Shown: in pieces, positions 1 to 64,000 of the stretch
Layout: the number at the start of each line of letters is the position of its first letter
Numbering within the stretch: position 1 is the first letter of the stretch
Assembly (NCBI GenBank): GCA_017937765.1
Contig: JAGBCY010000033.1
Coordinates: forward strand, 1-64,000
Length of the DNA: 64,000 nt
Direction: 5' to 3'
Source of the DNA: Alistipes sp.
GTDB taxonomy: Bacteria; Bacteroidota; Bacteroidia; Bacteroidales; Rikenellaceae
Position numbers and translations under genes: made by a program
The notes under the pieces: model-generated
Database searches by the model: none
What the model saw: only the letters and a program-made list of their open reading frames with translations
Told to the model about the DNA's origin: nothing

Positions 1-5
1 GTCTC

Positions 6-249
6 CACTTGAACGTTTCAGGGTAGTACTCCCTTTGCTGTTAGGTGCCCCTCCCGCCCACTTGAACGATTCAGGGTAGTGCTCCCTTTGCTGTTGGGTA
101 CTCCTACCGCCCACTTGAACGTTTCAGGGTAGTACTCCCTTTGCTGTTAGGTGTCCCTCCCGCCCACTTGAACGATTCAGGGTAGTGCTCCCTTTGCTGT
201 TAGGTGTCCCTCCCGCCCACTTGAACGGTTCGGGGTAGTACTCCCCTCA
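6..249. repeat. 53-bp tandem repeat, about 4.6 copies
   Basis: The word CACTTGAACG recurs at 6, 59, 112, 165 and 218, exactly 53 bp apart; the last copy is partial. Copies alternate in two positions: copies 1 and 3 read GTTTCAGGGTAGTACTCCC, copies 2 and 4 read GATTCAGGGTAGTGCTCCC, so the array looks like a 106-bp dimer that was amplified. Each unit holds a small near-palindrome (GGGTAGTACTCCC). It lies just downstream of tpiA and may extend left of the window. I see no coding capacity and no unique spacers. Confidence 0.95.
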
Positions 250-256
250 ATGCTAA

Positions 257-1009
257 TTAAAATGCCTTGCCGATGGCGAGGAAGTCCTCGGCCTTGAGCG
301 AAGCACCGCCAATAAGGCCACCGTCGACATTCTCCTTCGAGAAGATCTCGCCGGCGTTCGAGGGCTTGCACGAGCCACCATAGAGGATCGCGCACTCCTC
401 GGCAAGAGCCCCGAACTTCGAGCGCAACACCTCGCGGATGTAGGCGTGAATCTCCTCTGCCTGCTCGGCTGATGCGGTCTTACCCGTGCCGATGGCCCAC
501 ACGGGCTCATAGGCGATGACGAGCTTTGCGAACTGCTCGTCCGTGAGGTTGAATACCACCTCCTCGATCTGAGCCTTAACCACGTCGAAGTGACGCTCTG
601 CCTCGCGCTCCTCGAGGTTCTCGCCCACGCAGTAGATGGGCACGAGGTTGTTCTCATAGGCACGAGCCATCTTCTTATTGAGTGTCTCCGAGGTCTCGCC
701 GTAGTACTGGCGACGCTCCGAGTGGCCGAGGATTACATACTTGCAACCGAGTGCTGCGATCATCGAGGCAGCCACCTCGCCAGTGTAGGCACCCTTAGCC
801 TCCGTGGCGCAATCCTGAGCACCCACAGCGATATCCGTACCCTTGAGTGCCTCTATCGTGCTTGCGAGGTGTGTGAAGGGGGGACATACGATGAAGTTCA
901 CGCACTCGCATACCTCACCACGGCCAGCAGCTACGCCCTTAGCCAACTCAACACCCTCAGCCGGAAGCGTGTTCATCTTCCAGTTACCTGCTACAATCTT
1001 CTTTCTCAT
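257..1009 (-). CDS. tpiA: Triosephosphate isomerase
   Basis: Interconverts dihydroxyacetone phosphate and glyceraldehyde 3-phosphate in glycolysis and gluconeogenesis; cytosolic. At 250 aa it has the usual family length. Visible motifs are AGNWKMN near the N-terminus (substrate-binding Asn9 and Lys11), ILGHSERR with catalytic His96, [15 protein letters not shown] with catalytic Glu168 and the flexible loop that follows, and ILYGGS for phosphate binding. ATG start. It lies 103 bp downstream of lysS on the same strand, with a hairpin between them. The tandem repeat begins right after its stop codon. Confidence 0.98.
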
Positions 1010-1070
1010 AATCTTATTTTCTTAAAAAACGTATTATTGTTATTGTCGTTATCTTCCGAGTATAATGTTT

Positions 1071-1099
1071 ACTCTCCACCTCGTGTTGGGGTGGAGAGT
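1071..1099 (-). terminator. Hairpin between lysS and tpiA
   Basis: ACTCTCCACC (1071-1080) pairs perfectly with GGTGGAGAGT (1090-1099) over a 9-nt loop. It sits just past the lysS stop codon. No clean U-tract follows on the minus strand, so it could be a weak terminator, an RNA-processing site or a 3' stabiliser. Confidence 0.5.
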
Positions 1100-1112
1100 A
1101 AGTTACTGGATG

Positions 1113-2846
1113 TTATGCCTCCTTGTTGCTCTCGATCCACGCCTTGATCTCGGCCGTGGCAAGACCCAGCTTGTTCTTCTTGTTGAAGCCGCAGAGGTCG
1201 TTAAAGAGCTTCATACCGCCAGTTGCGGCAGTGTTTCGGAACGCCTCGAGGGTGATGTAACCCATCTTCTGGATCGTTGCCACCCACTCGGCGGGGATGC
1301 CGGCCTCGGTGTACACCTCCTCGGCGTCGGCCACCACCTTCTTCTCGGGGCGCATCGTGGGGAAGAAGAGCACATCCTGAATCGAGGTCTCGCCCGTCAT
1401 AAACATCGTGAGACGGTCGATGCCGATACCCATACCCGAGCACGAAGGCATACCGTACTCCAGAGCGCGCACGAAGTCCATATCAATAACCATCGCCTCG
1501 TCGTCGCCCTTCTCCGAGAGGCGCATCTGCTCCTCGAAACGCTCGAGCTGGTCGATGGGGTCGTTGAGCTCCGAGTAGGCGTTACAGAGCTCCTTGCCGT
1601 TTACGAAGAGCTCGAAACGCTCCGTAAGGTCCTCATTATCGCGGTGACGCTTACACAGGGGCGACATCTCGATGGGGTAGTCCGTCACGAACGTAGGCTG
1701 GATGAGGTCGCCCTCGCAGTACTGGCCAAAGATGGCGTCGATGAGCTTACCCTTACCCATCGTCTCGTCGATCTCGACGTTGAGACGCTTGCAGGCCTCG
1801 CGCAGCTGCTCCTCCGTCTGGCCGGTGATGTCGTAGCCCGTCTTCTCGCGGATGGCATCGGTCATCGTCACGCGCTTGAACGGTGCCTTGAACGATATTG
1901 TGTGGCCGTCGAGTACCACGTCCGTTGTGCCATTTACGGCCAACGCCACGCGCTCCAACATCTGCTCGGTAAACTCCTGCATCCAGATGTAGTCCTTGTA
2001 CGCTACGTAGATCTCCATACACGTAAACTCGGGGTTGTGCGTGCGGTCCATACCCTCGTTACGGAAGTTCTTGCCGAACTCGTAGACGCCATCGAAGCCG
2101 CCGACGATGAGACGCTTCAGGTATAGCTCCGTAGCTATTCGCATATAGAAGTCGATGTCGAGGGCGTTGTGGTGGGTGATGAAGGGGCGTGCTGCTGCAC
2201 CTCCGGGGATGGGCTGCAGAATGGGGGTCTCCACCTCGAGGTAGCCGCGCTCGTTGAAGAAGTCGCGCATCGTCTGCATAATCTTGGCGCGCTTGAGGAA
2301 TGTATCCTTAACGTGGGGGTTAACCACGAGGTCCAAGTAACGCTGGCGGTAGCGCACCTCGGGATCGGTGAGGGCGTCGAACGTCTGGCCATCCTTCTGC
2401 TTCACTACGGGAAGGGGGCGCACCGACTTCGAGAGCACGGTGAACTTACGGCAGTGTACCGAGAGCTCGCCAGTGTTTGTGTGGAACACGAAGCCCTCCA
2501 CGCCGATGAAGTCGCCGATGTCGAGCAGCTTCTTGAATACGGTGTTGTAGAGCGTGGGGTCACCCTCGGGACAGATGTCGTCGCGACGGATGTAGACCTG
2601 AATACGTCCCGAGGCATCCTGAAGCTCGAAGAACGATGCCGAGCCCATAATGCGTCGGCTCATAATACGTCCTGCAATAGATACCTCCTGATAGTTACCC
2701 TTCTCGGGGTCGAAGTTCTCGGCAATCTCCTTTGCGCTTGCAGTCACCTCGTAGCGTGCAGCGGGGTAGGGGTTTATGCCGAGCTCGCGCAGAGCCTTAA
2801 GCGACTGGCGGCGCAACACTTCCTGTTCACTGAGTTCGATGTTCAT
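1113..2846 (-). CDS. lysS: Lysyl-tRNA synthetase, class II
   Basis: Charges tRNA-Lys. The protein has 577 aa, longer than the roughly 500 of E. coli LysS, and a C-terminal extension of about 70 residues past motif 3 accounts for this. The N-terminal OB-fold is visible ([20 protein letters not shown]). Class II motif 2 reads [15 protein letters not shown] and motif 3 reads [15 protein letters not shown]. The C-terminal extension ([20 protein letters not shown] onward) resembles a small helical domain; its role is unknown to me. ATG start, 40-50 nt downstream of a good promoter. Confidence 0.97.
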
Positions 2847-2880
2847 AGTATATTGTATTTATAATTTATATTCAACGCGG

Positions 2881-2911
2881 CAAAGTTACCAAAAAACGCT
2901 GGAATAATCAA
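2881..2911 (-). promoter_or_regulatory. Bacteroidota-type promoter of lysS
   Basis: Read on the minus strand, TTG lies about 19-20 nt upstream of TAACTTTG (2888-2881), which matches the TAnnTTTG -7 element of the Bacteroidota major sigma factor. The start site should fall near 2873, leaving a short leader to the ATG at 2846. Confidence 0.6.
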
Positions 2912-2949
2912 CCGAAATCGAAATAATCATCTCATCAGAAAAATTTTGT

Positions 2950-2957
2950 TACCTTTG
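2950..2957 (+). promoter_or_regulatory. -7 element upstream of the MATE gene
   Basis: TACCTTTG matches TAnnTTTG. No convincing -33 TTTG is present at 19-21 nt. Transcription from here would give a leader of about 130 nt before the MATE start codon. Confidence 0.5.
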
Positions 2958-2984
2958 CCTGCGAATTAGAGAACGAATAGTTTT

Positions 2985-3073
2985 GTAATCCTCATCGGAG
3001 GGTGTTGAAACGATAGTTGCAATGCTGGATAAGATGACTGGGTAAAACCAATCACCTGTCCAGCATTTTTGTT
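2985..3073 (+). promoter_or_regulatory. Structured leader with intrinsic-terminator-like hairpin before the MATE gene
   Basis: AATGCTGGA (3021-3029) pairs perfectly with TCCAGCATT (3059-3067) and is followed by TTTGTT, as in an intrinsic terminator placed inside the leader. A smaller upstream helix is possible (ATCG with CGAT around an AGGGTG-containing loop). GGGTG in that loop can pair with CACCT inside the large hairpin (one G-U pair), which would form a pseudoknot. A terminator between promoter and gene suggests attenuation or a riboswitch. It matches none of the riboswitch classes whose consensus I remember. The terminator hairpin is seen directly; the regulatory role is inferred. Confidence 0.45.
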
Positions 3074-3094
3074 AAACGATAATTTGGTACTCGT

Positions 3095-4450
3095 ATGAAG
3101 AGAGATGCGATTGATTTTGAGCGAGATAGGGTCTCGGTATTGTTTCGTAAACTGCTTATCCCCACACTCCTCGGTACGCTCTCGATATCGGCTGTGACGG
3201 CCATAGATGGCATTTTCGTGGGACACGGCGTGGGCGCAGATGGCGTGGCGGCGGTAAATATTGTTGTGCCTATATACCTGATAATGTCGGGCTTGGGTAT
3301 GATGATAGGTGTTGGTTGTTCGGTGGTAGCCTCTATCCATCTTTCACGCCAAAACATCAAGGTGGCGCGGATGAATATCACCCAAGCAATTACCTTCACG
3401 TCGCTTGTCACTATCCTCTTTTGCGCTTTGGTGTTGGCCTACCCGACACACACCGCCCGATTGCTCGGTGCGTCGCCTACGTTGATGTCCCAAGTATTGG
3501 ACTATCTGCACTGGATTATGCCCTGCTTCTTATTCGAGATGTGGAGTGCTATCGGTCTGTTTATCATTCGATTAGATGGCTCACCTCGCTATGCGATGTG
3601 GTGTAATATTGTTCCTGCCCTACTCAATGCCGTCCTCGACTGGGTGTTTATCTTCCCGTTGGGAATGGGTGTGAAGGGTGCTGCCATAGCCACCTCGATA
3701 AGTGTTGCTGTGGGCGGTATTATGGCTCTCGTCTACCTGCTATTCGGTGCCGACTCGTTGCGCCTCGTGTCGCTTAAAATCAGTCGTAAGAGCCTGATGC
3801 TGGCACTGCGAAATATCGGCTATCAGTCGAAGATTGGCTCATCATCGCTGTTGGGTGAGTTGACATTGTCGGTATTTATCTTTGTTGGTAACCTTGTGTT
3901 TATGAAGTACTTGGGCGATGTGGGTGTGGGTGCTTTCGGCATTGCGTGTTACTATGCCCCCTTCTTCTTTATGATGGGTAACGCCATAGCCCAGTCGGCA
4001 CAGCCCATCATCAGCTTCAACTATGGTATTTCGCGTTGGAAGGAGATACGCGAGGCTCGCCGCCTGTTGCTTCTTACCTCGGTGATAATCGGTGTTGTCG
4101 TGGCCTCGCTCTTTATGTTTGCTCCAGATATGTTGGTCGCGCTATTCGTAGACCGAGCAAGCGAGGCGGGGCGTATTGCCATCGAGGGCTTCCCATACTT
4201 CGCTACGGGTATTGTTTTCTTCATTCTCAACGTCGCGATTGTTGGCTACTATCAGAGTGTTGAGCAGATTAAAAGGGCAACCCTTTTGGTCTTTCTTCGC
4301 GGTTTTATATTGCTGATTCCCAGCTTTATAATTTTACCAAAGATTTTTGCAACTGAGGGTATATGGTTGGCTATGCCTATGTCCGAGGTGCTGACTGCGG
4401 TGGTAGTTATTGCAATGTTTCTAAAGCCCGCTGGCCATCGCACAAAATAG
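3095..4450 (+). CDS. MATE family efflux transporter
   Basis: 451-aa polytopic membrane protein with about 12 hydrophobic segments. The N-terminus (LLIPTLLGTLSISAVTAIDG, then IFVGHGVGADGVAAVN) is the usual first-helix pattern of the MATE/MATE-like NorM family, which exports cationic drugs, dyes or metabolites in exchange for Na+ or H+. Full family length. The substrate cannot be read from the sequence. It is transcribed alone, divergently from lysS, behind the structured leader at 2985-3073, so its expression may respond to a ligand. Base composition looks somewhat more AT-rich than the neighbouring genes. Confidence 0.9.
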   Translation: MKRDAIDFERDRVSVLFRKLLIPTLLGTLSISAVTAIDGIFVGHGVGADGVAAVNIVVPIYLIMSGLGMMIGVGCSVVASIHLSRQNIKVARMNITQAITFTSLVTILFCALVLAYPTHTARLLGASPTLMSQVLDYLHWIMPCFLFEMWSAIGLFIIRLDGSPRYAMWCNIVPALLNAVLDWVFIFPLGMGVKGAAIATSISVAVGGIMALVYLLFGADSLRLVSLKISRKSLMLALRNIGYQSKIGSSSLLGELTLSVFIFVGNLVFMKYLGDVGVGAFGIACYYAPFFFMMGNAIAQSAQPIISFNYGISRWKEIREARRLLLLTSVIIGVVVASLFMFAPDMLVALFVDRASEAGRIAIEGFPYFATGIVFFILNVAIVGYYQSVEQIKRATLLVFLRGFILLIPSFIILPKIFATEGIWLAMPMSEVLTAVVVIAMFLKPAGHRTK

Positions 4451-4787
4451 CGTGTCGCTGTTAAAAGAAAAGTCAAAGTCTAATTTAGGGGGGGTATAAA
4501 GTTATTTTGAATGTTTCTCAGAGGTGGATTTATTTGTTATCTCACAATTCCTCACGGCTAATTATTATGGGTTACCTTTGTTCGCGGGATTGAAAAACCA
4601 AGAATAATGTCGTGCGGGAGCGCGATAGTGCCGAAATATTTACTACCTTTGCTATGCGGTTGGTATGCCACGGTGTGCACCCAAGCAGAACTCGCGCAAT
4701 GAGATGTTGCGTTGCAAGGTGTAACCACGTGACAATTACACGTATTTGCAACGATTGATAGACTATTTTCCATAAACAAGAGTAGTT
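4451..4787 (+). promoter_or_regulatory. Gene-free stretch: two -7 elements and a long leader hairpin
   Basis: Two TACCTTTG elements lie at 4573-4580 and 4644-4651; the second is the better placed for the lipoprotein gene at 4788. Downstream, CGTTGCAA (4710-4717) pairs with TTGCAACG (4746-4753), and inside it GTGTAA (4719-4724) pairs with TTACAC (4736-4741), giving a long hairpin that ends about 34 nt before the start codon. No ORF of note. Confidence 0.5.
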
Positions 4788-5822
4788 ATGAGACGACTAT
4801 TTTCTATATTGACAAGCCTTATGGTGGTCCTTACGACTGTGGCGTTTGTGGCCTGCACTAACGATGAGCCTGCACCCGTGCCCGACAAAGATCCTAACGA
4901 GCAGCCCGACGAAAATCCCGATAAGGATCCCGACGAGAAGCCGGAGGACCCCGAGAATCCCGATACTCCCGATCCGGAGAACCCCGAGGCTCCCGATCTT
5001 GAGGCGGACAACACTCTCCGTTACGACTGGACAGACATCTCGTTCGAGCGCACCGTAGGCTCGGCTTTTATGGAGGAGACGCCCGAGGGTGTGATCTACA
5101 CGCTTTGTGTTGACGACGTCAAGACCTACGTTAGCTACGAGGATACAATCTTCCTACTCGTCGAGGTTGCGGGGCGCAGCGTTAGCGACTCGTTCGACCT
5201 CGATATTGCCACGACAGACGAGACATTTAGGCTCTGGCTCTGCGACCCGATTCGCGGTATGGGTCTCGTGGTCGACAGCGAGCGCAGGACGGGGTGCAGC
5301 GGTATGTTCCGTGTGAGAAGGGGTGTTATTGTCTGCGACCTTAGCTACGATGCTCCGAGTGGCGGCGGCGACGATATCGAGTTTTGCGTATCATACGATG
5401 GCTCTTATCGCGCGGTCAACGAGTGCTACGACATAGTCTACGACGAGCGCGAGTCGCTCTTCGTGCCACGCTCGGTACTCCTCGACAACCGTGGCGACGA
5501 GTTTAAAATATATGTATCGAGTAGGGAGAATGCTGTCACGGTGGAGGCGATGTCCGATGCCGAGGTCATCGTCACCTATCCGGCCGATGGCTGGGCAACA
5601 CTCCTCAAGGGTAACTTCGTGTCGGGTAGCTCGCATCCGGCGATGAGCTTCACGCTCGAGGGCAAGCGATACCTCAAGGGCAAGGGCGATATCTTGGGTA
5701 TGAACTGCCAGCTCCCGATGTACGATGCCGCGACCGGACGCTTGCGTCTGAATGCCAACCTCTACAACGAGCGTGGTGGCGTGGCACTCTATTACAGCGG
5801 CAGCTTCACCATCCTCGAGTAG
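4788..5822 (+). CDS. Putative surface lipoprotein with Asp/Pro/Glu-rich stalk
   Basis: 344 aa, not recognised as a named family. A type II signal peptide ends in the lipobox FVAC (Cys23 would be lipidated). Residues ~25-70 are a low-complexity spacer of repeated D-P-E/N-P units, typical of tethers that hold a domain off the outer membrane. The remaining ~270 residues look like a beta-rich globular domain (many alternating hydrophobic strands, SFTLEGKRYLKGKG near the end). No catalytic motif is visible. It stands alone, with its own promoter and a hairpin-bearing leader. The lipoprotein call is firm; the function is unknown. Confidence 0.8.
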   Translation: MRRLFSILTSLMVVLTTVAFVACTNDEPAPVPDKDPNEQPDENPDKDPDEKPEDPENPDTPDPENPEAPDLEADNTLRYDWTDISFERTVGSAFMEETPEGVIYTLCVDDVKTYVSYEDTIFLLVEVAGRSVSDSFDLDIATTDETFRLWLCDPIRGMGLVVDSERRTGCSGMFRVRRGVIVCDLSYDAPSGGGDDIEFCVSYDGSYRAVNECYDIVYDERESLFVPRSVLLDNRGDEFKIYVSSRENAVTVEAMSDAEVIVTYPADGWATLLKGNFVSGSSHPAMSFTLEGKRYLKGKGDILGMNCQLPMYDAATGRLRLNANLYNERGGVALYYSGSFTILE

Positions 5823-5887
5823 TGGGAAAAGAGCAATCGGATAGCGAAAAAAATCCATTTTTGGCTGAATCTTTGAAAAAATATTCA

Positions 5888-5895
5888 TACCTTTG
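5888..5895 (+). promoter_or_regulatory. -7 element upstream of the NagB-like/PIG-L gene
   Basis: TACCTTTG matches TAnnTTTG and lies 55 nt before the ATG at 5951. A T-rich stretch with TTTTTGG sits about 23 nt upstream; the spacing is a little long for a -33 element. Confidence 0.45.
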
Positions 5896-5950
5896 AACGA
5901 CGTAAGGGCTACAATCTGGGCTTAGGAATGAATATAAAATACTATACGCT

Positions 5951-7900
5951 ATGACAAGTAAATACCAATTGCCTAAGGATGGCGGACTTATGAAGGAGTC
6001 TGCTCCAAAAGATATCGTTCATCGCTACGAGCGTATGCCAACGCGCGTGTTCGACAATGAATACCAGGGTGTGCAATATGTTGCCGACATCATCTGTCGA
6101 CTTGTGCGCAACCACTCCGACAACGCCTCGGCGCGTGACATCTACGAGGAGTTGCCACCCTTCGTCTTAGGACTTACCACGGGTCGCACGCCTCTGGGTC
6201 TCTATCGCGAGTTGGTAAGCAGATATCAGGCGGGCGAGATATCGTTCAAGAACGTGGCCGTCTACTCGCTCGACGAGCTCTACCCCATACGTAGCACCGA
6301 GCAGCAGAGCCGCAACTACCGTATCCACGACGAGTTCCTCAAACATATCGACATCGCTCCCGAGAATGTGCACATCCCCGATGGCACTATTCCCGCGAAG
6401 GATGTGTCGGAGTACTGCGCCAACTACGACAAGGAGATTCGCAAGATCGACCTTATGATCATCGGCTTTGGCGAGCAGGGCCAGATCGGCTTCAACGAGC
6501 CGGGCTCGTATGCCAAGTCGCACACACGTCTTGTCGAGCTCACGCACAACTCGCGCAAGGTGCAGTCGAGCCTCTTCTACGGCCTCGAGAATACGCCCAA
6601 GATGGCTATCACGATGGGTATCGGTACCATTATGCGCGCCGACCGCATAATCCTTATGGCGTGGGGCGAGGATAAGGCTTCGGCCGTACACCAGATTGTC
6701 GAGGGCGACATCACCGACCGTGTGCCCGCAAGCCACCTTCAGGAGCACCCCAACATCGAGCTTGTCATCGACGAGAATGCCGCCGAGAAGCTCACACGCG
6801 AGCAGACACCGTGGCTCGTGGGTCCCTGCGACTGGACGCCGAAATTCGTGCGCAAGGCTGTGGTATGGCTCTGTGGCATAGTCAAGAAGCCGATCCTTAA
6901 GCTAACGTATAAGGACTATATCGAGAACTCGCTCGGCGAGCTGTTGGAGAAGTGTGGCACATACGACCAGGTGAACATCCGCGTATTCAACGACCTCCAG
7001 CATACCATCACCGGCTGGCCCGGTGGCAAGCCTAATGCCGACGACTCGACACGCCCGGCACCATCGTTGCCCTATCCTAAGCGTGCGCTGATATTCTCAC
7101 CGCATCCCGACGACGATGTCATCTCGATGGGTGGTACATTCATACGTCTCGTCGAGCAGAACCACGACGTTCACGTGGCATATCAGACATCGGGTAACGT
7201 TGCCGTCCACGACGACGTGGTGCTCCAGAATGTAGACACCGCACGCGAACTCGGCCTCGGAAACGACTACGACGAGGTGTGTCGTCTGATACACTCGAAG
7301 CGTCGCGGCAAGCCCGAGCCACGCAAGCTCCTCGACATTAAGGGTGCTATACGCCGTGCCGAGGCACGTGCTGCCGTGCGCTCGTTCGGCCTTAACCCCG
7401 ACACCAACGCCCACTTCCTAAACCTCCCGTTCTACGAGACGGGCGGCATCAAGAAGGGAGCCCTGACGGAGAAGGATATCGACATCATAGTCAAGTTGTT
7501 ACGCGAGATTCGCCCCCACCAGATATATGCTGCGGGAGACCTCGCCGACCCCCACGGTACGCACCGCACTTGTATGGAGGCGATACTCGAGGCGTTGGAG
7601 GTGACGCAGGATGACGACTGGCGCAAGGATTGCCACCTGTGGCTCTACCGCGGCGCGTGGATGGAGTGGAACCTCGGCCTTGTGGATATGGCCGTGCCCC
7701 TCTCGCCCGACGAGATGATCAAGAAGCGTCACGCCATCTATCGCCACCTGTCGCAGAAGGACATCGTGCCCTTCCCCGGTAGCGACAGCCGCGAGTTCTG
7801 GCAGCGCGCCGAGGAGCGCACTCAAAACACCGCCAAACTTTACGACGCCCTCGGTATGGCTGAGTATCAGGCCATTGAGGTCTTCGTCAAAATGTTTTAG
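5951..7900 (+). CDS. NagB-like domain fused to PIG-L/LmbE deacetylase domain
   Basis: 649 aa in two parts. Residues ~30-285 follow the glucosamine-6-phosphate deaminase fold (LGLTTGRTPLGLYRELV, SLDEL, FNEPGS, WGEDKASAV). Residues ~373-649 are a PIG-L/LmbE metal-dependent N-deacetylase (SPHPDDDVISMGG zinc motif, DPHGTHR). In the NagB part the canonical E-D-G-H reads E175-Q176-G-Q178: the catalytic Asp and His are both Gln, while the equivalents of Asp72, Glu148 and Lys208 remain. Deaminase activity is therefore doubtful; this half may bind or sense an amino-sugar phosphate, leaving deacetylation as the likely reaction. As I recall, Bacteroides has similar long fusions annotated as nagB. A canonical nagB follows 115 bp downstream. 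Domain calls are firm; substrate and loss of deamination are inferred. Confidence 0.88.
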   Translation: MTSKYQLPKDGGLMKESAPKDIVHRYERMPTRVFDNEYQGVQYVADIICRLVRNHSDNASARDIYEELPPFVLGLTTGRTPLGLYRELVSRYQAGEISFKNVAVYSLDELYPIRSTEQQSRNYRIHDEFLKHIDIAPENVHIPDGTIPAKDVSEYCANYDKEIRKIDLMIIGFGEQGQIGFNEPGSYAKSHTRLVELTHNSRKVQSSLFYGLENTPKMAITMGIGTIMRADRIILMAWGEDKASAVHQIVEGDITDRVPASHLQEHPNIELVIDENAAEKLTREQTPWLVGPCDWTPKFVRKAVVWLCGIVKKPILKLTYKDYIENSLGELLEKCGTYDQVNIRVFNDLQHTITGWPGGKPNADDSTRPAPSLPYPKRALIFSPHPDDDVISMGGTFIRLVEQNHDVHVAYQTSGNVAVHDDVVLQNVDTARELGLGNDYDEVCRLIHSKRRGKPEPRKLLDIKGAIRRAEARAAVRSFGLNPDTNAHFLNLPFYETGGIKKGALTEKDIDIIVKLLREIRPHQIYAAGDLADPHGTHRTCMEAILEALEVTQDDDWRKDCHLWLYRGAWMEWNLGLVDMAVPLSPDEMIKKRHAIYRHLSQKDIVPFPGSDSREFWQRAEERTQNTAKLYDALGMAEYQAIEVFVKMF

Positions 7901-8015
7901 GCTACGGGGAGGTGCGTACTAACCTTAAGGGCGATGTACTTCCCGACATCAAGCGCAGGCGAGGTGTAATTATAAGATGCAACAATAGAAGAAAAAGAAC
8001 TAATAAATAAAATAT

Positions 8016-8798
8016 ATGAGAGTTATCATCAAGGACACCACCCCCGAGGTGGCACAATGGGCAGCGCGTTACATCGTCGATGCCATCAAGGCTAAGGCTG
8101 CAAAGACAGATGCCCCCTTTGTTTTGGGCCTTCCCACCGGCTCGACGCCTCTTGAGACCTACAAGGAGCTCATCCGTCTGCACAAGGCTGGCGAGGTGTC
8201 GTTCCGTAACGTCGTGACGTTCAATATGGACGAGTACATCGGTTTGGCGGAGGATCACCCCGAGAGCTACCACTCGTTTATGTGGACCAACTTCTTCTCG
8301 CACATCGACATCGAGCGCGATAATGTCCACATCCTCAATGGCAATGCCGCAGATCTTGCTGCCGAGTGTGAGGCCTACGAGGCTGCTATCGTCGAGGCTG
8401 GCGGCATCGACCTCTTTATGGGAGGTGTAGGTGAGGATGGCCATATCGCCTTCAACGAGCCCTTCTCGTCGTTGCAGTCGCGCACGCGCATCAAGACCCT
8501 CACGCCCGATACCATCGCCGTGAACTCGCGCTTCTTTGGTGGCGACATCTCTCAGGTTCCCACTCAGGCACTCACCGTTGGTGTTGCCACGATTCTCAGT
8601 GCCCGCACGGTGCTCATCCTTGCTACGGGTGCGAAGAAGGCGCGTGCCTTGCGCCACGCCATCGAGGGTGGCTACAACCACCAGTGGACCCTCTCTGCGC
8701 TCCAGACACATCCCGCGGGCATCATCGTCTGCGACGATCGTGCTGCCGAGGAGCTCAAGGTATCGACATATCGCTACTTCAAGGCGATAGAGGGATAA
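8016..8798 (+). CDS. nagB: Glucosamine-6-phosphate deaminase
   Basis: Converts glucosamine 6-phosphate to fructose 6-phosphate and ammonia, the last step of amino-sugar catabolism. 260 aa, close to the 266 of E. coli. Every catalytic residue falls at its E. coli number: Asp72 (FNMDEY), Asp141 and His143 ([13 protein letters not shown]), Glu148, Arg172 (NSRFFGG) and Lys208 (TGAKKARAL). Lies 115 bp after the NagB-like/PIG-L fusion and ends before a strong terminator, so the two probably form one amino-sugar unit. Confidence 0.97.
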
Positions 8799-8826
8799 CA
8801 GAGCGATTACAGCTGTAAACGTAGAT

Positions 8827-8863
8827 AAGTGACGAAAGGAGAGAACCATTCGTCACTTTTTTT
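8827..8863 (+). terminator. Intrinsic terminator after nagB
   Basis: AAGTGACGAA (8827-8836) pairs perfectly with TTCGTCACTT (8849-8858), followed by a T run to 8863. Classic hairpin plus U-tract. Confidence 0.9.
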
Positions 8864-8921
8864 AGTGGTCGTATGTCAGAAAATGCCATCCTCGGTGTTA
8901 TTAGTATAGAAGCAAACAGAG

Positions 8922-9401
8922 ATGACAACACGCGAGTTTGAAATATTCGTTGGCGATAACCGCAGGCGTCTGCTCTCCTTAGCACGTCAGTATGTTGTGA
9001 GCGAGGCTGAGGCTGAGGATATCGTGCAGGATGCCCTCCTAAAGTTGCTATCCTTACGCGAGCAGCTCGACACAATGGAGGGTGCAGCCCGTCTCTCGAC
9101 GGTTGTTGTCAAGCGTCTGTCGCTTAACCTGTTGCGCAGTCGTGGCCGCCATCAGACAGTGAGCATCGAATCCCGACAGATCATCGCCGAGGAGGCGACT
9201 ACCACGGAGGATATGGTCGAGCTGCTAAGTGCCGTAGAGGGCCTCCCCTCCAAGCAGCAGATGATACTGCGACTCAAGCACCTGGAGGGTATGGAGGTTG
9301 AGGATATAGCCTCCACGATACAGATGAGCCGCGATGCAATATATCAAAACCTCAGTCGAGCACGCCGCGCGATACTCGAGAAATTTAATGCAAGAGACTA
9401 A
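8922..9401 (+). CDS. RNA polymerase sigma-70 factor, ECF subfamily
   Basis: 159 aa with the two ECF domains. The sigma2 part contains DEAEAEDIVQDALLKLL-like helix sequence (EAEAEDIVQDALLKLLSL), and the sigma4 part carries a helix-turn-helix (GLPSKQQMILRLKHLEGM then VEDIASTIQMSRDAIYQNLS). It is slightly shorter than usual ECF factors (about 170-190). The next gene starts 2 bp after its stop codon and encodes a single-pass protein, the usual partner arrangement of sigma and anti-sigma. Likely controls its own operon (8922-11120) and possibly envelope genes elsewhere. Confidence 0.92.
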   Translation: MTTREFEIFVGDNRRRLLSLARQYVVSEAEAEDIVQDALLKLLSLREQLDTMEGAARLSTVVVKRLSLNLLRSRGRHQTVSIESRQIIAEEATTTEDMVELLSAVEGLPSKQQMILRLKHLEGMEVEDIASTIQMSRDAIYQNLSRARRAILEKFNARD

Positions 9402-9403
9402 CT

Positions 9404-9850
9404 ATGAAGCATATAGACGATATTAAACAACTGGTGGAGCGGTTCTTGGAGGGCCGCACCACCAACGCCGAGGAGCACGAGCTGTATGAGTGGTTTGCTA
9501 CGGCCGATGTCCCCGAGGAGTGGAGCGACCTGAAGGCTATGTTTGCGTGGTATGCTGCGGGGATGCCCGAGGAGAGTGCTGCTCCCGCGCGCCGTAAGCT
9601 ACGCCCTGCGAGAGAGTTGTGGGTGGGCTGGGCTGCGGGAGTCGCGGCTGTGGTTGCCATAGCGGTGTTAATCTTTAGAGAGGATGAGCCGAGGAGGCCA
9701 ATAGACATATATGAGGGTAGCTTCATAATAGCCGAGGGGGTGCGGTATGACGAGCCGGCATACATCGAGCAAGAGATTGAAGCCCTGCTTCTTCGTGCCG
9801 ATGCGATAGAGCAAAAGGCGGATGATTTGTTGGCGTGGGCCGAACTTTAG
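9404..9850 (+). CDS. Putative single-pass anti-sigma factor
   Basis: 148 aa. The N-terminal ~65 residues are a cytosolic helical region (IKQLVERFLEGRTTNAEEHE, then LYEWFATADVP) resembling the N-terminus of FecR-type anti-sigma proteins. One transmembrane helix follows (WVGWAAGVAAVVAIAVLIF, residues ~72-90), then a short periplasmic tail rich in acidic residues and a final coiled helix. There is no full FecR periplasmic domain. Position directly after the ECF gene, with 2 bp between them, is the main argument. Family not certain. Confidence 0.65.
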   Translation: MKHIDDIKQLVERFLEGRTTNAEEHELYEWFATADVPEEWSDLKAMFAWYAAGMPEESAAPARRKLRPARELWVGWAAGVAAVVAIAVLIFREDEPRRPIDIYEGSFIIAEGVRYDEPAYIEQEIEALLLRADAIEQKADDLLAWAEL

Positions 9851-9893
9851 GGAGTAACAACGGTACCGTAAATATAAACGTAAAATGTAGAAT

Positions 9894-10295
9894 ATGAAGA
9901 GATTATTAATTATCTGTATGCTACTTGTGGCTGGCGTTACGAGTAGCAGTGCGCAGGAGCATATCGAAGCGTTGCTCACGCGCGACATCGGTGGCAACCG
10001 CCACGGTATAACGCTTCGCTCGGCGGTAAAGCGCGACCCCGAGACGGGCGAGGTCATCAAGCGTGTGTATGAGCTCTCGGCCGTGAACAACAGGAGTCTT
10101 GCCAAGGAGTTTGTCGATGCGTTTCACACCGACCGCGAGACTGCCGACGTGTGGGACGAAAGCAGGAACGGGTCTATCTACAACGTCACGGCTGTGTGGC
10201 TTAACCCCAAGCGTATATATTCGCTTGCTGTGGCAGGCTCGATGGTGACGGTTTATGCACAGACAATCTACCGCGAAGACAAGCAGAGTAACTAA
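9894..10295 (+). CDS. Small exported protein of the ECF cassette
   Basis: 133 aa with a signal peptide (MKRLLIICMLLVAGVTSSSA, cleaved before QEH) and no lipobox, so probably periplasmic. The mature part is ~110 residues of mixed charge without a motif I can name; it may belong to a DUF seen beside ECF genes in Bacteroides, but I cannot confirm this. Third gene of the sigma cassette, 43 bp after the putative anti-sigma gene. Confidence 0.7.
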   Translation: MKRLLIICMLLVAGVTSSSAQEHIEALLTRDIGGNRHGITLRSAVKRDPETGEVIKRVYELSAVNNRSLAKEFVDAFHTDRETADVWDESRNGSIYNVTAVWLNPKRIYSLAVAGSMVTVYAQTIYREDKQSN

Positions 10296-10313
10296 CGAGA
10301 AAAAGGATTGATT

Positions 10314-11120
10314 ATGAGACGAGTAATATTGGTAGTTGCACTCTTTGTGGGTGTAATTGCGAGCACCACAGCTCAAGATAAAGTCGCTGATGTTGTTGAG
10401 GTTACGGATGGCACGGTCATAACCTCCGACGATAACTTGGCCTACTATACCCAGACGATCGAGGCTCCGGGCTTGGAGGAGATTGTCTCGCATCTCCCCG
10501 TTGTTGTGACGTTAGTCGACGGCAGCGAGGGACATATCGAGATTAATTACCCTAAGGCTGAGGCCGACTACCTGAGGTGCAGGGTTGATGATAGCGGCAG
10601 GACTCTTATCGTAGGTCGCAATTGGAATATCGAGCAGCCGAAGAGAAGCCTCATTAGCGAGCACTCGCCCGTGAGAGTGACACTCTCCGTGACTACGCTT
10701 CGCACCATAACCAATGCGGGGGATATGAGCCTGAATATCAAGCACGATGGCTTTGCCGAGTGGCTGAATATTGTTAACAGCAGCACCCTCTTTATCAATG
10801 CCGATAGCATCAGTGCCGATGCCAAGATTGAGCTTGTAAACAACGGTACGATGACCTGCCACGTTAATAATTGGAGAACAGAGAATCTAATGCTCACGAA
10901 CGTCGGCTACCTCTTTATCGAGGGTACGACGACGGCCAACTACATCGAGCATAATAGCGTGGGCCGCGACAATGTCGATTTAGAGGTTGCTTGTTTGAAG
11001 CTCGACGTGACGTCTACCGGTTCGGGTGTCGTTGAGTATCGTGGCACGGCAGACGAGGTAAACATTACCTCACTTGGTCAGGCGACAATCCGCACCTCGG
11101 AGCTAAACAACGAGCAGTAA
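10314..11120 (+). CDS. Exported GIN-domain-like (DUF2807) beta-helix protein
   Basis: 268 aa. The frame stays open up to a TTG at 10308, but the ATG at 10314 gives a clean signal peptide (MRRVILVVALFVGVIASTTA) and follows an AAAAAGGA stretch. The mature protein is rich in short beta-strand repeats with N, S, T turns (LNIVNSSTLFINADSIS, LMLTNVGYLFIEGTT), as in the head GIN domain of putative autotransporter adhesins. Last gene of the ECF cassette; probably a periplasmic or surface-exposed envelope component under its control. Domain call by pattern, function unknown. Confidence 0.75.
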   Translation: MRRVILVVALFVGVIASTTAQDKVADVVEVTDGTVITSDDNLAYYTQTIEAPGLEEIVSHLPVVVTLVDGSEGHIEINYPKAEADYLRCRVDDSGRTLIVGRNWNIEQPKRSLISEHSPVRVTLSVTTLRTITNAGDMSLNIKHDGFAEWLNIVNSSTLFINADSISADAKIELVNNGTMTCHVNNWRTENLMLTNVGYLFIEGTTTANYIEHNSVGRDNVDLEVACLKLDVTSTGSGVVEYRGTADEVNITSLGQATIRTSELNNEQ

Positions 11121-11176
11121 ATAGTGCGATATCAGTCTCTTAGGATCTCTATTAGGGCTTTATGCCAATAGTAATA

Positions 11177-11206
11177 AACGGGGCTCTCCGACTGGAGAGC
11201 CCCGTT
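11177..11206. terminator. Bidirectional hairpin between convergent genes
   Basis: AACGGGGCTCTCC (11177-11189) pairs perfectly over 13 bp with GGAGAGCCCCGTT (11194-11206), loop GACT. It lies between the ends of the ECF cassette (11120, plus) and the porin gene (11227, minus). No strong T run on either side. Confidence 0.75.
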
Positions 11207-11226
11207 ACGCGTTACGCCATCGGTTG

Positions 11227-12960
11227 TTAGAAGCGGAAGCCGAGGGTGAGCAGAGCCATATGGCGCATAGTCTTTGTGTTGAATATGCGGCTCTCGATGT
11301 CCATCTCCGGGAGGTCGCTGTCAATAGCGTAGAAGGTCTGGTAGCTCGTGTACTTCGTCGTGCTATACTGGTATGCAAAGTCGAGGTATATCGCCTTCGT
11401 GAACTTGAGACCGAAGCCGGCGCAGATGATGCTCTGCTGGGTAGGTATCGGGTGTGTGGCGATTATATCCTCGTAGCCCTCGCGTAGCGTCGAGCCACTC
11501 CAGATGTAGCCCAAGCGCACGGGAAGGAAGGGAAGAATGTTGACCTCCGTACCTACACGCACGGTATTTCCACCCTTGAACACATCCTTCATCGTCTCCT
11601 TGTAGCTCGTCGTGAGGCCCGTGATGGGTGAACTCTGCAAGCGTGTCGACTGGTACCAGCTGCGCTCGTAATCTACCGACACGATAAAGCGGTCAGTAGG
11701 CACGACGGCAACGCCCAAAAGCAGGCGCGAGGGCGAGCGGAAGTTCCACGAGTAAGCACCTGCATCCTCCCATACACCGCTATATACGTCGTCGTACATA
11801 AGACGCTTTGGGCCAACCAGATAGCCATCGGGGTTGTTGCCCGCGCTATATGTTCGCGACCACATCTCCGAATCGTAGCGCATCGCGAGGCTATAATACG
11901 TGGGCGTGTGGTAGGCAACGCCCAAGCGCAACCACTTGACGGGTAGCACCGTGAGGCCAACCTTGAAGTTAAAGCCCGAACCCGAGATGCTTGTGCGTTG
12001 CATATATCCCATATACTCAGCCTGATAGGGGTATTCTTCGCCCGAGGGGCCACCCTTCACCTCCGAGGCGTAGCCTATCGCGCCGTCGTTACCCCTGTAA
12101 AGATAGTCCTCGCCGTAGTACACATTGCGGCGATAGCGCACATCCTGCATACCGATCGAGGCTCCCAATAATACCTTGCCGTCGAAGTTGAAGCCGAAGG
12201 TGAGGTCGTACTCACCGATGCCACCGCGCGTCTCCACCGACGAGTACTGGTCGATGATTGCATCAGGCGTGATGCGGTCGATGTACCACCCTTGCGCATC
12301 CTTGTTCGTCAGTCCATTCTTATACGCCAGCACCGCGCCCCAGTAGTAGGGGTCGTTGCCGAAGGGCATCGTGCCATCCTCCCTTGTCTGGAGTCCGTCG
12401 ACGTTCGAGAGCGTGCAGAGGATATTTGCCATCGACTCGGTCGCGGGGTTGTCGATCGAGGCATTCAGCGAGTTATGGTTGAAGTCGGCGATGCGGTTAT
12501 AGACGAGGCCGACGTTAAATCTCGTGAGGGCCCCCGTGCCGCGATAGGCGGTGAACACGCCACCAATGCTTGCCATCGAGAAACGCTCCGTGTGGTCCGA
12601 GAACTCCTGATCGCGCTTAGGCACACCCACGTAGTAGGGGTCGCCACCCGTAGTCGGGCTCTTCGAGAACTGCATCATTGGCGTCAGGCTCACCTCGTTA
12701 TCCTTAAACATACCTATACCCGCGGGGTTGAGCGTCGCCGAGATCATATCGCCGCCGAAGGCCGTGAAGGCGTTACCCATACCCATCGAGCGTGCTGTGC
12801 CGTAGTTGTGCGACGTGAAGCTGAGGTTGTAGAGGTCACCCCAGCCGATGATGTCGTTGTTGAAGGTTGTGCCTCCGAAGTCGGTGCTCTGTGCCGAGGC
12901 GTTTGCCATCGTGCCGAGAGCAAGGAGCAGCGAGGCTGCTATCGTGTAGATCTTTCTCAT
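11227..12960 (-). CDS. OmpP1/FadL-type outer-membrane transport protein
   Basis: 577 aa with a signal peptide (MRKIYTIAASLLLALGTMAN, cut near SAQ). The mature start (GTARSMGMGNAFTAFGGDM, then ISATLNPAGIGMF) is the plug region of the OmpP1/FadL/TodX family, and the protein ends in an aromatic beta-signal (TLGFRF), so it should be a beta-barrel in the outer membrane. Family members import long-chain fatty acids or aromatic compounds; Bacteroidota paralogues are often labelled hemin receptor without proof. Substrate unknown. Lies 83 bp downstream of a lipoprotein gene on the same strand, with a hairpin in the gap. Confidence 0.88.
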   Translation of the reverse strand: MRKIYTIAASLLLALGTMANASAQSTDFGGTTFNNDIIGWGDLYNLSFTSHNYGTARSMGMGNAFTAFGGDMISATLNPAGIGMFKDNEVSLTPMMQFSKSPTTGGDPYYVGVPKRDQEFSDHTERFSMASIGGVFTAYRGTGALTRFNVGLVYNRIADFNHNSLNASIDNPATESMANILCTLSNVDGLQTREDGTMPFGNDPYYWGAVLAYKNGLTNKDAQGWYIDRITPDAIIDQYSSVETRGGIGEYDLTFGFNFDGKVLLGASIGMQDVRYRRNVYYGEDYLYRGNDGAIGYASEVKGGPSGEEYPYQAEYMGYMQRTSISGSGFNFKVGLTVLPVKWLRLGVAYHTPTYYSLAMRYDSEMWSRTYSAGNNPDGYLVGPKRLMYDDVYSGVWEDAGAYSWNFRSPSRLLLGVAVVPTDRFIVSVDYERSWYQSTRLQSSPITGLTTSYKETMKDVFKGGNTVRVGTEVNILPFLPVRLGYIWSGSTLREGYEDIIATHPIPTQQSIICAGFGLKFTKAIYLDFAYQYSTTKYTSYQTFYAIDSDLPEMDIESRIFNTKTMRHMALLTLGFRF

Positions 12961-12990
12961 ACTGTTGATGTTTTATCGCTTTATATGTCT

Positions 12991-13035
12991 GCGAACAAGG
13001 AGTATGCCGCTCGTGTTGTGCGACATACTCCTCGC
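12991..13035 (-). other. Intergenic hairpin between the lipoprotein and porin genes
   Basis: AGGAGTATG (12998-13006) pairs with CATACTCCT (13024-13032), extended by GCGA/TCGC at the outside. No U-tract, so it may be a processing or stabilising element that sets different expression of the two genes rather than a terminator. Confidence 0.5.
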
Positions 13036-13043
13036 AAAATATT

Positions 13044-14297
13044 CTATCGTCGTGACGAGGTGCTGCCACCGCCGCCACCACCGCGAGCTCCGCCGCCACC
13101 GCCGCGAGCTCCGCCACCGCCCGAGAACGAGCCTGTGCCAGACGAGCGGTTGTAGTTCGAGCCGCCATTGTACGAGCCCGTGCCGCGCTGCTGCGAGCCG
13201 CTGTTGTTCGAGCCGTTGTAGCTCGACGTGCCTTCGCGTCGTGTCGTGATGCCCGTGCGGAAGTTGCCGCCGTGCTGTGCTGCCGAGTTGCCTCCCTCGC
13301 GCGTCACGCGGTCGGAGTTGTTACGGTTGCCACCAGTGGGGCGTGCCGGTGTAACGGTATTGTTACCAGGGGTGTAGGTCCTACGGCTGTTGATGCCCGA
13401 GCTTGTTGCGCCCGTAACGCCTCCGCGACCACCGCGGCTATCCGATGCGCCGTAGTGCTGGCCCGACGTGGGCGAGGTGTAGCGCGAGCCCGAAAGATCG
13501 CGATGACCGTTGATGTTGCCGTGCGAGCCACCAGGACCGTGACCAGGACCTCCGGGGCCGTGGCCAGGACCATAACCGGGACGATGCTGCGGCGGCATCG
13601 GCGGATAGGGATAATAGCCAGGATAGTAGCCCGGATAGGGATAGAAGCCGGGATAATAGGGGTAGTAGCCCGGGTAGTAGAACGGATTGTAGCATATCGT
13701 CCAGTTCCAGTCGTACCACGAGTAGCGCGGGTAGCCCCACCACGAGTAGTAGAAAGGATCGGTGTAGATGCTCCAGCCATAGTTCCAGGGCGATGCGTAG
13801 AGGCCGAACGTTACGTTCGTAGCACCCCACGAGCCAAACATCGAGGTGATGTACTTAGGCTCTACCCACACCTGATCGCCCGACACCATCACGTTGTAGA
13901 GCGAGGGGTCGTAGGCCGTGGCATAGAACATAGCATCGCGTGTCGAGAGCTCGTAGTAGGTCATCGGCATACGATACGTCGGAGAGTTGAAGCCGTAGAG
14001 ACGACGTGCGTAGGCCGTCTCGTAGTCCGAGGCGAGGATTGATGTGAAGTTCAGCTCGCCGTTAATCATTGCGTTGTACTCGGCCTCGGCCATAAGTGCC
14101 TCGTACTCAGCCTTGCGTGCCTCAGCCTGAGCCTTGCGTGCCTCGGCCTCGGCGGTGAGCTCCGCGGTGACGCTCTCGCGATTTTCCACGCTATAAAGAT
14201 CGCCCGAGCCGTACGTCGACGAGTTCATCATCGCGCTACAACTGCAAAGCACCAAGCCCACCAGAGCCATTGTCATTATACGAAGAGATCTGTTCAT
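13044..14297 (-). CDS. Lipoprotein with Tyr/Pro/Gly-rich and Gly/Ser/Asn-rich tails
   Basis: 417 aa, no named family. A lipoprotein signal peptide is followed by the lipobox region LVLCSC (Cys18 or Cys20). Residues ~48-75 are an Ala/Glu/Arg/Lys-rich helix, probably coiled coil (AEARKAQAEARKAEYEA). A middle part of ~110 residues contains many Tyr, Trp and Phe (YASPWNYGWSIYTDPFYYSW). Residues ~200-245 are short YPGYYPY-type repeats. The last ~170 residues are Gly/Asn/Ser/Arg-rich, ending in GGGGARGGGG-type runs and RR. Such low-complexity tails suggest an extended, possibly adhesive or matrix-like surface protein. Probably co-transcribed with the porin downstream. Function inferred only in broad terms. 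Confidence 0.75.
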   Translation of the reverse strand: MNRSLRIMTMALVGLVLCSCSAMMNSSTYGSGDLYSVENRESVTAELTAEAEARKAQAEARKAEYEALMAEAEYNAMINGELNFTSILASDYETAYARRLYGFNSPTYRMPMTYYELSTRDAMFYATAYDPSLYNVMVSGDQVWVEPKYITSMFGSWGATNVTFGLYASPWNYGWSIYTDPFYYSWWGYPRYSWYDWNWTICYNPFYYPGYYPYYPGFYPYPGYYPGYYPYPPMPPQHRPGYGPGHGPGGPGHGPGGSHGNINGHRDLSGSRYTSPTSGQHYGASDSRGGRGGVTGATSSGINSRRTYTPGNNTVTPARPTGGNRNNSDRVTREGGNSAAQHGGNFRTGITTRREGTSSYNGSNNSGSQQRGTGSYNGGSNYNRSSGTGSFSGGGGARGGGGGARGGGGGGSTSSRR

Positions 14298-14345
14298 AGC
14301 TTTTATGTTTTGAAGGTTACCACTACTTATTCTGTTCTCCTATTA

Positions 14346-14353
14346 CAAAGTTA
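14346..14353 (-). promoter_or_regulatory. -7 element of the Tyr-rich lipoprotein gene
   Basis: Minus-strand TAACTTTG matches TAnnTTTG, about 50 nt before the ATG at 14297. No clear -33 TTTG. Confidence 0.5.
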
Positions 14354-14426
14354 ATCTTTTATTTCAGTTTCCTCCCGTTTTTTCCGCGAATAGCCATTTT
14401 CTGTGGGTGAAACGCCCAATTTGCCT

Positions 14427-14526
14427 GCCGAACTGCCACCTGCCGAACTGCCACCCGCCGAACTGCCACCCGCCGAATTGCCACCCGCCGAATTGCCACC
14501 CGCTGAATTGCCACTCGCTGAACCGA
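14427..14526. repeat. 15-bp tandem repeat, about 7 copies
   Basis: Unit CGCCGAACTGCCACC with drift (AACTG to AATTG, GCC to GCT) repeats about seven times in the gap 14298-14604, downstream of recR and upstream of the lipoprotein promoter. The period is a multiple of 3, so a plus-strand frame (14407-14631) reads PNCHP repeats, but nothing else supports a gene there. Apart from this repeat and the promoter at 14346 I see nothing in the 307-bp gap. Confidence 0.9.
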
Positions 14527-14604
14527 CATCGCTCGGTTAGTCTCTGTTTTGCTGGCCTTTGCAGCTTTCCACCCCCCTTTTTCTCTGCCCTCGGGGTTTA
14601 CTCG

Positions 14605-15204
14605 CTATTTTGCCACCTCGCGACGGTTTAGAAGGGCGTGGGTGATGGTTAGCTCGTCTACATACTCCAATTCATCGCCAAAGCCTATGCCGCGCGCTAT
14701 GGTCGTGACCTTCACGTCGGGGAAGGCCTTGAGGCGGCTGAGCAGGTAGAAGAGCGTGGTCTCGCCCTCGACCGAGGTCGAGATGGCGATGATCACCTCC
14801 TTGATCTCACCCGTGAGCAACTTGTCGCACAGCAGGTCGATCTTCAGGTCCGAGGGCCCGATGCCCTGCATCGGCGAGATGACACCACCGAGCACGTGGT
14901 AGAGACCGTGGTACTGGCCCGTGTTTTCGATCGACATCAGGTCCTGCACCTGCTCGACGACGCATACCAACGACCGGTCGCGACGTGTGTCGGTGCATAT
15001 TGGACAAAGCTCACTGTCGGAGAGGTTGTTACAACAGCGACAGTAGCGAATGTCGTGCCGAAAGCTCGCGATGCTCGTGGCCAACGAATCGACGGTCTCG
15101 GGCTCCATCTTGAGGATGTGCATAGCCAGTCGCAGGGCCGTGCGGCGGCCAATACCCGGGAGCCTCTGAAGCTCGCTACATACGTTATCAAGCAGTCTCG
15201 ACAT
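14605..15204 (-). CDS. recR: Recombination protein RecR
   Basis: Partner of RecF/RecO in loading RecA at single-strand gaps. 199 aa, the standard length. Order of elements: N-terminal helix-hairpin-helix (LPGIGRRTALRLAMHIL), a four-Cys zinc site (CRCCNNLSDSELCPIC), and a Toprim domain (VCVVEQVQDLMSIENTG, then GVISPMQGIGP). ATG start. It follows batE by 13 bp and probably shares its transcript. Confidence 0.97.
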   Translation of the reverse strand: MSRLLDNVCSELQRLPGIGRRTALRLAMHILKMEPETVDSLATSIASFRHDIRYCRCCNNLSDSELCPICTDTRRDRSLVCVVEQVQDLMSIENTGQYHGLYHVLGGVISPMQGIGPSDLKIDLLCDKLLTGEIKEVIIAISTSVEGETTLFYLLSRLKAFPDVKVTTIARGIGFGDELEYVDELTITHALLNRREVAK

Positions 15205-15217
15205 CTCTTCGTGTGGG

Positions 15218-16045
15218 TTAAATCATCTCGATGTAAGAGCCTCGTATCCAGCCCTTTTCGCCATCGGCAAAGAGCACTTCGCACCAGCTGTCGTGGTCAC
15301 GTAGGCGCGTTATGGTGACACCCTGCGACGGACGGCGTATAACCTTCGATGCGCTATCGGGCGAGGCGTGTACGGGTGTGGAGTCGTTGCAGATGACCAC
15401 CGCACGACGGTCGCTCTCGATGGCACTGCGCCCCGATATGGCAAGGACCGTAGCGAGGATAAAGAGGATGCCCAAGAGCACCGCCAAGAAGAAGCCCACC
15501 TTGCGCACGGCGATACGCTCCGAGAGGAGGTAGAGCAGTGTGAGCGTGAGACATAGCGCGAGAGCTACGATCGAGGTTATGGTCCAGCCGTTCGTGGTTG
15601 TCATATTACGCAACGCGAGCCATATGTTTGCTGCAAAGCTACGTGGCACGGCCGTAGTGTCGTTCGTCAGGTCGCGTGCGAGGTCGAGGTTGTAGCGCGC
15701 ATCCTCCATCGCGGGGTTGAGCACGAGGGCGCGGTGGTAGTTGAGTATGGCTCGTCCGAGCTCACCCTCGGCGAAGGCTCGTCCCGAGCTTGTTGTACGC
15801 TGCTGGCCGAGCTTGAAGTAGGCGTCGCCCAAGTTGTAGTAGACGTCGGCCGAGGCCTCGCCAAGCGCGACGATGTGCTCGAAAGCCTCGACAGCTGCGG
15901 CGTAGTCGCCACCGCTATATGCCGCAATGCCCCTCTTCCATTCGGCCTCGGCCGTAGTCTTGGCATCGGCAGCACGGAGGGTGGTGGGCAGCACGAGGGC
16001 TACGGCCACCACGATTATACCTATTATTTTATATATACTCTTCAT
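15218..16045 (-). CDS. batE: BatE-like protein (TPR, membrane helices, SH3)
   Basis: 275 aa. Signal peptide (~residues 1-25), then TPR helices (RGIAAYSGGDYAAAVEAFEH, ADVYYNLGDAYFKLGQ), two hydrophobic segments (ITSIVALALCLTLTLLYLL and VGFFLAVLLGILFILATVLA), and a C-terminal bacterial SH3 domain (TPVHASPDSASKVIRR, SWCEVLFADGEKGWIRGSYI). This is the layout of BatE of Bacteroides aerotolerance operons, where Bat proteins work with a MoxR ATPase in envelope stress. It starts 3 bp after batD ends. The rest of the Bat operon (moxR, DUF58, batA/B/C) is not next to it here. Confidence 0.88.
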   Translation of the reverse strand: MKSIYKIIGIIVVAVALVLPTTLRAADAKTTAEAEWKRGIAAYSGGDYAAAVEAFEHIVALGEASADVYYNLGDAYFKLGQQRTTSSGRAFAEGELGRAILNYHRALVLNPAMEDARYNLDLARDLTNDTTAVPRSFAANIWLALRNMTTTNGWTITSIVALALCLTLTLLYLLSERIAVRKVGFFLAVLLGILFILATVLAISGRSAIESDRRAVVICNDSTPVHASPDSASKVIRRPSQGVTITRLRDHDSWCEVLFADGEKGWIRGSYIEMI

Positions 16046-16048
16046 CGC

Positions 16049-17887
16049 TTATCGTTTTACTACCTCCTCAATTTTTGAAATCACCTCGGCAGCGTAGGCA
16101 TAAACCTCGCTCATATCGCCATCGGTCGAGGGTGCGTACTGCGCCTCCTCCGAGCGTGTGATAATCTCGCAGAACTGCTCGGCCGTCGCCGCCGCAACGC
16201 CACGACGATAGAGCTCCTCGCGGATGGTCTCCTTCGTGAGGTTCGACACCGGGATGTTGAACTTGTCGCTTATGTATCCCCACATCGCGCGCAGCATCTC
16301 CTCGTAGAAGGCGTGGCGGTTGCCCTCCTCCATCGAACGCTGTGCCATACGTAGCCTCTGCACCGCAACCTTATCGGCGCGCTTCATACGTCGTGCCACG
16401 ATGTTACGGTTGTCGCGTATGCGCTTACGCATAGCGGCATATACCACGATAAAGAGTGCCGCGATGGCCACGATGATGAGCCAATATACGGGGCTGAGGA
16501 TGAGCATCGATGCCGCCTTGTGTGGCAGCTTGCCCGTGTGGATAAAGCGTATGTCGCGGTCGAGTTGGCGCATAGTGCCGCCATAGCCCGTATAGTTACC
16601 GACGGTGGGTGTCGAGGCTCCCGTGCCGTCGTCCTTGACGGTGATGGTTGCAGCCTCGGTCGTGAGCGTGTGATACTCGCCCGTGGCGGGGTTGAAGTAG
16701 CTGAACTGTATAGGCTCGATGTGGAACTCACCGCCCGAGCGTGCCACGAAGGGGTAGGTGTAGGTTATGCTTCCCGACGTGCCCGTGGCCGTAGCCTTGA
16801 CATTATCTACGATCTTGGTGTCGTAGAGCTCGAACGAATCGGGTAGCGAGACCTTAGGTGCGGTGAGGAACTTGAGGTTACCGCTGCCCGAGATGGTTAT
16901 CTCGATCTGGTCGGCGGAGTTGCTGTCGATCTCCGCTGCGGGCATACGGCTCGAGAGCGAGAAGCTACCCACAGCACCGTTAAACGAGGCGGGGGCTCCG
17001 GCGGGGAACTCCTTGACGTTGACGACAATAGGTGCAGTGCGCAACTCGCGCGAGACGTGGTAGACCTGACGGCCACCAAAGATGGGGTCGAAGTGGCGGT
17101 TGTCCTGCACGACGACCTGCGCCAAGACCTTCATTGTTGCCTCGGGGATGACGATGCGACCACTCTCCTGAGGTGAGAGCAGTAGCTCGGTTATCTTGTA
17201 TGCCTCGTAGATGCGGCCGTCGATCTGCTCGCGCGACGGGGTGTTGTCGAAGCTGAGCTCCTGTGACCAGAAGCCGTCGAACGATGGCATCTCGAGACTC
17301 TCGATGTTGTCGATGTTTACGCGGGTGTAGAGCACGAGCGAGGCGCGTATCGACTCGCCCTTATACACATCCGTGTTCGATACCTTCAGGCGTAGGAGGA
17401 TGTCGTCCTTGGCGATCCTGCTCTCGGGCGACGCTGCCGAGCCTTTGGATGATTGCCCGGAGTTCGATTGTGATTGCCCTCCGGCGTTATCTCTCTTTTC
17501 GTCGACGATCTCTATGGGTTGAGGTTGCGACGTGTAACTCTTGCCGTCGACCTTGATCGTGGCTGCGCCGATGGTGAAGGTACCGCTCGCGGTGGGGAGT
17601 AGCACGAAGGTGTAGGTGCAGTTGTAGCTCGACGACTGCTTGCCGTTGATAAACTGGATGGAGTGGCCCGTGGATACCGTAGGGCCAGCAAGCACCTCGA
17701 AGCCCTCGAACGTGGGGGCTCGGAAGCTATCGCGCTCGGGCTCGGAATCTACCGAGAACTCAACACGAAAAGGTTGGTCGAGAGCCCAGAGAGTGGGGAC
17801 CTCGGCCGTGAACGATACCTGTGCTTGGGCTACCCACGCCGAGGTGAGGGCCACAAGAACAAGCGTTAGTCTTAACAGTACTTTCAT
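16049..17887 (-). CDS. batD: BatD-family protein
   Basis: About 612 aa from the ATG at 17887, which gives a proper signal peptide (MKVLLRLTLVLVALTSAW, cut after AQA); a longer frame to 17971 adds 28 residues without signal character. The family (BatD, 'protein BatD' / oxygen tolerance) has a large periplasmic region of beta-sandwich domains (SFTAEVPTLWALDQPFRVEF at the start), one transmembrane helix near residue 475 (VYWLIIVAIAALFIVVYAA) and a cytosolic helical tail. Next gene is batE. Upstream is an unrelated fumarase operon ended by a hairpin. Confidence 0.88.
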   Translation of the reverse strand: MKVLLRLTLVLVALTSAWVAQAQVSFTAEVPTLWALDQPFRVEFSVDSEPERDSFRAPTFEGFEVLAGPTVSTGHSIQFINGKQSSSYNCTYTFVLLPTASGTFTIGAATIKVDGKSYTSQPQPIEIVDEKRDNAGGQSQSNSGQSSKGSAASPESRIAKDDILLRLKVSNTDVYKGESIRASLVLYTRVNIDNIESLEMPSFDGFWSQELSFDNTPSREQIDGRIYEAYKITELLLSPQESGRIVIPEATMKVLAQVVVQDNRHFDPIFGGRQVYHVSRELRTAPIVVNVKEFPAGAPASFNGAVGSFSLSSRMPAAEIDSNSADQIEITISGSGNLKFLTAPKVSLPDSFELYDTKIVDNVKATATGTSGSITYTYPFVARSGGEFHIEPIQFSYFNPATGEYHTLTTEAATITVKDDGTGASTPTVGNYTGYGGTMRQLDRDIRFIHTGKLPHKAASMLILSPVYWLIIVAIAALFIVVYAAMRKRIRDNRNIVARRMKRADKVAVQRLRMAQRSMEEGNRHAFYEEMLRAMWGYISDKFNIPVSNLTKETIREELYRRGVAAATAEQFCEIITRSEEAQYAPSTDGDMSEVYAYAAEVISKIEEVVKR

Positions 17888-17951
17888 TACAAAACTCTTC
17901 AAATACAATCCGACATTTATGGAACGCCTCGGCGGGCGTTTTATTGTCGAA

Positions 17952-17996
17952 GTTGCGTAACAGGACTGCATACGATGGCGCAGCCCTGTTAGGCAA
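17952..17996 (-). terminator. Hairpin downstream of the fumarase gene
   Basis: GTTGC-gt-AACAGGACTGC (17952-17969) pairs with GCAGCCCTGTT-ag-GCAAC (17980-17996) with one mismatch and one small internal loop, just past the fumarase stop codon. A second hairpin, AACGCC/GGCGTT (17923-17940), lies next to it. No U-tract on the minus strand. Confidence 0.6.
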
Positions 17997-18011
17997 CTTT
18001 ACGGACGCGGA

Positions 18012-19625
18012 TTAGTGGGCGAAGTCGGCGAAGAAGTCGTTACCCTTATCATCAACGATGATAAATGCGGGGAAGTTCTCCACGTAGATCTTACGCACTG
18101 CCTCCATACCGAGCTCCTCGAAGTCAACGACCTCCACCTTCTTGATAGAGTTCTTCGCGAGGATTGCTGCCGGACCACCGATAGAGCCGAGGTAGAAGCC
18201 GCCGTTAGCCTTACAAGCGTCGGTAACCTGCTGCGAGCGGTTGCCCTTAGCCACCATCACCAACGAGCCGCCAGCCTTCTGGAACAGGTCGACGTACGAG
18301 TCCATACGGCCTGCCGTGGTGGGACCGAATGAGCCTGATGCCATACCTGCGGGGGTCTTGGCGGGGCCTGCGTAGTAGACGGGGTGGTTCTTGAAATAGT
18401 CGGGCATAGGCTTACCCTCGTCGAGCATCTGCTTGATGCGAGCGTGGGCGATGTCGCGAGCTACGACCAACGTACCCTTGAGGTTGAGACGTGTCTTGAT
18501 GGGGTACTTCGAGAGGATCTCGCGCACCTTATCCATACCCTCGTCGAGGTCGATATCCACGGCGGGCGACATTGCGGGAGCCTCAGCCGGGAGGAAGCGT
18601 GCGGGGTTCTTCTCGAGCTGCTCGAGGAAGATACCCTCGGGCGTAATCTTAGCCTTGATGTTGCGGTCTGCCGAGCAGCTCACGCCGATAGCCACGGGGC
18701 ACGAAGCAGCGTGACGCGGAGCGCGGATTACGCGAACGTCGTGGACGTAGTACTTGCCACCGAACTGCGCGCCGAGGCCGATCTCCTGGCAGATCTTCTG
18801 CACCTTAGCCTCCCACTCGAGGTCGCGGAAGCAGCGGCCACCCTCGTTACCCGAGGTGGGCAGCTCGTCGAGGTAGCCTGCCGAGGCCTTCTTCACGGTC
18901 GAGAGGCACATCTCTGCCGAGGTGCCGCCGATGCAGATGGCCAAGTGGTAGGGAGGACACGCCGAGGTGCCGAGGTCGAGGATGTGCTCCTTGATGAACT
19001 TTGTGAGTGACTCCTCGTTAAGGAGAGCCTTGGTCTGCTGGTAGAGGAAGGTCTTGTTTGCCGAGCCACCACCCTTGGTGATGAACAGGAACTCGTACTC
19101 CATACCGGGGTGACCAGCGTAGATGTCGATCTGTGCAGGGAGGTTGGTTGCCGAGTTCTTCTCCTCGGTCATCGTGAAGGGAACGACCTGCGAGTAGCGC
19201 AAGTTGCGCTCCTTGTATGTCTCGTAGACACCGCGCGAGATGCACTCAGCGTCGTTTGCGCCGGTGTAAACATCCTCGCCCTTGTGACCGATGCAGATGG
19301 CGGTACCCGTATCCTGGCAGGTGGGCAACTCGCCCTCGGCAGCTACGCACTGGTTCATAAGCATAGTGTATGCCACGAACTTATCGTTATCCGTAGCCTC
19401 GGGGTCAGCCAAGATGTTGGCGAGCTTCTGGAGGTGTGAGGCGCGCAGGTAGAACGACACATCGCCATAGGCCTCCTTAGCCAAGAGCTCCAAACCCTTG
19501 GGGTCGACCTTCAAAATCTTACGGCCGTCGCACTCTACGACCTTAACATAATCCTTCGTGAGAAGGCGATACTCCGTCTTATCCTCCTGGATAGGGAACG
19601 GCTCCTGATAGATGAAATCAGCCAT
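18012..19625 (-). CDS. fum: Fumarate hydratase, class I (iron-sulfur)
   Basis: Interconverts fumarate and malate; in fermenting Bacteroidales it runs toward fumarate for fumarate respiration. 537 aa in one chain, as in FumA/FumB-type enzymes. Cys residues likely to hold the oxygen-sensitive [4Fe-4S] cluster are visible in [31 protein letters not shown] and GVSCSADRN. The C-terminal half carries the beta domain ([31 protein letters not shown]). ATG start. Transcribed with a gap of 39 bp after the NSS transporter gene. Confidence 0.96.
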
Positions 19626-19664
19626 ATCTTTTAAGTTTTATTAGTTGTTATTGTGTTGCAAAAA

Positions 19665-21002
19665 TTATAGCGAGCGGATGAAGTCGATGATACCGAAGAT
19701 AAAGACGGTAGATACCAGCACGGGGCATACCCACTTCAGTAGGAAGCGAATGATGGGGTAGGTAGCCTTGTCAACGCCACCCTCGGCCGTGAGCTCCGCG
19801 CGCATATCCTCCTTCTTCCAGATCCAGCCAACGAACACTGCCGTCATAACACCCAAGAGCGGCAACATAAAGATGGCGGTGAAGTTGTCCAAAAGGGCAA
19901 AGAGGTTCATACCGAGCACCTTGAATCCGCTCCAGTCGCCGAGCGACAGCGACGCTGCCGTAGCCAGGAGCATAGCTCCGATGGTCACGATCCACGCACC
20001 CTTGCCACGCGACATACCGCGCTGCTCGACGAAGTACGACGTCACGGCCTCGTGCATAGAGATTGTTGACGACAGGGCTGCAAGACCCAAGAGCAGGAAG
20101 AAGAGCGTCGCCCAGATGTTACCCGCGGGCATTGCAGAGAATACCTTAGGCATAGCCACGAACGCCAGCTGCATACCACTCTCGTTCTCGACGCCGGCCG
20201 AGAAGATGATGACCGCAGCCGTGAGTGCCACGAGCGTATCGAGCGACACGACGCTTATGGCCGTGCCCGCGATCTTTGTGCCCTTCTTGAAATACGAGCC
20301 GTAGATAAGCATTGCACCCATACCGATAGAGAGGGTGAAGAATGCCTGGCCCATAGCGTCGAGGAAGGTCTTACCCGACACCTTCGAGAAGTCGGGCGTA
20401 AAGACGTTACCCAAAGCCTCGCGACCCTCGGGCAGCCACAACGAGTAGATGGCCAGCACGATAAGGATGGCGAAGAGCAAGGGCATCATAATCTTTGACG
20501 CCTTCTCGATACCGCCCTGCACGCCTCCCACGATGATGAAGTGGTTGGCAAGGATGAAGAGATAGGTGAAGATGAGGGGCATCCACGTCGCCGTGGTGAA
20601 CTCCGTGAAGAATGCGCCGAAGTCGCCACCGATGCTATCCGTCGCCGAGGCGATGGCATACTTAAGCGTCCAGCCCGAGATCACGAAGTAGTAGCCCATA
20701 ATGAGGAATACCGAGATGAGGCCCGCGGCACCAAGCCAGCCCCAGCCCTTACGAATCTTCGAGAAGGCGTCGATGGGGTTGCACTTAGAGTTGTGGCCCA
20801 CCGAGAACTCGGCGATAAGGAGCGGCAATCCGAGTAACAGGATGCAGCCCAAATAGATGAGGATGAATGCGCCGCCACCGTGCTCCGAGGTGATGTAGGG
20901 GAAACGCCAGATGTTGCCGAGGCCGATTGCCGAGCCTGCGGCCGCGAGGATGGCGGCAATCTTACCGCCGAAGCCTCCACGCTTTGTTGTACTTTCAGCC
21001 AT
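19665..21002 (-). CDS. Sodium-dependent transporter, NSS/SNF family
   Basis: 445-aa polytopic inner-membrane protein. The first helix region GLGNIWRFPYITSEHGGGAF is the signature of the neurotransmitter:sodium symporter (LeuT-like) family, with unwound-helix residues that bind Na+ and substrate. About 11-12 hydrophobic segments are visible. Bacterial members import amino acids such as tryptophan, tyrosine or leucine with Na+; the exact substrate cannot be read here. Placed between folB-tyrS and fumarase on the same strand. Confidence 0.93.
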   Translation of the reverse strand: MAESTTKRGGFGGKIAAILAAAGSAIGLGNIWRFPYITSEHGGGAFILIYLGCILLLGLPLLIAEFSVGHNSKCNPIDAFSKIRKGWGWLGAAGLISVFLIMGYYFVISGWTLKYAIASATDSIGGDFGAFFTEFTTATWMPLIFTYLFILANHFIIVGGVQGGIEKASKIMMPLLFAILIVLAIYSLWLPEGREALGNVFTPDFSKVSGKTFLDAMGQAFFTLSIGMGAMLIYGSYFKKGTKIAGTAISVVSLDTLVALTAAVIIFSAGVENESGMQLAFVAMPKVFSAMPAGNIWATLFFLLLGLAALSSTISMHEAVTSYFVEQRGMSRGKGAWIVTIGAMLLATAASLSLGDWSGFKVLGMNLFALLDNFTAIFMLPLLGVMTAVFVGWIWKKEDMRAELTAEGGVDKATYPIIRFLLKWVCPVLVSTVFIFGIIDFIRSL

Positions 21003-21025
21003 ATAGATAATCTTTTGCTCTTTTC

Positions 21026-21093
21026 TCTTAGTTTGCCCGGGAGGGTAATTTCTTGGTTTGCCCGAGGCTATTTCTTGGTTTGCCCGAGACTAT
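21026..21093. repeat. 22-bp tandem repeat between the NSS gene and folB
   Basis: TTCTTGGTTTGCCCGAGGCT begins a 22-bp unit at 21050 and again, with one change, at 21072; a diverged 24-bp first copy lies at 21026-21049. The last copy touches the folB stop codon. Confidence 0.85.
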
Positions 21094-21452
21094 TAACCGA
21101 TCAACGTTACACTCACTCTGTCGATCTTGCCTCCGAGTGGCGGGGCGAGCTTCGCTACCGTACACTCCACCTCGCAAATCTCGGGGAAGGCCTCCTTCAC
21201 AGCGGCGATGACGTTCGCCGCGGCAGCCTCGATGGTGCGCTGCGTGCGCTGCATCGTGCGCTCGACGATCTCGTAGACGGTGAGGTAGTTAACCGCACGC
21301 GTCACGTCGTCGGTCGTGGGCAGGTCGTTCAGAGGTGTGCGTATCGTCAGATCGACACGAAAGCGGTTGCCCACCTGCTGCTCCAAGTCGTAGCAGCCGT
21401 GGTAGGCACGCAGGTAGATGCCCTCGAGGCGTATTGTATAGATCGGGTTCAC
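21093..21452 (-). CDS. folB: Dihydroneopterin aldolase
   Basis: Folate pathway enzyme that cleaves 7,8-dihydroneopterin to 6-hydroxymethyl-dihydropterin and glycolaldehyde. 119 aa, the usual size. Family pattern: IRLEGIYLRAYHGCYDLEQQ near the N-terminus, DLPTTDDVTRAVNYLTVYEI in the middle, and a C-terminal strand region with conserved KLAPP. The start is a GTG at 21452, only 2 bp after the tyrS stop codon, which suggests translational coupling. Confidence 0.95.
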   Translation of the reverse strand: MNPIYTIRLEGIYLRAYHGCYDLEQQVGNRFRVDLTIRTPLNDLPTTDDVTRAVNYLTVYEIVERTMQRTQRTIEAAAANVIAAVKEAFPEICEVECTVAKLAPPLGGKIDRVSVTLIG

Positions 21453-21454
21453 GG

Positions 21455-22750
21455 CTACTCGACGGTGATGAGGTAGTAGTTCTTCTTACCGCGCTGAGCG
21501 AGCAGATACTTGCCGGCGATGAGGTCGGCCTCCGTCACCTCGCGCATAGCGTCGGTAACCTTCTCCTTGTTGAGCTGCACGCCACCGCCCTGAACCATCT
21601 TGCGGCACTCGCCCTTCGAGGGGAACACCTTGCACACCTCGGCAACGATGTCGATAAATGGCTTCTTAAGGTCGTCGCGTGTGATGGTGAACTGCGGCAC
21701 GCCCTCGAATACCTGAAGCAATGTTGCCTCGTCCAACGAGCGCAGTGCCTCGGAGGTGGCGTTACCGAAGAGGATGTTCGACGCAGCCTGTGCCTTCTCC
21801 AACTCCTCCTTCGAGTGGATCATCGTCGTAACCTCCTCGGCAAGACGCTTCTGGAGGATGCGAAGGTGCGGTGCCTCGTCGTGCTCGGCGATAAGTCTCT
21901 CGACCGTCTCGCGGTCCAACAGCGTGAATATCTTGATGTAACGCTTGGCGTCGTCGTCGCTCACGTTCAACCAGAACTGGTAGAACTTATAGGGCGACGT
22001 ATAGCGCGCGTCGAGCCATACGTTGCCGCTCTCGGTCTTGCCAAACTTAGTGCCGTCGGCCTTGGTGATAAGGGGGCAGGTGATGGCAAACGCCTCGGCC
22101 TCGCTGCCGAGCTTACGGCGGATAAGCTCCGTGCCGGTGGTGATGTTACCCCACTGGTCGGCACCGCCGAGCTGCACCTTACAGCCATACTCCTGATATA
22201 GGTGGAGGAAGTCGTAGCCCTGGAGCAACTGGTAGGTGAACTCCGTGAACGACATACCGTCGCCCTCGCCGTTAAAACGCTTCTTTACCGAGTCCTTCGC
22301 CATCATATAGTTCACGGTGATGCACTTGCCGATGTCGCGTGCGAAGTCGAGGAACGAGAACTCCTTCATCCAGTCGTAGTTGTTTACAAGCAGAGCGTGG
22401 TTGTCGGCCGTAGAGTCGAAGTCGATGAGCTTCGAGAGCTGGTTCTTGATAGCCTCTTGGTTGTGGCGCAACGTCGCCTCGTCTAAGAGGTTACGCTCCT
22501 GCGACTTACCCGACGGGTCGCCAATCATACCCGTAGCACCGCCGATAAGGGCGATGGGACGGTGGCCACACATCTGAAAGTGCTTCAAAATCATAACACC
22601 CACGAGGTGACCGATATGTAGTGAATCGGCCGTGGGGTCGATACCGAGGTAGGCCGTTGTCATCTCCTTCTCGAGCTGCTCCTTGGCACCAGGCATAATC
22701 GTGTGGATCATACCGCGCCACTCAAGTTCCTGAACAAAATCTTTAATCAT
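21455..22750 (-). CDS. tyrS: Tyrosyl-tRNA synthetase
   Basis: Charges tRNA-Tyr; class I synthetase of 431 aa. HIGH-type motif in [18 protein letters not shown], tyrosine-site sequence [20 protein letters not shown] with [10 protein letters not shown], and the KMSKS equivalent KFGKTESG. The C-terminal S4-like RNA-binding domain follows ([20 protein letters not shown]). ATG start. Coupled to folB downstream. Confidence 0.97.
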
Positions 22751-22865
22751 TATATCTTACGTTTTTGTTTGATTATTACTCGTTTATATCTCTGTTTATG
22801 TTCCGCTTAGTTTGTGCTTCGCTTAACGAACTGCTACCAATCGCTCATTCCCAATTGCTTGATCG

Positions 22866-24761
22866 TTACTCGGCGTCGAGCGCGAGCCGCTCGATCATCT
22901 CTGTGAGACGCTCGTTGCGCCCCACGAGGTGACGCAGGCGATCCTCCAGCGTTATGGGTCGTGCCACGCGTATCGCCTCGTTGACGATAACCTCAATCTC
23001 GATCAGACCCTGAGCTCCGCTCTCCGCGGCGAGGAATCGCTGCCACTCGCTCTTGTCGCGCATAATCTCGTTGTAGAGATCCTTCGATGCTACGGTGAGT
23101 CGCACCACGTTACCCTCGACGGTCATCGACTGGAAAGGTTCGACGAATCGTCTGCGCTCCTGCATCAGATGGTCGACGATGCGCTCCTTGGCGATGGATA
23201 TCTTCTCCTCGCAGTGGGGGTCGATCGTGATCTCCTGCTTGCTCGCTGCCGCCTCGGCTGCCAGCTCCGTCGCCGTCTTGGCATCGCCACCGAGGAGGTT
23301 GCTAAGCGATATGCTCGACCTTGTCGACCTCGCTGTGGGACGTTGTGGCTGCGGCTTCAGATCGGCGGTCTGTACCCTCGGCTCTGCTGTTTGCGGCTTC
23401 GGCTCTGCTACCTGCACCCCCTGCTCCACTGCTTGCCCCCTCGGCTCCACTGCTTGCACCTTCGGCCCAGATTCCTGCACCCTCGGCTCAGTGGGTTGCG
23501 GCTTTGGGGTGGCGGGTTGTTGTGACTCCGTATGCTGAACCTCCACTCTCGCTGCCTCCACTCTTGCTGCCTCCACCCTTGCAGGCTGGGCGGCGGGCTC
23601 GAGGTCGGGAAGAGGGTATGCCGTGGCGTAGGTGGGCACGACAATAGCGTCGTCTGCTACCTCACCATTTTTTTTTTGACCGAGACCCGCTATCTTCATA
23701 AGTCCCAGTTCCACAAGCAATCGCTGATTCGACGATTGGCGTATCTTGCCGTCGGCCTCCGTGAGCAACGATATAGCCCCGAAGAGGAACGCCTCGCTAC
23801 ATTGTGCCGCCTGAGCCTTGTACCTCTCAACGAGCGTGCCCGTGAACTCCACGAGTCCCACGGCAGGACCCTTAGCCATCAGCAGGTCGCGGAAGTGGGC
23901 GTTGAGGCCCGCGATAAATACCTGAGGCGAGAAGCCGCGCGAGAGGACGTTGTCGAAGAGCACGAGCGCATCGACATAATGTCCAGCGATGAGCAGCTCC
24001 GTAGCCTTGAAGTAGGTGTCGTAGTCGAGGACGTTGAGCGTTGCCGCCACATCCTTATAGTTGAGCTTCGCGCCGCAGAACGACACCGCCTTGTCGAACA
24101 TCGACAGCGCATCGCGCATACCGCCATCGGCCTTGTGGGCTATGAGGTTGAGGGCCTCGTCATCGGCCTCGACACCCTCCTTTGTGGCGATGTAGCGCAG
24201 ATACTCCACGCCATCCTCTACCTTTATGCGGTTGAAGTCGTAGATCTGACAGCGCGAGAGGATCGTGGGTATGATCTTATGCTTCTCGGTCGTTGCCAAG
24301 ATAAAAATGGCGTGACGCGGAGGCTCCTCAAGCGTCTTGAGGAAGGCGTTGAACGCCGCCGCCGAGAGCATATGAACCTCGTCGATGACGAACACCGAGT
24401 AGCTTCCCTGCTGCGGAATGATGCGCACCTGATCGATGAGGTTGCGGATGTCGTCGACCGAGTTGTTCGACGCAGCATCGAGCTCGTGGACGTTGAGCGA
24501 GCGTCCCTCGTTGAACGAGCGGCACGACTCGCACTCGTTGCAGGCCTCGCCCGCCTGAGGGTTCAGGCAGTTGATGGCCTTGGCGAAGATGCGCGCGCAG
24601 GTGGTCTTGCCGACACCTCGCGGCCCACAGAAGAGGTAGGCGTGGGCGAGTTGTCCGCGCTCGATGGCGTTCTTCAGTGTCGAGGTGATATGTCGCTGTC
24701 CCACGACCGAGGCGAAGGTCGCAGGGCGATACTTACGTGCTGAAACGATAAAATTCTCCAT
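22866..24761 (-). CDS. dnaX: DNA polymerase III subunit tau/gamma
   Basis: Clamp-loader ATPase, 631 aa (E. coli tau is 643). Walker A GPRGVGKTT at residues 46-54, zinc-site cysteines 65, 74, 77 and 80, Walker B region VIDEVHML (~125-132), and the sensor motif ILSRCQ (~157-162). After residue ~360 comes a low-complexity linker of Glu/Pro/Gln/Ala repeats (about 385-475), then a C-terminal domain of ~150 residues that in tau contacts the polymerase. At codons 361-364 there is an A10 run where slippage would yield a gamma-like protein (separate entry). Its own promoter lies divergent to the phosphoesterase gene. Confidence 0.96.
   Translation of the reverse strand: MENFIVSARKYRPATFASVVGQRHITSTLKNAIERGQLAHAYLFCGPRGVGKTTCARIFAKAINCLNPQAGEACNECESCRSFNEGRSLNVHELDAASNNSVDDIRNLIDQVRIIPQQGSYSVFVIDEVHMLSAAAFNAFLKTLEEPPRHAIFILATTEKHKIIPTILSRCQIYDFNRIKVEDGVEYLRYIATKEGVEADDEALNLIAHKADGGMRDALSMFDKAVSFCGAKLNYKDVAATLNVLDYDTYFKATELLIAGHYVDALVLFDNVLSRGFSPQVFIAGLNAHFRDLLMAKGPAVGLVEFTGTLVERYKAQAAQCSEAFLFGAISLLTEADGKIRQSSNQRLLVELGLMKIAGLGQKKNGEVADDAIVVPTYATAYPLPDLEPAAQPARVEAARVEAARVEVQHTESQQPATPKPQPTEPRVQESGPKVQAVEPRGQAVEQGVQVAEPKPQTAEPRVQTADLKPQPQRPTARSTRSSISLSNLLGGDAKTATELAAEAAASKQEITIDPHCEEKISIAKERIVDHLMQERRRFVEPFQSMTVEGNVVRLTVASKDLYNEIMRDKSEWQRFLAAESGAQGLIEIEVIVNEAIRVARPITLEDRLRHLVGRNERLTEMIERLALDAE
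23668..23677 (-). promoter_or_regulatory. A10 slippery run inside dnaX
   Basis: The coding strand reads GGT CAA AAA AAA AAT GGT at residues ~361-365, ten A in a row. If one A is gained (or the ribosome slips by -1) the next codons are AAA TGG TGA; if one A is lost they are AAA ATG GTG AGG TAG. Both alternative frames stop at once, exactly where the clamp-loader core ends and the tau-only linker begins. This is how Thermus (transcript slippage) and E. coli (ribosome frameshift) make gamma. Confidence 0.6.
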
Positions 24762-24827
24762 AGTCTTATATCACTCGAGGCTCGCCGCGTTGCAATCACT
24801 TGCCGCTTTAGAGCCGTCATATCACGG

Positions 24828-24835
24828 CAAAGATA
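24828..24835 (-). promoter_or_regulatory. -7 element of dnaX
   Basis: Minus-strand TATCTTTG matches TAnnTTTG, 67 nt upstream of the dnaX start codon. The -33 region is weak. Confidence 0.5.
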
Positions 24836-24887
24836 GTGAAATTTTCGTTGCTCACGCACACGTGCGCGACTTTTTATTAGCCTCGTA

Positions 24888-24917
24888 TTGCAAATTCTCT
24901 GCGATGTACTATCTTTG
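24888..24917 (+). promoter_or_regulatory. Promoter of the phosphoesterase gene
   Basis: TTG (24888-24890), 19-nt spacer, TATCTTTG (24910-24917). Good Bacteroidota promoter, 48 nt before the ATG at 24965. Confidence 0.65.
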
Positions 24918-24964
24918 TCGCCGAAAATGAGAGTGTCAAACAGACTTAAAAAGACCATATTCCT

Positions 24965-26131
24965 ATGAGTAGACTTCTTCTATTTGTTGCCCTGATGTTG
25001 ATGGCTTTGCGTGTGGAGTGCAGTGCTCAGGAGCGCGGCTTCAACCTCGTTGTTGTGGGCGATACACAGCCCCAAACCGAGGCTCAAATCGCGGAGCTCG
25101 AGGGGTCGCTTCTGCCCCAGATTCGTACCATCGTCGAGGAGTATCGCGCCACGGGATGCCCCACGGCCGTAATCCTCACGGGCGATGTGGTGTGGGATAC
25201 GATGGAGTTTCTGCCTCGTGTGAAGGCTATGTTCGAGAGCCTTGAGGTGCCAGTCTATGCCGTTATCGGCAACCACGACCACCCTGCGAATGTTGTTGAT
25301 AACGAGCCTCTTGCAAAGGAAAATTACGAGGCGGTGTTTGGCGATAGGTACTATACCTTCGCACTTGGTGACACGCGCTTCTTTGCCCTCGATAATATCC
25401 GCTACACGGACCACGACAACTACACGATTGGCGTCGATCGCAAGCAGCTCCGATGGCTCAGACGTGCTATGCGCAAGGTGGGAACGGAGGAGCGTGTTGC
25501 CGTGCTGATGCACGCCCCTGCGGTTAACTATCGTATGGGTGAGGAGGTGCTCGACTACGCGCGTAAAATCATTGATATAGTGGGAGATAGAGAACTACAC
25601 TTCATCACTGGTCACCGCCATCGTCACGCTACGGCCTACATCGCCGAGGGTATCATCGAGCACAGCGTTGCACAGGTGAATGGCAATCTGTGGTTCGCGC
25701 CCATCTGTTCGGACGGCACGCCGAGGGGTGTGTTCTGCATCGAGGAGCGCGATGGCGAGTGGATGTGGCAGCATCGTGTGTTGGGCGAGAGAGCAGATTA
25801 CCAGCTTGTTGCGTGGAGCGAGGGCGAGGTTTGTGGACACGAGGAGTATGTCGTTGCGAAGGTCATCGGCTGGGATCGCGAGTGGCGTGTCGAGTGGCAG
25901 GAGAATGGCGTAATGATGGGTGCTATGGAGCAGATCGAGATATGTGATCCCGACTATATGCGCTACGTCGAGGAGGAGGCCGATTATAGCGACATAATTA
26001 TGGCGCGCCTACGTCGCTCGGCCTATCCGCATAGGCACTATTTCCGCTGTCGTCGCACCGCAGAAAATAGCGAAATTACTATTGTCGCCACCGATCGCTT
26101 CGGTCGCGAGTTTCGACTCAGTGTCGAGTAG
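24965..26131 (+). CDS. Exported calcineurin-like metallophosphoesterase
   Basis: 388 aa. Signal peptide (MSRLLLFVALMLMALRVECS, cut after SAQ). The two-metal phosphoesterase motifs appear in order: GDTQPQ (metal), GDVVWD, GNHDHP, HAPAV and GHRHRH. In the first motif the usual D-x-H is replaced by D-T-Q, so one metal ligand is non-standard. The C-terminal ~120 residues form a beta-rich domain (GREFRLSVE at the end). Likely periplasmic; substrate unknown, possibly a phosphomonoester or phosphodiester. Monocistronic with its own promoter and terminator. Confidence 0.88.
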   Translation: MSRLLLFVALMLMALRVECSAQERGFNLVVVGDTQPQTEAQIAELEGSLLPQIRTIVEEYRATGCPTAVILTGDVVWDTMEFLPRVKAMFESLEVPVYAVIGNHDHPANVVDNEPLAKENYEAVFGDRYYTFALGDTRFFALDNIRYTDHDNYTIGVDRKQLRWLRRAMRKVGTEERVAVLMHAPAVNYRMGEEVLDYARKIIDIVGDRELHFITGHRHRHATAYIAEGIIEHSVAQVNGNLWFAPICSDGTPRGVFCIEERDGEWMWQHRVLGERADYQLVAWSEGEVCGHEEYVVAKVIGWDREWRVEWQENGVMMGAMEQIEICDPDYMRYVEEEADYSDIIMARLRRSAYPHRHYFRCRRTAENSEITIVATDRFGREFRLSVE

Positions 26132-26151
26132 TGCGCGAGGCATAACAAAAG

Positions 26152-26178
26152 TGGGGCTATCCGTGATGGATGGCCCCA
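26152..26178 (+). terminator. Terminator after the phosphoesterase gene
   Basis: TGGGGC (26152-26157) pairs with GCCCCA (26173-26178), with an inner ATCC/GGAT helix, followed by TTTGTTGTTTT. Confidence 0.8.
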
Positions 26179-26251
26179 TTTGTTGTTTTATCGTAGGATG
26201 TCGCCTCAGTGCGTGGATGCCACCAGTATGGTTCCCACCCTGCAACGTACC

Positions 26252-26458
26252 CTACATCCTGAAATCCTCGATGATGTAATCCGTGCCGTCGAGCTGGGCG
26301 ATGGGGCGTGTTGTGGTGATTGTTGCGGAGCACTCTCCGGCCTGGCACTCCATCTCCGTGAAGGTGACCTCGAACTGGCTCTTAGTCTCGTTGTTGTCGT
26401 TGTCGCAGGCTACGCATATCGCGGCCACGAACATTAGGCAAAGTAACACTCTCTTCAT
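26252..26458 (-). CDS. Very small lipoprotein
   Basis: 68 aa. The signal sequence MKRVLLCLMFVAAICVACDN carries a good lipobox (VAC) with Cys18 and Asp/Asn after it. The mature part is only ~50 residues with one pair of cysteines (EMECQAGEC) that could form a disulfide. It may be a genuine small lipoprotein or the remnant of a longer one. A TATCTTCG -7 variant lies at 26488-26495 on the same strand. Confidence 0.6.
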   Translation of the reverse strand: MKRVLLCLMFVAAICVACDNDNNETKSQFEVTFTEMECQAGECSATITTTRPIAQLDGTDYIIEDFRM

Positions 26459-26501
26459 ATCGTTGCGTTTGATTAACCTAAGCGGATACGAAGATACGAC
26501 A

Positions 26502-26609
26502 AAGTATTAAACTACCATCACTTGAGGCTTTCGATATTGTAGAACTATGATGTAGTAGGCCTGTCGTTCCGACGGAAAAAGTATTAAACTACCATCACTC
26601 GAGTGGTAG
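26502..26609. repeat. 26-bp direct repeat pair with inverted repeat
   Basis: A 26-bp word starting AAAGTATTAAACTACCATCA occurs at 26502-26527 and at 26578-26603 with one mismatch, 76 bp apart. The second copy runs into CTACCA (26589-26594) facing TGGTAG (26604-26609). It lies in the gap between comF and the small lipoprotein gene. Confidence 0.85.
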
Positions 26610-26655
26610 GATGTTGCCGAGATTTTATGCAACCATACTACGTGCAGGCTGGGGA

Positions 26656-27381
26656 TTATCTGCTCGGCGTGATATGTCGCGAGACGGCGAGCGCGGCAAC
26701 CGATACGCGGCAGTCGGGCACGGCGGCGTGGATGGCTCGTATTGCTGCGGTGAGCGTGGCTCCCGTGGTGAGGACATCGTCAACGAGGAGGATATGTTTG
26801 CCGCGGAGTCGCTCGGGGTGGCGGATGCTGAAGATTCCCTCGACGTTGGCCCAACGCTCCGAGCCCTTGCGGCGTGCCTGAGCAGGGTTGTTCCTATGGC
26901 GACGTACCGAGCGACTGTCGACGGGGAGAGCCATCGAGCGAGCCATACCCTCGGCGAGATATGTCGACTGGTTGTAGGTGCGACGTAGAATCTTTAGCGG
27001 GTGTAGCGGAATGGGAATAAGGACGTCGATGTCGTCGTAGAGGCCCGAGTCGCGAAGCTCGGCACCATACCAGCGGCCCATATCGTGGGCTATGCGCCAG
27101 TGGCCGCCATACTTACAGCGATGTATCAGTGTGCGCCAGAGGCTGCCGCCCGCGAAGAAGATGAAGGCCGAGCCCTCGACGATGTCGGCAAGGCCATCGA
27201 AACGCTCTCTCACGGGGTTGTCGTGTGCGATCCAGTAGTTTGTTGTGGGTATGTCGTAGCGACACTGCGTGCATATGCCGTGCATCGAGCGCGTGATGGG
27301 CTCGCCACAGACTATGCAGCCTGAGGGGAAGAGCAGCGTGCGGAGGTTGTAGAGGGCATCACGAAGCATCGACATCGACAT
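26656..27381 (-). CDS. comF: ComF family phosphoribosyltransferase-like protein
   Basis: Up to 241 aa. An N-terminal four-Cys zinc site (CIVCGEPI...GICTQC) is followed by a type I phosphoribosyltransferase domain whose PRPP loop reads ILLVDDVLTTGATL. ComF relatives help DNA uptake or single-strand DNA handling in naturally competent bacteria; the role in Bacteroidota is not settled. Three in-frame ATGs (27381, 27375, 27369) overlap the last 11-23 nt of priA, so translation is probably coupled to it. Pairing with the replication-restart helicase fits a DNA-processing role. Confidence 0.92.
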   Translation of the reverse strand: MSMSMLRDALYNLRTLLFPSGCIVCGEPITRSMHGICTQCRYDIPTTNYWIAHDNPVRERFDGLADIVEGSAFIFFAGGSLWRTLIHRCKYGGHWRIAHDMGRWYGAELRDSGLYDDIDVLIPIPLHPLKILRRTYNQSTYLAEGMARSMALPVDSRSVRRHRNNPAQARRKGSERWANVEGIFSIRHPERLRGKHILLVDDVLTTGATLTAAIRAIHAAVPDCRVSVAALAVSRHITPSR

Positions 27382-29611
27382 ATATCTTTACGCTCTTATA
27401 CTCCTTGGCCTCGGCCACCACGGCGATGGCCTCGCGCAGTAGCTTTCGTGCTCGCGACATCGACGCCCCCGACTCGATCTTTAGCATCAGCTCGCTGCGG
27501 TGCTCGCCGCGGAGCATCTCGCGTGCGGCAGATACGGGGCCCATAACCCTCGCTCCGAACTTGCGGCGCATAGCCTCGGCCAGTGCGTGCGAGGCGTGGC
27601 GCAGCAGCTCGTAGTCGGCGTTGCTGAGCGTTAGGCGTATGAGGTGGGCATAGGGCGGGTATCCGAAGGCCTCGCGCTCGGCGAGCTCGGTGCGTGCCAT
27701 AGCGTGGTAGTCGCCCGAGGCTACGTATTGAATCACAGGGTGTTTCGGCTGCGAGGTCTGGACTACGACACGTCCGCGGTCGTTACGCCTGCCGGCACGT
27801 CCCGCAACCTGCATCATAAGTTGAAAGGCGCGCTCCGAGGCACGGAAGTCGGGCGTCGTGAGCAGGTTGTCGGCGTTGAGAATGCCTACCGTAGTCACGC
27901 CCGCAAAGTCGAAGCCCTTGGTCAGAATCTGTGTGCCCACGAGGATGTCGGTCTCGCGGCTCTCGAAGCGGTGGACTATCTGTTTGAAGGCGCGCTCCGA
28001 GGTTGAGGTGTCGCCATCGAGGCGGTCGACACGAGCCTCGGGAAAGAGGCGCGAGATCTCCTCCTCGACCTTCTCGGTGCCGAAGCCCATCGTCGCGATG
28101 TCCTGTGTCTCGCAGTTGGGACACACCTGCGGTCGCTCGATGGTGTAGCCACAGTAGTGGCACTCCATACGGCGAGTGGCGCGGTGCTCGGTGAGCGTCA
28201 CGTTGCAGTGTGGACAGCGCGGCGAATAGCCACACGTGCGACACTGCAGATAGGGGGCATAGCCGCGGCGGTTCTGGAACAGGATGGCCTGCTCGCCCGC
28301 GGCAAGCGAACGGCTGATATGGTTCAAGAGGTCGAAGTTAAAGTGGGTCTTACGCTCGCCACGCTTAACGGAGCGTATCGTGTCCGAGACGATTACCTCG
28401 GGGAGCACACCCTCGCCCCAACGCTCCTTGAGCTCGACATAGGCATACTTCCCCGCGAGGGCGTTGAGGTAGCTCTCGAGGGCGGGTGTGGCACTGCCCA
28501 GCACGACCTTCGCTGCGTGGGTCTTGCTCATAACCACGGCCATATCGCGGGCGTTGTAGCGCGGCTGCATATCGCTCTGCTTGAAGCTCGGGTCGTGCTC
28601 CTCGTCGACGATGACGAGGGCACCCCTATGCACGGGCAGGAACAGTGACGAGCGCACGCCTACGACAAGCTCGCCACCGCGCGCGAGGGCGAGGCGCAGG
28701 AATGTCTGGCCGCGACGTAGTGCCGTGAGGCGCGAGTGGTAGGTTGTGGTGCGACCCTCGAAGATACGCTCGAGGCGTTCGATAAGTTGCGAGGTGATGA
28801 CAATCTCGGGTACGAGCATAACCACATCGCGTCCGGCGGCCAGTGCGTCGGCAATGAGGTGGACATATATCTCGGTCTTGCCCGAGCCTGTGACGCCGTG
28901 GAGCAAGGCTACTTTATTGTCACTGTGGGCCTTACGGATTGCTGCGAGGGCGTGAGCCTGAGCTTCGGAGAGCGTGGGAAGCAGAAACTCCGTAGCACTG
29001 TGGCTACGCTCCACGGGGCGTTGCTCGCTAAGGACGAGGCCTCGTTTGCGTAGGTCGGCGAGTTGCTCGGCGGTGGCATCGACAAGGCGTCGAGGGACGA
29101 AGCCATCGCTGGCATTACGCTCGATGGCCAGTGCTGCGATGCGGTCCATCACGGCCGTACGTCGTGGTGCTCGGCGTGAGTGTTGCTCGGCGTAGGCAGC
29201 GAGGGCCTCCTCCGTGCGGAGCTCGGGAGTGAGGGCTACGAAGCTCTCCATAGGTGGCTCGATGCTACGCTCGTCGAGGGCCGCAAGCGACGTAGCCGAG
29301 GGCTTGGCAAGCGAGGGCAGCGCGAGGCGCATAACCTCACCAACGCTACACATATAGTACTCCGCCATCCACTCCCATAGGCGTTGTGCCTCGGGGGTGA
29401 GTAGCGGAGCAGAGTATAATCGTTTAAGTATGGGTTTTATGCGCGGATACGAGGGACGTTCGCTCGAGAGGCTCCACACGATGCCCGTGTAGTAGCGACT
29501 CGGTCCGAACTGCACAACCACAGCATCGCCCTCCACAACACCCAACGCCTCATCCACTGAGAACGAGTACATTGGCTGTGCCAACGGGAGAACTACCTGT
29601 GCGTAGAGCAT
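27359..29611 (-). CDS. priA: Primosomal protein N', replication-restart helicase
   Basis: 750 aa. N-terminal DNA-binding domain, then a superfamily 2 helicase core with Walker A GVTGSGKTE and Walker B VIVDEEHD. The Cys-rich zinc-binding insertion typical of PriA is clear (CRTCGYSPRCPHCNVTLTEH, then CHYCGYTIERPQVCPNC). C-terminal helicase lobe contains LVGTQILTKGFDF and QVAGRAGR. PriA rebuilds forks away from the origin. Start ATG at 29611; overlaps comF at its end. Confidence 0.97.
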   Translation of the reverse strand: MLYAQVVLPLAQPMYSFSVDEALGVVEGDAVVVQFGPSRYYTGIVWSLSSERPSYPRIKPILKRLYSAPLLTPEAQRLWEWMAEYYMCSVGEVMRLALPSLAKPSATSLAALDERSIEPPMESFVALTPELRTEEALAAYAEQHSRRAPRRTAVMDRIAALAIERNASDGFVPRRLVDATAEQLADLRKRGLVLSEQRPVERSHSATEFLLPTLSEAQAHALAAIRKAHSDNKVALLHGVTGSGKTEIYVHLIADALAAGRDVVMLVPEIVITSQLIERLERIFEGRTTTYHSRLTALRRGQTFLRLALARGGELVVGVRSSLFLPVHRGALVIVDEEHDPSFKQSDMQPRYNARDMAVVMSKTHAAKVVLGSATPALESYLNALAGKYAYVELKERWGEGVLPEVIVSDTIRSVKRGERKTHFNFDLLNHISRSLAAGEQAILFQNRRGYAPYLQCRTCGYSPRCPHCNVTLTEHRATRRMECHYCGYTIERPQVCPNCETQDIATMGFGTEKVEEEISRLFPEARVDRLDGDTSTSERAFKQIVHRFESRETDILVGTQILTKGFDFAGVTTVGILNADNLLTTPDFRASERAFQLMMQVAGRAGRRNDRGRVVVQTSQPKHPVIQYVASGDYHAMARTELAEREAFGYPPYAHLIRLTLSNADYELLRHASHALAEAMRRKFGARVMGPVSAAREMLRGEHRSELMLKIESGASMSRARKLLREAIAVVAEAKEYKSVKIYVDVDAS

Positions 29612-29638
29612 CCGCCGAAGGTATTAGGGCCCGAGGGC

Positions 29639-30607
29639 TTAAGCCTTGTTCAGCGCGTCGAAGCCCTGACCATAGACGCCCATCACCGAGCCTACGGTAA
29701 GGAACGCATTGGGATCCTCCTCCTTCACGAGCTTCAGAATCATAGAGGTGTCGCGCTTGCGGCATACGACCATCACGGCCTTCGAGGGGGTCTTTGAGTA
29801 CCAGCCCATAGCGTCGATGAGCGTAGCACCGCGGTGAGCCTTGGTGTTGATAGCCTCGGCCATCTTCTCGTAGTCCTTGCAGAAGATCATAATCTGGTTC
29901 GACTGCTGATTACCCGACTGCACGAAGTCCACCGTGTAGCCGATGACGCCAATCATAATGAAGCCGTAGATCACGCGGGCAAATGCCAACGACGAGAGAG
30001 GCTCGATGACGATGTCGTTGCCCATAACGGTGATTGTCGTTGTGAGGAAGAGCGACGAGATAAGGATACCGCAGTCGGTCATAAGCAACACGCGGCCGTA
30101 GCTCACGGTGCGGAACTTGTTGATGATCATCGCCACGATATCGGTACCACCCGTAGAACCGCCCTGCATAAAGGCTACGGCGATACCCAAACCGCACGAC
30201 GCAGCACCCGCAACAACCAACAGAAGGTTGTTGGCATCGACCTCGGCCATCATCTTAACCATCATATCCTGAGGAACATATGCCTCGACGATGTTGAACA
30301 TTATTGACATCGTAAAGATACAGAACAGCGTCTTGATGCCGAACTTCCAGCCCACGATCATAACGCCCAAGGCCAGTAACACGACGTTGATGACGAACAC
30401 CAGCGTACCGATGGTGAGGAACGAAGCGATGCTTGCGGGAAGAATGGCATTGATGATGGTTGCGAGACCTGCGGCACCGCCACCCATACCACCTGCGGGA
30501 AGCACACATATAAGCCAGCCAAAGGCGTAGCAGAACATACCGAAGGTCATCAAGAGGTACTCCTTGATGCCAATAAGAATCGAACGAGAAGAGATGTTAA
30601 TACCCAT
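29639..30607 (-). CDS. YitT family membrane protein (DUF161 + DUF2179)
   Basis: 322 aa. About six transmembrane segments in the first two thirds, with the family patterns PAGGMGGGAAGLATIINAI and GSTGGTDIVAMIINKF. The C-terminal ~90 residues are a cytosolic DUF2179 domain (GATLIDAMGWYSKTPSKAVM). Function of the family is unknown; an anion or small-molecule transport role has been suggested. Own promoter upstream, 27 bp before priA. Confidence 0.93.
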   Translation of the reverse strand: MGINISSRSILIGIKEYLLMTFGMFCYAFGWLICVLPAGGMGGGAAGLATIINAILPASIASFLTIGTLVFVINVVLLALGVMIVGWKFGIKTLFCIFTMSIMFNIVEAYVPQDMMVKMMAEVDANNLLLVVAGAASCGLGIAVAFMQGGSTGGTDIVAMIINKFRTVSYGRVLLMTDCGILISSLFLTTTITVMGNDIVIEPLSSLAFARVIYGFIMIGVIGYTVDFVQSGNQQSNQIMIFCKDYEKMAEAINTKAHRGATLIDAMGWYSKTPSKAVMVVCRKRDTSMILKLVKEEDPNAFLTVGSVMGVYGQGFDALNKA

Positions 30608-30684
30608 ATCAATTCAATAGTTAAAAGTGTTTCGACAGCTTCTTTGTGTCCAAGTTTACGTTAGTAAAATTCAATTTTGCGGAG

Positions 30685-30717
30685 CAAATGTACAAACTTT
30701 CGCTCAAAAAGTACAAA
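30685..30717 (-). promoter_or_regulatory. Promoter of the YitT gene
   Basis: Minus strand: TTTG (30717-30714), 21-nt spacer, TACATTTG (30692-30685). Near-consensus. Confidence 0.7.
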
Positions 30718-30741
30718 TTTTACAGACTATTTTAAGTGTCA

Positions 30742-30776
30742 GTGTGCAAGTGATTATTCATCAGTCACTTGCACAC
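30742..30776 (-). terminator. Hairpin after the glycosidase operon
   Basis: GTGTGCAAGTGA (30742-30753) pairs perfectly over 12 bp with TCACTTGCACAC (30765-30776). It follows the stop codon of the last GH92 gene (30795). The trailing bases are only moderately T-rich. Confidence 0.7.
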
Positions 30777-30794
30777 ATCGCTATTTTGGCTCTA

Positions 30795-32981
30795 TTAATA
30801 CCACTTGGTCTTCTCCGTACCCATCACGAAGCGGAGCTCACCACCGCGGATGATATCCTCGTGGGTGATGTAGTTGCGTGCGATAGGCTCGCCGTTGAGC
30901 TCGACGCTCTGAACGTAGCGTGCCTCCTCGGTGTAGCCGTCGCGGATGACGGTGAAGATGCCGCCCTCGACGTCAACCTCCGCGCGGTCGACCATAGGCA
31001 CGCCGAGGACATACTTACCCGACGCAGGCTCCACGGGGTAGAAACCTAAGGTTGTCATCACGTACCACGCCGACATCTGGCCTACATCCTCGTTGCCCGA
31101 GAGACCGTCGGGGTTGGTCGAGTACATCGTATCCATAACCTCGTACAAGAGGTCGGCACCCTTCCACGGCTGGCCGAGCATCGTGTAGAAGTAGATGATG
31201 TGGTGGCTGGGCTCGTTGCCGTGAACATACTGGCCGATAAGGCCTGAGATATCGGGAGTTACGTCCTCACCCTCCATCTTAGTGTCGGCCGTGAAGAGAC
31301 CGTCGAGACGCTCGATGGTTGTCTCCACGCCGCCGAAGCACTCGACAAGACGGTCGAGGTCGTGGGGAACAAGCCAAGTGTACTGCCAAGCGTTACCCTC
31401 ACAATATTCGTTAGCGATACGCGAGGCGTTGAACGGATTGAAATCCTCGCGCCACTGGCCCGTCGACGACTTGCCGCGCACGAAGCCGACGCTCGGGTCG
31501 AAGTAGTTGGTCCACGAGTGGCTGCGCTCGTCGAGGTACTCGGCCTCGGCCTCCTTGCCGAGCTTCAGTGCTACCTCCAACGCAGCAGCATCGGCGATGG
31601 CAAACTCCATATCGTGGGCGATAGACTCGGCCTGAAGGTCGTTGGGCATATAGCCATACTCCTTACGGCACTTACCACCGCGCATATCGTGCATATATGA
31701 GGTGTAGATAGCCTTCCAAGCGCGCTCGGCGTCGATGCCCTCGATGCCCTTAGCCACGGCGTCGGCCACGGCAATGATGCCGGGCGAGCCGACCATACAG
31801 CCATTATCCCAAGCCCAGAGGTGCCAGATGGGCAACCAGCCCTGCTCCTCGCAGATGTTGATCATCGTGTTCGTGATGTCGTCCATACGCTCGGGGTGGG
31901 TGATGGTCATAAGCGGCAGCTTAGCTCGGTATGTATCCCAGAGTGAGAATGTCGTGTAGGTGTCGTGGCCGGGGTTCTGGTGAATCTCCTGATCGGCACC
32001 GCGGTAGGTGCCGTCGACATCCGAGAAGAGCGACGGTGCCACGTACATATGGTACATCGCGGTATAGAAGATCTCCTCCTGCTCGGGCGTAGCACCCTCG
32101 ATACGAATCTTACGAATCTCCTGATTCCATTTGTCGTATGCCTCCTTACGTGTGGTGTCGAAGTCGGCAGCGGCAACCTCGGCGTCGAAGTTCTTGCGAG
32201 CACCCTCGATGCTCGTTGACGACAGTGCCACCTTTACGCCAATCTGCTCACCCTCCGTGGTCGAGAAGTTGATGCGATAGTAGTAGTTATTCTCGTCGAC
32301 GGGCTCGAACGACTCAAAGGGTTTCGAGAACTCTGCCACGAAGTACACCTTCTGGAAGTTTGCCCAGCCGTAGGTGTGGCGGTGGCCCTCCACGCGGGTA
32401 TCGCTCACGGCCTCAGCATAGAGGTCCTCGGGACGATCCCAGCAACCGCCGTGCACGAGGTCGAGGATGATGGCTGCCTCCTGGCTTGCGGGGAAGGTGT
32501 AGCGGTGCAGACCGCCACGCTCCGTAGCCGTCATCTCGGCGACGATGCCATAGCGAGTGAGGGGCACAGAGTAGTAGCCCGGCTCGACGATCTCCTGCGA
32601 GCGGTCGGCCTCCGACCAGAAGCCCGTAGAGTAGTCGCCCAGACGTCCGCGGCCGTAGGGCACCTCGCCCACAACGGGCATAAGCGTGACGTCGAACAGG
32701 TCGCCGCAACCCGTACCCGAGAGGTGGGTGTGCGAGAAGCCGATGACGCTATTTTCAGAGTCGTGGTAGCCCGAGCACCAGTCCCACTCCTGGGTGATGC
32801 TTGTGGGTCCCACCTGCGTCATACCGAAGGGAACGTTCGCACCAACGAATACGTGGCCGTGACCTCCCGAACCGATCTTGGGGTTGACCAGAGCGGCATA
32901 GTCGCGCTCGGGCGTTGTGCTGCTGCAGCCAGCAACGAGGGCTGCAACGACAGCGAGAAGTAGTAGTTTTGTTGTTCTCAT
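30795..32981 (-). CDS. GH92 alpha-mannosidase, lipoprotein
   Basis: 728 aa. Lipoprotein signal peptide with lipobox VAGC (Cys19), so surface or periplasmic and membrane-anchored. GH92 hallmarks: N-terminal NPKIGSGGHGHVFVGANVPF with GMTQVGP, HTHLSGTGC, the YVHGNEPSHHIIYFY segment that holds the catalytic acid region, and GNEDVGQMSAWYV. GH92 enzymes are Ca2+-dependent inverting exo-alpha-mannosidases that trim alpha-1,2, 1,3, 1,4 or 1,6 mannose from N-glycans or yeast mannan. Linkage cannot be read with certainty. Starts 1 bp after the next upstream gene. Confidence 0.95.
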   Translation of the reverse strand: MRTTKLLLLAVVAALVAGCSSTTPERDYAALVNPKIGSGGHGHVFVGANVPFGMTQVGPTSITQEWDWCSGYHDSENSVIGFSHTHLSGTGCGDLFDVTLMPVVGEVPYGRGRLGDYSTGFWSEADRSQEIVEPGYYSVPLTRYGIVAEMTATERGGLHRYTFPASQEAAIILDLVHGGCWDRPEDLYAEAVSDTRVEGHRHTYGWANFQKVYFVAEFSKPFESFEPVDENNYYYRINFSTTEGEQIGVKVALSSTSIEGARKNFDAEVAAADFDTTRKEAYDKWNQEIRKIRIEGATPEQEEIFYTAMYHMYVAPSLFSDVDGTYRGADQEIHQNPGHDTYTTFSLWDTYRAKLPLMTITHPERMDDITNTMINICEEQGWLPIWHLWAWDNGCMVGSPGIIAVADAVAKGIEGIDAERAWKAIYTSYMHDMRGGKCRKEYGYMPNDLQAESIAHDMEFAIADAAALEVALKLGKEAEAEYLDERSHSWTNYFDPSVGFVRGKSSTGQWREDFNPFNASRIANEYCEGNAWQYTWLVPHDLDRLVECFGGVETTIERLDGLFTADTKMEGEDVTPDISGLIGQYVHGNEPSHHIIYFYTMLGQPWKGADLLYEVMDTMYSTNPDGLSGNEDVGQMSAWYVMTTLGFYPVEPASGKYVLGVPMVDRAEVDVEGGIFTVIRDGYTEEARYVQSVELNGEPIARNYITHEDIIRGGELRFVMGTEKTKWY

Positions 32982-32982
32982 T

Positions 32983-35232
32983 TTAATATAGTTTTAGATT
33001 CAATTCCTTTGCCTTCATTAGCTCGTCGTGCGAGATACGGAAGCGGTCGATGTGCTTACCGCCGAGCTCCACGCCGCTGCGCTTGATGTAGTCGCCCTTG
33101 CCGTCGGTAGTGATCGTCACCGTGCCGTACGGTGTCTCGATCTCTACGCGCTCGAAGCGGGGTGTGGTTATGGTGTAGTAGGGCTCGCCCGGGCAGTCGG
33201 GGTAGAGACCAATCATCGAGAATACGGCCCACGTCGACATCGTGCCCGTGTCGTCGTTACCCGGCAGACCATCGGGTGCGGTGGTGTAGTTCGCGTCGAG
33301 GAGTTGCTTCACCAGTCGCTGCGTGAGGTGCTCATAACCCTTAACGCGGCTGAAGAGGTAGGGGTAAGCGATGTCGGGCTCGTTGGTGGGGTCGTAGTGG
33401 CCATTGTCGAATACCCACTGCAGACGCTCGGCGAACCTCTTGCCGCCGCCCATAACCTTAATCAGACCCTCGATGTCGTGGGGTACGAAGAAGGTGTAGT
33501 TCCACGAGCTACCCTCGTGGAAGCCCGTGGTATTCGAGAAGTTAGCTCCCGCGGCGGGGTCGAACTCGCCGATAAACTTGCCATCCTCACCGAGGGGGCG
33601 CATAGCACCGTCGGCCTTAGAGTAGTAGTTACGCCAGCCTGCCGCACGACGCTCCATCTCGCGAGCGAAGTCCTCGTCGCCCATCTCGCGCGCGAAGGCC
33701 GCGAGGGCGTTATCCGCCACGTAGTACTCCAGCGCGTGCGACACGGAGTTGTCACCCGACATATCTTGAGCAAAGAACCCCACGGGGATGTAGCCGTGTG
33801 CGATGTAGGGGTCGATATCGGGACGTATGGGGTTGTGCGCGCCAGTGGTTGTCGCTGAGCGTTTCATCGCCTCGTAGGCGGCATCGACGTCGAAGTCGCG
33901 CAGACCCTTCAGATAGCTATCCACAATCACAGGGATGGCCGGGTCGCCCTCCATCGTGAATGTCTCGCGGCCGTAGAGCTCCCAGCGCGGCAGCCAGCCC
34001 CACTCCTTCGACATCGCAACCATCGAGCGAAGCATATCCCTCTGGCACTCGGGGTAGACGAGCGTAAGGAGCTGGTGTACATTGCGATAGGTGTCCCATA
34101 GCGAGAATACCGTGTAGCGGTCGTAGCCATCGGCAACCGCCACCGTCGATGACTCCATCGCGGGGTACTCGCCATTCACGTCGCTAAGGATGTTGGGGTG
34201 GAGCAACGAGTGGTAGAGGGCGGTGTAGAATATCGTTCGGTCGTCCTCCGTGCCTCCCGCAACGCGTATGCGGCTGAGGGCGTCGTTCCACTTCGTGTGA
34301 GCAGCGAGGCGTACCTCGTCGAAACTGCGGTTCGAAACCTCCGCGTCGAGGTTCTTGCGGGCATTCTCTATCGAGGTGTACGAGATGCCGACCTTAACAT
34401 CCACCTCGGTGCCAGGCGCGACGCTGCCGAGCGAGAGAATCGCTCCGATGTCGTCGCCCATAATCTCGCGCGCATAACGTTCATATAGCTTATATTCGCC
34501 GCTGTCGCCCGACCACTGAGCCTCGATACCCGTCATCTCGGGTTGTAGCTTCCAGTAGCGTATCTGCTTGGCTGACTGCGAGATGCGTACCACGAAGTAG
34601 ATGGGAAAGACGGCTTGGTTTGTGTAGCAGAAGGTACCCAAGAGTCGCATACCCTCGACCTCCGTGTCGCTCACACGGCGCAGCATCGCGCCCGACTCGT
34701 TCGAGAGGGCAGTGCCGAGGTCGACGATGATGTTTGCCTCGCCACCCTCGGTAAAGGTGTATCGCTCGACTGAGGCGCGCTCTGTGGCCGTTGCCTCGGC
34801 ACGTATGGCAAACTGGTCGTAGGTCGTGGCGTAGTAGCCCGGGGTGGCCTGTTCGTCGCTGTATGTCGAGCCGCGGAGTGTGCGGTCAGCCTCGGCGTTT
34901 CCGGTGGTGGCCATCGTGATGATGGCACCGAGCTCGGGGCAACCGACGCCACTCAAGGCTCCGTGGGCAAAGCCTACGCTGTACTTGTTGCGCACATCGT
35001 AAGGTGTTGACCACCAGCGTGAATCCTTATCGTAGTGGTTGAGTGCAGAGCCCGTGACGTTGAAGGGCACGGCAGCCATCATACCGTGTGGCACGACAGC
35101 CCCCGGGTGTGTGGCTGAGTAGTCGGCCGTACCAATAAACGGGTCGACCCACTGAGTATAATTCGTGGGCTCCGAAGCCATAGCATATAGGCTCAGCGCA
35201 GCAGCCAACACTGTGAACACAAGTCGCTTCAT
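32983..35232 (-). CDS. GH92 alpha-mannosidase, second paralogue
   Basis: About 749 aa from the ATG at 35232 (the frame extends to a TTG at 35238). Signal peptide (MKRLVFTVLAAALSLYAMAS) without lipobox, so soluble periplasmic. GH92 landmarks: WVDPFIGTADYSATHPGAVV, HGALSGVGCPELG, PTNEPDIAYPYLF, GNDDTGTMSTWAVFS. It differs from its lipoprotein neighbour at the NEP motif (TNEPDI instead of GNEPSH), which suggests another linkage preference. Two bp separate it from the GH97 gene. Confidence 0.94.
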   Translation of the reverse strand: MKRLVFTVLAAALSLYAMASEPTNYTQWVDPFIGTADYSATHPGAVVPHGMMAAVPFNVTGSALNHYDKDSRWWSTPYDVRNKYSVGFAHGALSGVGCPELGAIITMATTGNAEADRTLRGSTYSDEQATPGYYATTYDQFAIRAEATATERASVERYTFTEGGEANIIVDLGTALSNESGAMLRRVSDTEVEGMRLLGTFCYTNQAVFPIYFVVRISQSAKQIRYWKLQPEMTGIEAQWSGDSGEYKLYERYAREIMGDDIGAILSLGSVAPGTEVDVKVGISYTSIENARKNLDAEVSNRSFDEVRLAAHTKWNDALSRIRVAGGTEDDRTIFYTALYHSLLHPNILSDVNGEYPAMESSTVAVADGYDRYTVFSLWDTYRNVHQLLTLVYPECQRDMLRSMVAMSKEWGWLPRWELYGRETFTMEGDPAIPVIVDSYLKGLRDFDVDAAYEAMKRSATTTGAHNPIRPDIDPYIAHGYIPVGFFAQDMSGDNSVSHALEYYVADNALAAFAREMGDEDFAREMERRAAGWRNYYSKADGAMRPLGEDGKFIGEFDPAAGANFSNTTGFHEGSSWNYTFFVPHDIEGLIKVMGGGKRFAERLQWVFDNGHYDPTNEPDIAYPYLFSRVKGYEHLTQRLVKQLLDANYTTAPDGLPGNDDTGTMSTWAVFSMIGLYPDCPGEPYYTITTPRFERVEIETPYGTVTITTDGKGDYIKRSGVELGGKHIDRFRISHDELMKAKELNLKLY

Positions 35233-35234
35233 AA

Positions 35235-37190
35235 TCAATCTTCTATATTAGCTCTTTTACACTTCAAAACAAAACCTCCTCCCGGGGCCATGGCGACATT
35301 CACACCGCCATCACCCTCGAAGGTGTAGCTCTCGCATATATATCCGCCTGCAGGATTGTCACGATAAATCGTACCCTCCGTGGGGATAAAGTCGAGAGAT
35401 AACGCCACATCGTGGCCCTCGCCTCCTGCAAGACCCGCAATGTAGACCGTACCATCATCAGCAACACACTCCACAACGACATATTCGCCAATCTCTCCAC
35501 TCAGACATCGGCGCGAGGCCCACGTCGTCGGTATCTCGGCAAGGAAGCGCGTATATTCCGGCTCACGCTCATACGCCGTAGGCGAGTCACAAAGCATAGC
35601 CAACGGCTGCTCGTAGACGACATACATCGCCAGCTGGTGACAGCGCGTACCTTGGCTCATCGGGCGCGAGTAGTCGGGACGATATTCACCCCTATCAGCA
35701 TTACGCATAGCCCCCGGGGTATAGTCCATAGGCCCCGCCAAGGCGCGAACAAAGGGTATCGTGACATCGTACTTAAGCTGGTCGTGCTCCGCACCGAGCC
35801 ACTTCATCGTCTCCAAGCCATGCACACCCTCAAAGTTGATAGCATTGGGGTAGGTGCGCTGCAAGCCCGTAGGCTTATAAATACCATGGTAGTCAACGAG
35901 TAACTCATAACGTGCCGCAATCTCTGCAAGGTCGTATACAAACCTCACCATCGCTTGGTCATCACGATCGAGAAAGTCTACCTTGAAACCCTTGATGCCC
36001 ATCTCCGAGTAGTGCTTGCACAGCCCCTCAATATCGCGCTGCATAGCCCAATATCCCGCCCAAAGGATAAGACCCACACCACGCTCCTCGGCATAGGTCG
36101 CCAACTCACGAATATCTATCTCGGGAACAACCTGCATAAGGTCGGCAGTGCCCTTAACACACCACCCCTCATCCAAGATGACATACTCGATGCCGTAGCG
36201 TGAGGCGAAGTCGATGTAGTATTTATACGTCTGGTTGTTGATGCCTGGCTCGAAGTCGACACCCTCCAAACCCCAATCGTTCCACCACTCCCATGCTACC
36301 TTGCCGGGCTTAATCCACGACGTATCCGCCAAGCGGCACTCATCCGCCAAGAGCCACACCAAGCGGCTATCAACCAGTGCCCTGTCATCCTCCGCGATAA
36401 CGACACCGCGCCACGGGAAGGTGCGCCTGCCGTCACACTCGGCGATATACTCCTTGCGACTCTTGACAACGCCCTGCAGCATATTATAGTCGCCCTGCTC
36501 GACAACATCGGGCACGGGGGCAAACTCCGTATCGAGGATGCCATCACCATCGCGGTTGGAGAGAAACATTCCCGGGTACTCCTCAAGGTTCGATTCAACG
36601 ATAGCGACCCTCCAGCCGTCACGTTCAACAACCGCGGGCGTAAATATCAGCCTGCGCCAATCTATATCACCAAGAGACACATGCTCATACACATTCTCGA
36701 ACGACGTGTAATACTGCGTGGCATAATCCGACGTAGCATCCGGCTTATAGTTGACATACGGAATCCACGCCTTATCCTTCATATCAAATGTAAACTCCGC
36801 GACCTCGTCAACAACATCATACCGTCCCTCTGCCATAGAGATGAAGCGATAGGCCACACCCTCGTCATAGGCACGCAACTCAACGGCATAGCCGTCAAAC
36901 GTCACGACGGCAGCGTTATAATCATCGCTCGCAACGCGCTTTACACGCCCCCTGCCTACATCTTCGCCCCACGTGCCCACGGTCGTTGTCATGCTCAACC
37001 GCGAAGGCTTCACCACCTCACGACCATCGCCATACGCCGACCAGCGAAGCGAGCCATCGCTCCAGCCAAGCACAATAAGGCATCTGTTTGATGGCGACAT
37101 AACCCCGACGACATCCTTTGGAGGTCGCGCGTCAACGCTGAAGCACAGCAACATAGCCACTAATATAAGGGATACTCGTCTCATACTCAT
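35235..37190 (-). CDS. GH97 glycoside hydrolase, probably retaining type
   Basis: 651 aa with a signal peptide (MRRVSLILVAMLLCFSVDA). The N-terminal half is a beta-sandwich; the (beta/alpha)8 barrel follows (YVILDEGWCVKG, GFKVDFLDRDDQ). In VDYHGIYKPTG an Asp (433) is present and a Gly stands where inverting SusB-type enzymes, as I remember them, have the base Glu; that pattern fits the retaining, alpha-galactosidase-like branch. The barrel holds GLETMKWLGAEH afterwards. Its ATG overlaps the rlmN stop codon (ATGA at 37187-37190). Confidence 0.9.
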   Translation of the reverse strand: MSMRRVSLILVAMLLCFSVDARPPKDVVGVMSPSNRCLIVLGWSDGSLRWSAYGDGREVVKPSRLSMTTTVGTWGEDVGRGRVKRVASDDYNAAVVTFDGYAVELRAYDEGVAYRFISMAEGRYDVVDEVAEFTFDMKDKAWIPYVNYKPDATSDYATQYYTSFENVYEHVSLGDIDWRRLIFTPAVVERDGWRVAIVESNLEEYPGMFLSNRDGDGILDTEFAPVPDVVEQGDYNMLQGVVKSRKEYIAECDGRRTFPWRGVVIAEDDRALVDSRLVWLLADECRLADTSWIKPGKVAWEWWNDWGLEGVDFEPGINNQTYKYYIDFASRYGIEYVILDEGWCVKGTADLMQVVPEIDIRELATYAEERGVGLILWAGYWAMQRDIEGLCKHYSEMGIKGFKVDFLDRDDQAMVRFVYDLAEIAARYELLVDYHGIYKPTGLQRTYPNAINFEGVHGLETMKWLGAEHDQLKYDVTIPFVRALAGPMDYTPGAMRNADRGEYRPDYSRPMSQGTRCHQLAMYVVYEQPLAMLCDSPTAYEREPEYTRFLAEIPTTWASRRCLSGEIGEYVVVECVADDGTVYIAGLAGGEGHDVALSLDFIPTEGTIYRDNPAGGYICESYTFEGDGGVNVAMAPGGGFVLKCKRANIED

Positions 37191-38221
37191 CTATCTCTTG
37201 TTTCGGCCGTTGACAACAATCCACACGCCGCCTCTATATCCTCACCACGCGATGCTCGCAGGGTGGTCTGTATGCCACGCTTGGTGAGCGTATCGCGGAA
37301 CTCGATGATCTTCTCTAACTCAGGAGAGTAGAATGGCGAGTCGGGGATGCGGTGGAAGCGGATAAGGTTGATGCGACACTTGATGCCGTCCAAGAGGCGT
37401 GAGAGTTCCTTGATATGTCGCGGTGAGCAGTTCATACCCTCCAAGACGATATACTCGAACGAGACGCGACGCTGGTGCGTGAAGTCGTAGCGACGCAGAA
37501 TGTCGCACACCTCGCGGATGGAGTAGCTGTTCTCGATGGGCATAATCTCCCTGCGCTCCTCGGGGAAGGGGTTGTGCAGCGACACGGCGACGTGTACCTT
37601 CGACTCGTCGAGCAGACGGGGCAGTGTGCGCGCAACACCCGCCGTAGAGACGGTGATACGCGTGGGCGACCACGCCATACCCCACGCCGAGGTGAGGATG
37701 TCGAGCGTCTTGAGCAGGTTGTCGATGTTGTCGAGCGGCTCGCCCATACCCATAAAGACGAGGTTGGTGAGCTTATCGCGCTCGGGGATCGAGAGTATCT
37801 GGTTGAGGATCTCGTTTGCGGGGAGGTGATGACGGAAGCCCATACGCCCTGTGGCGCAGAACTTACAGCCCATACGGCAACCCGCCTGCGACGATACGCA
37901 GAGCGTCATACGCTCGCCGTCGGGGATGAGGGCCGACTCGATATACTCGCCCTCAGAGGTGCGGAAGAGGTATTTCTTGGTGCCATCCGTCGAGGTCGAC
38001 ACCTTTAGCGGTGCCGAGAGCCCGAGGTCGCAGCTCTCGGTGAGTCGCTCGCGTGCCAGCTTCGAGAGGTCGGTCATCGAGTCGATATCCGTTACGAAGC
38101 GCGAATATAGCCACTTGGCTATCTGCTTCGGGGCGAAGCGAGGGAGCTCAAGTTGCTCACACAGAGCCTGAAGCTCGGCGAGTGTCATTCCGTAGAGCCG
38201 TGGTTTTATGGTCTTTGTCAT
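37187..38221 (-). CDS. rlmN: 23S rRNA (adenine2503-C2)-methyltransferase / tRNA A37 methylase
   Basis: Radical-SAM enzyme of 344 aa. The cluster motif CRMGCKFCATG (CxxxCxxC) is preceded by CVSSQAG, as in RlmN. GMGEPLDN and SLHNPFPEERREIMPIE are other family marks, and a Cys near the C-terminus (EAACGLL) can serve as the methyl-carrying Cys. First gene of the transcript that continues into GH97 and GH92 with a 4-bp overlap; a housekeeping RNA modifier at the head of a sugar operon is odd. Confidence 0.97.
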   Translation of the reverse strand: MTKTIKPRLYGMTLAELQALCEQLELPRFAPKQIAKWLYSRFVTDIDSMTDLSKLARERLTESCDLGLSAPLKVSTSTDGTKKYLFRTSEGEYIESALIPDGERMTLCVSSQAGCRMGCKFCATGRMGFRHHLPANEILNQILSIPERDKLTNLVFMGMGEPLDNIDNLLKTLDILTSAWGMAWSPTRITVSTAGVARTLPRLLDESKVHVAVSLHNPFPEERREIMPIENSYSIREVCDILRRYDFTHQRRVSFEYIVLEGMNCSPRHIKELSRLLDGIKCRINLIRFHRIPDSPFYSPELEKIIEFRDTLTKRGIQTTLRASRGEDIEAACGLLSTAETRDR

Positions 38222-38246
38222 ACGTCTTAGTCTTAATTCCCGCCTA

Positions 38247-38254
38247 CAAAATTA
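38247..38254 (-). promoter_or_regulatory. -7 element of rlmN
   Basis: Minus-strand TAATTTTG matches TAnnTTTG, 26 nt before the ATG. The -33 region is not recognisable. Confidence 0.45.
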
Positions 38255-38307
38255 ATAAAAAATAAATATTTTTCGGTCTAAAGTTACTTTTTTTGGAATT
38301 TTATATA

Positions 38308-38315
38308 TATCTTTG
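38308..38315 (+). promoter_or_regulatory. -7 element of the tonB gene
   Basis: TATCTTTG in an AT-rich stretch, 82 nt before the ATG at 38397. The leader holds no clear hairpin. Confidence 0.5.
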
Positions 38316-38396
38316 CATAGTGTAGTGCGCGTGTGTGCGAACTACGAGAGGGGGATTTTAAGCCTAAGATATTAAAAACTAAAAAATTAGATATAA

Positions 38397-39098
38397 ATGG
38401 AGATTAAGAAATCACCGAAAGCAGATCTTCAGAATAAGAGGATCGTTTTCTTGTTGTTCGGTCTTGTTGTCGCTCTCGGCATCACAGGCCTGGCATTTTC
38501 AATGAGTTCTAAGCCCGAAGCTGGTGAGTACAAGCCGCCCAAGCGCGAGACTACCGAGATGGAGCAAATCGACAACACTCGTCAGGATCAGCCCGAGACA
38601 CCCCCCGAGCAGCAGAAGGCACAGGCTCAGGTGGTAACCGATGTGCTTAATATCGTGTCGAACGACCAGAAGATCGAGACAAACATCGTCTTCGCTGACG
38701 ACGCCGACGAGTTCGACGACTTCGAGATGATCATCGAGGAGAAGGAGGAGGAAATCGTCGAGGAGGAGATCTTTATCACCGTTGAGGATATGCCTACATT
38801 CCGTGGTGGTGGCCTTCCCGAGTTCCGTACTTGGGTTCAGCAGAACGTTAAGTATCCCCAGATCGCTCTCGAGAACGGCATTCAGGGTAACGTTGTTATC
38901 CAGTTCGTCGTAGGTCCCGATGGTAAGATGACCAACTTCAAGGTGCTCCAGTCGCCCGATAAGACTCTGTCGGATGCTACTATCGACGTGTTGAAGAAGG
39001 CTAACGAGATGAAGAATGGTTGGAAGCCTGGTAAGCAGCGTGGTAAGCCCGTAAAGGTGTCGTTCACTCTGCCCGTAGCTTTCAAGATTCAGAACTAA
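38397..39098 (+). CDS. tonB: TonB family energy transducer
   Basis: 233 aa. Short cytosolic N-terminus, one transmembrane helix (IVFLLFGLVVALGITGLAF, ~residues 15-34), a periplasmic linker, and a C-terminal TonB domain (YPQIALENGIQGNVVIQFVV, then LPVAFKIQ at the end). It couples the proton-motive force to outer-membrane TonB-dependent transporters. The linker is strongly acidic (DDADEFDDFEMIIEEKEEE) instead of the Pro/Lys/Glu repeats of E. coli TonB. No exbB/exbD nearby. Monocistronic, with terminator. Confidence 0.93.
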   Translation: MEIKKSPKADLQNKRIVFLLFGLVVALGITGLAFSMSSKPEAGEYKPPKRETTEMEQIDNTRQDQPETPPEQQKAQAQVVTDVLNIVSNDQKIETNIVFADDADEFDDFEMIIEEKEEEIVEEEIFITVEDMPTFRGGGLPEFRTWVQQNVKYPQIALENGIQGNVVIQFVVGPDGKMTNFKVLQSPDKTLSDATIDVLKKANEMKNGWKPGKQRGKPVKVSFTLPVAFKIQN

Positions 39099-39117
39099 TA
39101 GGCCACGGCATATGTCT

Positions 39118-39148
39118 AAAAGGGGTTCACTTTTTGGTGTGCCCCTTT
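39118..39148 (+). terminator. Terminator after tonB
   Basis: AAAGGGG (39119-39125) pairs with CCCCTTT (39142-39148), followed by ATTTTG. Confidence 0.75.
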
Positions 39149-39217
39149 ATTTTGATAATGGGGTATGATGGCGGGGTTGCCAGCCGAGTACCCGCGAATA
39201 CCTATATTTATATATAG

Positions 39218-40447
39218 ATGAAAGAGGAAGTACAGAAAAAGGGTAAGAGCAAGGAGCCAATACCTACGATCGAGGAGCGTGAGACTCGTGCCGTGCTTGT
39301 CGCCGTAGTGCGCGATAGCCAAAACCCTGCAACGGCTACGGAGTACCTCGACGAGCTCGAGTTCCTGGCCGAGACCGCTAACATACGCGCCGTGCGCCGT
39401 TTCACGCAGCGACTGCCGCAACCACTGTCGAAGATATACGTCGGCCCGGGCAAGCTCGAGGAGATAGCCACGTGGTGTAAGGAGCAGGAGATCGACGTCG
39501 CCATCTTCGACGACGAGCTATCGCCCGCACAGACGCGAAACATCGAGCAGGCGATGCCCTGCCGTATTATGGACCGCACGCGACTTATTCTCGATATCTT
39601 TATGTCGAGAGCACAGACGGCCTATGCCAAGACGCAGGTCGAGCTTGCGCAGTGCGAGTATATGCTGCCGCGACTGGCGGGCCTCTGGACCCACCTCGAG
39701 CGTCAGCGTGGTGGTACGGGTACACGTGGTGGTGCCGGTGAGCGCGAGATCGAGACCGACCGCCGTATCGTCCGCAACCGTATCTCGAAGCTCAAGGAGG
39801 ACCTCAAGAAGATCGACCGTCAGATGGCCGTGCAACGCTCAAACCGCGGCCAGATGGTGCGCGTGGCACTGGTGGGATATACCAACGTGGGTAAGTCGAC
39901 GCTGATGAATCTGCTGTCGAAGAGTGAGGTATTCGCTGAGAATAAGCTCTTTGCGACGCTCGACACAACTGTCCGCAAGGTCGTTTTCGACAACCTGCCG
40001 TTCCTGATGTCCGACACCGTGGGATTCATCCGTAAGTTGCCCACGGAGCTTATTGAGTCGTTTAAGTCGACGCTCGACGAGGTGCGCGAGGCCGACCTCC
40101 TGCTCCACGTTGTTGATATCTCGCATCCGGGCTTCGAGGACCAGATCGCAGTGGTTAAGCAGACGTTGGCTGATATCGGTGCGGGTGATAAACCTACATT
40201 CTTGGTATTCAACAAGATAGATGCCTATACCTATACCCCGAAGGAGGAGGACGACCTGACGCCTGCAACGAAGGAAAACCTCTCGCTCGACGACCTGAAG
40301 AAGAGCTGGATAGCCAAGGCCAACACCCCTTGCATCTTCATCTCGGCACGCGACAAGGTGGGCATCGAGAAGCTGCGCTCGGACCTCTATGGTATGGTGC
40401 GCGAGATTCACGCGGGACGTTATCCCTTTAATAATTTCTTGTACTAA
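39218..40447 (+). CDS. hflX: GTPase HflX
   Basis: Ribosome-associated GTPase that splits stalled or stressed ribosomes. 409 aa. N-terminal HflX domain (YVGPGKLEEIATWCKEQEID, AKTQVELAQCEYMLPRLAGL), the glycine-rich linker RGGTGTRGGAGE, then the G domain: G1 GYTNVGKST (~residues 220-228), G3 DTVGFIRKLP, G4 FNKIDA. ATG start. The upp gene follows after 24 bp. Confidence 0.96.
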   Translation: MKEEVQKKGKSKEPIPTIEERETRAVLVAVVRDSQNPATATEYLDELEFLAETANIRAVRRFTQRLPQPLSKIYVGPGKLEEIATWCKEQEIDVAIFDDELSPAQTRNIEQAMPCRIMDRTRLILDIFMSRAQTAYAKTQVELAQCEYMLPRLAGLWTHLERQRGGTGTRGGAGEREIETDRRIVRNRISKLKEDLKKIDRQMAVQRSNRGQMVRVALVGYTNVGKSTLMNLLSKSEVFAENKLFATLDTTVRKVVFDNLPFLMSDTVGFIRKLPTELIESFKSTLDEVREADLLLHVVDISHPGFEDQIAVVKQTLADIGAGDKPTFLVFNKIDAYTYTPKEEDDLTPATKENLSLDDLKKSWIAKANTPCIFISARDKVGIEKLRSDLYGMVREIHAGRYPFNNFLY

Positions 40448-40471
40448 TCTGATAACCAAATCTTTAACACT

Positions 40472-41125
40472 ATGGTGAAGATACTCAATAAGGAGAATAC
40501 GATTCTCAACAAGTTCCTCGCTCAGATGCGCGACAAGAGCGTGCAGGGCGACTCGATGCGCTTCCGTCGTAATATGGAGCGTGTGGCCGAGATTATGGCG
40601 TACGAGATATCTAAGAAGCTGAATTACAAGACCCGAATGGTTGAGACACCCCTCGGCATTGCGGCCGTGGAGGAGATCTCGGATAAGGTTGTCATCGCCA
40701 CGATCCTGCGTGCGGGACTGCCGTTCCATCAGGGCTTTCTCAACTACTTCGACGATGCCGATAACGGCTTCGTGTCGGCCTATCGCAAGAGCCGTCCCGA
40801 TGGGTCGTTCATCGTCGATGTGGAGTACGTGTCTACCTCGTCGCTCTCGGGCAAGACCTTGATTCTGGTCGACCCGATGCTCGCCACTGGAACGTCGCTG
40901 ATGCTTGTGTATGAGGCTCTTATCCGTCGTGCCGGAGCTCCCGAGTACACCCATTTTGCGGCTGCCTTTGCTTCGGAACAGGGCGTAGATTATGTTCTCA
41001 AGCACACCGATCCCGCGAAGTGCACTCTCTGGTGCGCGGCGGTGGATGCCGAGCTTACCTCTAAGTCGTATATCGTTCCGGGCATTGGTGATGCGGGTGA
41101 CTTGGCATATGGCGTAAAGTTGTAA
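40472..41125 (+). CDS. upp: Uracil phosphoribosyltransferase
   Basis: Pyrimidine salvage: uracil + PRPP to UMP. 217 aa, usual length. The PRPP-binding loop reads ILVDPMLATGTSL and the uracil-binding C-terminus IVPGIGDAGDLAYG. Likely co-transcribed with hflX. Confidence 0.96.
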   Translation: MVKILNKENTILNKFLAQMRDKSVQGDSMRFRRNMERVAEIMAYEISKKLNYKTRMVETPLGIAAVEEISDKVVIATILRAGLPFHQGFLNYFDDADNGFVSAYRKSRPDGSFIVDVEYVSTSSLSGKTLILVDPMLATGTSLMLVYEALIRRAGAPEYTHFAAAFASEQGVDYVLKHTDPAKCTLWCAAVDAELTSKSYIVPGIGDAGDLAYGVKL

Positions 41126-41170
41126 TTGCTCTTACGAAGGTAACGTCTGTTGCCAATGACATATACGAAA

Positions 41171-41205
41171 GGATGGGCTGTACGCTTGGTACAGCCCATC
41201 CTTTT
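41171..41205. terminator. Strong bidirectional terminator
   Basis: GGATGGGCTGTAC (41171-41183) and GTACAGCCCATCC (41189-41201) form a perfect 13-bp stem with loop GCTTG, followed by TTTT on the plus strand. It serves upp (plus) and, read the other way, the acyl-CoA dehydrogenase gene (minus). Confidence 0.92.
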
Positions 41206-41224
41206 CTCTTTGTGTTACTCTCTG

Positions 41225-42934
41225 TTAGCCGAAGAGCTCGACGTCAGATGCCTCCGAAGAGTTGATGTACGAAGCAGCCTCCGCAACCTTCTTGGCTGCA
41301 TACTTAACGAAGATCTTAGCGGGGTTGAGGTAGTCGGCCTCGACCTCGGTAGCCTGACGTAACATCAAGTGCGACAGGATGATATAACCAGCGATCTCAA
41401 CCAAGCGGCGTGAGTGAAGCTCCTTATATCCGGCAGTCTCCTTGTCGATAGTCTCCACGCGCTCGACAACCTGCTCGTAAACCTTACGAAGCTCGACGAG
41501 CTTCTCGGCCATAGCCTTCGTTGCCTCCGAGCGAGGCTCCTGCTCGTAGCGTGCCATCTGCTCGAGGTAGGTACCCTTTGTCACGTGGTTGATGGCTGCA
41601 ACTACCTGAAGCTGAGTGGTTCCCTCGTAGATATTCATAATGCGGGCATCGCGGTAGAGACGCTCGCAGGCGTAGTCCTTCATATAGCCTGAGCCACCGT
41701 GAATCTGGATTGAGTCGTAGGCAACCTCGTTGGCATACTCCGACGCAAACATCTTGGCAAGAGGCGTGAAGCCGTCGGCAAGACGGTTGTAGAACTTCAT
41801 CTCGCTGCGCTCCTCGGGATCGAGCGAACGGTCGTGCGAGATATGCGTGAGCTGCTTGTAGATGTCGACGAAACGTGCTGTCTCATAGAGCATTGCACGC
41901 GATGCGAGGGTCTTAGCCTCCATATTCTTAAGCATCTCGCGAACGGCAGCGAACTCGTTGATGGCCTTGCCAAACTGCTCACGCTCGGCGGCATACTTCA
42001 AAGCCTCGCGGTAGGCAGCCTCGCAAAGACCTGTCGACTGTGCTGCGATACCTAAGCGTGCTGCGTTCATCAGCGACATAACGTACTTGATAAGTCCCAT
42101 CTTGCGGTCGCCAACCAACACCGCGGGGGCGTTGTTGAATACGAGCTCACAGGTGGGCGAACCCTTGATACCGAGCTTGTTCTCGATGCGACGAACCTTA
42201 ACGCCACCGTCGCGCTTGTCGTAGATGAGCATCGACAAACCACGTGCATCCTTCGTGCCCTCCTCGGTACGGGCGAGCACCAACGAGATGTCGCCATCAC
42301 CATTGGTAATGAATCGCTTACAGCCGTTGAGACGCCATACACCGGCAGCCTCATCCCACGTAGCCTTGAGCATTACGGCACCAAGATCCGAGCCTGCATC
42401 GGGCTCCGTGAGGTCCATAGCACAGGTCTCGCCTGCCGACACGCGGGGCAAGAACTTAGCCTTGATCTCCTCGGTAGCGAACTCGTTGATAGTCTCGGCG
42501 CAGTCCTGCAAACCCCAGATATTCTCGAAGCCTGCATCGGCGCGTGCCACCATCTCGTTAGCCATTGCAAAGCACGTAACGGGCATATTCAGACCGTCGA
42601 AGCGGCGCGGAAGTGTCATACCGCCGAGGCCAGCGGCGTTGAGGGCCTCGAGGTTACGAACCGTGCCCGAGGCGTACTCCACGTGGTCGTTGACAACGCG
42701 CGGACCCTCGTGGTCGACACCCTCGGCATTGGGTGCGAGCACCTCGCCACAGACGTCGCCGACGATCTCCAGCACACGATGGTATGAGTCGAGAGCATCC
42801 TCCACATCCTGAGGAGCATAGTCATACTCGGCAGCATCGGCAAAGTTGCGCTCCTTGAGCTCGATAATCCTCTTCATCAAGGGATGAGAGAGGTGATACT
42901 GCAAATCTTTGTTATCTGTATAGAAATTTGCCAT
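41225..42934 (-). CDS. Acyl-CoA dehydrogenase
   Basis: FAD enzyme that forms the alpha-beta double bond in acyl-CoAs, or reduces enoyl-CoA with electrons from ETF. 569 aa, longer than the usual ~380: the core (MDLTEPDAGSDLGAVMLKAT, CKRFITNGDGD, LGIKGSPTCELVFNN, IQIHGGSGYMKDY) is followed by ~140 residues of extra C-terminal helices, as in the larger Bacteroidota type. Third gene of an etfB-etfA-ACAD operon (8 bp after etfA). Chain-length preference unknown. Confidence 0.93.
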   Translation of the reverse strand: MANFYTDNKDLQYHLSHPLMKRIIELKERNFADAAEYDYAPQDVEDALDSYHRVLEIVGDVCGEVLAPNAEGVDHEGPRVVNDHVEYASGTVRNLEALNAAGLGGMTLPRRFDGLNMPVTCFAMANEMVARADAGFENIWGLQDCAETINEFATEEIKAKFLPRVSAGETCAMDLTEPDAGSDLGAVMLKATWDEAAGVWRLNGCKRFITNGDGDISLVLARTEEGTKDARGLSMLIYDKRDGGVKVRRIENKLGIKGSPTCELVFNNAPAVLVGDRKMGLIKYVMSLMNAARLGIAAQSTGLCEAAYREALKYAAEREQFGKAINEFAAVREMLKNMEAKTLASRAMLYETARFVDIYKQLTHISHDRSLDPEERSEMKFYNRLADGFTPLAKMFASEYANEVAYDSIQIHGGSGYMKDYACERLYRDARIMNIYEGTTQLQVVAAINHVTKGTYLEQMARYEQEPRSEATKAMAEKLVELRKVYEQVVERVETIDKETAGYKELHSRRLVEIAGYIILSHLMLRQATEVEADYLNPAKIFVKYAAKKVAEAASYINSSEASDVELFG

Positions 42935-42941
42935 AGCTTCG

Positions 42942-43961
42942 TTACTTTGAATTCTGTTTGTAATACTTAATCATCTTGGGGATAACCTCCTCGACGCTAC
43001 CCGTGATGGCGTAGTCGGCAATCTTGGTGATGGGGGCTGCGGGGTCGGTGTTGATCGACACGATCATTGCCGAGCCATCCATACCTGCGGTGTGCTGAAT
43101 CTGGCCCGAGATACCGCAAGCGATATAGAGCTTGGGGCGAACGGTGACGCCCGTCTGGCCGATCTGACGCTCGTGCTCGGTGAAGCCTGCGTCGACTGCG
43201 GCGCGCGATGCACCTACCTCTGCACCGAGGACGTCGGCCAACTCGTGAACAAGCTTAAAGCCCTCCTTGGAGCCTACGCCGTAGCCACCGGCAACGATGA
43301 TCGACGCACCCTTGATGTTGATCTTACGCTCCTCGATATGACGCTCAACGATGCGAACTGCAAGGTCGCTATCCTTAACCATAGGCTTCCAGTCGATAGC
43401 CTTAACCTCGCCAGCTGCGGGCTGGGCGAGAGCCTCCTTACGCATAACGCCCTCGCGCACGGTAGCCATCTGAGGACGGCACTCGGGGTTAACGATGGTG
43501 GCGATGATGTTACCGCCAAACGCCGGACGAATCTGGTAGAGCAACGAGTCGTACTCCTTGCCCGTCTTGGCGTCCTTATGCTCGCCGATGACGAGCTCCG
43601 TACAGTCGGCCGTAAGACCGCTGTGGAGTGCCGATGATACGCGCGGTGCGAAGTCGCGACCTACGGGCGTAGCACCAAACAGAGCGATCTGGGGCTTCTC
43701 CTGCTCAATAAGACCAACCATCACGGCTGTGTGGGGAAGTGTGCGGAACGGTGCGAAGATCTCGTCGTCGGCAACCCACACCGTGTCGGCACCATACTTT
43801 GCCAACTCGGGAGCCAACGCCTCAACGTCCTTACCGATAACCACTGCCTCGAGCTTAACACCGAGGGTGTTGGCCAGCTCGCGACCCTTCGTTAGGAGCT
43901 CCAACGACACGTCGGCAATCTCCCTATCCTCAATCTCGATATATACAAATACGTTATTCAT
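42942..43961 (-). CDS. etfA: Electron transfer flavoprotein, alpha subunit
   Basis: 339 aa. Carries the FAD-binding C-terminal domain with the signature CGISGQIQHTAGMDGSAMIV and SINTDPAAPI. Forms a heterodimer with EtfB and shuttles electrons between the neighbouring acyl-CoA dehydrogenase and the respiratory or ferredoxin pool. Whether it belongs to the bifurcating group cannot be read with confidence. Nineteen bp after etfB. Confidence 0.95.
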   Translation of the reverse strand: MNNVFVYIEIEDREIADVSLELLTKGRELANTLGVKLEAVVIGKDVEALAPELAKYGADTVWVADDEIFAPFRTLPHTAVMVGLIEQEKPQIALFGATPVGRDFAPRVSSALHSGLTADCTELVIGEHKDAKTGKEYDSLLYQIRPAFGGNIIATIVNPECRPQMATVREGVMRKEALAQPAAGEVKAIDWKPMVKDSDLAVRIVERHIEERKINIKGASIIVAGGYGVGSKEGFKLVHELADVLGAEVGASRAAVDAGFTEHERQIGQTGVTVRPKLYIACGISGQIQHTAGMDGSAMIVSINTDPAAPITKIADYAITGSVEEVIPKMIKYYKQNSK

Positions 43962-43980
43962 AGTCTCTTACTCTTTAGGG

Positions 43981-44856
43981 TTAACCGAGCGTGTGGCTCG
44001 CAATAAGTTCCTGCATAAGTGCCTCGATGTCGGCATCTTCCGCGCTGAGGGTCTTAGCCTCCTTAGCCTGGAATACGACATTCTCGATCTTCTTAACCTT
44101 CGTGGGCGAGCCGCTAAGGCCGAGCTGCTCGGGGTCGGGATTGACGTCGGCAGCCGAGAACTCCACGATGTGGAGGTAGTCGCGCTCGTCGATGAAGGCC
44201 TTGCGCTTGTCGTCAGCCGTGGCGAGCTCCGAGGTAGCAAGCGCGTACTTGAACTTCATAACACGCTTAGCGTTACGCGGACGGCACTCCTTAGCCGATG
44301 AGTTTACTGTGATCACAGCGGGCAGAGGCGAGATAACCACCTCGGTACCACGTTCCAAGCGACGCTTGATGGTGATCTGAGTAGAGTTGATGTCGAGGAG
44401 CTCCTCGGCGTAGGTCACCTGCGGAAGTGCGAGCTTCTCGGCAACCTGAGGACCTACCTGTGCAGTGTCGCCGTCGATAGCCTGGCGGCCAGCAACGATG
44501 ATATCGGGGTTAATCTTACGTAGTGCGCACGCCAAGGCGTAAGAGGTTGCCAGCGTGTCAGAGCCCGCAAACTCTCTACCCGAGAGCAGATAGCCACCAT
44601 CAGCACCGCGGAACATAGCCTCGCGGATGACGTCGGCAGCACGCTGCGGTCCCATAGTGAGGACGTGGACCGTGGCTGTGCCGATGCGGTCCTTCATCTG
44701 GAGGGCCATCTCCAGAGCGTTCAGGTCCTCGGGGTTAAAGATTGCAGCAAGAGCAGCACGGTTCACCGTGCCCTCAGGAGTCATAGCATCCTTGCCCACA
44801 TTGCGTGTGTCGGGCACCTGCTTTGCCATAACTACGATTTTCGTAACTTTTTCCAT
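43981..44856 (-). CDS. etfB: Electron transfer flavoprotein, beta subunit
   Basis: About 291 aa from the ATG at 44856, which follows AAAAAAGG; the frame runs further to a TTG at 44907, but that extension would overlap the promoter. Family marks: IVVMAKQVPDTRNVG at the start, GRQAIDGDTAQVGPQVAEKL in the middle, and C-terminal LGLSGSPTKVKKIENV. First gene of the operon. Confidence 0.95.
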   Translation of the reverse strand: MEKVTKIVVMAKQVPDTRNVGKDAMTPEGTVNRAALAAIFNPEDLNALEMALQMKDRIGTATVHVLTMGPQRAADVIREAMFRGADGGYLLSGREFAGSDTLATSYALACALRKINPDIIVAGRQAIDGDTAQVGPQVAEKLALPQVTYAEELLDINSTQITIKRRLERGTEVVISPLPAVITVNSSAKECRPRNAKRVMKFKYALATSELATADDKRKAFIDERDYLHIVEFSAADVNPDPEQLGLSGSPTKVKKIENVVFQAKEAKTLSAEDADIEALMQELIASHTLG

Positions 44857-44904
44857 AACCTTTTTTATTATGTTGTCTTTTTTTTGTTCTGCACTAAAAA
44901 CGGT

Positions 44905-44912
44905 CAAAGATA
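44905..44912 (-). promoter_or_regulatory. -7 element of the etf operon
   Basis: Minus-strand TATCTTTG matches TAnnTTTG, about 49 nt before the etfB ATG. The -33 element is not clear. Confidence 0.5.
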
Positions 44913-45048
44913 CTCACTTTTGTCTAAAACGCCATACTTTTTAACGTTTATTTTCCTCCTTGAGATGTTAACGTGTTAATACCCAATCCGTTATGTATTG
45001 TTTGTGTTTTTCTTTTTTGCTATTAAGTTTTTGCGTTTCGTTGAAACT

Positions 45049-46224
45049 CTATCCCGCCGTTGAGCTCTCCTCGGCAATCTCTACGCCTATTCGGCGGTAG
45101 GAGTTAAGTATGTTGTAGGCGATGACCTCGGGCCTAAAACGCGTGATGTACTCCTTGCCGCGCATAACCATCCAGCGGGCCAACTGCTCGTCGCCAAGCA
45201 CGCGTTCGATCTCCGAGGCGAGCACCACGCCATCCGACGGTTCGACGTAGATGCTATCGGGTCCACCAGCCTCCTCTAAACTCGAGCCGCGCGCAGCAAT
45301 CACGGGCAGACCCACGGTGATGGCCTCGACGATTGTCGTTGCAAAGCCTTCGTATAGAGATGGTTGTAGGTAGAGCGATGCGAGGCTGTAGATCGCGGGT
45401 ATGTCCTCTTCGGTGAATGTGTGGATGAGGTGCACTCGGTCGGCGATGCCGAGGCTCTTGGCACGTGCGGTGAGCGTTGCGGTGTGCGACGTCTTGCGGC
45501 CGACAAGGACGAGGTGGATGTCGTTGTCGATAAGTGCGAGTGCCTCGACGAGTATGCCGAGATTCTTGCGTGGGCTCTGCGTGCCGGTGGCCAACAGATA
45601 GCGGTCGGGTAGCTGGTAACGCTCCTTAACCGATGCCTTCTGCTCCTGGGTGATTGTCTCGGAGAAACGCGGATGGCAGTTGCGATAGATGACGTCGATC
45701 TTGTCGCGGTCGGTGCCGAAATAGCGGATGATACCCTCCTTAACACGCTCACTTACTGCGACAACACGGTCGGCGCGTGCGATGGACGAGGCCATAGCAA
45801 TGCGACGTAGCGCGCTCTCGGTGGGGTTGTAGAGCTTGTCGAGCGTGAGGAAGTCGAGGCTGTGGATGGTGACTATCGAGCGTATGTTGCGGCGTGCGAG
45901 ACCGAAAGGCAGGCTTTCGGTGAGGCTGTGGTAGAGCTCCACGTCGCCACGCTCCATATCGCGGCCGATGGGCCAGGTGCGCCATAGCCACGGCACCTTG
46001 CGCCAGAAGCCGCCATCGGGAGCCATTGACTCGACATTGTGGCGGCGTGTAAGTAGCTCGTACTCACTATGTTTATCGGGGTCGGTGACGTACATACGGA
46101 AGTAGCCATAGCGGGGGCAGGCATCGGCCATCGCCTCGATGATAAATCGGGCGTAGCTCGAGAGCGTGGTATTTCCCGTGTTGGCATACCGCGCATCAAA
46201 ACCTATGGTTGTGCTTCGCTTCAT
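45049..46224 (-). CDS. Glycosyltransferase family 4/1
   Basis: 391 aa from the ATG at 46224 (a GTG-started extension to 46263 lacks support and would cover the promoter). GT-B fold: N-terminal acceptor domain (FDARYANTGNTTLSSYARF), C-terminal donor domain with LLATGTQSPRKNLGILVEAL and the E-x7-E type motif SLYEGFATTIVEAITVGLPV. Retaining enzyme that probably uses a nucleotide sugar to build a surface polysaccharide, but no other polysaccharide genes lie beside it. Monocistronic. Confidence 0.93.
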   Translation of the reverse strand: MKRSTTIGFDARYANTGNTTLSSYARFIIEAMADACPRYGYFRMYVTDPDKHSEYELLTRRHNVESMAPDGGFWRKVPWLWRTWPIGRDMERGDVELYHSLTESLPFGLARRNIRSIVTIHSLDFLTLDKLYNPTESALRRIAMASSIARADRVVAVSERVKEGIIRYFGTDRDKIDVIYRNCHPRFSETITQEQKASVKERYQLPDRYLLATGTQSPRKNLGILVEALALIDNDIHLVLVGRKTSHTATLTARAKSLGIADRVHLIHTFTEEDIPAIYSLASLYLQPSLYEGFATTIVEAITVGLPVIAARGSSLEEAGGPDSIYVEPSDGVVLASEIERVLGDEQLARWMVMRGKEYITRFRPEVIAYNILNSYRRIGVEIAEESSTAG

Positions 46225-46262
46225 ATATATACGTGCATACGCGTATGCGCGCGATGCGACCA

Positions 46263-46270
46263 CAAATGTA
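46263..46270 (-). promoter_or_regulatory. -7 element of the glycosyltransferase gene
   Basis: Minus-strand TACATTTG, 38 nt upstream of the ATG at 46224. Identical to the -7 box of the RNA gene upstream. Confidence 0.5.
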
Positions 46271-46435
46271 ATAATTATTTTCTAATTTGCGGAGATTATT
46301 CCCCTATTTTCTTTTTGCGCTGTGGGTGGGGGTGGTGCGTCGGTAGATAATACTGATGCGTTGCGCTGATCTCCTTAGGAGAATGATTTGCGTTGCTATA
46401 AGTCTAAAGGCCAGCTAATTACTCACTACTCATTA

Positions 46436-46697
46436 GTAAAAAGAGGGTCTACCGAAAGATATTCGATGTAGGCAGCGAGCACCGCCACCCCTCTTAGTAA
46501 CAATACTCGCAGCTACTCGGCGCATCCGCCGTGGCATCGACGCCTGCTTTTGTGTTCTCGCCGTCGCGGCCGCAGTCTGTGTCCCTTGACTGCCTGCCGC
46601 ACGTCGCACAACCTGCTCCGTAGCTTGCGACTATTGCTACAATCTTCCGATAGGCCCTTCCAACCTAAAACTACTAACCTAAATGAACCTTAAAACT
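46436..46697 (-). ncRNA. Candidate structured non-coding RNA, ~260 nt
   Basis: On the minus strand a near-consensus promoter is followed by a highly self-complementary stretch. Closing helix: GGGCCTATCGGAAGAT (46657-46642) with ATCTTTCGGTAGACCC (46460-46445), 15 pairs and one mismatch. After one unpaired base comes a second helix, 46640-46620 with 46516-46497 (9+5+5 pairs, including GCTAC/GTAGC). The 36-nt bulge on the 3' side holds a hairpin at 46471-46486. The ~100-nt apical part contains GCAGTC/GACTGC (46572-46577/46588-46593), GGCG/CGCC (46519-46530) and others. A U-tract (46442-46438) follows the closing helix. No ORF runs through it. It lacks RNase P, tmRNA and SRP signatures that I know. 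Structure is read by eye; function unknown. Confidence 0.7.
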
Positions 46698-46703
46698 TCG
46701 TTG

Positions 46704-46735
46704 CAAATGTAAGGGGTATTATTTAAATTTCCAAA
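46704..46735 (-). promoter_or_regulatory. Promoter of the candidate ncRNA
   Basis: Minus strand: TTTG (46735-46732), 20-nt spacer, TACATTTG (46711-46704), in an AT-rich region. One of the best promoters in the window; predicted start near 46697. Confidence 0.75.
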
Positions 46736-46739
46736 TAAT

Positions 46740-47345
46740 TTACTAAATATTTTTAATTATTTATTAATTTTTTTAGTTGAGGGTGGTTCTTAAGGGGTTT
46801 TAGATAGGTGTAGAAGGGGTTTTTAGAGGGGAGGTATGAGGTGGCGGTGCGGTGGGTTGCGTTCTTAGGGGTGGGGCGGTTTATTGTGTGGAAGTGATGT
46901 TCGAAGAGGGCGAGGCTGCTGTTATGTGGGGATGATTGGGTCTGTGGGGACGGGGTGGGTGGTGGATAGTTGTGCGTGGAGTTTTACAAGGAGCTTGGCA
47001 ATGAATTAGATGTAGAGTGTGTACAAATTCTTGACTGTGGAGTGGATGTGTTGAATGTTTGCGAGAGTGATTTTTTGCGGGGAGATATATCCCTGTACGG
47101 AGTGTTGTGTATTGTCTGCTCGTGTTAGTCCAAATGGATTGATATTTAGGTGTATAGCTTGATTGTTTAGTGGTGTAGAGTAGTTGCCTATATGTTCGTA
47201 TTACGATAGATTATGTGTCGTGGTTTTGAGGTTAGATGTGTGATTCTGATGTCTAGGATAAGAAATTGAACCGATGCGCGGCGGCCTATTCTATTTGATG
47301 ATGCTACTAATCGCGCCTCGCAAATCGAGGTGCGGGAGTCGAAAG
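46740..47345. other. Gene-free, G-rich and C-poor stretch
   Basis: After an AT-only segment (46740-46790) the plus strand becomes rich in G and T and poor in C: in 46801-46860 I count about 30 G and 3 C, and C stays near one in ten to 47220. No ORF over 60 codons and no clear RNA fold except a short hairpin CCTCG/CGAGG at 47316-47330. It may be decayed sequence or an untranslated RNA; I cannot tell. Confidence 0.5.
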
Positions 47346-47357
47346 CCGTGAATATCT

Positions 47358-47389
47358 TTTGCTATTAAAAAAATTTTTTATTATCTTTG
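47358..47389 (+). promoter_or_regulatory. Promoter upstream of yebC
   Basis: TTTG (47358-47361), 20-nt spacer, TATCTTTG (47382-47389). Near-consensus. It leaves a leader of about 200 nt before yebC, of which the last ~60 nt are A-rich and unstructured. Confidence 0.7.
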
Positions 47390-47604
47390 CACACCTATAT
47401 ACATTATAGAAGTATATGTGGGCGTAATTTGATTGGCAGTTAGTAGTCTGTACTGTTGTAATATGTTGATGATCAGGTGTCAAATATAAATTGGTGACCG
47501 ATAAATCGAGAGCGACAGAGATGGCGGGGCTGCTAAGGCTGTACAGAGAATTAGATCAAGAACGACATAAACAAAAACAAAAACAGAAATAAAACAGAAA
47601 CACT

Positions 47605-48342
47605 ATGGGAAGAGCTTTTGAGTATCGCAAGGCGCGAAAGATGAAACGCTGGGGACATATGGCGCGAGTATTTACCAAGATCGGTAAGGAGATTGAGATG
47701 GCCGTTAAGGCTTCGGGTCCCGATCCCGCTTCGAACCTCCGCCTCCGTCTGTTGATGCAGAATGCTAAGGCAGAGAATATGCCTAAGGAGAATGTTGAGC
47801 GCGCCATCAAGCGTGCTACGGATAAGGATTCGGCCGACTATAAGGAGATGATCTACGAGGGTTATGGCCCCCACGGTATCGCCGTTTTGGTGGAGACCGC
47901 TACCGATAACACCAACCGCACCGTGGCATCGGTACGTATGTACTTCAATAAGTATGGCGGCACGCTCGGAACATCGGGCTCTGTGGGCTTTATGTTCGAG
48001 CATAAGTGTGTCTTTAAGTTCAAGCCTACCGAGGGTGCCGACCTCGAGGAGATGGAGCTCGAGATGATCGACTTTGGTGTCGACGAGTTCTACGCCGAGG
48101 AGGGTGAGGTTACGGTTTACGCAGCCTACGAGTCGTTTGGTCAGATTCAGACTTGGATCGAGGATAAGGGCTTCGAGTTGGTGTCGGGTGAGGCTGTTCG
48201 CATCCCCACTGATACAAAGGAGCTTACGGCCGAGCAGCGCGAGGCAGTGAATAAGCTCATCGAGCACCTCGAGGAGGATGACGACGTTACGAACGTCTAC
48301 ACGACGATGGCCGAGTCGGACGAGGACGAGGCAGAGGAGTAG
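47605..48342 (+). CDS. yebC: YebC/PmpR family regulator or translation factor
   Basis: 245 aa, family length. Conserved N-terminus GRAFEYRKARKMKRWGHMAR followed by FTKIGKEI and NMPKENVERAIKRAT. Family members act as transcriptional regulators (PmpR, YebC-I) or as factors that rescue ribosomes at proline-rich stretches (YebC-II); which of the two applies cannot be told here. The end is very acidic (EDDDVTN ... ESDEDEAEE). Located 63 bp upstream of ileS. Confidence 0.95.
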   Translation: MGRAFEYRKARKMKRWGHMARVFTKIGKEIEMAVKASGPDPASNLRLRLLMQNAKAENMPKENVERAIKRATDKDSADYKEMIYEGYGPHGIAVLVETATDNTNRTVASVRMYFNKYGGTLGTSGSVGFMFEHKCVFKFKPTEGADLEEMELEMIDFGVDEFYAEEGEVTVYAAYESFGQIQTWIEDKGFELVSGEAVRIPTDTKELTAEQREAVNKLIEHLEEDDDVTNVYTTMAESDEDEAEE

Positions 48343-48405
48343 TCGTAGGAGGTAACCCCTCATTGCTGATTACTCATAAATAATTACTAATTACAGATTA
48401 AAGGA

Positions 48406-51400
48406 ATGAGCAAGTTTAACGAATATAAGGGTCTCGACTTGGCAGGCGTTGCCGACGAGGTTTTGGCACGCTGGACCGAGGATGACACCTTCCATAAGAG
48501 CATCACGACACGTGAGGGTCACCCCACGTTCGTATTCTACGAGGGACCTCCCTCGGCTAACGGTACACCCGGTATCCACCACGTTATGGCGCGTACCATC
48601 AAGGATGTATTCTGCCGCTTCAAGACGCAGCAGGGCTACCTCGTACACCGCAAGGCGGGTTGGGATACGCACGGTCTGCCCGTGGAGCTCGGTGTGGAGA
48701 AGAAGCTCGGCATCACGAAGGAGGATATCGGCAAGAAGATCACCATCGAGGAGTATAACCACCAGTGCCGCGAGGCCGTTATGGAGTTCACGGATATCTG
48801 GGAGGACCTCACTCGCAAGATGGGCTACTGGGTGAATATGGACGATCCGTATATCACCTACGATAATAAGTTTATCGAGACCCTCTGGTGGCTCCTTAAG
48901 CAGCTCTACGACAAAAACTTGCTTTATAAGGGTTACACCATCCAGCCCTACTCGCCCGCAGCCGGTACTGGTCTCTCGACACACGAGCTCAACCAGCCGG
49001 GTTGCTACCGCGACGTTAAGGATACGACGTGTACGGCTCAGTTCCGCATCCTCGATCCTAAGGCCGAGATGGAGGGTTGGGGTACGCCCGTGTTCCTCGC
49101 GTGGACGACTACGCCCTGGACACTGCCCTCGAATACGGCACTCTGCGTGGGTCCCAAGATCGACTACCTCGCCGTGCGCACGTATAACCCCTATACCGCC
49201 GAGAAGATTACGGCGGTAGTTGCTGAGCCTCTGTTGTACTCAATCTTCAACAAGAAGGCTGAGGGTGTGGCACTTGCCGACTATAAGGCTGGTGATAAGC
49301 TCATTCCGTTTGAGGTTGTGGGCAAGTGGCGCGGTACGGAGCTCGAGGGTATGCACTACGAGCAGCTGCTGCCCTGGGTTAAGCCCACGGAGATGGACGA
49401 GGCTGGCAACTGGGCGGATGCCTCGGCTAAGGCCTTCCGCGTGATTCTTGGTGACTACGTGACTACCGAAGATGGTACGGGTATCGTGCACATCGCACCT
49501 ACGTTTGGTGCCGACGATGCCTTCGTTGCACGTCAGGCCAGCATTCCGTCGCTCTTTATGATCAACAAGCGTGGCGAGACACGTCCTATGGTCGACTTCA
49601 CGGGTAAGTTCTACCTCAAGGCCGAGCTCGACGAGAAGTTCGCTGCGGAGTGCGTTGCTCCTGCCTATGACGAGTACGAGGGTCGCTTCGTGAAGAATGC
49701 CTACGATCCGCAGTTCACGGTCGATGGACGCTACGACGAGAAGGCTGCTCAGGCTGCCGAGAACCTCGATATCTATATCTCTATCAAGCTCAAGGAGTCG
49801 AACAAGGTATTCAAGATCGAGAAGCATACGCACAACTATCCCCACTGCTGGCGTACCGATAAGCCCGTGTTGTACTACCCGTTGGACTCTTGGTTCATCC
49901 GCACCACGGCACTCCGCGAGCGTATGATGGAGCTCAACAAGACCATCTACTGGAAGCCCGAGTCGACAGGCACCGGCCGCTTCGGTAAGTGGCTCGAGAA
50001 CATTAACGACTGGAACCTCTCGCGTTCACGCTTCTGGGGTACGCCGCTGCCTATCTGGGCTACGGAGGACCGCACGGAGTTGAAGTGCATCGGCTCGGTC
50101 GAGGAGCTTATCTCGGAGATCGAGAAGGCTGTCGCAGCTGGCGTTATGACGGAGAATCCGTATAAGAACTTTAAGGTGGGCGATATGTCGAAGGAGAACT
50201 ACTCGACCGACGTTATCGACCTCCACCGTCCCTATGTTGATAATATCGTCTTGGTATCGTCTAAGGGCGAGCCTATGCGCCGTGAGCCCGACCTCATCGA
50301 CGTGTGGTTCGATTCGGGTGCTATGCCCTATGCTCAGGTGCACTACCCCTTCGAGAATAAGGAGGGCTTCGACCAGATCTACCCTGCCGACTTCATCGCC
50401 GAGGGTGTCGACCAGACGCGTGGTTGGTTCTATACGTTGCACGCCATTGCCACGATGTTGTTCGACTCTGTGGCGTTCAAGAATATCATCTCGAACGGCC
50501 TCGTCTTGGACAAGAACGGCAACAAGATGTCGAAGCGTCTGGGTAACGCCGTAGACCCCTTCGAGGTGTTGAAGAAGTATGGTGCCGACGCTACACGCTG
50601 GTATATGATCTCGAACTCGCAGCCGTGGGATAACCTCAAGTTCGACGTCGATGGCGTTGACGAGTGCCGCCGTAAGTTCTTCGGTACGTTGTACAACACC
50701 TACTCGTTCTTCGCGCTCTATGCCAACATTGACGGCTTCACGGGTCGCGAGCAGGAGATTCCTGTTAAGGAGCGTCCCGAGATCGACCGCTGGATTCTCT
50801 CGGAGCTCAACTCGCTCATCCGCGACGTGACGGCAGCTCTCGAGGCATACGATCCCACACCCGCAGCACGCCTTATCGACAAGTTTGTCGACGAGAACCT
50901 CTCGAACTGGTACGTGCGCTTGAACCGTAAACGTTTCTGGGGTGGCGAGCTTACGACCGATAAGTTGGCTGCATACCAGACATTGTATACCTGCTTGGAG
51001 ACCGTGGCAATGCTCGCAGCACCTATCGCTCCGTTCATCACCGACCGCATCTTTACGGATCTGAATGCCGTGAGCGGCCGCCATACGGAGTCGAGCGTAC
51101 ACCTCGCCTCGTACCCCATGTGCGATGAGTCGCTCATCGACCGCGACCGCGAGGAGATGATGCAGCTGGCTCAGCGCACCTCGTCGATGGTGTTGGCACT
51201 GCGTCGCAAGGTGAACATCAAGGTTCGTCAGCCGCTGGCTAAGATTCTTATCCCCGTCTTGGATAAGGCTATGGCGGCACATATCGAGAAGATGCGCTCG
51301 CTCATTATGAACGAGGTTAATGTCAAGGAGATCGAGCTTATCACCGATACCACGGGTGTTATCACCAAGCGTATCAAGCTCAACTTCAAGGCCTTCTGTC

Positions 51401-51891
51401 AGCGTTATGCTCAGCTTGCGAAGCCTATGTCGGCCCTCGTTGCTACCTTCACTCAGGAGCAGATCGCCGCTATCGAGGCTAACGCCGAGACCGTGCTCGA
51501 GGTTGCAGGCCAGAGCGTTACCGTTACGGCTGCCGACTTTGAGATCACGTCGGACGATATGCCGGGCTGGCTCGTTGCCTCGGAGGGTAAGCTCACCGTG
51601 GCTATGGATATCACCATCACCGACGAGCTCCGTCGTGAGGGTGTTGCCCGCGAGCTTGTTAACCGCATCCAGAACATACGTAAGGATTCGGGCTTCGAGG
51701 TGACCGATAAGATTCGCGTGGAGATCGAGGCGACCGAGCTCACAGCTCCCGCCATCGAGAGCTTCGCGGAGTATATCGCCAGCCAGACCCTCGCAGTTGA
51801 GGTTAAGGCATCGGCTGCTCCCGCGGGCGATTTCGTTGTCGACGCCGATATCGACGAGGCACCGCTCAAAATTGCCGTTACAAAGGCGTAG
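48406..51891 (+). CDS. ileS: Isoleucyl-tRNA synthetase, eukaryote-like type
   Basis: 1161 aa, longer than the E. coli enzyme (~940). The HIGH region reads PPSANGTPGIHHVMARTIKD, with GIHH in place of the bacterial HIGH, and the KMSKR motif sits at residue ~707 (NKMSKRLGNAVDP). Editing (CP1) domain contains TTPWTLPSNTALCVGP. The HIGH variant and long C-terminal part fit the IleRS2 clade found in eukaryotes and some bacteria, which usually resists mupirocin. Resistance is an inference. Ends before a strong terminator. Confidence 0.97.
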   Translation: MSKFNEYKGLDLAGVADEVLARWTEDDTFHKSITTREGHPTFVFYEGPPSANGTPGIHHVMARTIKDVFCRFKTQQGYLVHRKAGWDTHGLPVELGVEKKLGITKEDIGKKITIEEYNHQCREAVMEFTDIWEDLTRKMGYWVNMDDPYITYDNKFIETLWWLLKQLYDKNLLYKGYTIQPYSPAAGTGLSTHELNQPGCYRDVKDTTCTAQFRILDPKAEMEGWGTPVFLAWTTTPWTLPSNTALCVGPKIDYLAVRTYNPYTAEKITAVVAEPLLYSIFNKKAEGVALADYKAGDKLIPFEVVGKWRGTELEGMHYEQLLPWVKPTEMDEAGNWADASAKAFRVILGDYVTTEDGTGIVHIAPTFGADDAFVARQASIPSLFMINKRGETRPMVDFTGKFYLKAELDEKFAAECVAPAYDEYEGRFVKNAYDPQFTVDGRYDEKAAQAAENLDIYISIKLKESNKVFKIEKHTHNYPHCWRTDKPVLYYPLDSWFIRTTALRERMMELNKTIYWKPESTGTGRFGKWLENINDWNLSRSRFWGTPLPIWATEDRTELKCIGSVEELISEIEKAVAAGVMTENPYKNFKVGDMSKENYSTDVIDLHRPYVDNIVLVSSKGEPMRREPDLIDVWFDSGAMPYAQVHYPFENKEGFDQIYPADFIAEGVDQTRGWFYTLHAIATMLFDSVAFKNIISNGLVLDKNGNKMSKRLGNAVDPFEVLKKYGADATRWYMISNSQPWDNLKFDVDGVDECRRKFFGTLYNTYSFFALYANIDGFTGREQEIPVKERPEIDRWILSELNSLIRDVTAALEAYDPTPAARLIDKFVDENLSNWYVRLNRKRFWGGELTTDKLAAYQTLYTCLETVAMLAAPIAPFITDRIFTDLNAVSGRHTESSVHLASYPMCDESLIDRDREEMMQLAQRTSSMVLALRRKVNIKVRQPLAKILIPVLDKAMAAHIEKMRSLIMNEVNVKEIELITDTTGVITKRIKLNFKAFCQRYAQLAKPMSALVATFTQEQIAAIEANAETVLEVAGQSVTVTAADFEITSDDMPGWLVASEGKLTVAMDITITDELRREGVARELVNRIQNIRKDSGFEVTDKIRVEIEATELTAPAIESFAEYIASQTLAVEVKASAAPAGDFVVDADIDEAPLKIAVTKA

Positions 51892-51917
51892 AGCCCCGAT
51901 TCTCGTACATTATCAAG

Positions 51918-51949
51918 GTGTAGCCCCACGATTGGGGCTACACTTTTTT
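51918..51949 (+). terminator. Intrinsic terminator after ileS
   Basis: GTGTAGCCCC (51918-51927) pairs perfectly with GGGGCTACAC (51934-51943), followed by six T. Confidence 0.95.
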
Positions 51950-51969
51950 GTGCTTTTTTTGTAGGATTG

Positions 51970-52001
51970 TTTGCAGGTTTCATAATTTTTGCGTATCTTC
52001 G
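51970..52001 (+). promoter_or_regulatory. Promoter of the DksA-like gene
   Basis: TTTG (51970-51973), 20-nt spacer, TATCTTCG (51994-52001): a -7 variant with C in place of the third T. Start codon at 52041. Confidence 0.65.
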
Positions 52002-52040
52002 CTTAATAAAGATGTATAACCGTACTAAAACGCTACGATT

Positions 52041-52415
52041 ATGGCAGAAGAGAAGACCCGTTACAACGACGCTGAACTCGAAGAGTTCCGCATCCTGATA
52101 GAGCAGAAACTCGAATCGGCACGTGCCGACTATGAGATGTTGCGCACCGCTACGAGCAACGAGAACGACACCGAGGACTCGTCGCCCACCTTCAAGGTTA
52201 TGGAGGAGGGTGCCACCACGCTCTCGCGCGAGGAGTATGGCTCGCTTGCGCAGCGTCAGGCGAAGTTTATCCGCAACCTCGAGATGGCACTTGTGCGCAT
52301 CAAGAACAAGACCTATGGCATCTGTAAGACCACAGGTAAGCTCATCCCTCGTGAGCGACTTTTGCGTGTTCCTCACGCGACGGAGTGTATTGAGGCGAAG
52401 ACCTCTCGCAAATAG
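52041..52415 (+). CDS. TraR/DksA family protein with a broken zinc site
   Basis: 124 aa. N-terminal coiled-coil hairpin (LEEFRILIEQKLESARADYE onward) and a C-terminal DksA-type finger: YGICKTTGKLIPRERL then PHATECIEAK. In zinc-binding DksA both ends are CxxC; here Cys95 and Cys116 remain but positions 98 and 119 are Thr and Ala, so only two of four ligands are left and zinc is probably not bound. Such proteins bind in the secondary channel of RNA polymerase and modulate the stringent response. I recall similar Cys-poor homologues in Bacteroidota. Own promoter, monocistronic. Confidence 0.9.
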   Translation: MAEEKTRYNDAELEEFRILIEQKLESARADYEMLRTATSNENDTEDSSPTFKVMEEGATTLSREEYGSLAQRQAKFIRNLEMALVRIKNKTYGICKTTGKLIPRERLLRVPHATECIEAKTSRK

Positions 52416-52676
52416 TTTCTTGTGATAAGGGGCCATTCTCGGCACATCACAAAAGATCAAATGACCATGGGCTGTACGTCAAAGTACTATCCCGTGGTCA
52501 TCTCTTTTGCGATGCACCAAGCCTAACCCCTTCTCGCAAGAAATTGTGTCTTTCCCGTGATAAGCCGCAATCTGCGGCACCAAACCTCCGAGCCCCGAAT
52601 GGGGAATAAATCGAGTATGTCCCATCCGAGGCTCTTTCCTTTGGCTCCACATTTCACGACTTCTCGCAAGAAATTG
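52404..52676 (+). repeat. Tandem pair of ~130-bp structured elements after the DksA-like gene
   Basis: GTGATAAG occurs at 52422 and 52557, and the 17-bp word CTTCTCGCAAGAAATTG at 52530 and 52660; a shorter relative, CTCTCGCAAATAG, overlaps the stop codon of the upstream gene at 52404. In the first unit ATGACCATGGG (52461-52471) pairs with CCCGTGGTCAT (52491-52501), extended by AAAAGA/TCTTTT, and the unit's ends TTTCTTGTGATAAGGGG and CCCCTTCTCGCAAGAAA are inverted repeats with two mismatches. The second unit holds GCCGCA/TGCGGC and CCCC/GGGG hairpins. Middle parts have diverged. Origin unknown; may be a small mobile or RNA element. Confidence 0.7.
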
Positions 52677-52803
52677 GGGGTGCTATCCCAAGCGTTATAT
52701 CTCCAGTCATAATTATTACTAATTACTAATTACTCATTCCTCACTACTCACTGCTCATTCCTAATCTCTCGCGACTCCTCTATTCAAAAAAATGAAAAAA
52801 ATG
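52677..52803. other. Gap with ATTACT-type simple sequence
   Basis: Between the structured elements and the ior promoter lies 52699-52752, built from words such as ACTAATTACTAATTACTCAT and CTCACTACTCA. Similar tracts occur at 46411-46436 and 48362-48402. No gene. Confidence 0.5.
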
Positions 52804-52835
52804 TTTCGCCGTCTGAAAAATTCTTCGTAACTTTG
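52804..52835 (+). promoter_or_regulatory. Promoter of the ior operon
   Basis: TTTC (52804-52807, one base off TTTG), 20-nt spacer, TAACTTTG (52828-52835). The leader to iorA is about 270 nt and contains the 37-bp repeat. Confidence 0.6.
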
Positions 52836-52908
52836 AGGATGCATAGTGTATATTGCCCGGAGTGGGGCGCGACGGGTAGATCGGGCCTGCCTCCCACTCG
52901 CTACGCGC

Positions 52909-53090
52909 GCGTGATGCAAAGCGGTGCGTGCGGTGTGAAACTGCTGCGTGATGCAAAGCGGTGCGTGCGGTGTGAAACTGTTGCGTGATGCAAAGCGGTG
53001 CGTGTGTGATTGAAACTGCGCGTGTGATATAGAGTGGTACGTGTGCGATGTAAGGCTATGCACGTGTGATGTAAAACAGAAAGAGTACAA
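52909..53090 (+). repeat. 37-bp tandem repeat in the ior leader
   Basis: GCGTGATGCAAAGCGGTGCG begins units at 52909, 52946 and 52983, exactly 37 bp apart and almost identical; a fourth (from 53020) and part of a fifth are strongly decayed. It lies between the promoter and the iorA start codon, so it should be transcribed as untranslated leader. The period is not a multiple of 3. Confidence 0.92.
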
Positions 53091-53114
53091 TACAAACCTA
53101 AAAACTATAACGCT

Positions 53115-54734
53115 ATGAAAAGACTACTTCTCGGTGACGAGGCTATTGCTCAGGCAGCTATTGATGCTGGTCTGTCGGGTGTTTACGCATATCCCGGTAC
53201 GCCGTCAACCGAAATTACAGAGTTCATTCAGCTGCGCGAGGAGAAGCGCGGCGAGGCTGCAGACAAGATCTTCTGCCGCTGGGCTACTAACGAGAAGACC
53301 GCTATGGAGGGTGCTCTCGGTATGTCATATATGGGTAAGCGCGCGCTCGTGTGTATGAAGCACGTGGGTATGAACGTTGCAGCCGACCCCTTCGTAAACT
53401 CGGCAATGACGGGCGTGAATGGTGGTTTGGTGGTGGTTGCTGCCGATGACCCCTCGATGCACTCGTCGCAGAACGAGCAGGACTCGCGCTTCTATGGCAA
53501 GTTCGCCCTTATGCCCATCTTTGAGCCCTCGTCGCAGCAGGAGGCATACGATATGACTCGTGCCGCTTTCGAGCTCTCGGAGCGCGTTAAGCTCCCCGTA
53601 CTTATGCGTGTGACTACGCGTATGGCACACTCGCGTGCCGTTGTGACGCTCACCGACGAGCCTCGCAAGCAGAACGAGATCTGCCGTCCGGAGGATGTAC
53701 GCCGTTGGATCCTTCTCCCCGCATTTGCTAAGAAGCGTTACGTCGAGCTCCTTGCTCAGCAGGACGACCTTATGAAGGCATCGGTGGAGTCGAAGTACAA
53801 CTGCTACCGCAAGGGTACAACTCCCGAGCGTGGTGTCATCTGCACGGGTATCGCTTATAACTACTATATGGAGAATGCTGCCAACTGTGCAGAGCGCAGC
53901 ATCCTTAAGGTGTCGCAGTATCCTCTGCCCACATCGCTCATCGAGAAGATGGTTGAGGATGGTGCTAAGGAGATCCTCGTTATGGAGGAGGGCCAGCCCG
54001 TTGTTGAGGAGATGGTTCGCGCTATCGTTCCCTCGACCGTTGAGGTTAAGGGTCGCCTTACGGGTGATCTGAACCGCGTGGGCGAGCTCACACCCGACTC
54101 GGTACGTAAGGCCCTCGGTATGGAGGCTTTGGAGAACCTCGAGGCCGACGATATCGTAGTAGCACGTCCGCCCGCCTTGTGCCAGGGTTGCGGCCACAGA
54201 GATATGTATAAGGCTCTGAACGAGGTTGCTGCCGAGTACGAGAATCCGCGCATCTTCGGCGATATCGGTTGCTATACGCTCGGTGCACTGCCTCCGTTCC
54301 AGGCTCTCCACGCCTGCGTTGAGATGGGTGCTTCGATTACTATGGCTAAGGGTGCTTCGGATGCTGGTCAGTTCCCCGCATTCGCAGTTATCGGCGACTC
54401 GACGTTTACACACTCGGGTATTACGGGCTTGTTGGACTGCGTTAACTCTAACGCCAACGTCGTTGTCATCATCTCGGATAACCTCACTACGGGTATGACC
54501 GGTGGCCAGAACTCGGCAGGTACTGGTAAGTTGGAGGATATCTGCCGCGGTGTAGGTGTTCACCCCGACCACGTGCGTGTTGTTGTGCCTCTGCCAAAGA
54601 ATATGGAGGAGATCAAGTCGATCCTTCGTGAGGAGATCGAGTATAAGGGCGTGTCGGTGGTGATCCCGCGTCGCGAGTGTATCCAGACAGCTAAGCGTCA
54701 CGCTAAGGCACGCGCCGCTGCAAAGAAGGAGTAG
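53115..54734 (+). CDS. iorA: Indolepyruvate:ferredoxin oxidoreductase, alpha subunit
   Basis: 539 aa. Oxidatively decarboxylates aryl-pyruvates (from Trp, Phe, Tyr) to aryl-acetyl-CoA, reducing ferredoxin. N-terminal pyruvate-oxidoreductase-like domain (GLSGVYAYPGTPSTEITEF) and a C-terminal TPP domain (CQGCGHRDMYKALNEV, GDSTFTHSGITGLLDCVN with IISDN). The classic IorA ends in a two-cluster ferredoxin domain; here the protein stops at KARAAAKKE with no CxxCxxC motif, so the [4Fe-4S] part is absent or supplied by another protein. First gene of iorA-iorB-aminotransferase. Confidence 0.94.
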   Translation: MKRLLLGDEAIAQAAIDAGLSGVYAYPGTPSTEITEFIQLREEKRGEAADKIFCRWATNEKTAMEGALGMSYMGKRALVCMKHVGMNVAADPFVNSAMTGVNGGLVVVAADDPSMHSSQNEQDSRFYGKFALMPIFEPSSQQEAYDMTRAAFELSERVKLPVLMRVTTRMAHSRAVVTLTDEPRKQNEICRPEDVRRWILLPAFAKKRYVELLAQQDDLMKASVESKYNCYRKGTTPERGVICTGIAYNYYMENAANCAERSILKVSQYPLPTSLIEKMVEDGAKEILVMEEGQPVVEEMVRAIVPSTVEVKGRLTGDLNRVGELTPDSVRKALGMEALENLEADDIVVARPPALCQGCGHRDMYKALNEVAAEYENPRIFGDIGCYTLGALPPFQALHACVEMGASITMAKGASDAGQFPAFAVIGDSTFTHSGITGLLDCVNSNANVVVIISDNLTTGMTGGQNSAGTGKLEDICRGVGVHPDHVRVVVPLPKNMEEIKSILREEIEYKGVSVVIPRRECIQTAKRHAKARAAAKKE

Positions 54735-54787
54735 GTCCGCTGGAGCTAATAAATAAAGTAAGCCGTTAAAATTATTAGAAAGCAACT

Positions 54788-55369
54788 ATGAAGAAAGATA
54801 TCATTTTGGCAGGCGTCGGCGGACAGGGTATTCTGTCGATTGCCACGGTCATTGGCGAGGCAGCTATGGCCGAGGGTTGGAACATCAAGCAGGCTGAGGT
54901 TCACGGTATGAGCCAGCGTGGTGGCGATGTGCAGAGTAACTTGCGCCTCTCTACCGAGCCTATCGCCTCGGACCTTATCGCTAAGGGTGGTGCCGACATA
55001 ATCATCTCGTTGGAGCCTATGGAGGCATTGCGCTATTTGGAGTATCTGAAGAAGGATGGCTGGGTTGTAACCTCGAATGTCCCCTTCGTAAACATCCCCA
55101 ACTACCCCAGCGAGGAGGAGCTTAACAAGCACCTCGCTGCACTGCCCAACTGCGTGTCGCTCAACGTCGAGCAGCTCGCTAAGGATGCAGGTGCTCCCCT
55201 GCAGGCGGCAAATATGGTGCTTTTGGGTGCCGCTATTCCTATGCTCGACATCGAGTTCGAGAAGATCGAGGCCGGTATCCGCCGCATCTTTGCACGTAAG
55301 GGCGAGGAGGTTATCGAGAAGAACCTCGCAGCCGTACGCGCTGGTTACGATAACTCTATTAAGAAGTAA
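54788..55369 (+). CDS. iorB: Indolepyruvate:ferredoxin oxidoreductase, beta subunit
   Basis: 193 aa, the usual size. Gamma-type oxidoreductase domain with GVGGQGILSIATVIGEAA and the EVHGMSQRGGDVQSNLR motif. Forms the heterotetramer with IorA. Lies 53 bp after iorA and 3 bp before the aminotransferase gene. Confidence 0.96.
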   Translation: MKKDIILAGVGGQGILSIATVIGEAAMAEGWNIKQAEVHGMSQRGGDVQSNLRLSTEPIASDLIAKGGADIIISLEPMEALRYLEYLKKDGWVVTSNVPFVNIPNYPSEEELNKHLAALPNCVSLNVEQLAKDAGAPLQAANMVLLGAAIPMLDIEFEKIEAGIRRIFARKGEEVIEKNLAAVRAGYDNSIKK

Positions 55370-55372
55370 GCT

Positions 55373-56689
55373 ATGGAGCGTCCATTAGATAAACAGACCG
55401 TAGATAATATCTGCATTGCCAATGGTTTGCGCAATGCTAAGGAGCTTGGTGCCGCATCTATCCGCCAGTTCGTGAGCGTCGTTAAGGATATCGAGGCTAA
55501 GACGGGCGTGGAGTATATCCGTATGGAGATCGGTGAGCCGGGTCTCCCCGCCGAACAGATCGGCATCGAGGCTGAGCACGAGGCGTTGCTCGCGGGCGTA
55601 GGTTCGAAGTACCCGCTGATTACGGGTATCGAGCCTCTGACGAAGGAGGCATCGCGCTTCGTTAAGGCCTTCATCAACCTCGACATTCCGCCTATGTGCT
55701 TCGTGCCCACGGTGGGCTCAATGCAGGGTGCGTTTGCAACGTTTATGGCCCTCACGCAGATGCGCGAGGATCGCGACACTATCCTCTTCATCGACCCCGG
55801 CTTCCCCGTTCAGAAGTCGCAGTGTAAGGTTCAGGGCGTGCGCTTCGAGTCGTTCGACGTCATCGACTATCGTGGTAAGGCTCTGGAGGCTAAGTTGGAG
55901 GAGATCTTGTCGCAGGGCCGCATCAGCGGTATGATCTACTCGAATCCCAACAACCCCACGTGGATGTGCTTGACGGAGGAGGAGTTGGAGATTATCGGTC
56001 GTATGGCTACGAAGTACGATGTCATTGTGGTTGAGGATCTTGCATACCTTAATACGGACTTCCGCGAGGATCGCTCTAAGCCTTTCGAGCCGCCCTATCA
56101 GCCGTCGGTAGCACGCTATACGAACAACTGCTTGCACCTGCTCTCGGGCTCAAAGATGTTCTCGTATGCCGGCCAGCGTATCGCCGTTGTGGCGTTCAAC
56201 CCCGCACTCGCGGAGCGTTGCTACGAGGGCTTTGCTAAGAAGTATGGCAACGATGGCCAGTTCCGTCGTAACTTCATCTTCAACATCCTCTACGTTCTGT
56301 CGTCGGGTGTACCTCATTCGGCACAGTATGCCCTTGCGGCTATGTTCCGCGCAGCGTCGGATGGCAAGCTCAACTACGTGGAGCATACGCGCGAGTATGC
56401 CCGCCGTGCTGAGCGTGTGAAGGAGATTATGAAGAAAAACGGCTTCCATATCGTCTACGACAAGGATTGCGATAAGGATGTGTCGGACGGCTTCTTCTTC
56501 ACGTTCGGCTATAAGGATATGACGGGCGAGCAGCTTATCAACAAGCTTATCTACTACGGTATCTCGGCCATCACTCTCGCACCTACGGGTAGTACGCGCG
56601 AGGGCTTGCGTGGCTGCGTGTCGATGATCTCGGATTATCAGTACGACGAGCTCGATAAGCGATTGCGTCTATTCTCACAGGATTATTAA
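55373..56689 (+). CDS. PLP-dependent aminotransferase, class I/II
   Basis: 438 aa. Fold-type I aminotransferase: YSNPNNPTWMCLTEEELEII, VVEDLAYLNTDFRED (PLP-ring Asp and Tyr), and the PLP lysine in LSGSKMFSYAGQRIAVV. Adjacent to iorAB with 3 bp between, so it probably makes the 2-oxoacid (aryl- or branched-chain) that IorAB decarboxylates. Amino-acid specificity is inferred from context. Confidence 0.93.
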   Translation: MERPLDKQTVDNICIANGLRNAKELGAASIRQFVSVVKDIEAKTGVEYIRMEIGEPGLPAEQIGIEAEHEALLAGVGSKYPLITGIEPLTKEASRFVKAFINLDIPPMCFVPTVGSMQGAFATFMALTQMREDRDTILFIDPGFPVQKSQCKVQGVRFESFDVIDYRGKALEAKLEEILSQGRISGMIYSNPNNPTWMCLTEEELEIIGRMATKYDVIVVEDLAYLNTDFREDRSKPFEPPYQPSVARYTNNCLHLLSGSKMFSYAGQRIAVVAFNPALAERCYEGFAKKYGNDGQFRRNFIFNILYVLSSGVPHSAQYALAAMFRAASDGKLNYVEHTREYARRAERVKEIMKKNGFHIVYDKDCDKDVSDGFFFTFGYKDMTGEQLINKLIYYGISAITLAPTGSTREGLRGCVSMISDYQYDELDKRLRLFSQDY

Positions 56690-56702
56690 TAAATTAATAT
56701 AG

Positions 56703-56732
56703 AAGGGGCTGCCCGCTTAAGGACAGCCCTTT
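56703..56732 (+). terminator. Hairpin between the aminotransferase and CoA-transferase genes
   Basis: AAGGGGCTGCCC (56703-56714) pairs with GGACAGCCCTT (56721-56731) with one bulge and one mismatch, followed by TG. May be a partial terminator that lowers, but does not end, transcription into the next gene 19 bp on. Confidence 0.55.
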
Positions 56733-56750
56733 GTAAACACATACGCATAT

Positions 56751-58046
56751 ATGAAATTAGTAAGTGCGGCTGAGGCCGTGAAACTTATCAAGTCGGGCGA
56801 CTCGGTATTTATCCAGGGCTCGACATCTATACCCGAGGTGCTGGTGCAGGCTATGACCGACCGCGCCCCCGAGCTTCGCGATGTTAAGGTCTACTCGGCC
56901 TTTGCCATCGGTCGCTTCGATGCCCCCTATGCTAAGGCCGAGCTCCGCGACTCGTTCGAGCCCCTCAGCTTCTTCGTTGCCAACAACCTGCGTAACGCCA
57001 TCAAGGAGGGTGTTGCTCAGACCATCCCGGCGTTCCTCGGTGAGATTCCCTTCCTGTTCCGCTCGGGTCAGGTGCCCCTCGACGTTACGCTGCTTAACGT
57101 CTCGGAGCCCGACGAGGAGGGCTACTGCTCGTATGGTATATCGGCCGACTTGGCATTCTCGGCGGCCGAGTGCTCGAAGACGATTATCGCTCAGGTGAAT
57201 AAGTATATGCCGCGCACGTTTGGCGACCCCGTGATCCACGTCTCGAAGATCGACGCCATGGTCCGTGGCGACGAGCCCCTTGTGGAGGTGCCTACGGTTA
57301 TCCCCAACGAGGTGGAGCGCGCCATAGGTAACTATATCGCTCAGGAGATTCCCGACGGTGCTACGCTTCAGATTGGCGTAGGTGGTATCCCCAACGCTGT
57401 GCTCGACGCTCTGCACGACCATAAACACCTCGGCCTCCATACCGAGGCTATGACCGACGGCGTTGTGCCCCTCATTCAGAAGGGTATCATCGACAACTCT
57501 TTGAAGAAGATATACCCGGGTCAGTCGGTGGCGTGCTTGTGTCTCGGTAGCCAGCGTCTCTACGATTACCTCGACGGCAACCGCGACGTTGTCATCCGCG
57601 ACGTTGCGTGGACCAACGACCCGCAGAACATCCGCCAGAACCCCCGCGTTATGGCCGTTAACTCGGCTATCGAGGTCGACCTTACGGGTCAGATATGCGC
57701 CGATAGTATCGGCGAGCGTATCTTCTCGGGTGTGGGAGGCCAGCACGACTTTATGTATGGCGGTGCTCTTTCGGAGGGTGGCAAGTGCTTCATCGCCCTG
57801 CCCTCGATTACGAACAAGGGCATCTCGAAGATTGTGCCCACGCTCACGAAGGGTGCAGGTGTTGTTACCACCCGCTTCCAGGCTCAGTATATCGCCACGG
57901 AGCACGGTATCGTCTACCTGCGTAACAAGTCGCTTGCGGAGCGTGCCAAGCTGCTTATATCGGTTGCCGACCCCTCGGTGCGCGAGGATTTGGAGCGCGC
58001 AGCAGTGGAGCGTTTCGGCATCGGTTTCCTAAGAGCGAGAGTGTAG
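56751..58046 (+). CDS. Acetyl-CoA hydrolase/CoA-transferase family protein
   Basis: 431 aa, Cat1/4-hydroxybutyrate CoA-transferase family. Seen: GVGGIPNAVLDAL, the catalytic-Glu region LGLHTEAMTDGVVPL, and SGVGGQHDFMYGGALSEGGK. Such enzymes swap CoA between acetate and acyl-CoAs (or succinyl-CoA). Standing right after iorAB and the aminotransferase, it may release aryl-acetate or branched acids and recover acetyl-CoA-linked energy. Acyl preference not readable. Ends before a hairpin at 58069. Confidence 0.92.
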   Translation: MKLVSAAEAVKLIKSGDSVFIQGSTSIPEVLVQAMTDRAPELRDVKVYSAFAIGRFDAPYAKAELRDSFEPLSFFVANNLRNAIKEGVAQTIPAFLGEIPFLFRSGQVPLDVTLLNVSEPDEEGYCSYGISADLAFSAAECSKTIIAQVNKYMPRTFGDPVIHVSKIDAMVRGDEPLVEVPTVIPNEVERAIGNYIAQEIPDGATLQIGVGGIPNAVLDALHDHKHLGLHTEAMTDGVVPLIQKGIIDNSLKKIYPGQSVACLCLGSQRLYDYLDGNRDVVIRDVAWTNDPQNIRQNPRVMAVNSAIEVDLTGQICADSIGERIFSGVGGQHDFMYGGALSEGGKCFIALPSITNKGISKIVPTLTKGAGVVTTRFQAQYIATEHGIVYLRNKSLAERAKLLISVADPSVREDLERAAVERFGIGFLRARV

Positions 58047-58068
58047 TTCTACGCTCTGCATATGTTTA

Positions 58069-58103
58069 AGTGTGGGGTGGGGGCTCGACCGTCGCCCCAC
58101 ACT
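58069..58103 (+). terminator. Terminator-like hairpin after the CoA-transferase gene
   Basis: AGTGTGGGG (58069-58077) pairs perfectly with CCCCACACT (58095-58103). T content after it is modest. A smaller AGAGCG/CGCTCT stem straddles the stop codon (58032-58057). Confidence 0.75.
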
Positions 58104-58133
58104 GCTTGTTAATGGTTTGTTAAATTGTTGATT

Positions 58134-60236
58134 ATGAATAGAATGAAATGGTTTGTGGCTCTTGTCGTGACCATCGTTGCAATGGCTTGTAATCCCGAAC
58201 CCGAACCCGAACCCACGCCCACGCCCGAGGGCCTCACGTTCGAGACGACGATTGTGGCCACGACGCGCACGACCGTAACCTTCGACGTGGTGCCGTCGGA
58301 CGAGGAGGCTGCATATTTCTGCTACGTTATGGAGCGCGAGGAGGTCGATGATTTTACGAAGGATAGGTATCTCATTGCCACCATCTTACAGACACTCACC
58401 GAGGAGGCGTCGAACGTGGGCAAGACCTTCGAGGAGTATATGTCCACGGTCGTTGACCGCGGCACAGTGGACGACGGCTCGTTCTCGGGCCTTGCGATGG
58501 ATAGCGAGTACTACCTCCTTGTCTTTGGTGTCGACGAGGCGCGCGGCTATGCTGCGAGCACCGAGCTTCAGAAAACCCCCTTCCGCACGGCAAACGCCAC
58601 AGCGTCGGAGTGTAGGTTCGAGGTGGTGACCACGGTCGAGGATAACAACGTCACCTTCGAGGTGTCGCCCACGGATAAGGAGACGCTATGGTACCTATGC
58701 ACGCTACGCGCCGAGGCCTACGACTTCTACACTAACGACCCCGAGGGCTACCAGATGACGGTGCAGGGCTTCTACGAGTACTACTTCTCCGAGGAGATCT
58801 CGAGCTATCAGCAGGCAGGCTATACCACCGAGCAGATTATCGCTGCGCTGATACATAGCGGCGACCTTGTGCTCGAGGCTAAGGGCTTGAATGCTAATAC
58901 CGAGCACGTCTATCTCATCGCGGGCTTGGAGCTTGACGAGGAGGGTATCACCATCGTCACTCCTGTTGCGGAGGGTCGCTATACTACGGGCGATGCTGCC
59001 AAGTCGGAGATGACCTTCGACATCAAGGTGTGGGATATCGAGCAGATGACTGCCTCGGTGTCGATCACGCCCTCGAACAACGTCGACACCTATTGTGCGC
59101 TGATTCAGCCGTGGGATGGTGTGAGCACCGCGGATGAGGTTATGCACCAGATTGTCGACCAGTGGGGTGGCTGGATGGATATTATGGCCAACGACCGCGG
59201 CCCTGTGGAGCACTCCGGAGCCAATAAGTTCAAGCTCCCGGCGGCCGATACGCTCTACTACGTCATCGCCTTTGGCTACAAGGGCGGCATCACCACGGAG
59301 GCTGCGATGGTGACGTTCCGCACGCTGCCGGGCGGTAGTGTCGAGGATGTGAACTTCGAGATAACAACCTTGTCGGCAACATCTTACGGCTTTACGATGA
59401 ATATTTCGTCGTCGGATCCCACGATCTACTACATCCCGGGCGTATGCCTTGCCGAGGAGTACGAAGAGGCGGAGTTTGTGGCTATGGAGGAGGAGACGTT
59501 CAACTACTTCTATACGGGCTCCAAGGACTTTAATCCGAGCATCACCGTCGCCGAGGTCCTCGACCAGTACTACTACAACGGCAACTGCACGGTGGAGGTC
59601 TCGGGCCTCATCCCCGATCGTGAGTTTATGGGCTACGTCTACGCCCTCGATACGGCCACGGGCAAGGTGTCTAAGTGCTTCACGTTCGATAACATAGCTC
59701 GCACCTTAGCCCTCGGCTCGGTGAGCCCCACGGTGGAGCTCGTTGGCTACTACTCGGGCGACGAGGAGGCGGGCTCGATCTTCGGCCAGCCCGCGGCAAC
59801 GGCAGGTAAGGCCATCACCGTGGTTAAGTATAACGACCTCGATGGTGCCCGCACGCTCTACACTACGATGATTGGTGGCGACTGTACAAACTCGGTTGCC
59901 TACTCCGATGCCGAGCTGTGGAACATCGCGGGAAGCTACTGGAATACCTGCAACATAGCGCAGCCCTACTCGTTCTATACTGCCGAGTGGAACGTCGAGC
60001 AGACAGCCCTCGCCTACGCCACCGATATGGAGGGACGAATGGGTGCCATCGGCCGCCTGTACACACTCCCCACGGCCGACACGAAGAGCCCTATCTCGGA
60101 GCTTAAGACGTTGGTTGATAGGCTGAACGAGGAGTCGAAGGCCTCGACCCTCGCCCTACCCTCGTCGCTCGTTGTCGACCCCGATGCTGTGCCCGCACCG
60201 AGTAAGCTCCGCGCCACGATTGTGCCCGTGGAGTAG
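58134..60236 (+). CDS. Large modular surface lipoprotein
   Basis: 700 aa from the ATG at 58134 (upstream in-frame TTGs are unlikely starts). Lipobox VAMAC, then an E-P repeat spacer (NPEPEPEPTPTPEG). At least four similar modules of ~115-135 residues start near residues 33, 159, 293 and 406, each opening with a xxFExxx strand and a P-S/T-D/N turn followed by YxC or Y-rich strands (FDVVPSDEEAAYFCYVME, FEVSPTDKETLWYLCTL, VSITPSNNVDTYCALI). They resemble fibronectin-like beta-sandwiches. The last ~170 residues are different. Likely a surface adhesin or binding protein; no catalytic motif. Confidence 0.8.
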   Translation: MNRMKWFVALVVTIVAMACNPEPEPEPTPTPEGLTFETTIVATTRTTVTFDVVPSDEEAAYFCYVMEREEVDDFTKDRYLIATILQTLTEEASNVGKTFEEYMSTVVDRGTVDDGSFSGLAMDSEYYLLVFGVDEARGYAASTELQKTPFRTANATASECRFEVVTTVEDNNVTFEVSPTDKETLWYLCTLRAEAYDFYTNDPEGYQMTVQGFYEYYFSEEISSYQQAGYTTEQIIAALIHSGDLVLEAKGLNANTEHVYLIAGLELDEEGITIVTPVAEGRYTTGDAAKSEMTFDIKVWDIEQMTASVSITPSNNVDTYCALIQPWDGVSTADEVMHQIVDQWGGWMDIMANDRGPVEHSGANKFKLPAADTLYYVIAFGYKGGITTEAAMVTFRTLPGGSVEDVNFEITTLSATSYGFTMNISSSDPTIYYIPGVCLAEEYEEAEFVAMEEETFNYFYTGSKDFNPSITVAEVLDQYYYNGNCTVEVSGLIPDREFMGYVYALDTATGKVSKCFTFDNIARTLALGSVSPTVELVGYYSGDEEAGSIFGQPAATAGKAITVVKYNDLDGARTLYTTMIGGDCTNSVAYSDAELWNIAGSYWNTCNIAQPYSFYTAEWNVEQTALAYATDMEGRMGAIGRLYTLPTADTKSPISELKTLVDRLNEESKASTLALPSSLVVDPDAVPAPSKLRATIVPVE

Positions 60237-60267
60237 CCGCTGGGGCGTGAAAATAGCTCAGCAATAG

Positions 60268-60297
60268 GAGGCTGGATGGTTTTTTCCATCCGGCCTC
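60268..60297 (+). terminator. Terminator after the modular lipoprotein gene
   Basis: GAGGCTGGATGG (60268-60279) pairs over 12 bp (one G-U) with CCATCCGGCCTC (60286-60297) around a T6 loop; ATATTGTTTTGG follows. Confidence 0.85.
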
Positions 60298-60409
60298 ATA
60301 TTGTTTTGGCGAGATAAAATAATACAAAAACAATATTTCAGATTAAAAAAATATCTTTTTTCGGTTTTACATAACAATTTTTTCATATTTGCCTGAAAAT
60401 ATTTCATAG

Positions 60410-60673
60410 GTGTGGCGTCGCGAGATGCCGTTGACATACAACGCCGACAAGACAAAACTCACCTGGAAGTACGAGACAGACCACAACCTTCATAAAATCC
60501 ACTGGGACACCCACCCCGACTTTAACAATCCGCCCAGCATCACGTAGACAGGATGCAACACCTCGCAGGCGGTAATCTATGTGGTGAAAGATAGTAAGTC
60601 GCTCGGCGAAAGCCCTCTGTATATCAACTACAAAGTCGACTACAAAGCGTTCCACAGGCTTGGCCGATGGTGA
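60410..60673 (+). pseudogene. Decayed coding remnant with in-frame stop
   Basis: In one frame, from a GTG at 60410 or ATG at 60425, the sequence reads like protein (TYNADKTKLTWKYETDHN) up to a TAG at 60545-60547, then resumes (VIYVVKDSKSLGESPLYINY) to a TGA at 60671-60673. Word choice is coding-like on both sides of the stop. It may be the front part of a gene whose back part is the ORF at 60660-60983, now split by a stop and a frameshift. The gap 60298-60409 before it is AT-rich with no clear gene. Confidence 0.4.
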
Positions 60674-60983
60674 TGGTGGCTGGAGCTTGCTCGAGGAGAT
60701 GCTCAACGACAACATCTATTACAAAACCTTTGCGGGCGAAGCTAAGATTCGTGCCGTTAGGGAGGCGAGTCTGAACGTCGTTGCCGAGAGTGCGTGGCGC
60801 GATACGCTCAAGAGCCTTATAGCTAACTACTCTGGTCGCAAGACCGCGTCGAGCTATATCGTGGCATTGGGCTACAATGTGAGTGATCACCTGTCGGTGG
60901 GTCTATATATCCACGACGGCGTGTGGGATACCTTCGAGGATGTAGATGCTAAGAAGGCTGAGCTTATGGCTGCTGAGAAGTAG
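60660..60983 (+). CDS. Short ORF of unknown function, possibly the 3' part of a broken gene
   Basis: 107 codons from a TTG (first ATG at 60700). Predicted protein is soluble and helical (LLEEMLNDNIYYKTFAGEAK, IRAVREASLNVV), ending DVDAKKAELMAAEK. Codon choice is like the host's, and a perfect terminator follows 23 bp after its stop codon, so a transcript ends here. Lack of a good start codon and the coding remnant directly upstream suggest truncation. Not recognised. Confidence 0.5.
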   Translation: MADGDGGWSLLEEMLNDNIYYKTFAGEAKIRAVREASLNVVAESAWRDTLKSLIANYSGRKTASSYIVALGYNVSDHLSVGLYIHDGVWDTFEDVDAKKAELMAAEK

Positions 60984-61005
60984 TCTTGGGATGAGTATAA
61001 AAGAG

Positions 61006-61032
61006 TAGGGCGTTGGTCACTCCAACGCCCTA
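61006..61032 (+). terminator. Terminator hairpin
   Basis: TAGGGCGTTGG (61006-61016) pairs perfectly over 11 bp with CCAACGCCCTA (61022-61032), followed by ATTCTTTG. Also placed to end the DUF3467 gene on the other strand. Confidence 0.85.
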
Positions 61033-61076
61033 ATTCTTTGATGCTTAGTGATGAACAGTCTCAAAAGGCTGGGTCA

Positions 61077-61382
61077 CTACGCCTGGCCCTTGTGACCGAA
61101 GGGGTCGAGCATAGGCTGCTTGGCCTGCACGTTGATGGTGCCGAAGCTGCTCTCATAGCGTGTAATGTTCTCCTGCAGAGAGAGTAACAGACGCTTGGCG
61201 TGCTCGGGCGTGAGTACCACGCGGCTCTTCACGCGTGCCTTAGGAAGGCCTGGAAGCATAGTTGCAAAGTCGAGGATAAACTCCGATGATGAGTGGGCGA
61301 TGATTGCCAAATTGCAGTAGTTGCCCTGAGCAACCTGCTCGTCAAGCTGTATCTCAATACCCTGTTTCTTGTTCTCGTTCAT
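61077..61382 (-). CDS. DUF3467 family protein
   Basis: 101 aa, cytosolic. Family patterns: IQLDEQVAQGNYCNLAIIAH, EFILDFATMLPG, and RVVLTPEHAKRLLLSLQENI. DUF3467 proteins are small and common in Bacteroidota; function unknown. Own promoter on the minus strand, convergent with the ORF ending at 60983. Confidence 0.9.
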   Translation of the reverse strand: MNENKKQGIEIQLDEQVAQGNYCNLAIIAHSSSEFILDFATMLPGLPKARVKSRVVLTPEHAKRLLLSLQENITRYESSFGTINVQAKQPMLDPFGHKGQA

Positions 61383-61415
61383 AGCGTTAAAATGTTTAAT
61401 GTGATAAAAACCGAG

Positions 61416-61447
61416 TAAAGATAGTGATTATTTTGCGAACAACCAAA
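61416..61447 (-). promoter_or_regulatory. Promoter of the DUF3467 gene
   Basis: Minus strand: TTTG (61447-61444), 20-nt spacer, TATCTTTA (61423-61416), the -7 box one base off consensus. Confidence 0.6.
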
Positions 61448-61495
61448 TTTATTGGCCGATGTCGGCCGATGCGACGAAATGGCAAGAAAATAGGG

Positions 61496-61534
61496 TGATA
61501 TAATTTATTATATCACAAAAAATTTGTAACTTTG
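61496..61534 (+). promoter_or_regulatory. Perfect palindrome and -7 element upstream of the LysE-type gene
   Basis: TGATATAA (61496-61503) and TTATATCA (61508-61515) are perfect inverted repeats around TTTA, ending 11 nt before TAACTTTG (61527-61534). The palindrome covers the place where the -33 element would be, so it is a good candidate operator for a dimeric repressor or activator. No regulator gene lies beside it. Confidence 0.5.
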
Positions 61535-61622
61535 CCACAATATATGCACCTGTGCCAAAACGTCGCTGTTTGATGACGGTTGAAGAACCCGATCGGGCGT
61601 GGGTGATAAACGATGAATTGCT

Positions 61623-62489
61623 ATGATTGTTGAGATATTACAGATACTTTTCGGCGGCCTGTGTGTGGGCTTGGCATCCTCGGTGACGGTGGGTCCCGTT
61701 GCGGTGCTCTGCATCCAGCGCACGCTGAGCAAGGGACATCTCTCGGGGCTTATGTCTGGCTTGGGCATCGCCTGTGCCGACACCATTATGGCGATTCTCG
61801 CCTTCTCGGTATATGCCCTTTTGAAGGAGTACATCGACGAGTACAACACCATCATCCAGCTCTGTGGCGGCATCTTTGTCGTCATCGTCGGCATCTTCAT
61901 CTTCTTCAAAAACCCCGTGCCGCAGATTCGCAAGAACCGCGCAGGACATAGTGCCTTGTGGCAGGATTTCGTCTCGATGTTCGGCTTCACGTTGGCTAAC
62001 TTCGTGGTTGTCATCCCCTATATCCTCGCCTTCTTCACGATGTTTAATATCGACCTTTCGGTCTCGGAGCCTACGGCGGAGCCTCAGGCAGAGGTCGTTG
62101 CGGTGGAGGCTGTGGCCGAGGAGGGCGCGGAGGAGGTAGTTGCCGAGAGCATCGACTATGGCGTTATCGACCACACGGCTGCGGCTGCGGCCTTCGAGGA
62201 GAGCATTGCCGAGGCAGAGGCTGCGGATGAGAGTGTCGAGGCTGATGCCGAGGTGGCGGTCGAGCAGAACGCCGAGGCTCAGCCGTTGATTGGCCGTATG
62301 ACGCGTAACACGTTGGTTATTGGAGGTTTTATGCTCGGTGCGGTGCTCTGGTGGCTGGCCCTTACGTCGCTTATCAACATCTTCCGTCGTGGCTTCCGTC
62401 CGCGCCATATGCTCACGATCAACCACATCGCGGGCGTTGTCATCAGCGCGCTGGGTCTCTATACCCTTCTTTCGGTAATAATAAGTTAA
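61623..62489 (+). CDS. LysE-type exporter with an acidic Ala/Glu-rich insert
   Basis: 288 aa; LysE/RhtB-like proteins usually have ~200-215. Hydrophobic segments at ~4-30 (GGLCVGLASSVTVGPVAVLC), 40-65, 72-95 and 115-142, then an insert of ~74 residues (147-220) rich in Ala and Glu (AVEAVAEEGAEEVVAESI), then two more segments (LVIGGFMLGAVLWWLAL and HIAGVVISALGLYTLLS). The helix spacing and N-terminal TVGPVAV fit amino-acid exporters. The insert should form a charged loop between helices; its role is unknown. Next gene, cmk, starts 6 bp on. Confidence 0.85.
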   Translation: MIVEILQILFGGLCVGLASSVTVGPVAVLCIQRTLSKGHLSGLMSGLGIACADTIMAILAFSVYALLKEYIDEYNTIIQLCGGIFVVIVGIFIFFKNPVPQIRKNRAGHSALWQDFVSMFGFTLANFVVVIPYILAFFTMFNIDLSVSEPTAEPQAEVVAVEAVAEEGAEEVVAESIDYGVIDHTAAAAAFEESIAEAEAADESVEADAEVAVEQNAEAQPLIGRMTRNTLVIGGFMLGAVLWWLALTSLINIFRRGFRPRHMLTINHIAGVVISALGLYTLLSVIIS

Positions 62490-62495
62490 CATACA

Positions 62496-63191
62496 ATGGA
62501 TAACAAGCGAATAATAATTGCTATCGACGGTCACTCGTCGTGTGGAAAGAGTACGTTTGCCAAGCTCATTGCGGCACGTCTCGGCTATATATTCATCGAC
62601 ACGGGCGCGATGTATCGTGCCGTCACGCTCTATGCCCTCGAGCACGGAGCCATCACCTCGGGTATCGTCGACGACGAGGCCGTGGCAGTTATGCTCGGCG
62701 ACATACACATCGACTTCCGCTTCAACCCCGAGCGCGGTGCCAGCGACATATACGTCAATGGCGATCTTGTCGAGGGTAAGATTCGTACCATCGAGGTGAG
62801 CAACTGCGTGAGTGCCGTGAGCTCGATTGCTGCCGTGAGAGAGAAGCTCGTGGCTATGCAGCAGGAGATGGGCCGCAAGCGCGGCGTGGTGATGGATGGC
62901 CGCGATATCGGCACGGTGGTATTCCCTGAGGCCGAGCTTAAGATCTATATGACGGCCGACCCGATGGTGCGTGCCGAGCGTCGCTATAAGGAGCTCACGG
63001 AGAAGGGCGATAGGGTGACCTTAGAGGAGATCTACGAGAATGTGGTGTCGCGCGACAAGGCTGATACGACGCGTAAGATATCGCCGTTGCGTAAGGCCGA
63101 CGACGCCATCGTGTTGGATAACTCACATATGACGCTCGAGGAGCAGATGGAGTGGTTCAGCGAGCAGTATCGCCGTGTTATCAATGGGTAG
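62496..63191 (+). CDS. cmk: Cytidylate kinase
   Basis: Phosphorylates CMP and dCMP. 231 aa, usual length. P-loop IAIDGHSSCGKST (residues ~7-19), DTGAMYRAVTLYAL, and the GRDIGTVVFPEAELKIYMTA strand, RRYKEL lid. Likely one transcript with the LysE-type gene and ispH. Confidence 0.96.
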   Translation: MDNKRIIIAIDGHSSCGKSTFAKLIAARLGYIFIDTGAMYRAVTLYALEHGAITSGIVDDEAVAVMLGDIHIDFRFNPERGASDIYVNGDLVEGKIRTIEVSNCVSAVSSIAAVREKLVAMQQEMGRKRGVVMDGRDIGTVVFPEAELKIYMTADPMVRAERRYKELTEKGDRVTLEEIYENVVSRDKADTTRKISPLRKADDAIVLDNSHMTLEEQMEWFSEQYRRVING

Positions 63192-63192
63192 T

Positions 63193-64000
63193 ATGGAGGT
63201 TAGGATCGACGATAACTCGGGCTTCTGCTTCGGCGTTGTCCGCGCCATTGGCGAGGCGGAGGAGGCACTGCGCGCCACGGGCGAGGTATGCTCGTTGGGC
63301 GATATCGTGCATAACCGTGTTGAGGTGCAACGCCTCGAGGAGTTGGGCCTGCGTACCGTCACCCACGACGATATGCCCTCGCTCGCGGGACGTACGCTCC
63401 TTATCCGTGCTCACGGCGAGCCTCCTGCAACGTATGCTCGCGCTAAGGAGTTGTGTATCAATGTTATTGACGCTACGTGTCCCGTTGTTGCGCGCCTGCA
63501 ACGTAGACTCAGGGAGGCCTACGAGCATATGCAGCGCGTGGGTGGCAGCGTGGTGCTTTTAGGTAAGCGTGGCCACGCCGAGGTCATCGGACTCACGGGA
63601 CAGGTAGACGACGATGTGCGTGTGGTGGAGAGCGTTGCCGACCTCGAGGGTGTCGACTTCAGCCGCCCGATATATCTGTTGTCGCAGACGACCCAGAGCA
63701 TCGAGCTCTTCAATAGCCTCGCTGCGGAGATTCGTAGTCGCGTAGACGAGGGTGTTGAGGTTACGATCGACGACACGATCTGTCGCCGTGTGGCGGGCAG
63801 GGAGTCGTCGCTGGCAGAGTTTTCGAAGGGTGTCGATGTAGTGCTCTTTGTTGCGGGGCGTAAGTCGTCGAACGGCCGCGTGCTCTACGACGTGTGCCGC
63901 AGGGCCAATAGCCGCACCTACCATATCGAGGAGGCCTCGGAGATAGATTCTAAGTGGCTTGAGGGTGCTAAGAGCGTGGGCATCTGTGGTGCCACCTCCA
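63193..64000 (+). CDS. ispH: 4-hydroxy-3-methylbut-2-enyl diphosphate reductase (3' end outside window)
   Basis: Last step of the MEP isoprenoid pathway; [4Fe-4S] enzyme. The frame stays open to the window edge (269 codons, truncated). Cluster cysteines: Cys12 in SGFCFGVVRAI, then DATCPVV and DDTICRR. HNRVEVQRLEELG and LIRAHGEPP are further family marks, and KSVGICGATS at the edge matches the substrate-binding end. With the ATG at 63193 the first Cys falls at position 12, as in E. coli; an in-frame ATG at 63184 inside cmk would add three residues. Confidence 0.95.
   Translation, partial: MEVRIDDNSGFCFGVVRAIGEAEEALRATGEVCSLGDIVHNRVEVQRLEELGLRTVTHDDMPSLAGRTLLIRAHGEPPATYARAKELCINVIDATCPVVARLQRRLREAYEHMQRVGGSVVLLGKRGHAEVIGLTGQVDDDVRVVESVADLEGVDFSRPIYLLSQTTQSIELFNSLAAEIRSRVDEGVEVTIDDTICRRVAGRESSLAEFSKGVDVVLFVAGRKSSNGRVLYDVCRRANSRTYHIEEASEIDSKWLEGAKSVGICGATS

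Follow-up and report, generated by a model that had tools for sequence, protein, structure and literature searches.

What does the minus strand encode in the ~260-nt stretch that precedes a glycosyltransferase gene in the window (the whole 64,000-nt stretch of Alistipes DNA analysed here), and how might its product act? The initial annotation, made from the letters alone, had proposed a structured RNA transcribed from its own promoter and ending in a U-tract. Both features were recovered by sequence reading on the minus strand: a TTTG element is followed, after a 20-nt spacer, by TACATTTG, and an RNA of ~262 nt runs from a predicted +1 into a TTTTT tract (Table 1). The MFE of this RNA is −105.9 kcal/mol (z −4.50), and none of 200 shuffled sequences folded equally low. 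The opposite strand also has a strong fold (z −4.27); because the antisense folds almost equally well, the direction of the RNA was taken from the promoter, the U-tract and terminator, and the homologues. The stretch has no convincing ORF, as had been claimed, but it is not strictly ORF-free, since it is overlapped by short ORFs of 58 aa (minus strand) and 47 aa (plus strand); ATG is absent from the leader, its most conserved part. No Rfam match reached the gathering score anywhere in the window, in agreement with the stated absence of RNase P, tmRNA and SRP RNA, and the RNA stretch itself gave nothing but a chance CRISPR-repeat match (E 8.3). At eight loci bearing relatives of the RNA, the Rfam search returned only tRNAs at E ≤ 1. 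The stretch almost certainly encodes a real RNA family without a match in the Rfam library searched.

Table 1. Features of the RNA gene and its promoter in the window
Feature	Position	Strand	Basis
Promoter element −33, TTTG	46732..46735	-	Sequence; (T)TTG at the equivalent place in homologues
Promoter element −7, TACATTTG	46704..46711	-	Sequence; homologues mostly TAnCTTTG(CA)
Small RNA, ~262 nt, predicted +1 at 46699, end in U-tract	46438..46699	-	Promoter, U-tract, homologues
Near-invariant 40-nt 5′ leader, proposed seed region	46660..46699	-	Homologue comparison
Leader block 1, GAAGUUUUAAGGUUCA	46684..46699	-	Changed in 2/13 variant copies read
Putative anti-start-codon stretch, GUUCAUUU; final three letters are the variable A/U spacer	46681..46688	-	Pairs AUG in predicted gdhA, gcvT and GH43 duplexes
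Putative anti-UTR-box stretch, GUUUUAGGUU, in leader block 2	46662..46671	-	Predicted target pairing at ~−22 to −12
P1 helix, 5′ strand	46642..46658	-	Homologue alignment and fold
P2 helix, 5′ strand	46620..46640	-	Homologue alignment and fold
P2 apical extension, 103 nt	46517..46619	-	Comparison with first homologue set and fold
P2 helix, 3′ strand	46497..46516	-	Homologue alignment and fold
Junction strand UAAGAG (conserved CUAAGA begins at 46497)	46491..46496	-	Homologues and fold
P3 hairpin with GCGGUGCUCGC	46470..46490	-	Homologues and fold
P1 helix, 3′ strand, doubling as terminator stem	46444..46460	-	Homologue alignment and fold
U-tract (TTTTT) of intrinsic terminator	46438..46442	-	Sequence reading

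The paired ends, the second helix of ~19 bp and the multi-hairpin apex described initially all reappear in the fold, as an outer helix P1 (16 bp), a helix P2 (19 bp) with a 103-nt apical part of several hairpins, and a side hairpin P3. The helices meet in a three-way junction, whose third arm had been taken for a one-sided bulge. The 5′ 40 nt, the most conserved part, lie outside both long helices. The window copy measures 257 nt to the end of P1, compared with 122–157 nt in the 29 other copies of the first homologue set; its apical extension is GC-rich and adds ~100 nt relative to these copies.

The first homologue set came from a DNA search of 61 genomes, which yielded 30 loci. The homologues have the promoter and a 5′ leader sequence, GAAGUUUUAAGGUUCAUUUAGGUUAGUAGUUUUAGGUUGG, in common, and their bodies are diverse. 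A scan of named genomes found at least 120 stretches, and among the matches listed 119 were titled Alistipes or Rikenellaceae and one 'Bacteroidales bacterium'. All 139 distinct copies agree in the 8 nt that precede, and are not part of, the search pattern. Of 180 genomes of the genus, 145 have an exact match to the 35-nt core of the leader; among the 70 of high quality the number is 63. Two or three exact cores are present in 36 of the 145 positive genomes and one in the remainder, including this genome, many of these genomes being incomplete. The copy number of the RNA family is one to three per genome. When the covariance model R1 was run on the 35 core-negative genomes of the genus, an RNA with a near-identical leader was found in 13; nine of the 13 best variant copies differ solely in the A/U spacer between the two leader blocks, and four (L382, L386, L393, L394) carry a change inside a block. 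Across the family, the core was found in 20 of 61 genomes, representing 7 of 22 genera. A wider check of 295 genomes of the order gave a 20-nt match with at most two mismatches in nine, of which three are Rikenellaceae; in the other six the flanking leader sequence was absent. Near position 1510, L395 and L396 carry truncated copies that consist of leader block 2 alone, without block 1 or an obvious promoter, followed by a hairpin and a T-rich stretch, and thereby resemble 3′UTR-derived members.

Behind this leader the bodies vary. Among 133 distinct copies with enough sequence, 99 have a three-way junction, 24 a short hairpin and 10 another form, although this last class includes the window copy, owing to its apical extension, and several copies that are three-way junctions by eye. 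A further type is a bare terminator, and some homologues, by reading, reach their U-tract only after one more hairpin. In the other genera of the family, 16 of the 17 copies read consist of the leader and a short GGAAA...UUUCC hairpin, and one (L376) has a different body. Because the same leader precedes junction, short-hairpin and other bodies across copies, we regard the leader as the constant part and the body as the exchanged one. Tandem same-strand pairs of a short-body and a three-way-junction copy were seen at L009, L015, L024 and L042 (325–468 nt apart) and at L034 (1563 nt apart). At L025, a first body copy at 1598 is repeated from 1884 as a whole body including its terminator, this time leader-less.

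The three-way junction is supported by covariation. From the 99 junction copies, 94 could be trimmed, 88 of these measured 121–158 nt, and thinning left 35, of which 34 were aligned after L136, which was badly trimmed, had been left out by hand. Across 21 pairs, 95.7% of cells were paired versus 81.0% in shuffled alignments, a figure favoured by deriving the structure from the alignment on which it was tested; the double-sided changes are the stronger evidence. These occurred in 16 of the 21 pairs and amounted to 115 cells versus 29.0 in shuffles, with none of 500 shuffles as high. Sliding the partner by 1–3 columns, as a control, lowered pairing to 30–50%. Pairs that RNAalifold placed within the leader are practically invariant and thus uninformative. 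The compensatory changes, together with the RNA's own promoter and terminator and its varied gene neighbourhoods, uphold the original proposal of a free-standing structured RNA. That proposal had overlooked the near-invariant leader with its putative seed in two parts, the additional copies that some genomes carry and the FopS-like layout discussed below.

What could such a leader do? Its reverse complement resembles a translation start, with AACCUAAAAC near −20 and AAAUGAACC. We consider it probable that the RNA is one of a family of trans-acting sRNAs that Alistipes shares with other Rikenellaceae, and that its likeliest mode of action is antisense control exerted at translation starts. The leader would serve as a two-part seed antisense to the translation start: nt ~12–19 (GUUCAUUU) would pair with the start codons of the targeted mRNAs, and nt ~29–38 (GUUUUAGGUU) with an AACCU(U)AAAAC-type stretch of the 5′UTR at ~−22 to −12. 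A ribosome would be unable to initiate on a start region paired in this way, and translation would be lowered; we infer from the position over the start codon alone that the effect would be repression rather than activation. Since members exchange the body, it is proposed to stabilise the RNA as a scaffold and to serve as its terminator. By prediction the leader is not especially open, its mean unpaired probability being 0.53–0.55 versus 0.51 for shuffled leaders, in a calculation whose 15 sister-genus copies were picked by their hairpin (the unselected count being the 16 of 17 given above).

Candidate targets were sought in a screen of 46 orthologue families comprising 1758 non-redundant start regions of Alistipes sequence, from which the loci fetched by the complement pattern (L302–L331) and loci outside the genus were excluded. 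Two families led the screen, gdhA (z −4.92, 21 thinned regions) and gcvT (z −4.47, 5 regions); the third stood at z −2.38 and none exceeded +2. None of 100 dinucleotide-shuffled leaders matched the value of the best or the second family. An earlier, smaller screen that included L302–L331 had the same two families on top. The two entered by different routes: gdhA had been fetched after its boxes caught the eye in two members, and gcvT as a neighbour of gdhA, not for its complementarity. The five gcvT regions, a small number, come from this genome and four genomes of the gdhA search. In this genome, gdhA starts at 645 and gcvT at 1946 on the same contig and strand (gcvT by its Pfam assignment, GCV_T), with predicted duplexes of −19.5 and −23.3 kcal/mol, respectively. 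The predicted duplexes place nt ~12–19 over the AUG and nt ~29–38 over the 5′UTR at ~−22 to −12; a loop falls close to the variable spacer. This register over the start codon is common to all five gcvT regions, to the gdhA genes of L255, L266 and L271, and to the GH43 gene of L055, whose duplex, at −32.1 kcal/mol, is the strongest single one predicted in the first screen, which covered 121 loci. At the gdhA gene of L246, block 1 is predicted to lie on the UTR box instead, and weak orthologue pairing also exists (L242, −10.2). We tentatively name gdhA (glutamate dehydrogenase) and gcvT (glycine cleavage T protein) as the best current candidate targets; through them, the RNA would control amino-acid catabolism.

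The gdhA signal is not confined to lineages with the RNA. Of 30 gdhA loci fetched as a control (L332–L361), 29 were read, one was without an ORF and two sister-genus loci were left out, leaving 26 other-family genomes in which the RNA was not found; their gdhA regions still bound the leader better than shuffles (z −3.45, 0/200, mean −15.35). Part of the gdhA signal is therefore a general character of its 5′UTR. The mean duplex is nevertheless −21.1 in Alistipes versus −15.4 in other families. Two sister-genus gdhA genes show no more than moderate pairing (−16.3 and −15.1). The stronger pairing in Alistipes may reflect either coevolution or a favourable ancestral UTR.

A more far-reaching form of the proposal would make the RNA family a translational master switch throughout the Rikenellaceae: its near-invariant anti-start seed of two parts would adjust many mRNAs, in a set that differs between species but has gdhA and gcvT at its core; we regard this as rather unlikely. 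On this view, the leader would copy a translation start of general form in antisense, and the AACCU(U)AAAAC box found before many start codons would serve as an sRNA-response element, which we hold to be no less doubtful. Several results also speak against the antisense reading as such. Leader k-mers in 1235 Alistipes start regions showed no clear enrichment over dinucleotide-shuffled leaders, with 71 versus 71.0 at k = 8 and 13 versus 7.1 at k = 10, where 16 of 200 shuffles were as high. The overall duplex energies of the real leader were weaker than those of 8 shuffled leaders. The pattern AACCTTAAAACTT-N2-14-ATG was present in 67 of 180 genomes, sRNA self-matches included, versus 3 for the reversed pattern. 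Of thirty pattern loci fetched, two turned out to be the sRNA; among the remaining 28, an ORF of 109 aa or longer follows in 25, but these are mostly different genes. With mostly unlike genes behind it, and the sRNA itself as its sole match in this genome, the pattern taken alone was rejected as the mark of a conserved regulon.

Some box words are locally frequent. In the 45 nt before starts of an own-genome sample (L162–L181 and the window), AACCTAA (15 versus 2.5 expected under a first-order model) and CTAAAAC (15 versus 2.6) were the top over-represented 7-mers after the promoter-box words. AACCTAA was also frequent in Alistipes neighbourhood loci (12 versus 3.2 expected), whereas a five-genome Alistipes sample (1 versus 1.7), the sister genus (2 versus 1.1) and five other families (3 versus 1.8) gave no such excess. 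A global enrichment of the box was not upheld against dinucleotide-shuffled leaders, and the counts are reported as an observation only. The S46 peptidase was likewise rejected as a conserved target; boxes lie upstream of both paralogues here, but 30 orthologues gave z −0.65.

How does the RNA compare with known systems? According to PMC7366714, GibS has a conserved 5′ region (nt 1–38) that forms an extended seed with two seed stretches pairing around start codons, a terminator, and a non-canonical PM2 promoter. The FopS family is described in PMC11697453 as 14 sRNAs with a conserved 5′ stretch and a terminator that repress susC translation, an effect counteracted by RbpB, which binds FopS RNAs within their 5′ portion; 12–15 paralogues are reported there for Bacteroides species, one FopS is 3′UTR-derived, and the family is stated to have been deposited in Rfam. 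The Alistipes RNA has the conserved 5′ region of 30–50 nt typical of GibS and FopS and a 3′ Rho-independent terminator, seen in the window as a stem and U-tract. It resembles GibS in a highly conserved 5′ region as the putative seed over start codons, in the two seed stretches and in the terminator, and differs in having no Rfam match, in that the PM2 promoter is that of GibS, and in its body. It resembles FopS in its canonical Bacteroidota promoter, its predicted pairing at translation starts and its paralogues in some genomes, and the 3′UTR-derived FopS member has a likeness here in L395 and L396, which lack block 1 and an obvious promoter. It differs from the FopS RNAs, on that description, in having no match in the Rfam library searched, in its copy number (1–3 here versus 12–15 in Bacteroides species), in the mostly three-way-junction form of the Alistipes copies, and in its candidate targets, the best families here being amino-acid catabolic and not susC, yet with a GH43 gene giving the strongest single duplex. 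Because no sequence link was found and the likeness is one of description, we say that the RNA would work like FopS without filing it as FopS.

Other explanations of the locus were weighed against antisense control. The leader might instead be a protein-binding sponge, its repeated U-rich AGGUU units (UUUUAAGGUU, AUUUAGGUU, UUUUAGGUU) titrating an RNA-binding protein, for example one with an RRM, in a CsrB-like manner, with mRNA pairing secondary or absent. The leader does hold three such related units, its near-invariance over 40 nt would exceed the need of one target, and RbpB contacts the 5′ portion of FopS RNAs according to PMC11697453. Two orthologue families with conserved predicted pairing over the start codon speak against it, as does a regex search of the fetched sequences that found no RRM-like protein, although this negative is weak because the search was crude and covered only part of each genome. 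We judge a sponge unlikely. A 6S-like RNA that binds RNA polymerase, a fold the initial annotation had thought possible, would share with 6S RNA (RF00013) and 6S-Flavo (RF01685) a free-standing, structured nature and a comparable size; the long, stem-closed form and the genus relatives without any 6S RNA over the cut-off could be taken in its favour. Neither model, however, matches in the genus: RF00013 was found in 0/61 relatives at E ≤ 0.001, with no match in the window and 5 of 14 control genomes positive, and RF01685 in 0/61 over the cut-off, with the 14 control genomes all negative too. The RNA here is moreover a three-way junction without a bubble, and its short members are no more than leader and hairpin, which makes a 6S-like role very improbable. 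In other families of the order, L031 (G049) and L032 (G051) gave sub-threshold 6S-Flavo matches of 42.9 and 35.8 bits (cut-off 85), which are possible 6S RNAs.

The same-strand glycosyltransferase downstream of the RNA raises the thought of a cis-acting 5′ leader or attenuator, but the RNA ends at its own terminator, a second TACATTTG box lies upstream of the glycosyltransferase (46263–46270), and the other copies adjoin different genes in both orientations, so that a cis role has very little in its favour. Scarcely credible, finally, is a conserved DNA element (a repeat, a recombination or a mobile-element site) that is not an RNA at all. Multiple copies in some genomes and a near-invariant 40 bp would suit such an element, whereas the compensatory base changes, a promoter at a fixed distance and a terminator would not. 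The pattern was found in 0 viral contigs, and matches to phage and plasmid records were weak (E 0.1 or worse among the matches listed, in unrelated hosts), so a phage or plasmid origin was rejected.

Among the papers listed in literature searches, none was seen to describe a trans-acting sRNA for Alistipes or Rikenellaceae. An Alistipes motif from a structured-RNA survey of the human microbiome, placed by PMC8040213 49 bp upstream of L20, differs from the RNA here, judged by its place. If trans-acting antisense control is correct, a near-invariant seed across several genera with exchanged scaffolds would extend control of the FopS and GibS type beyond Bacteroidaceae, and would point to small-RNA control of amino-acid breakdown in abundant gut bacteria. 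The analysis yields directly testable targets and the covariance model R1. One further possible target lies in the window itself, where AAACCTAAAAACTATAACGCT (53085–53114) stands just before a gene with POR_N and TPP domains, which by reading we take to be indolepyruvate ferredoxin oxidoreductase-like.
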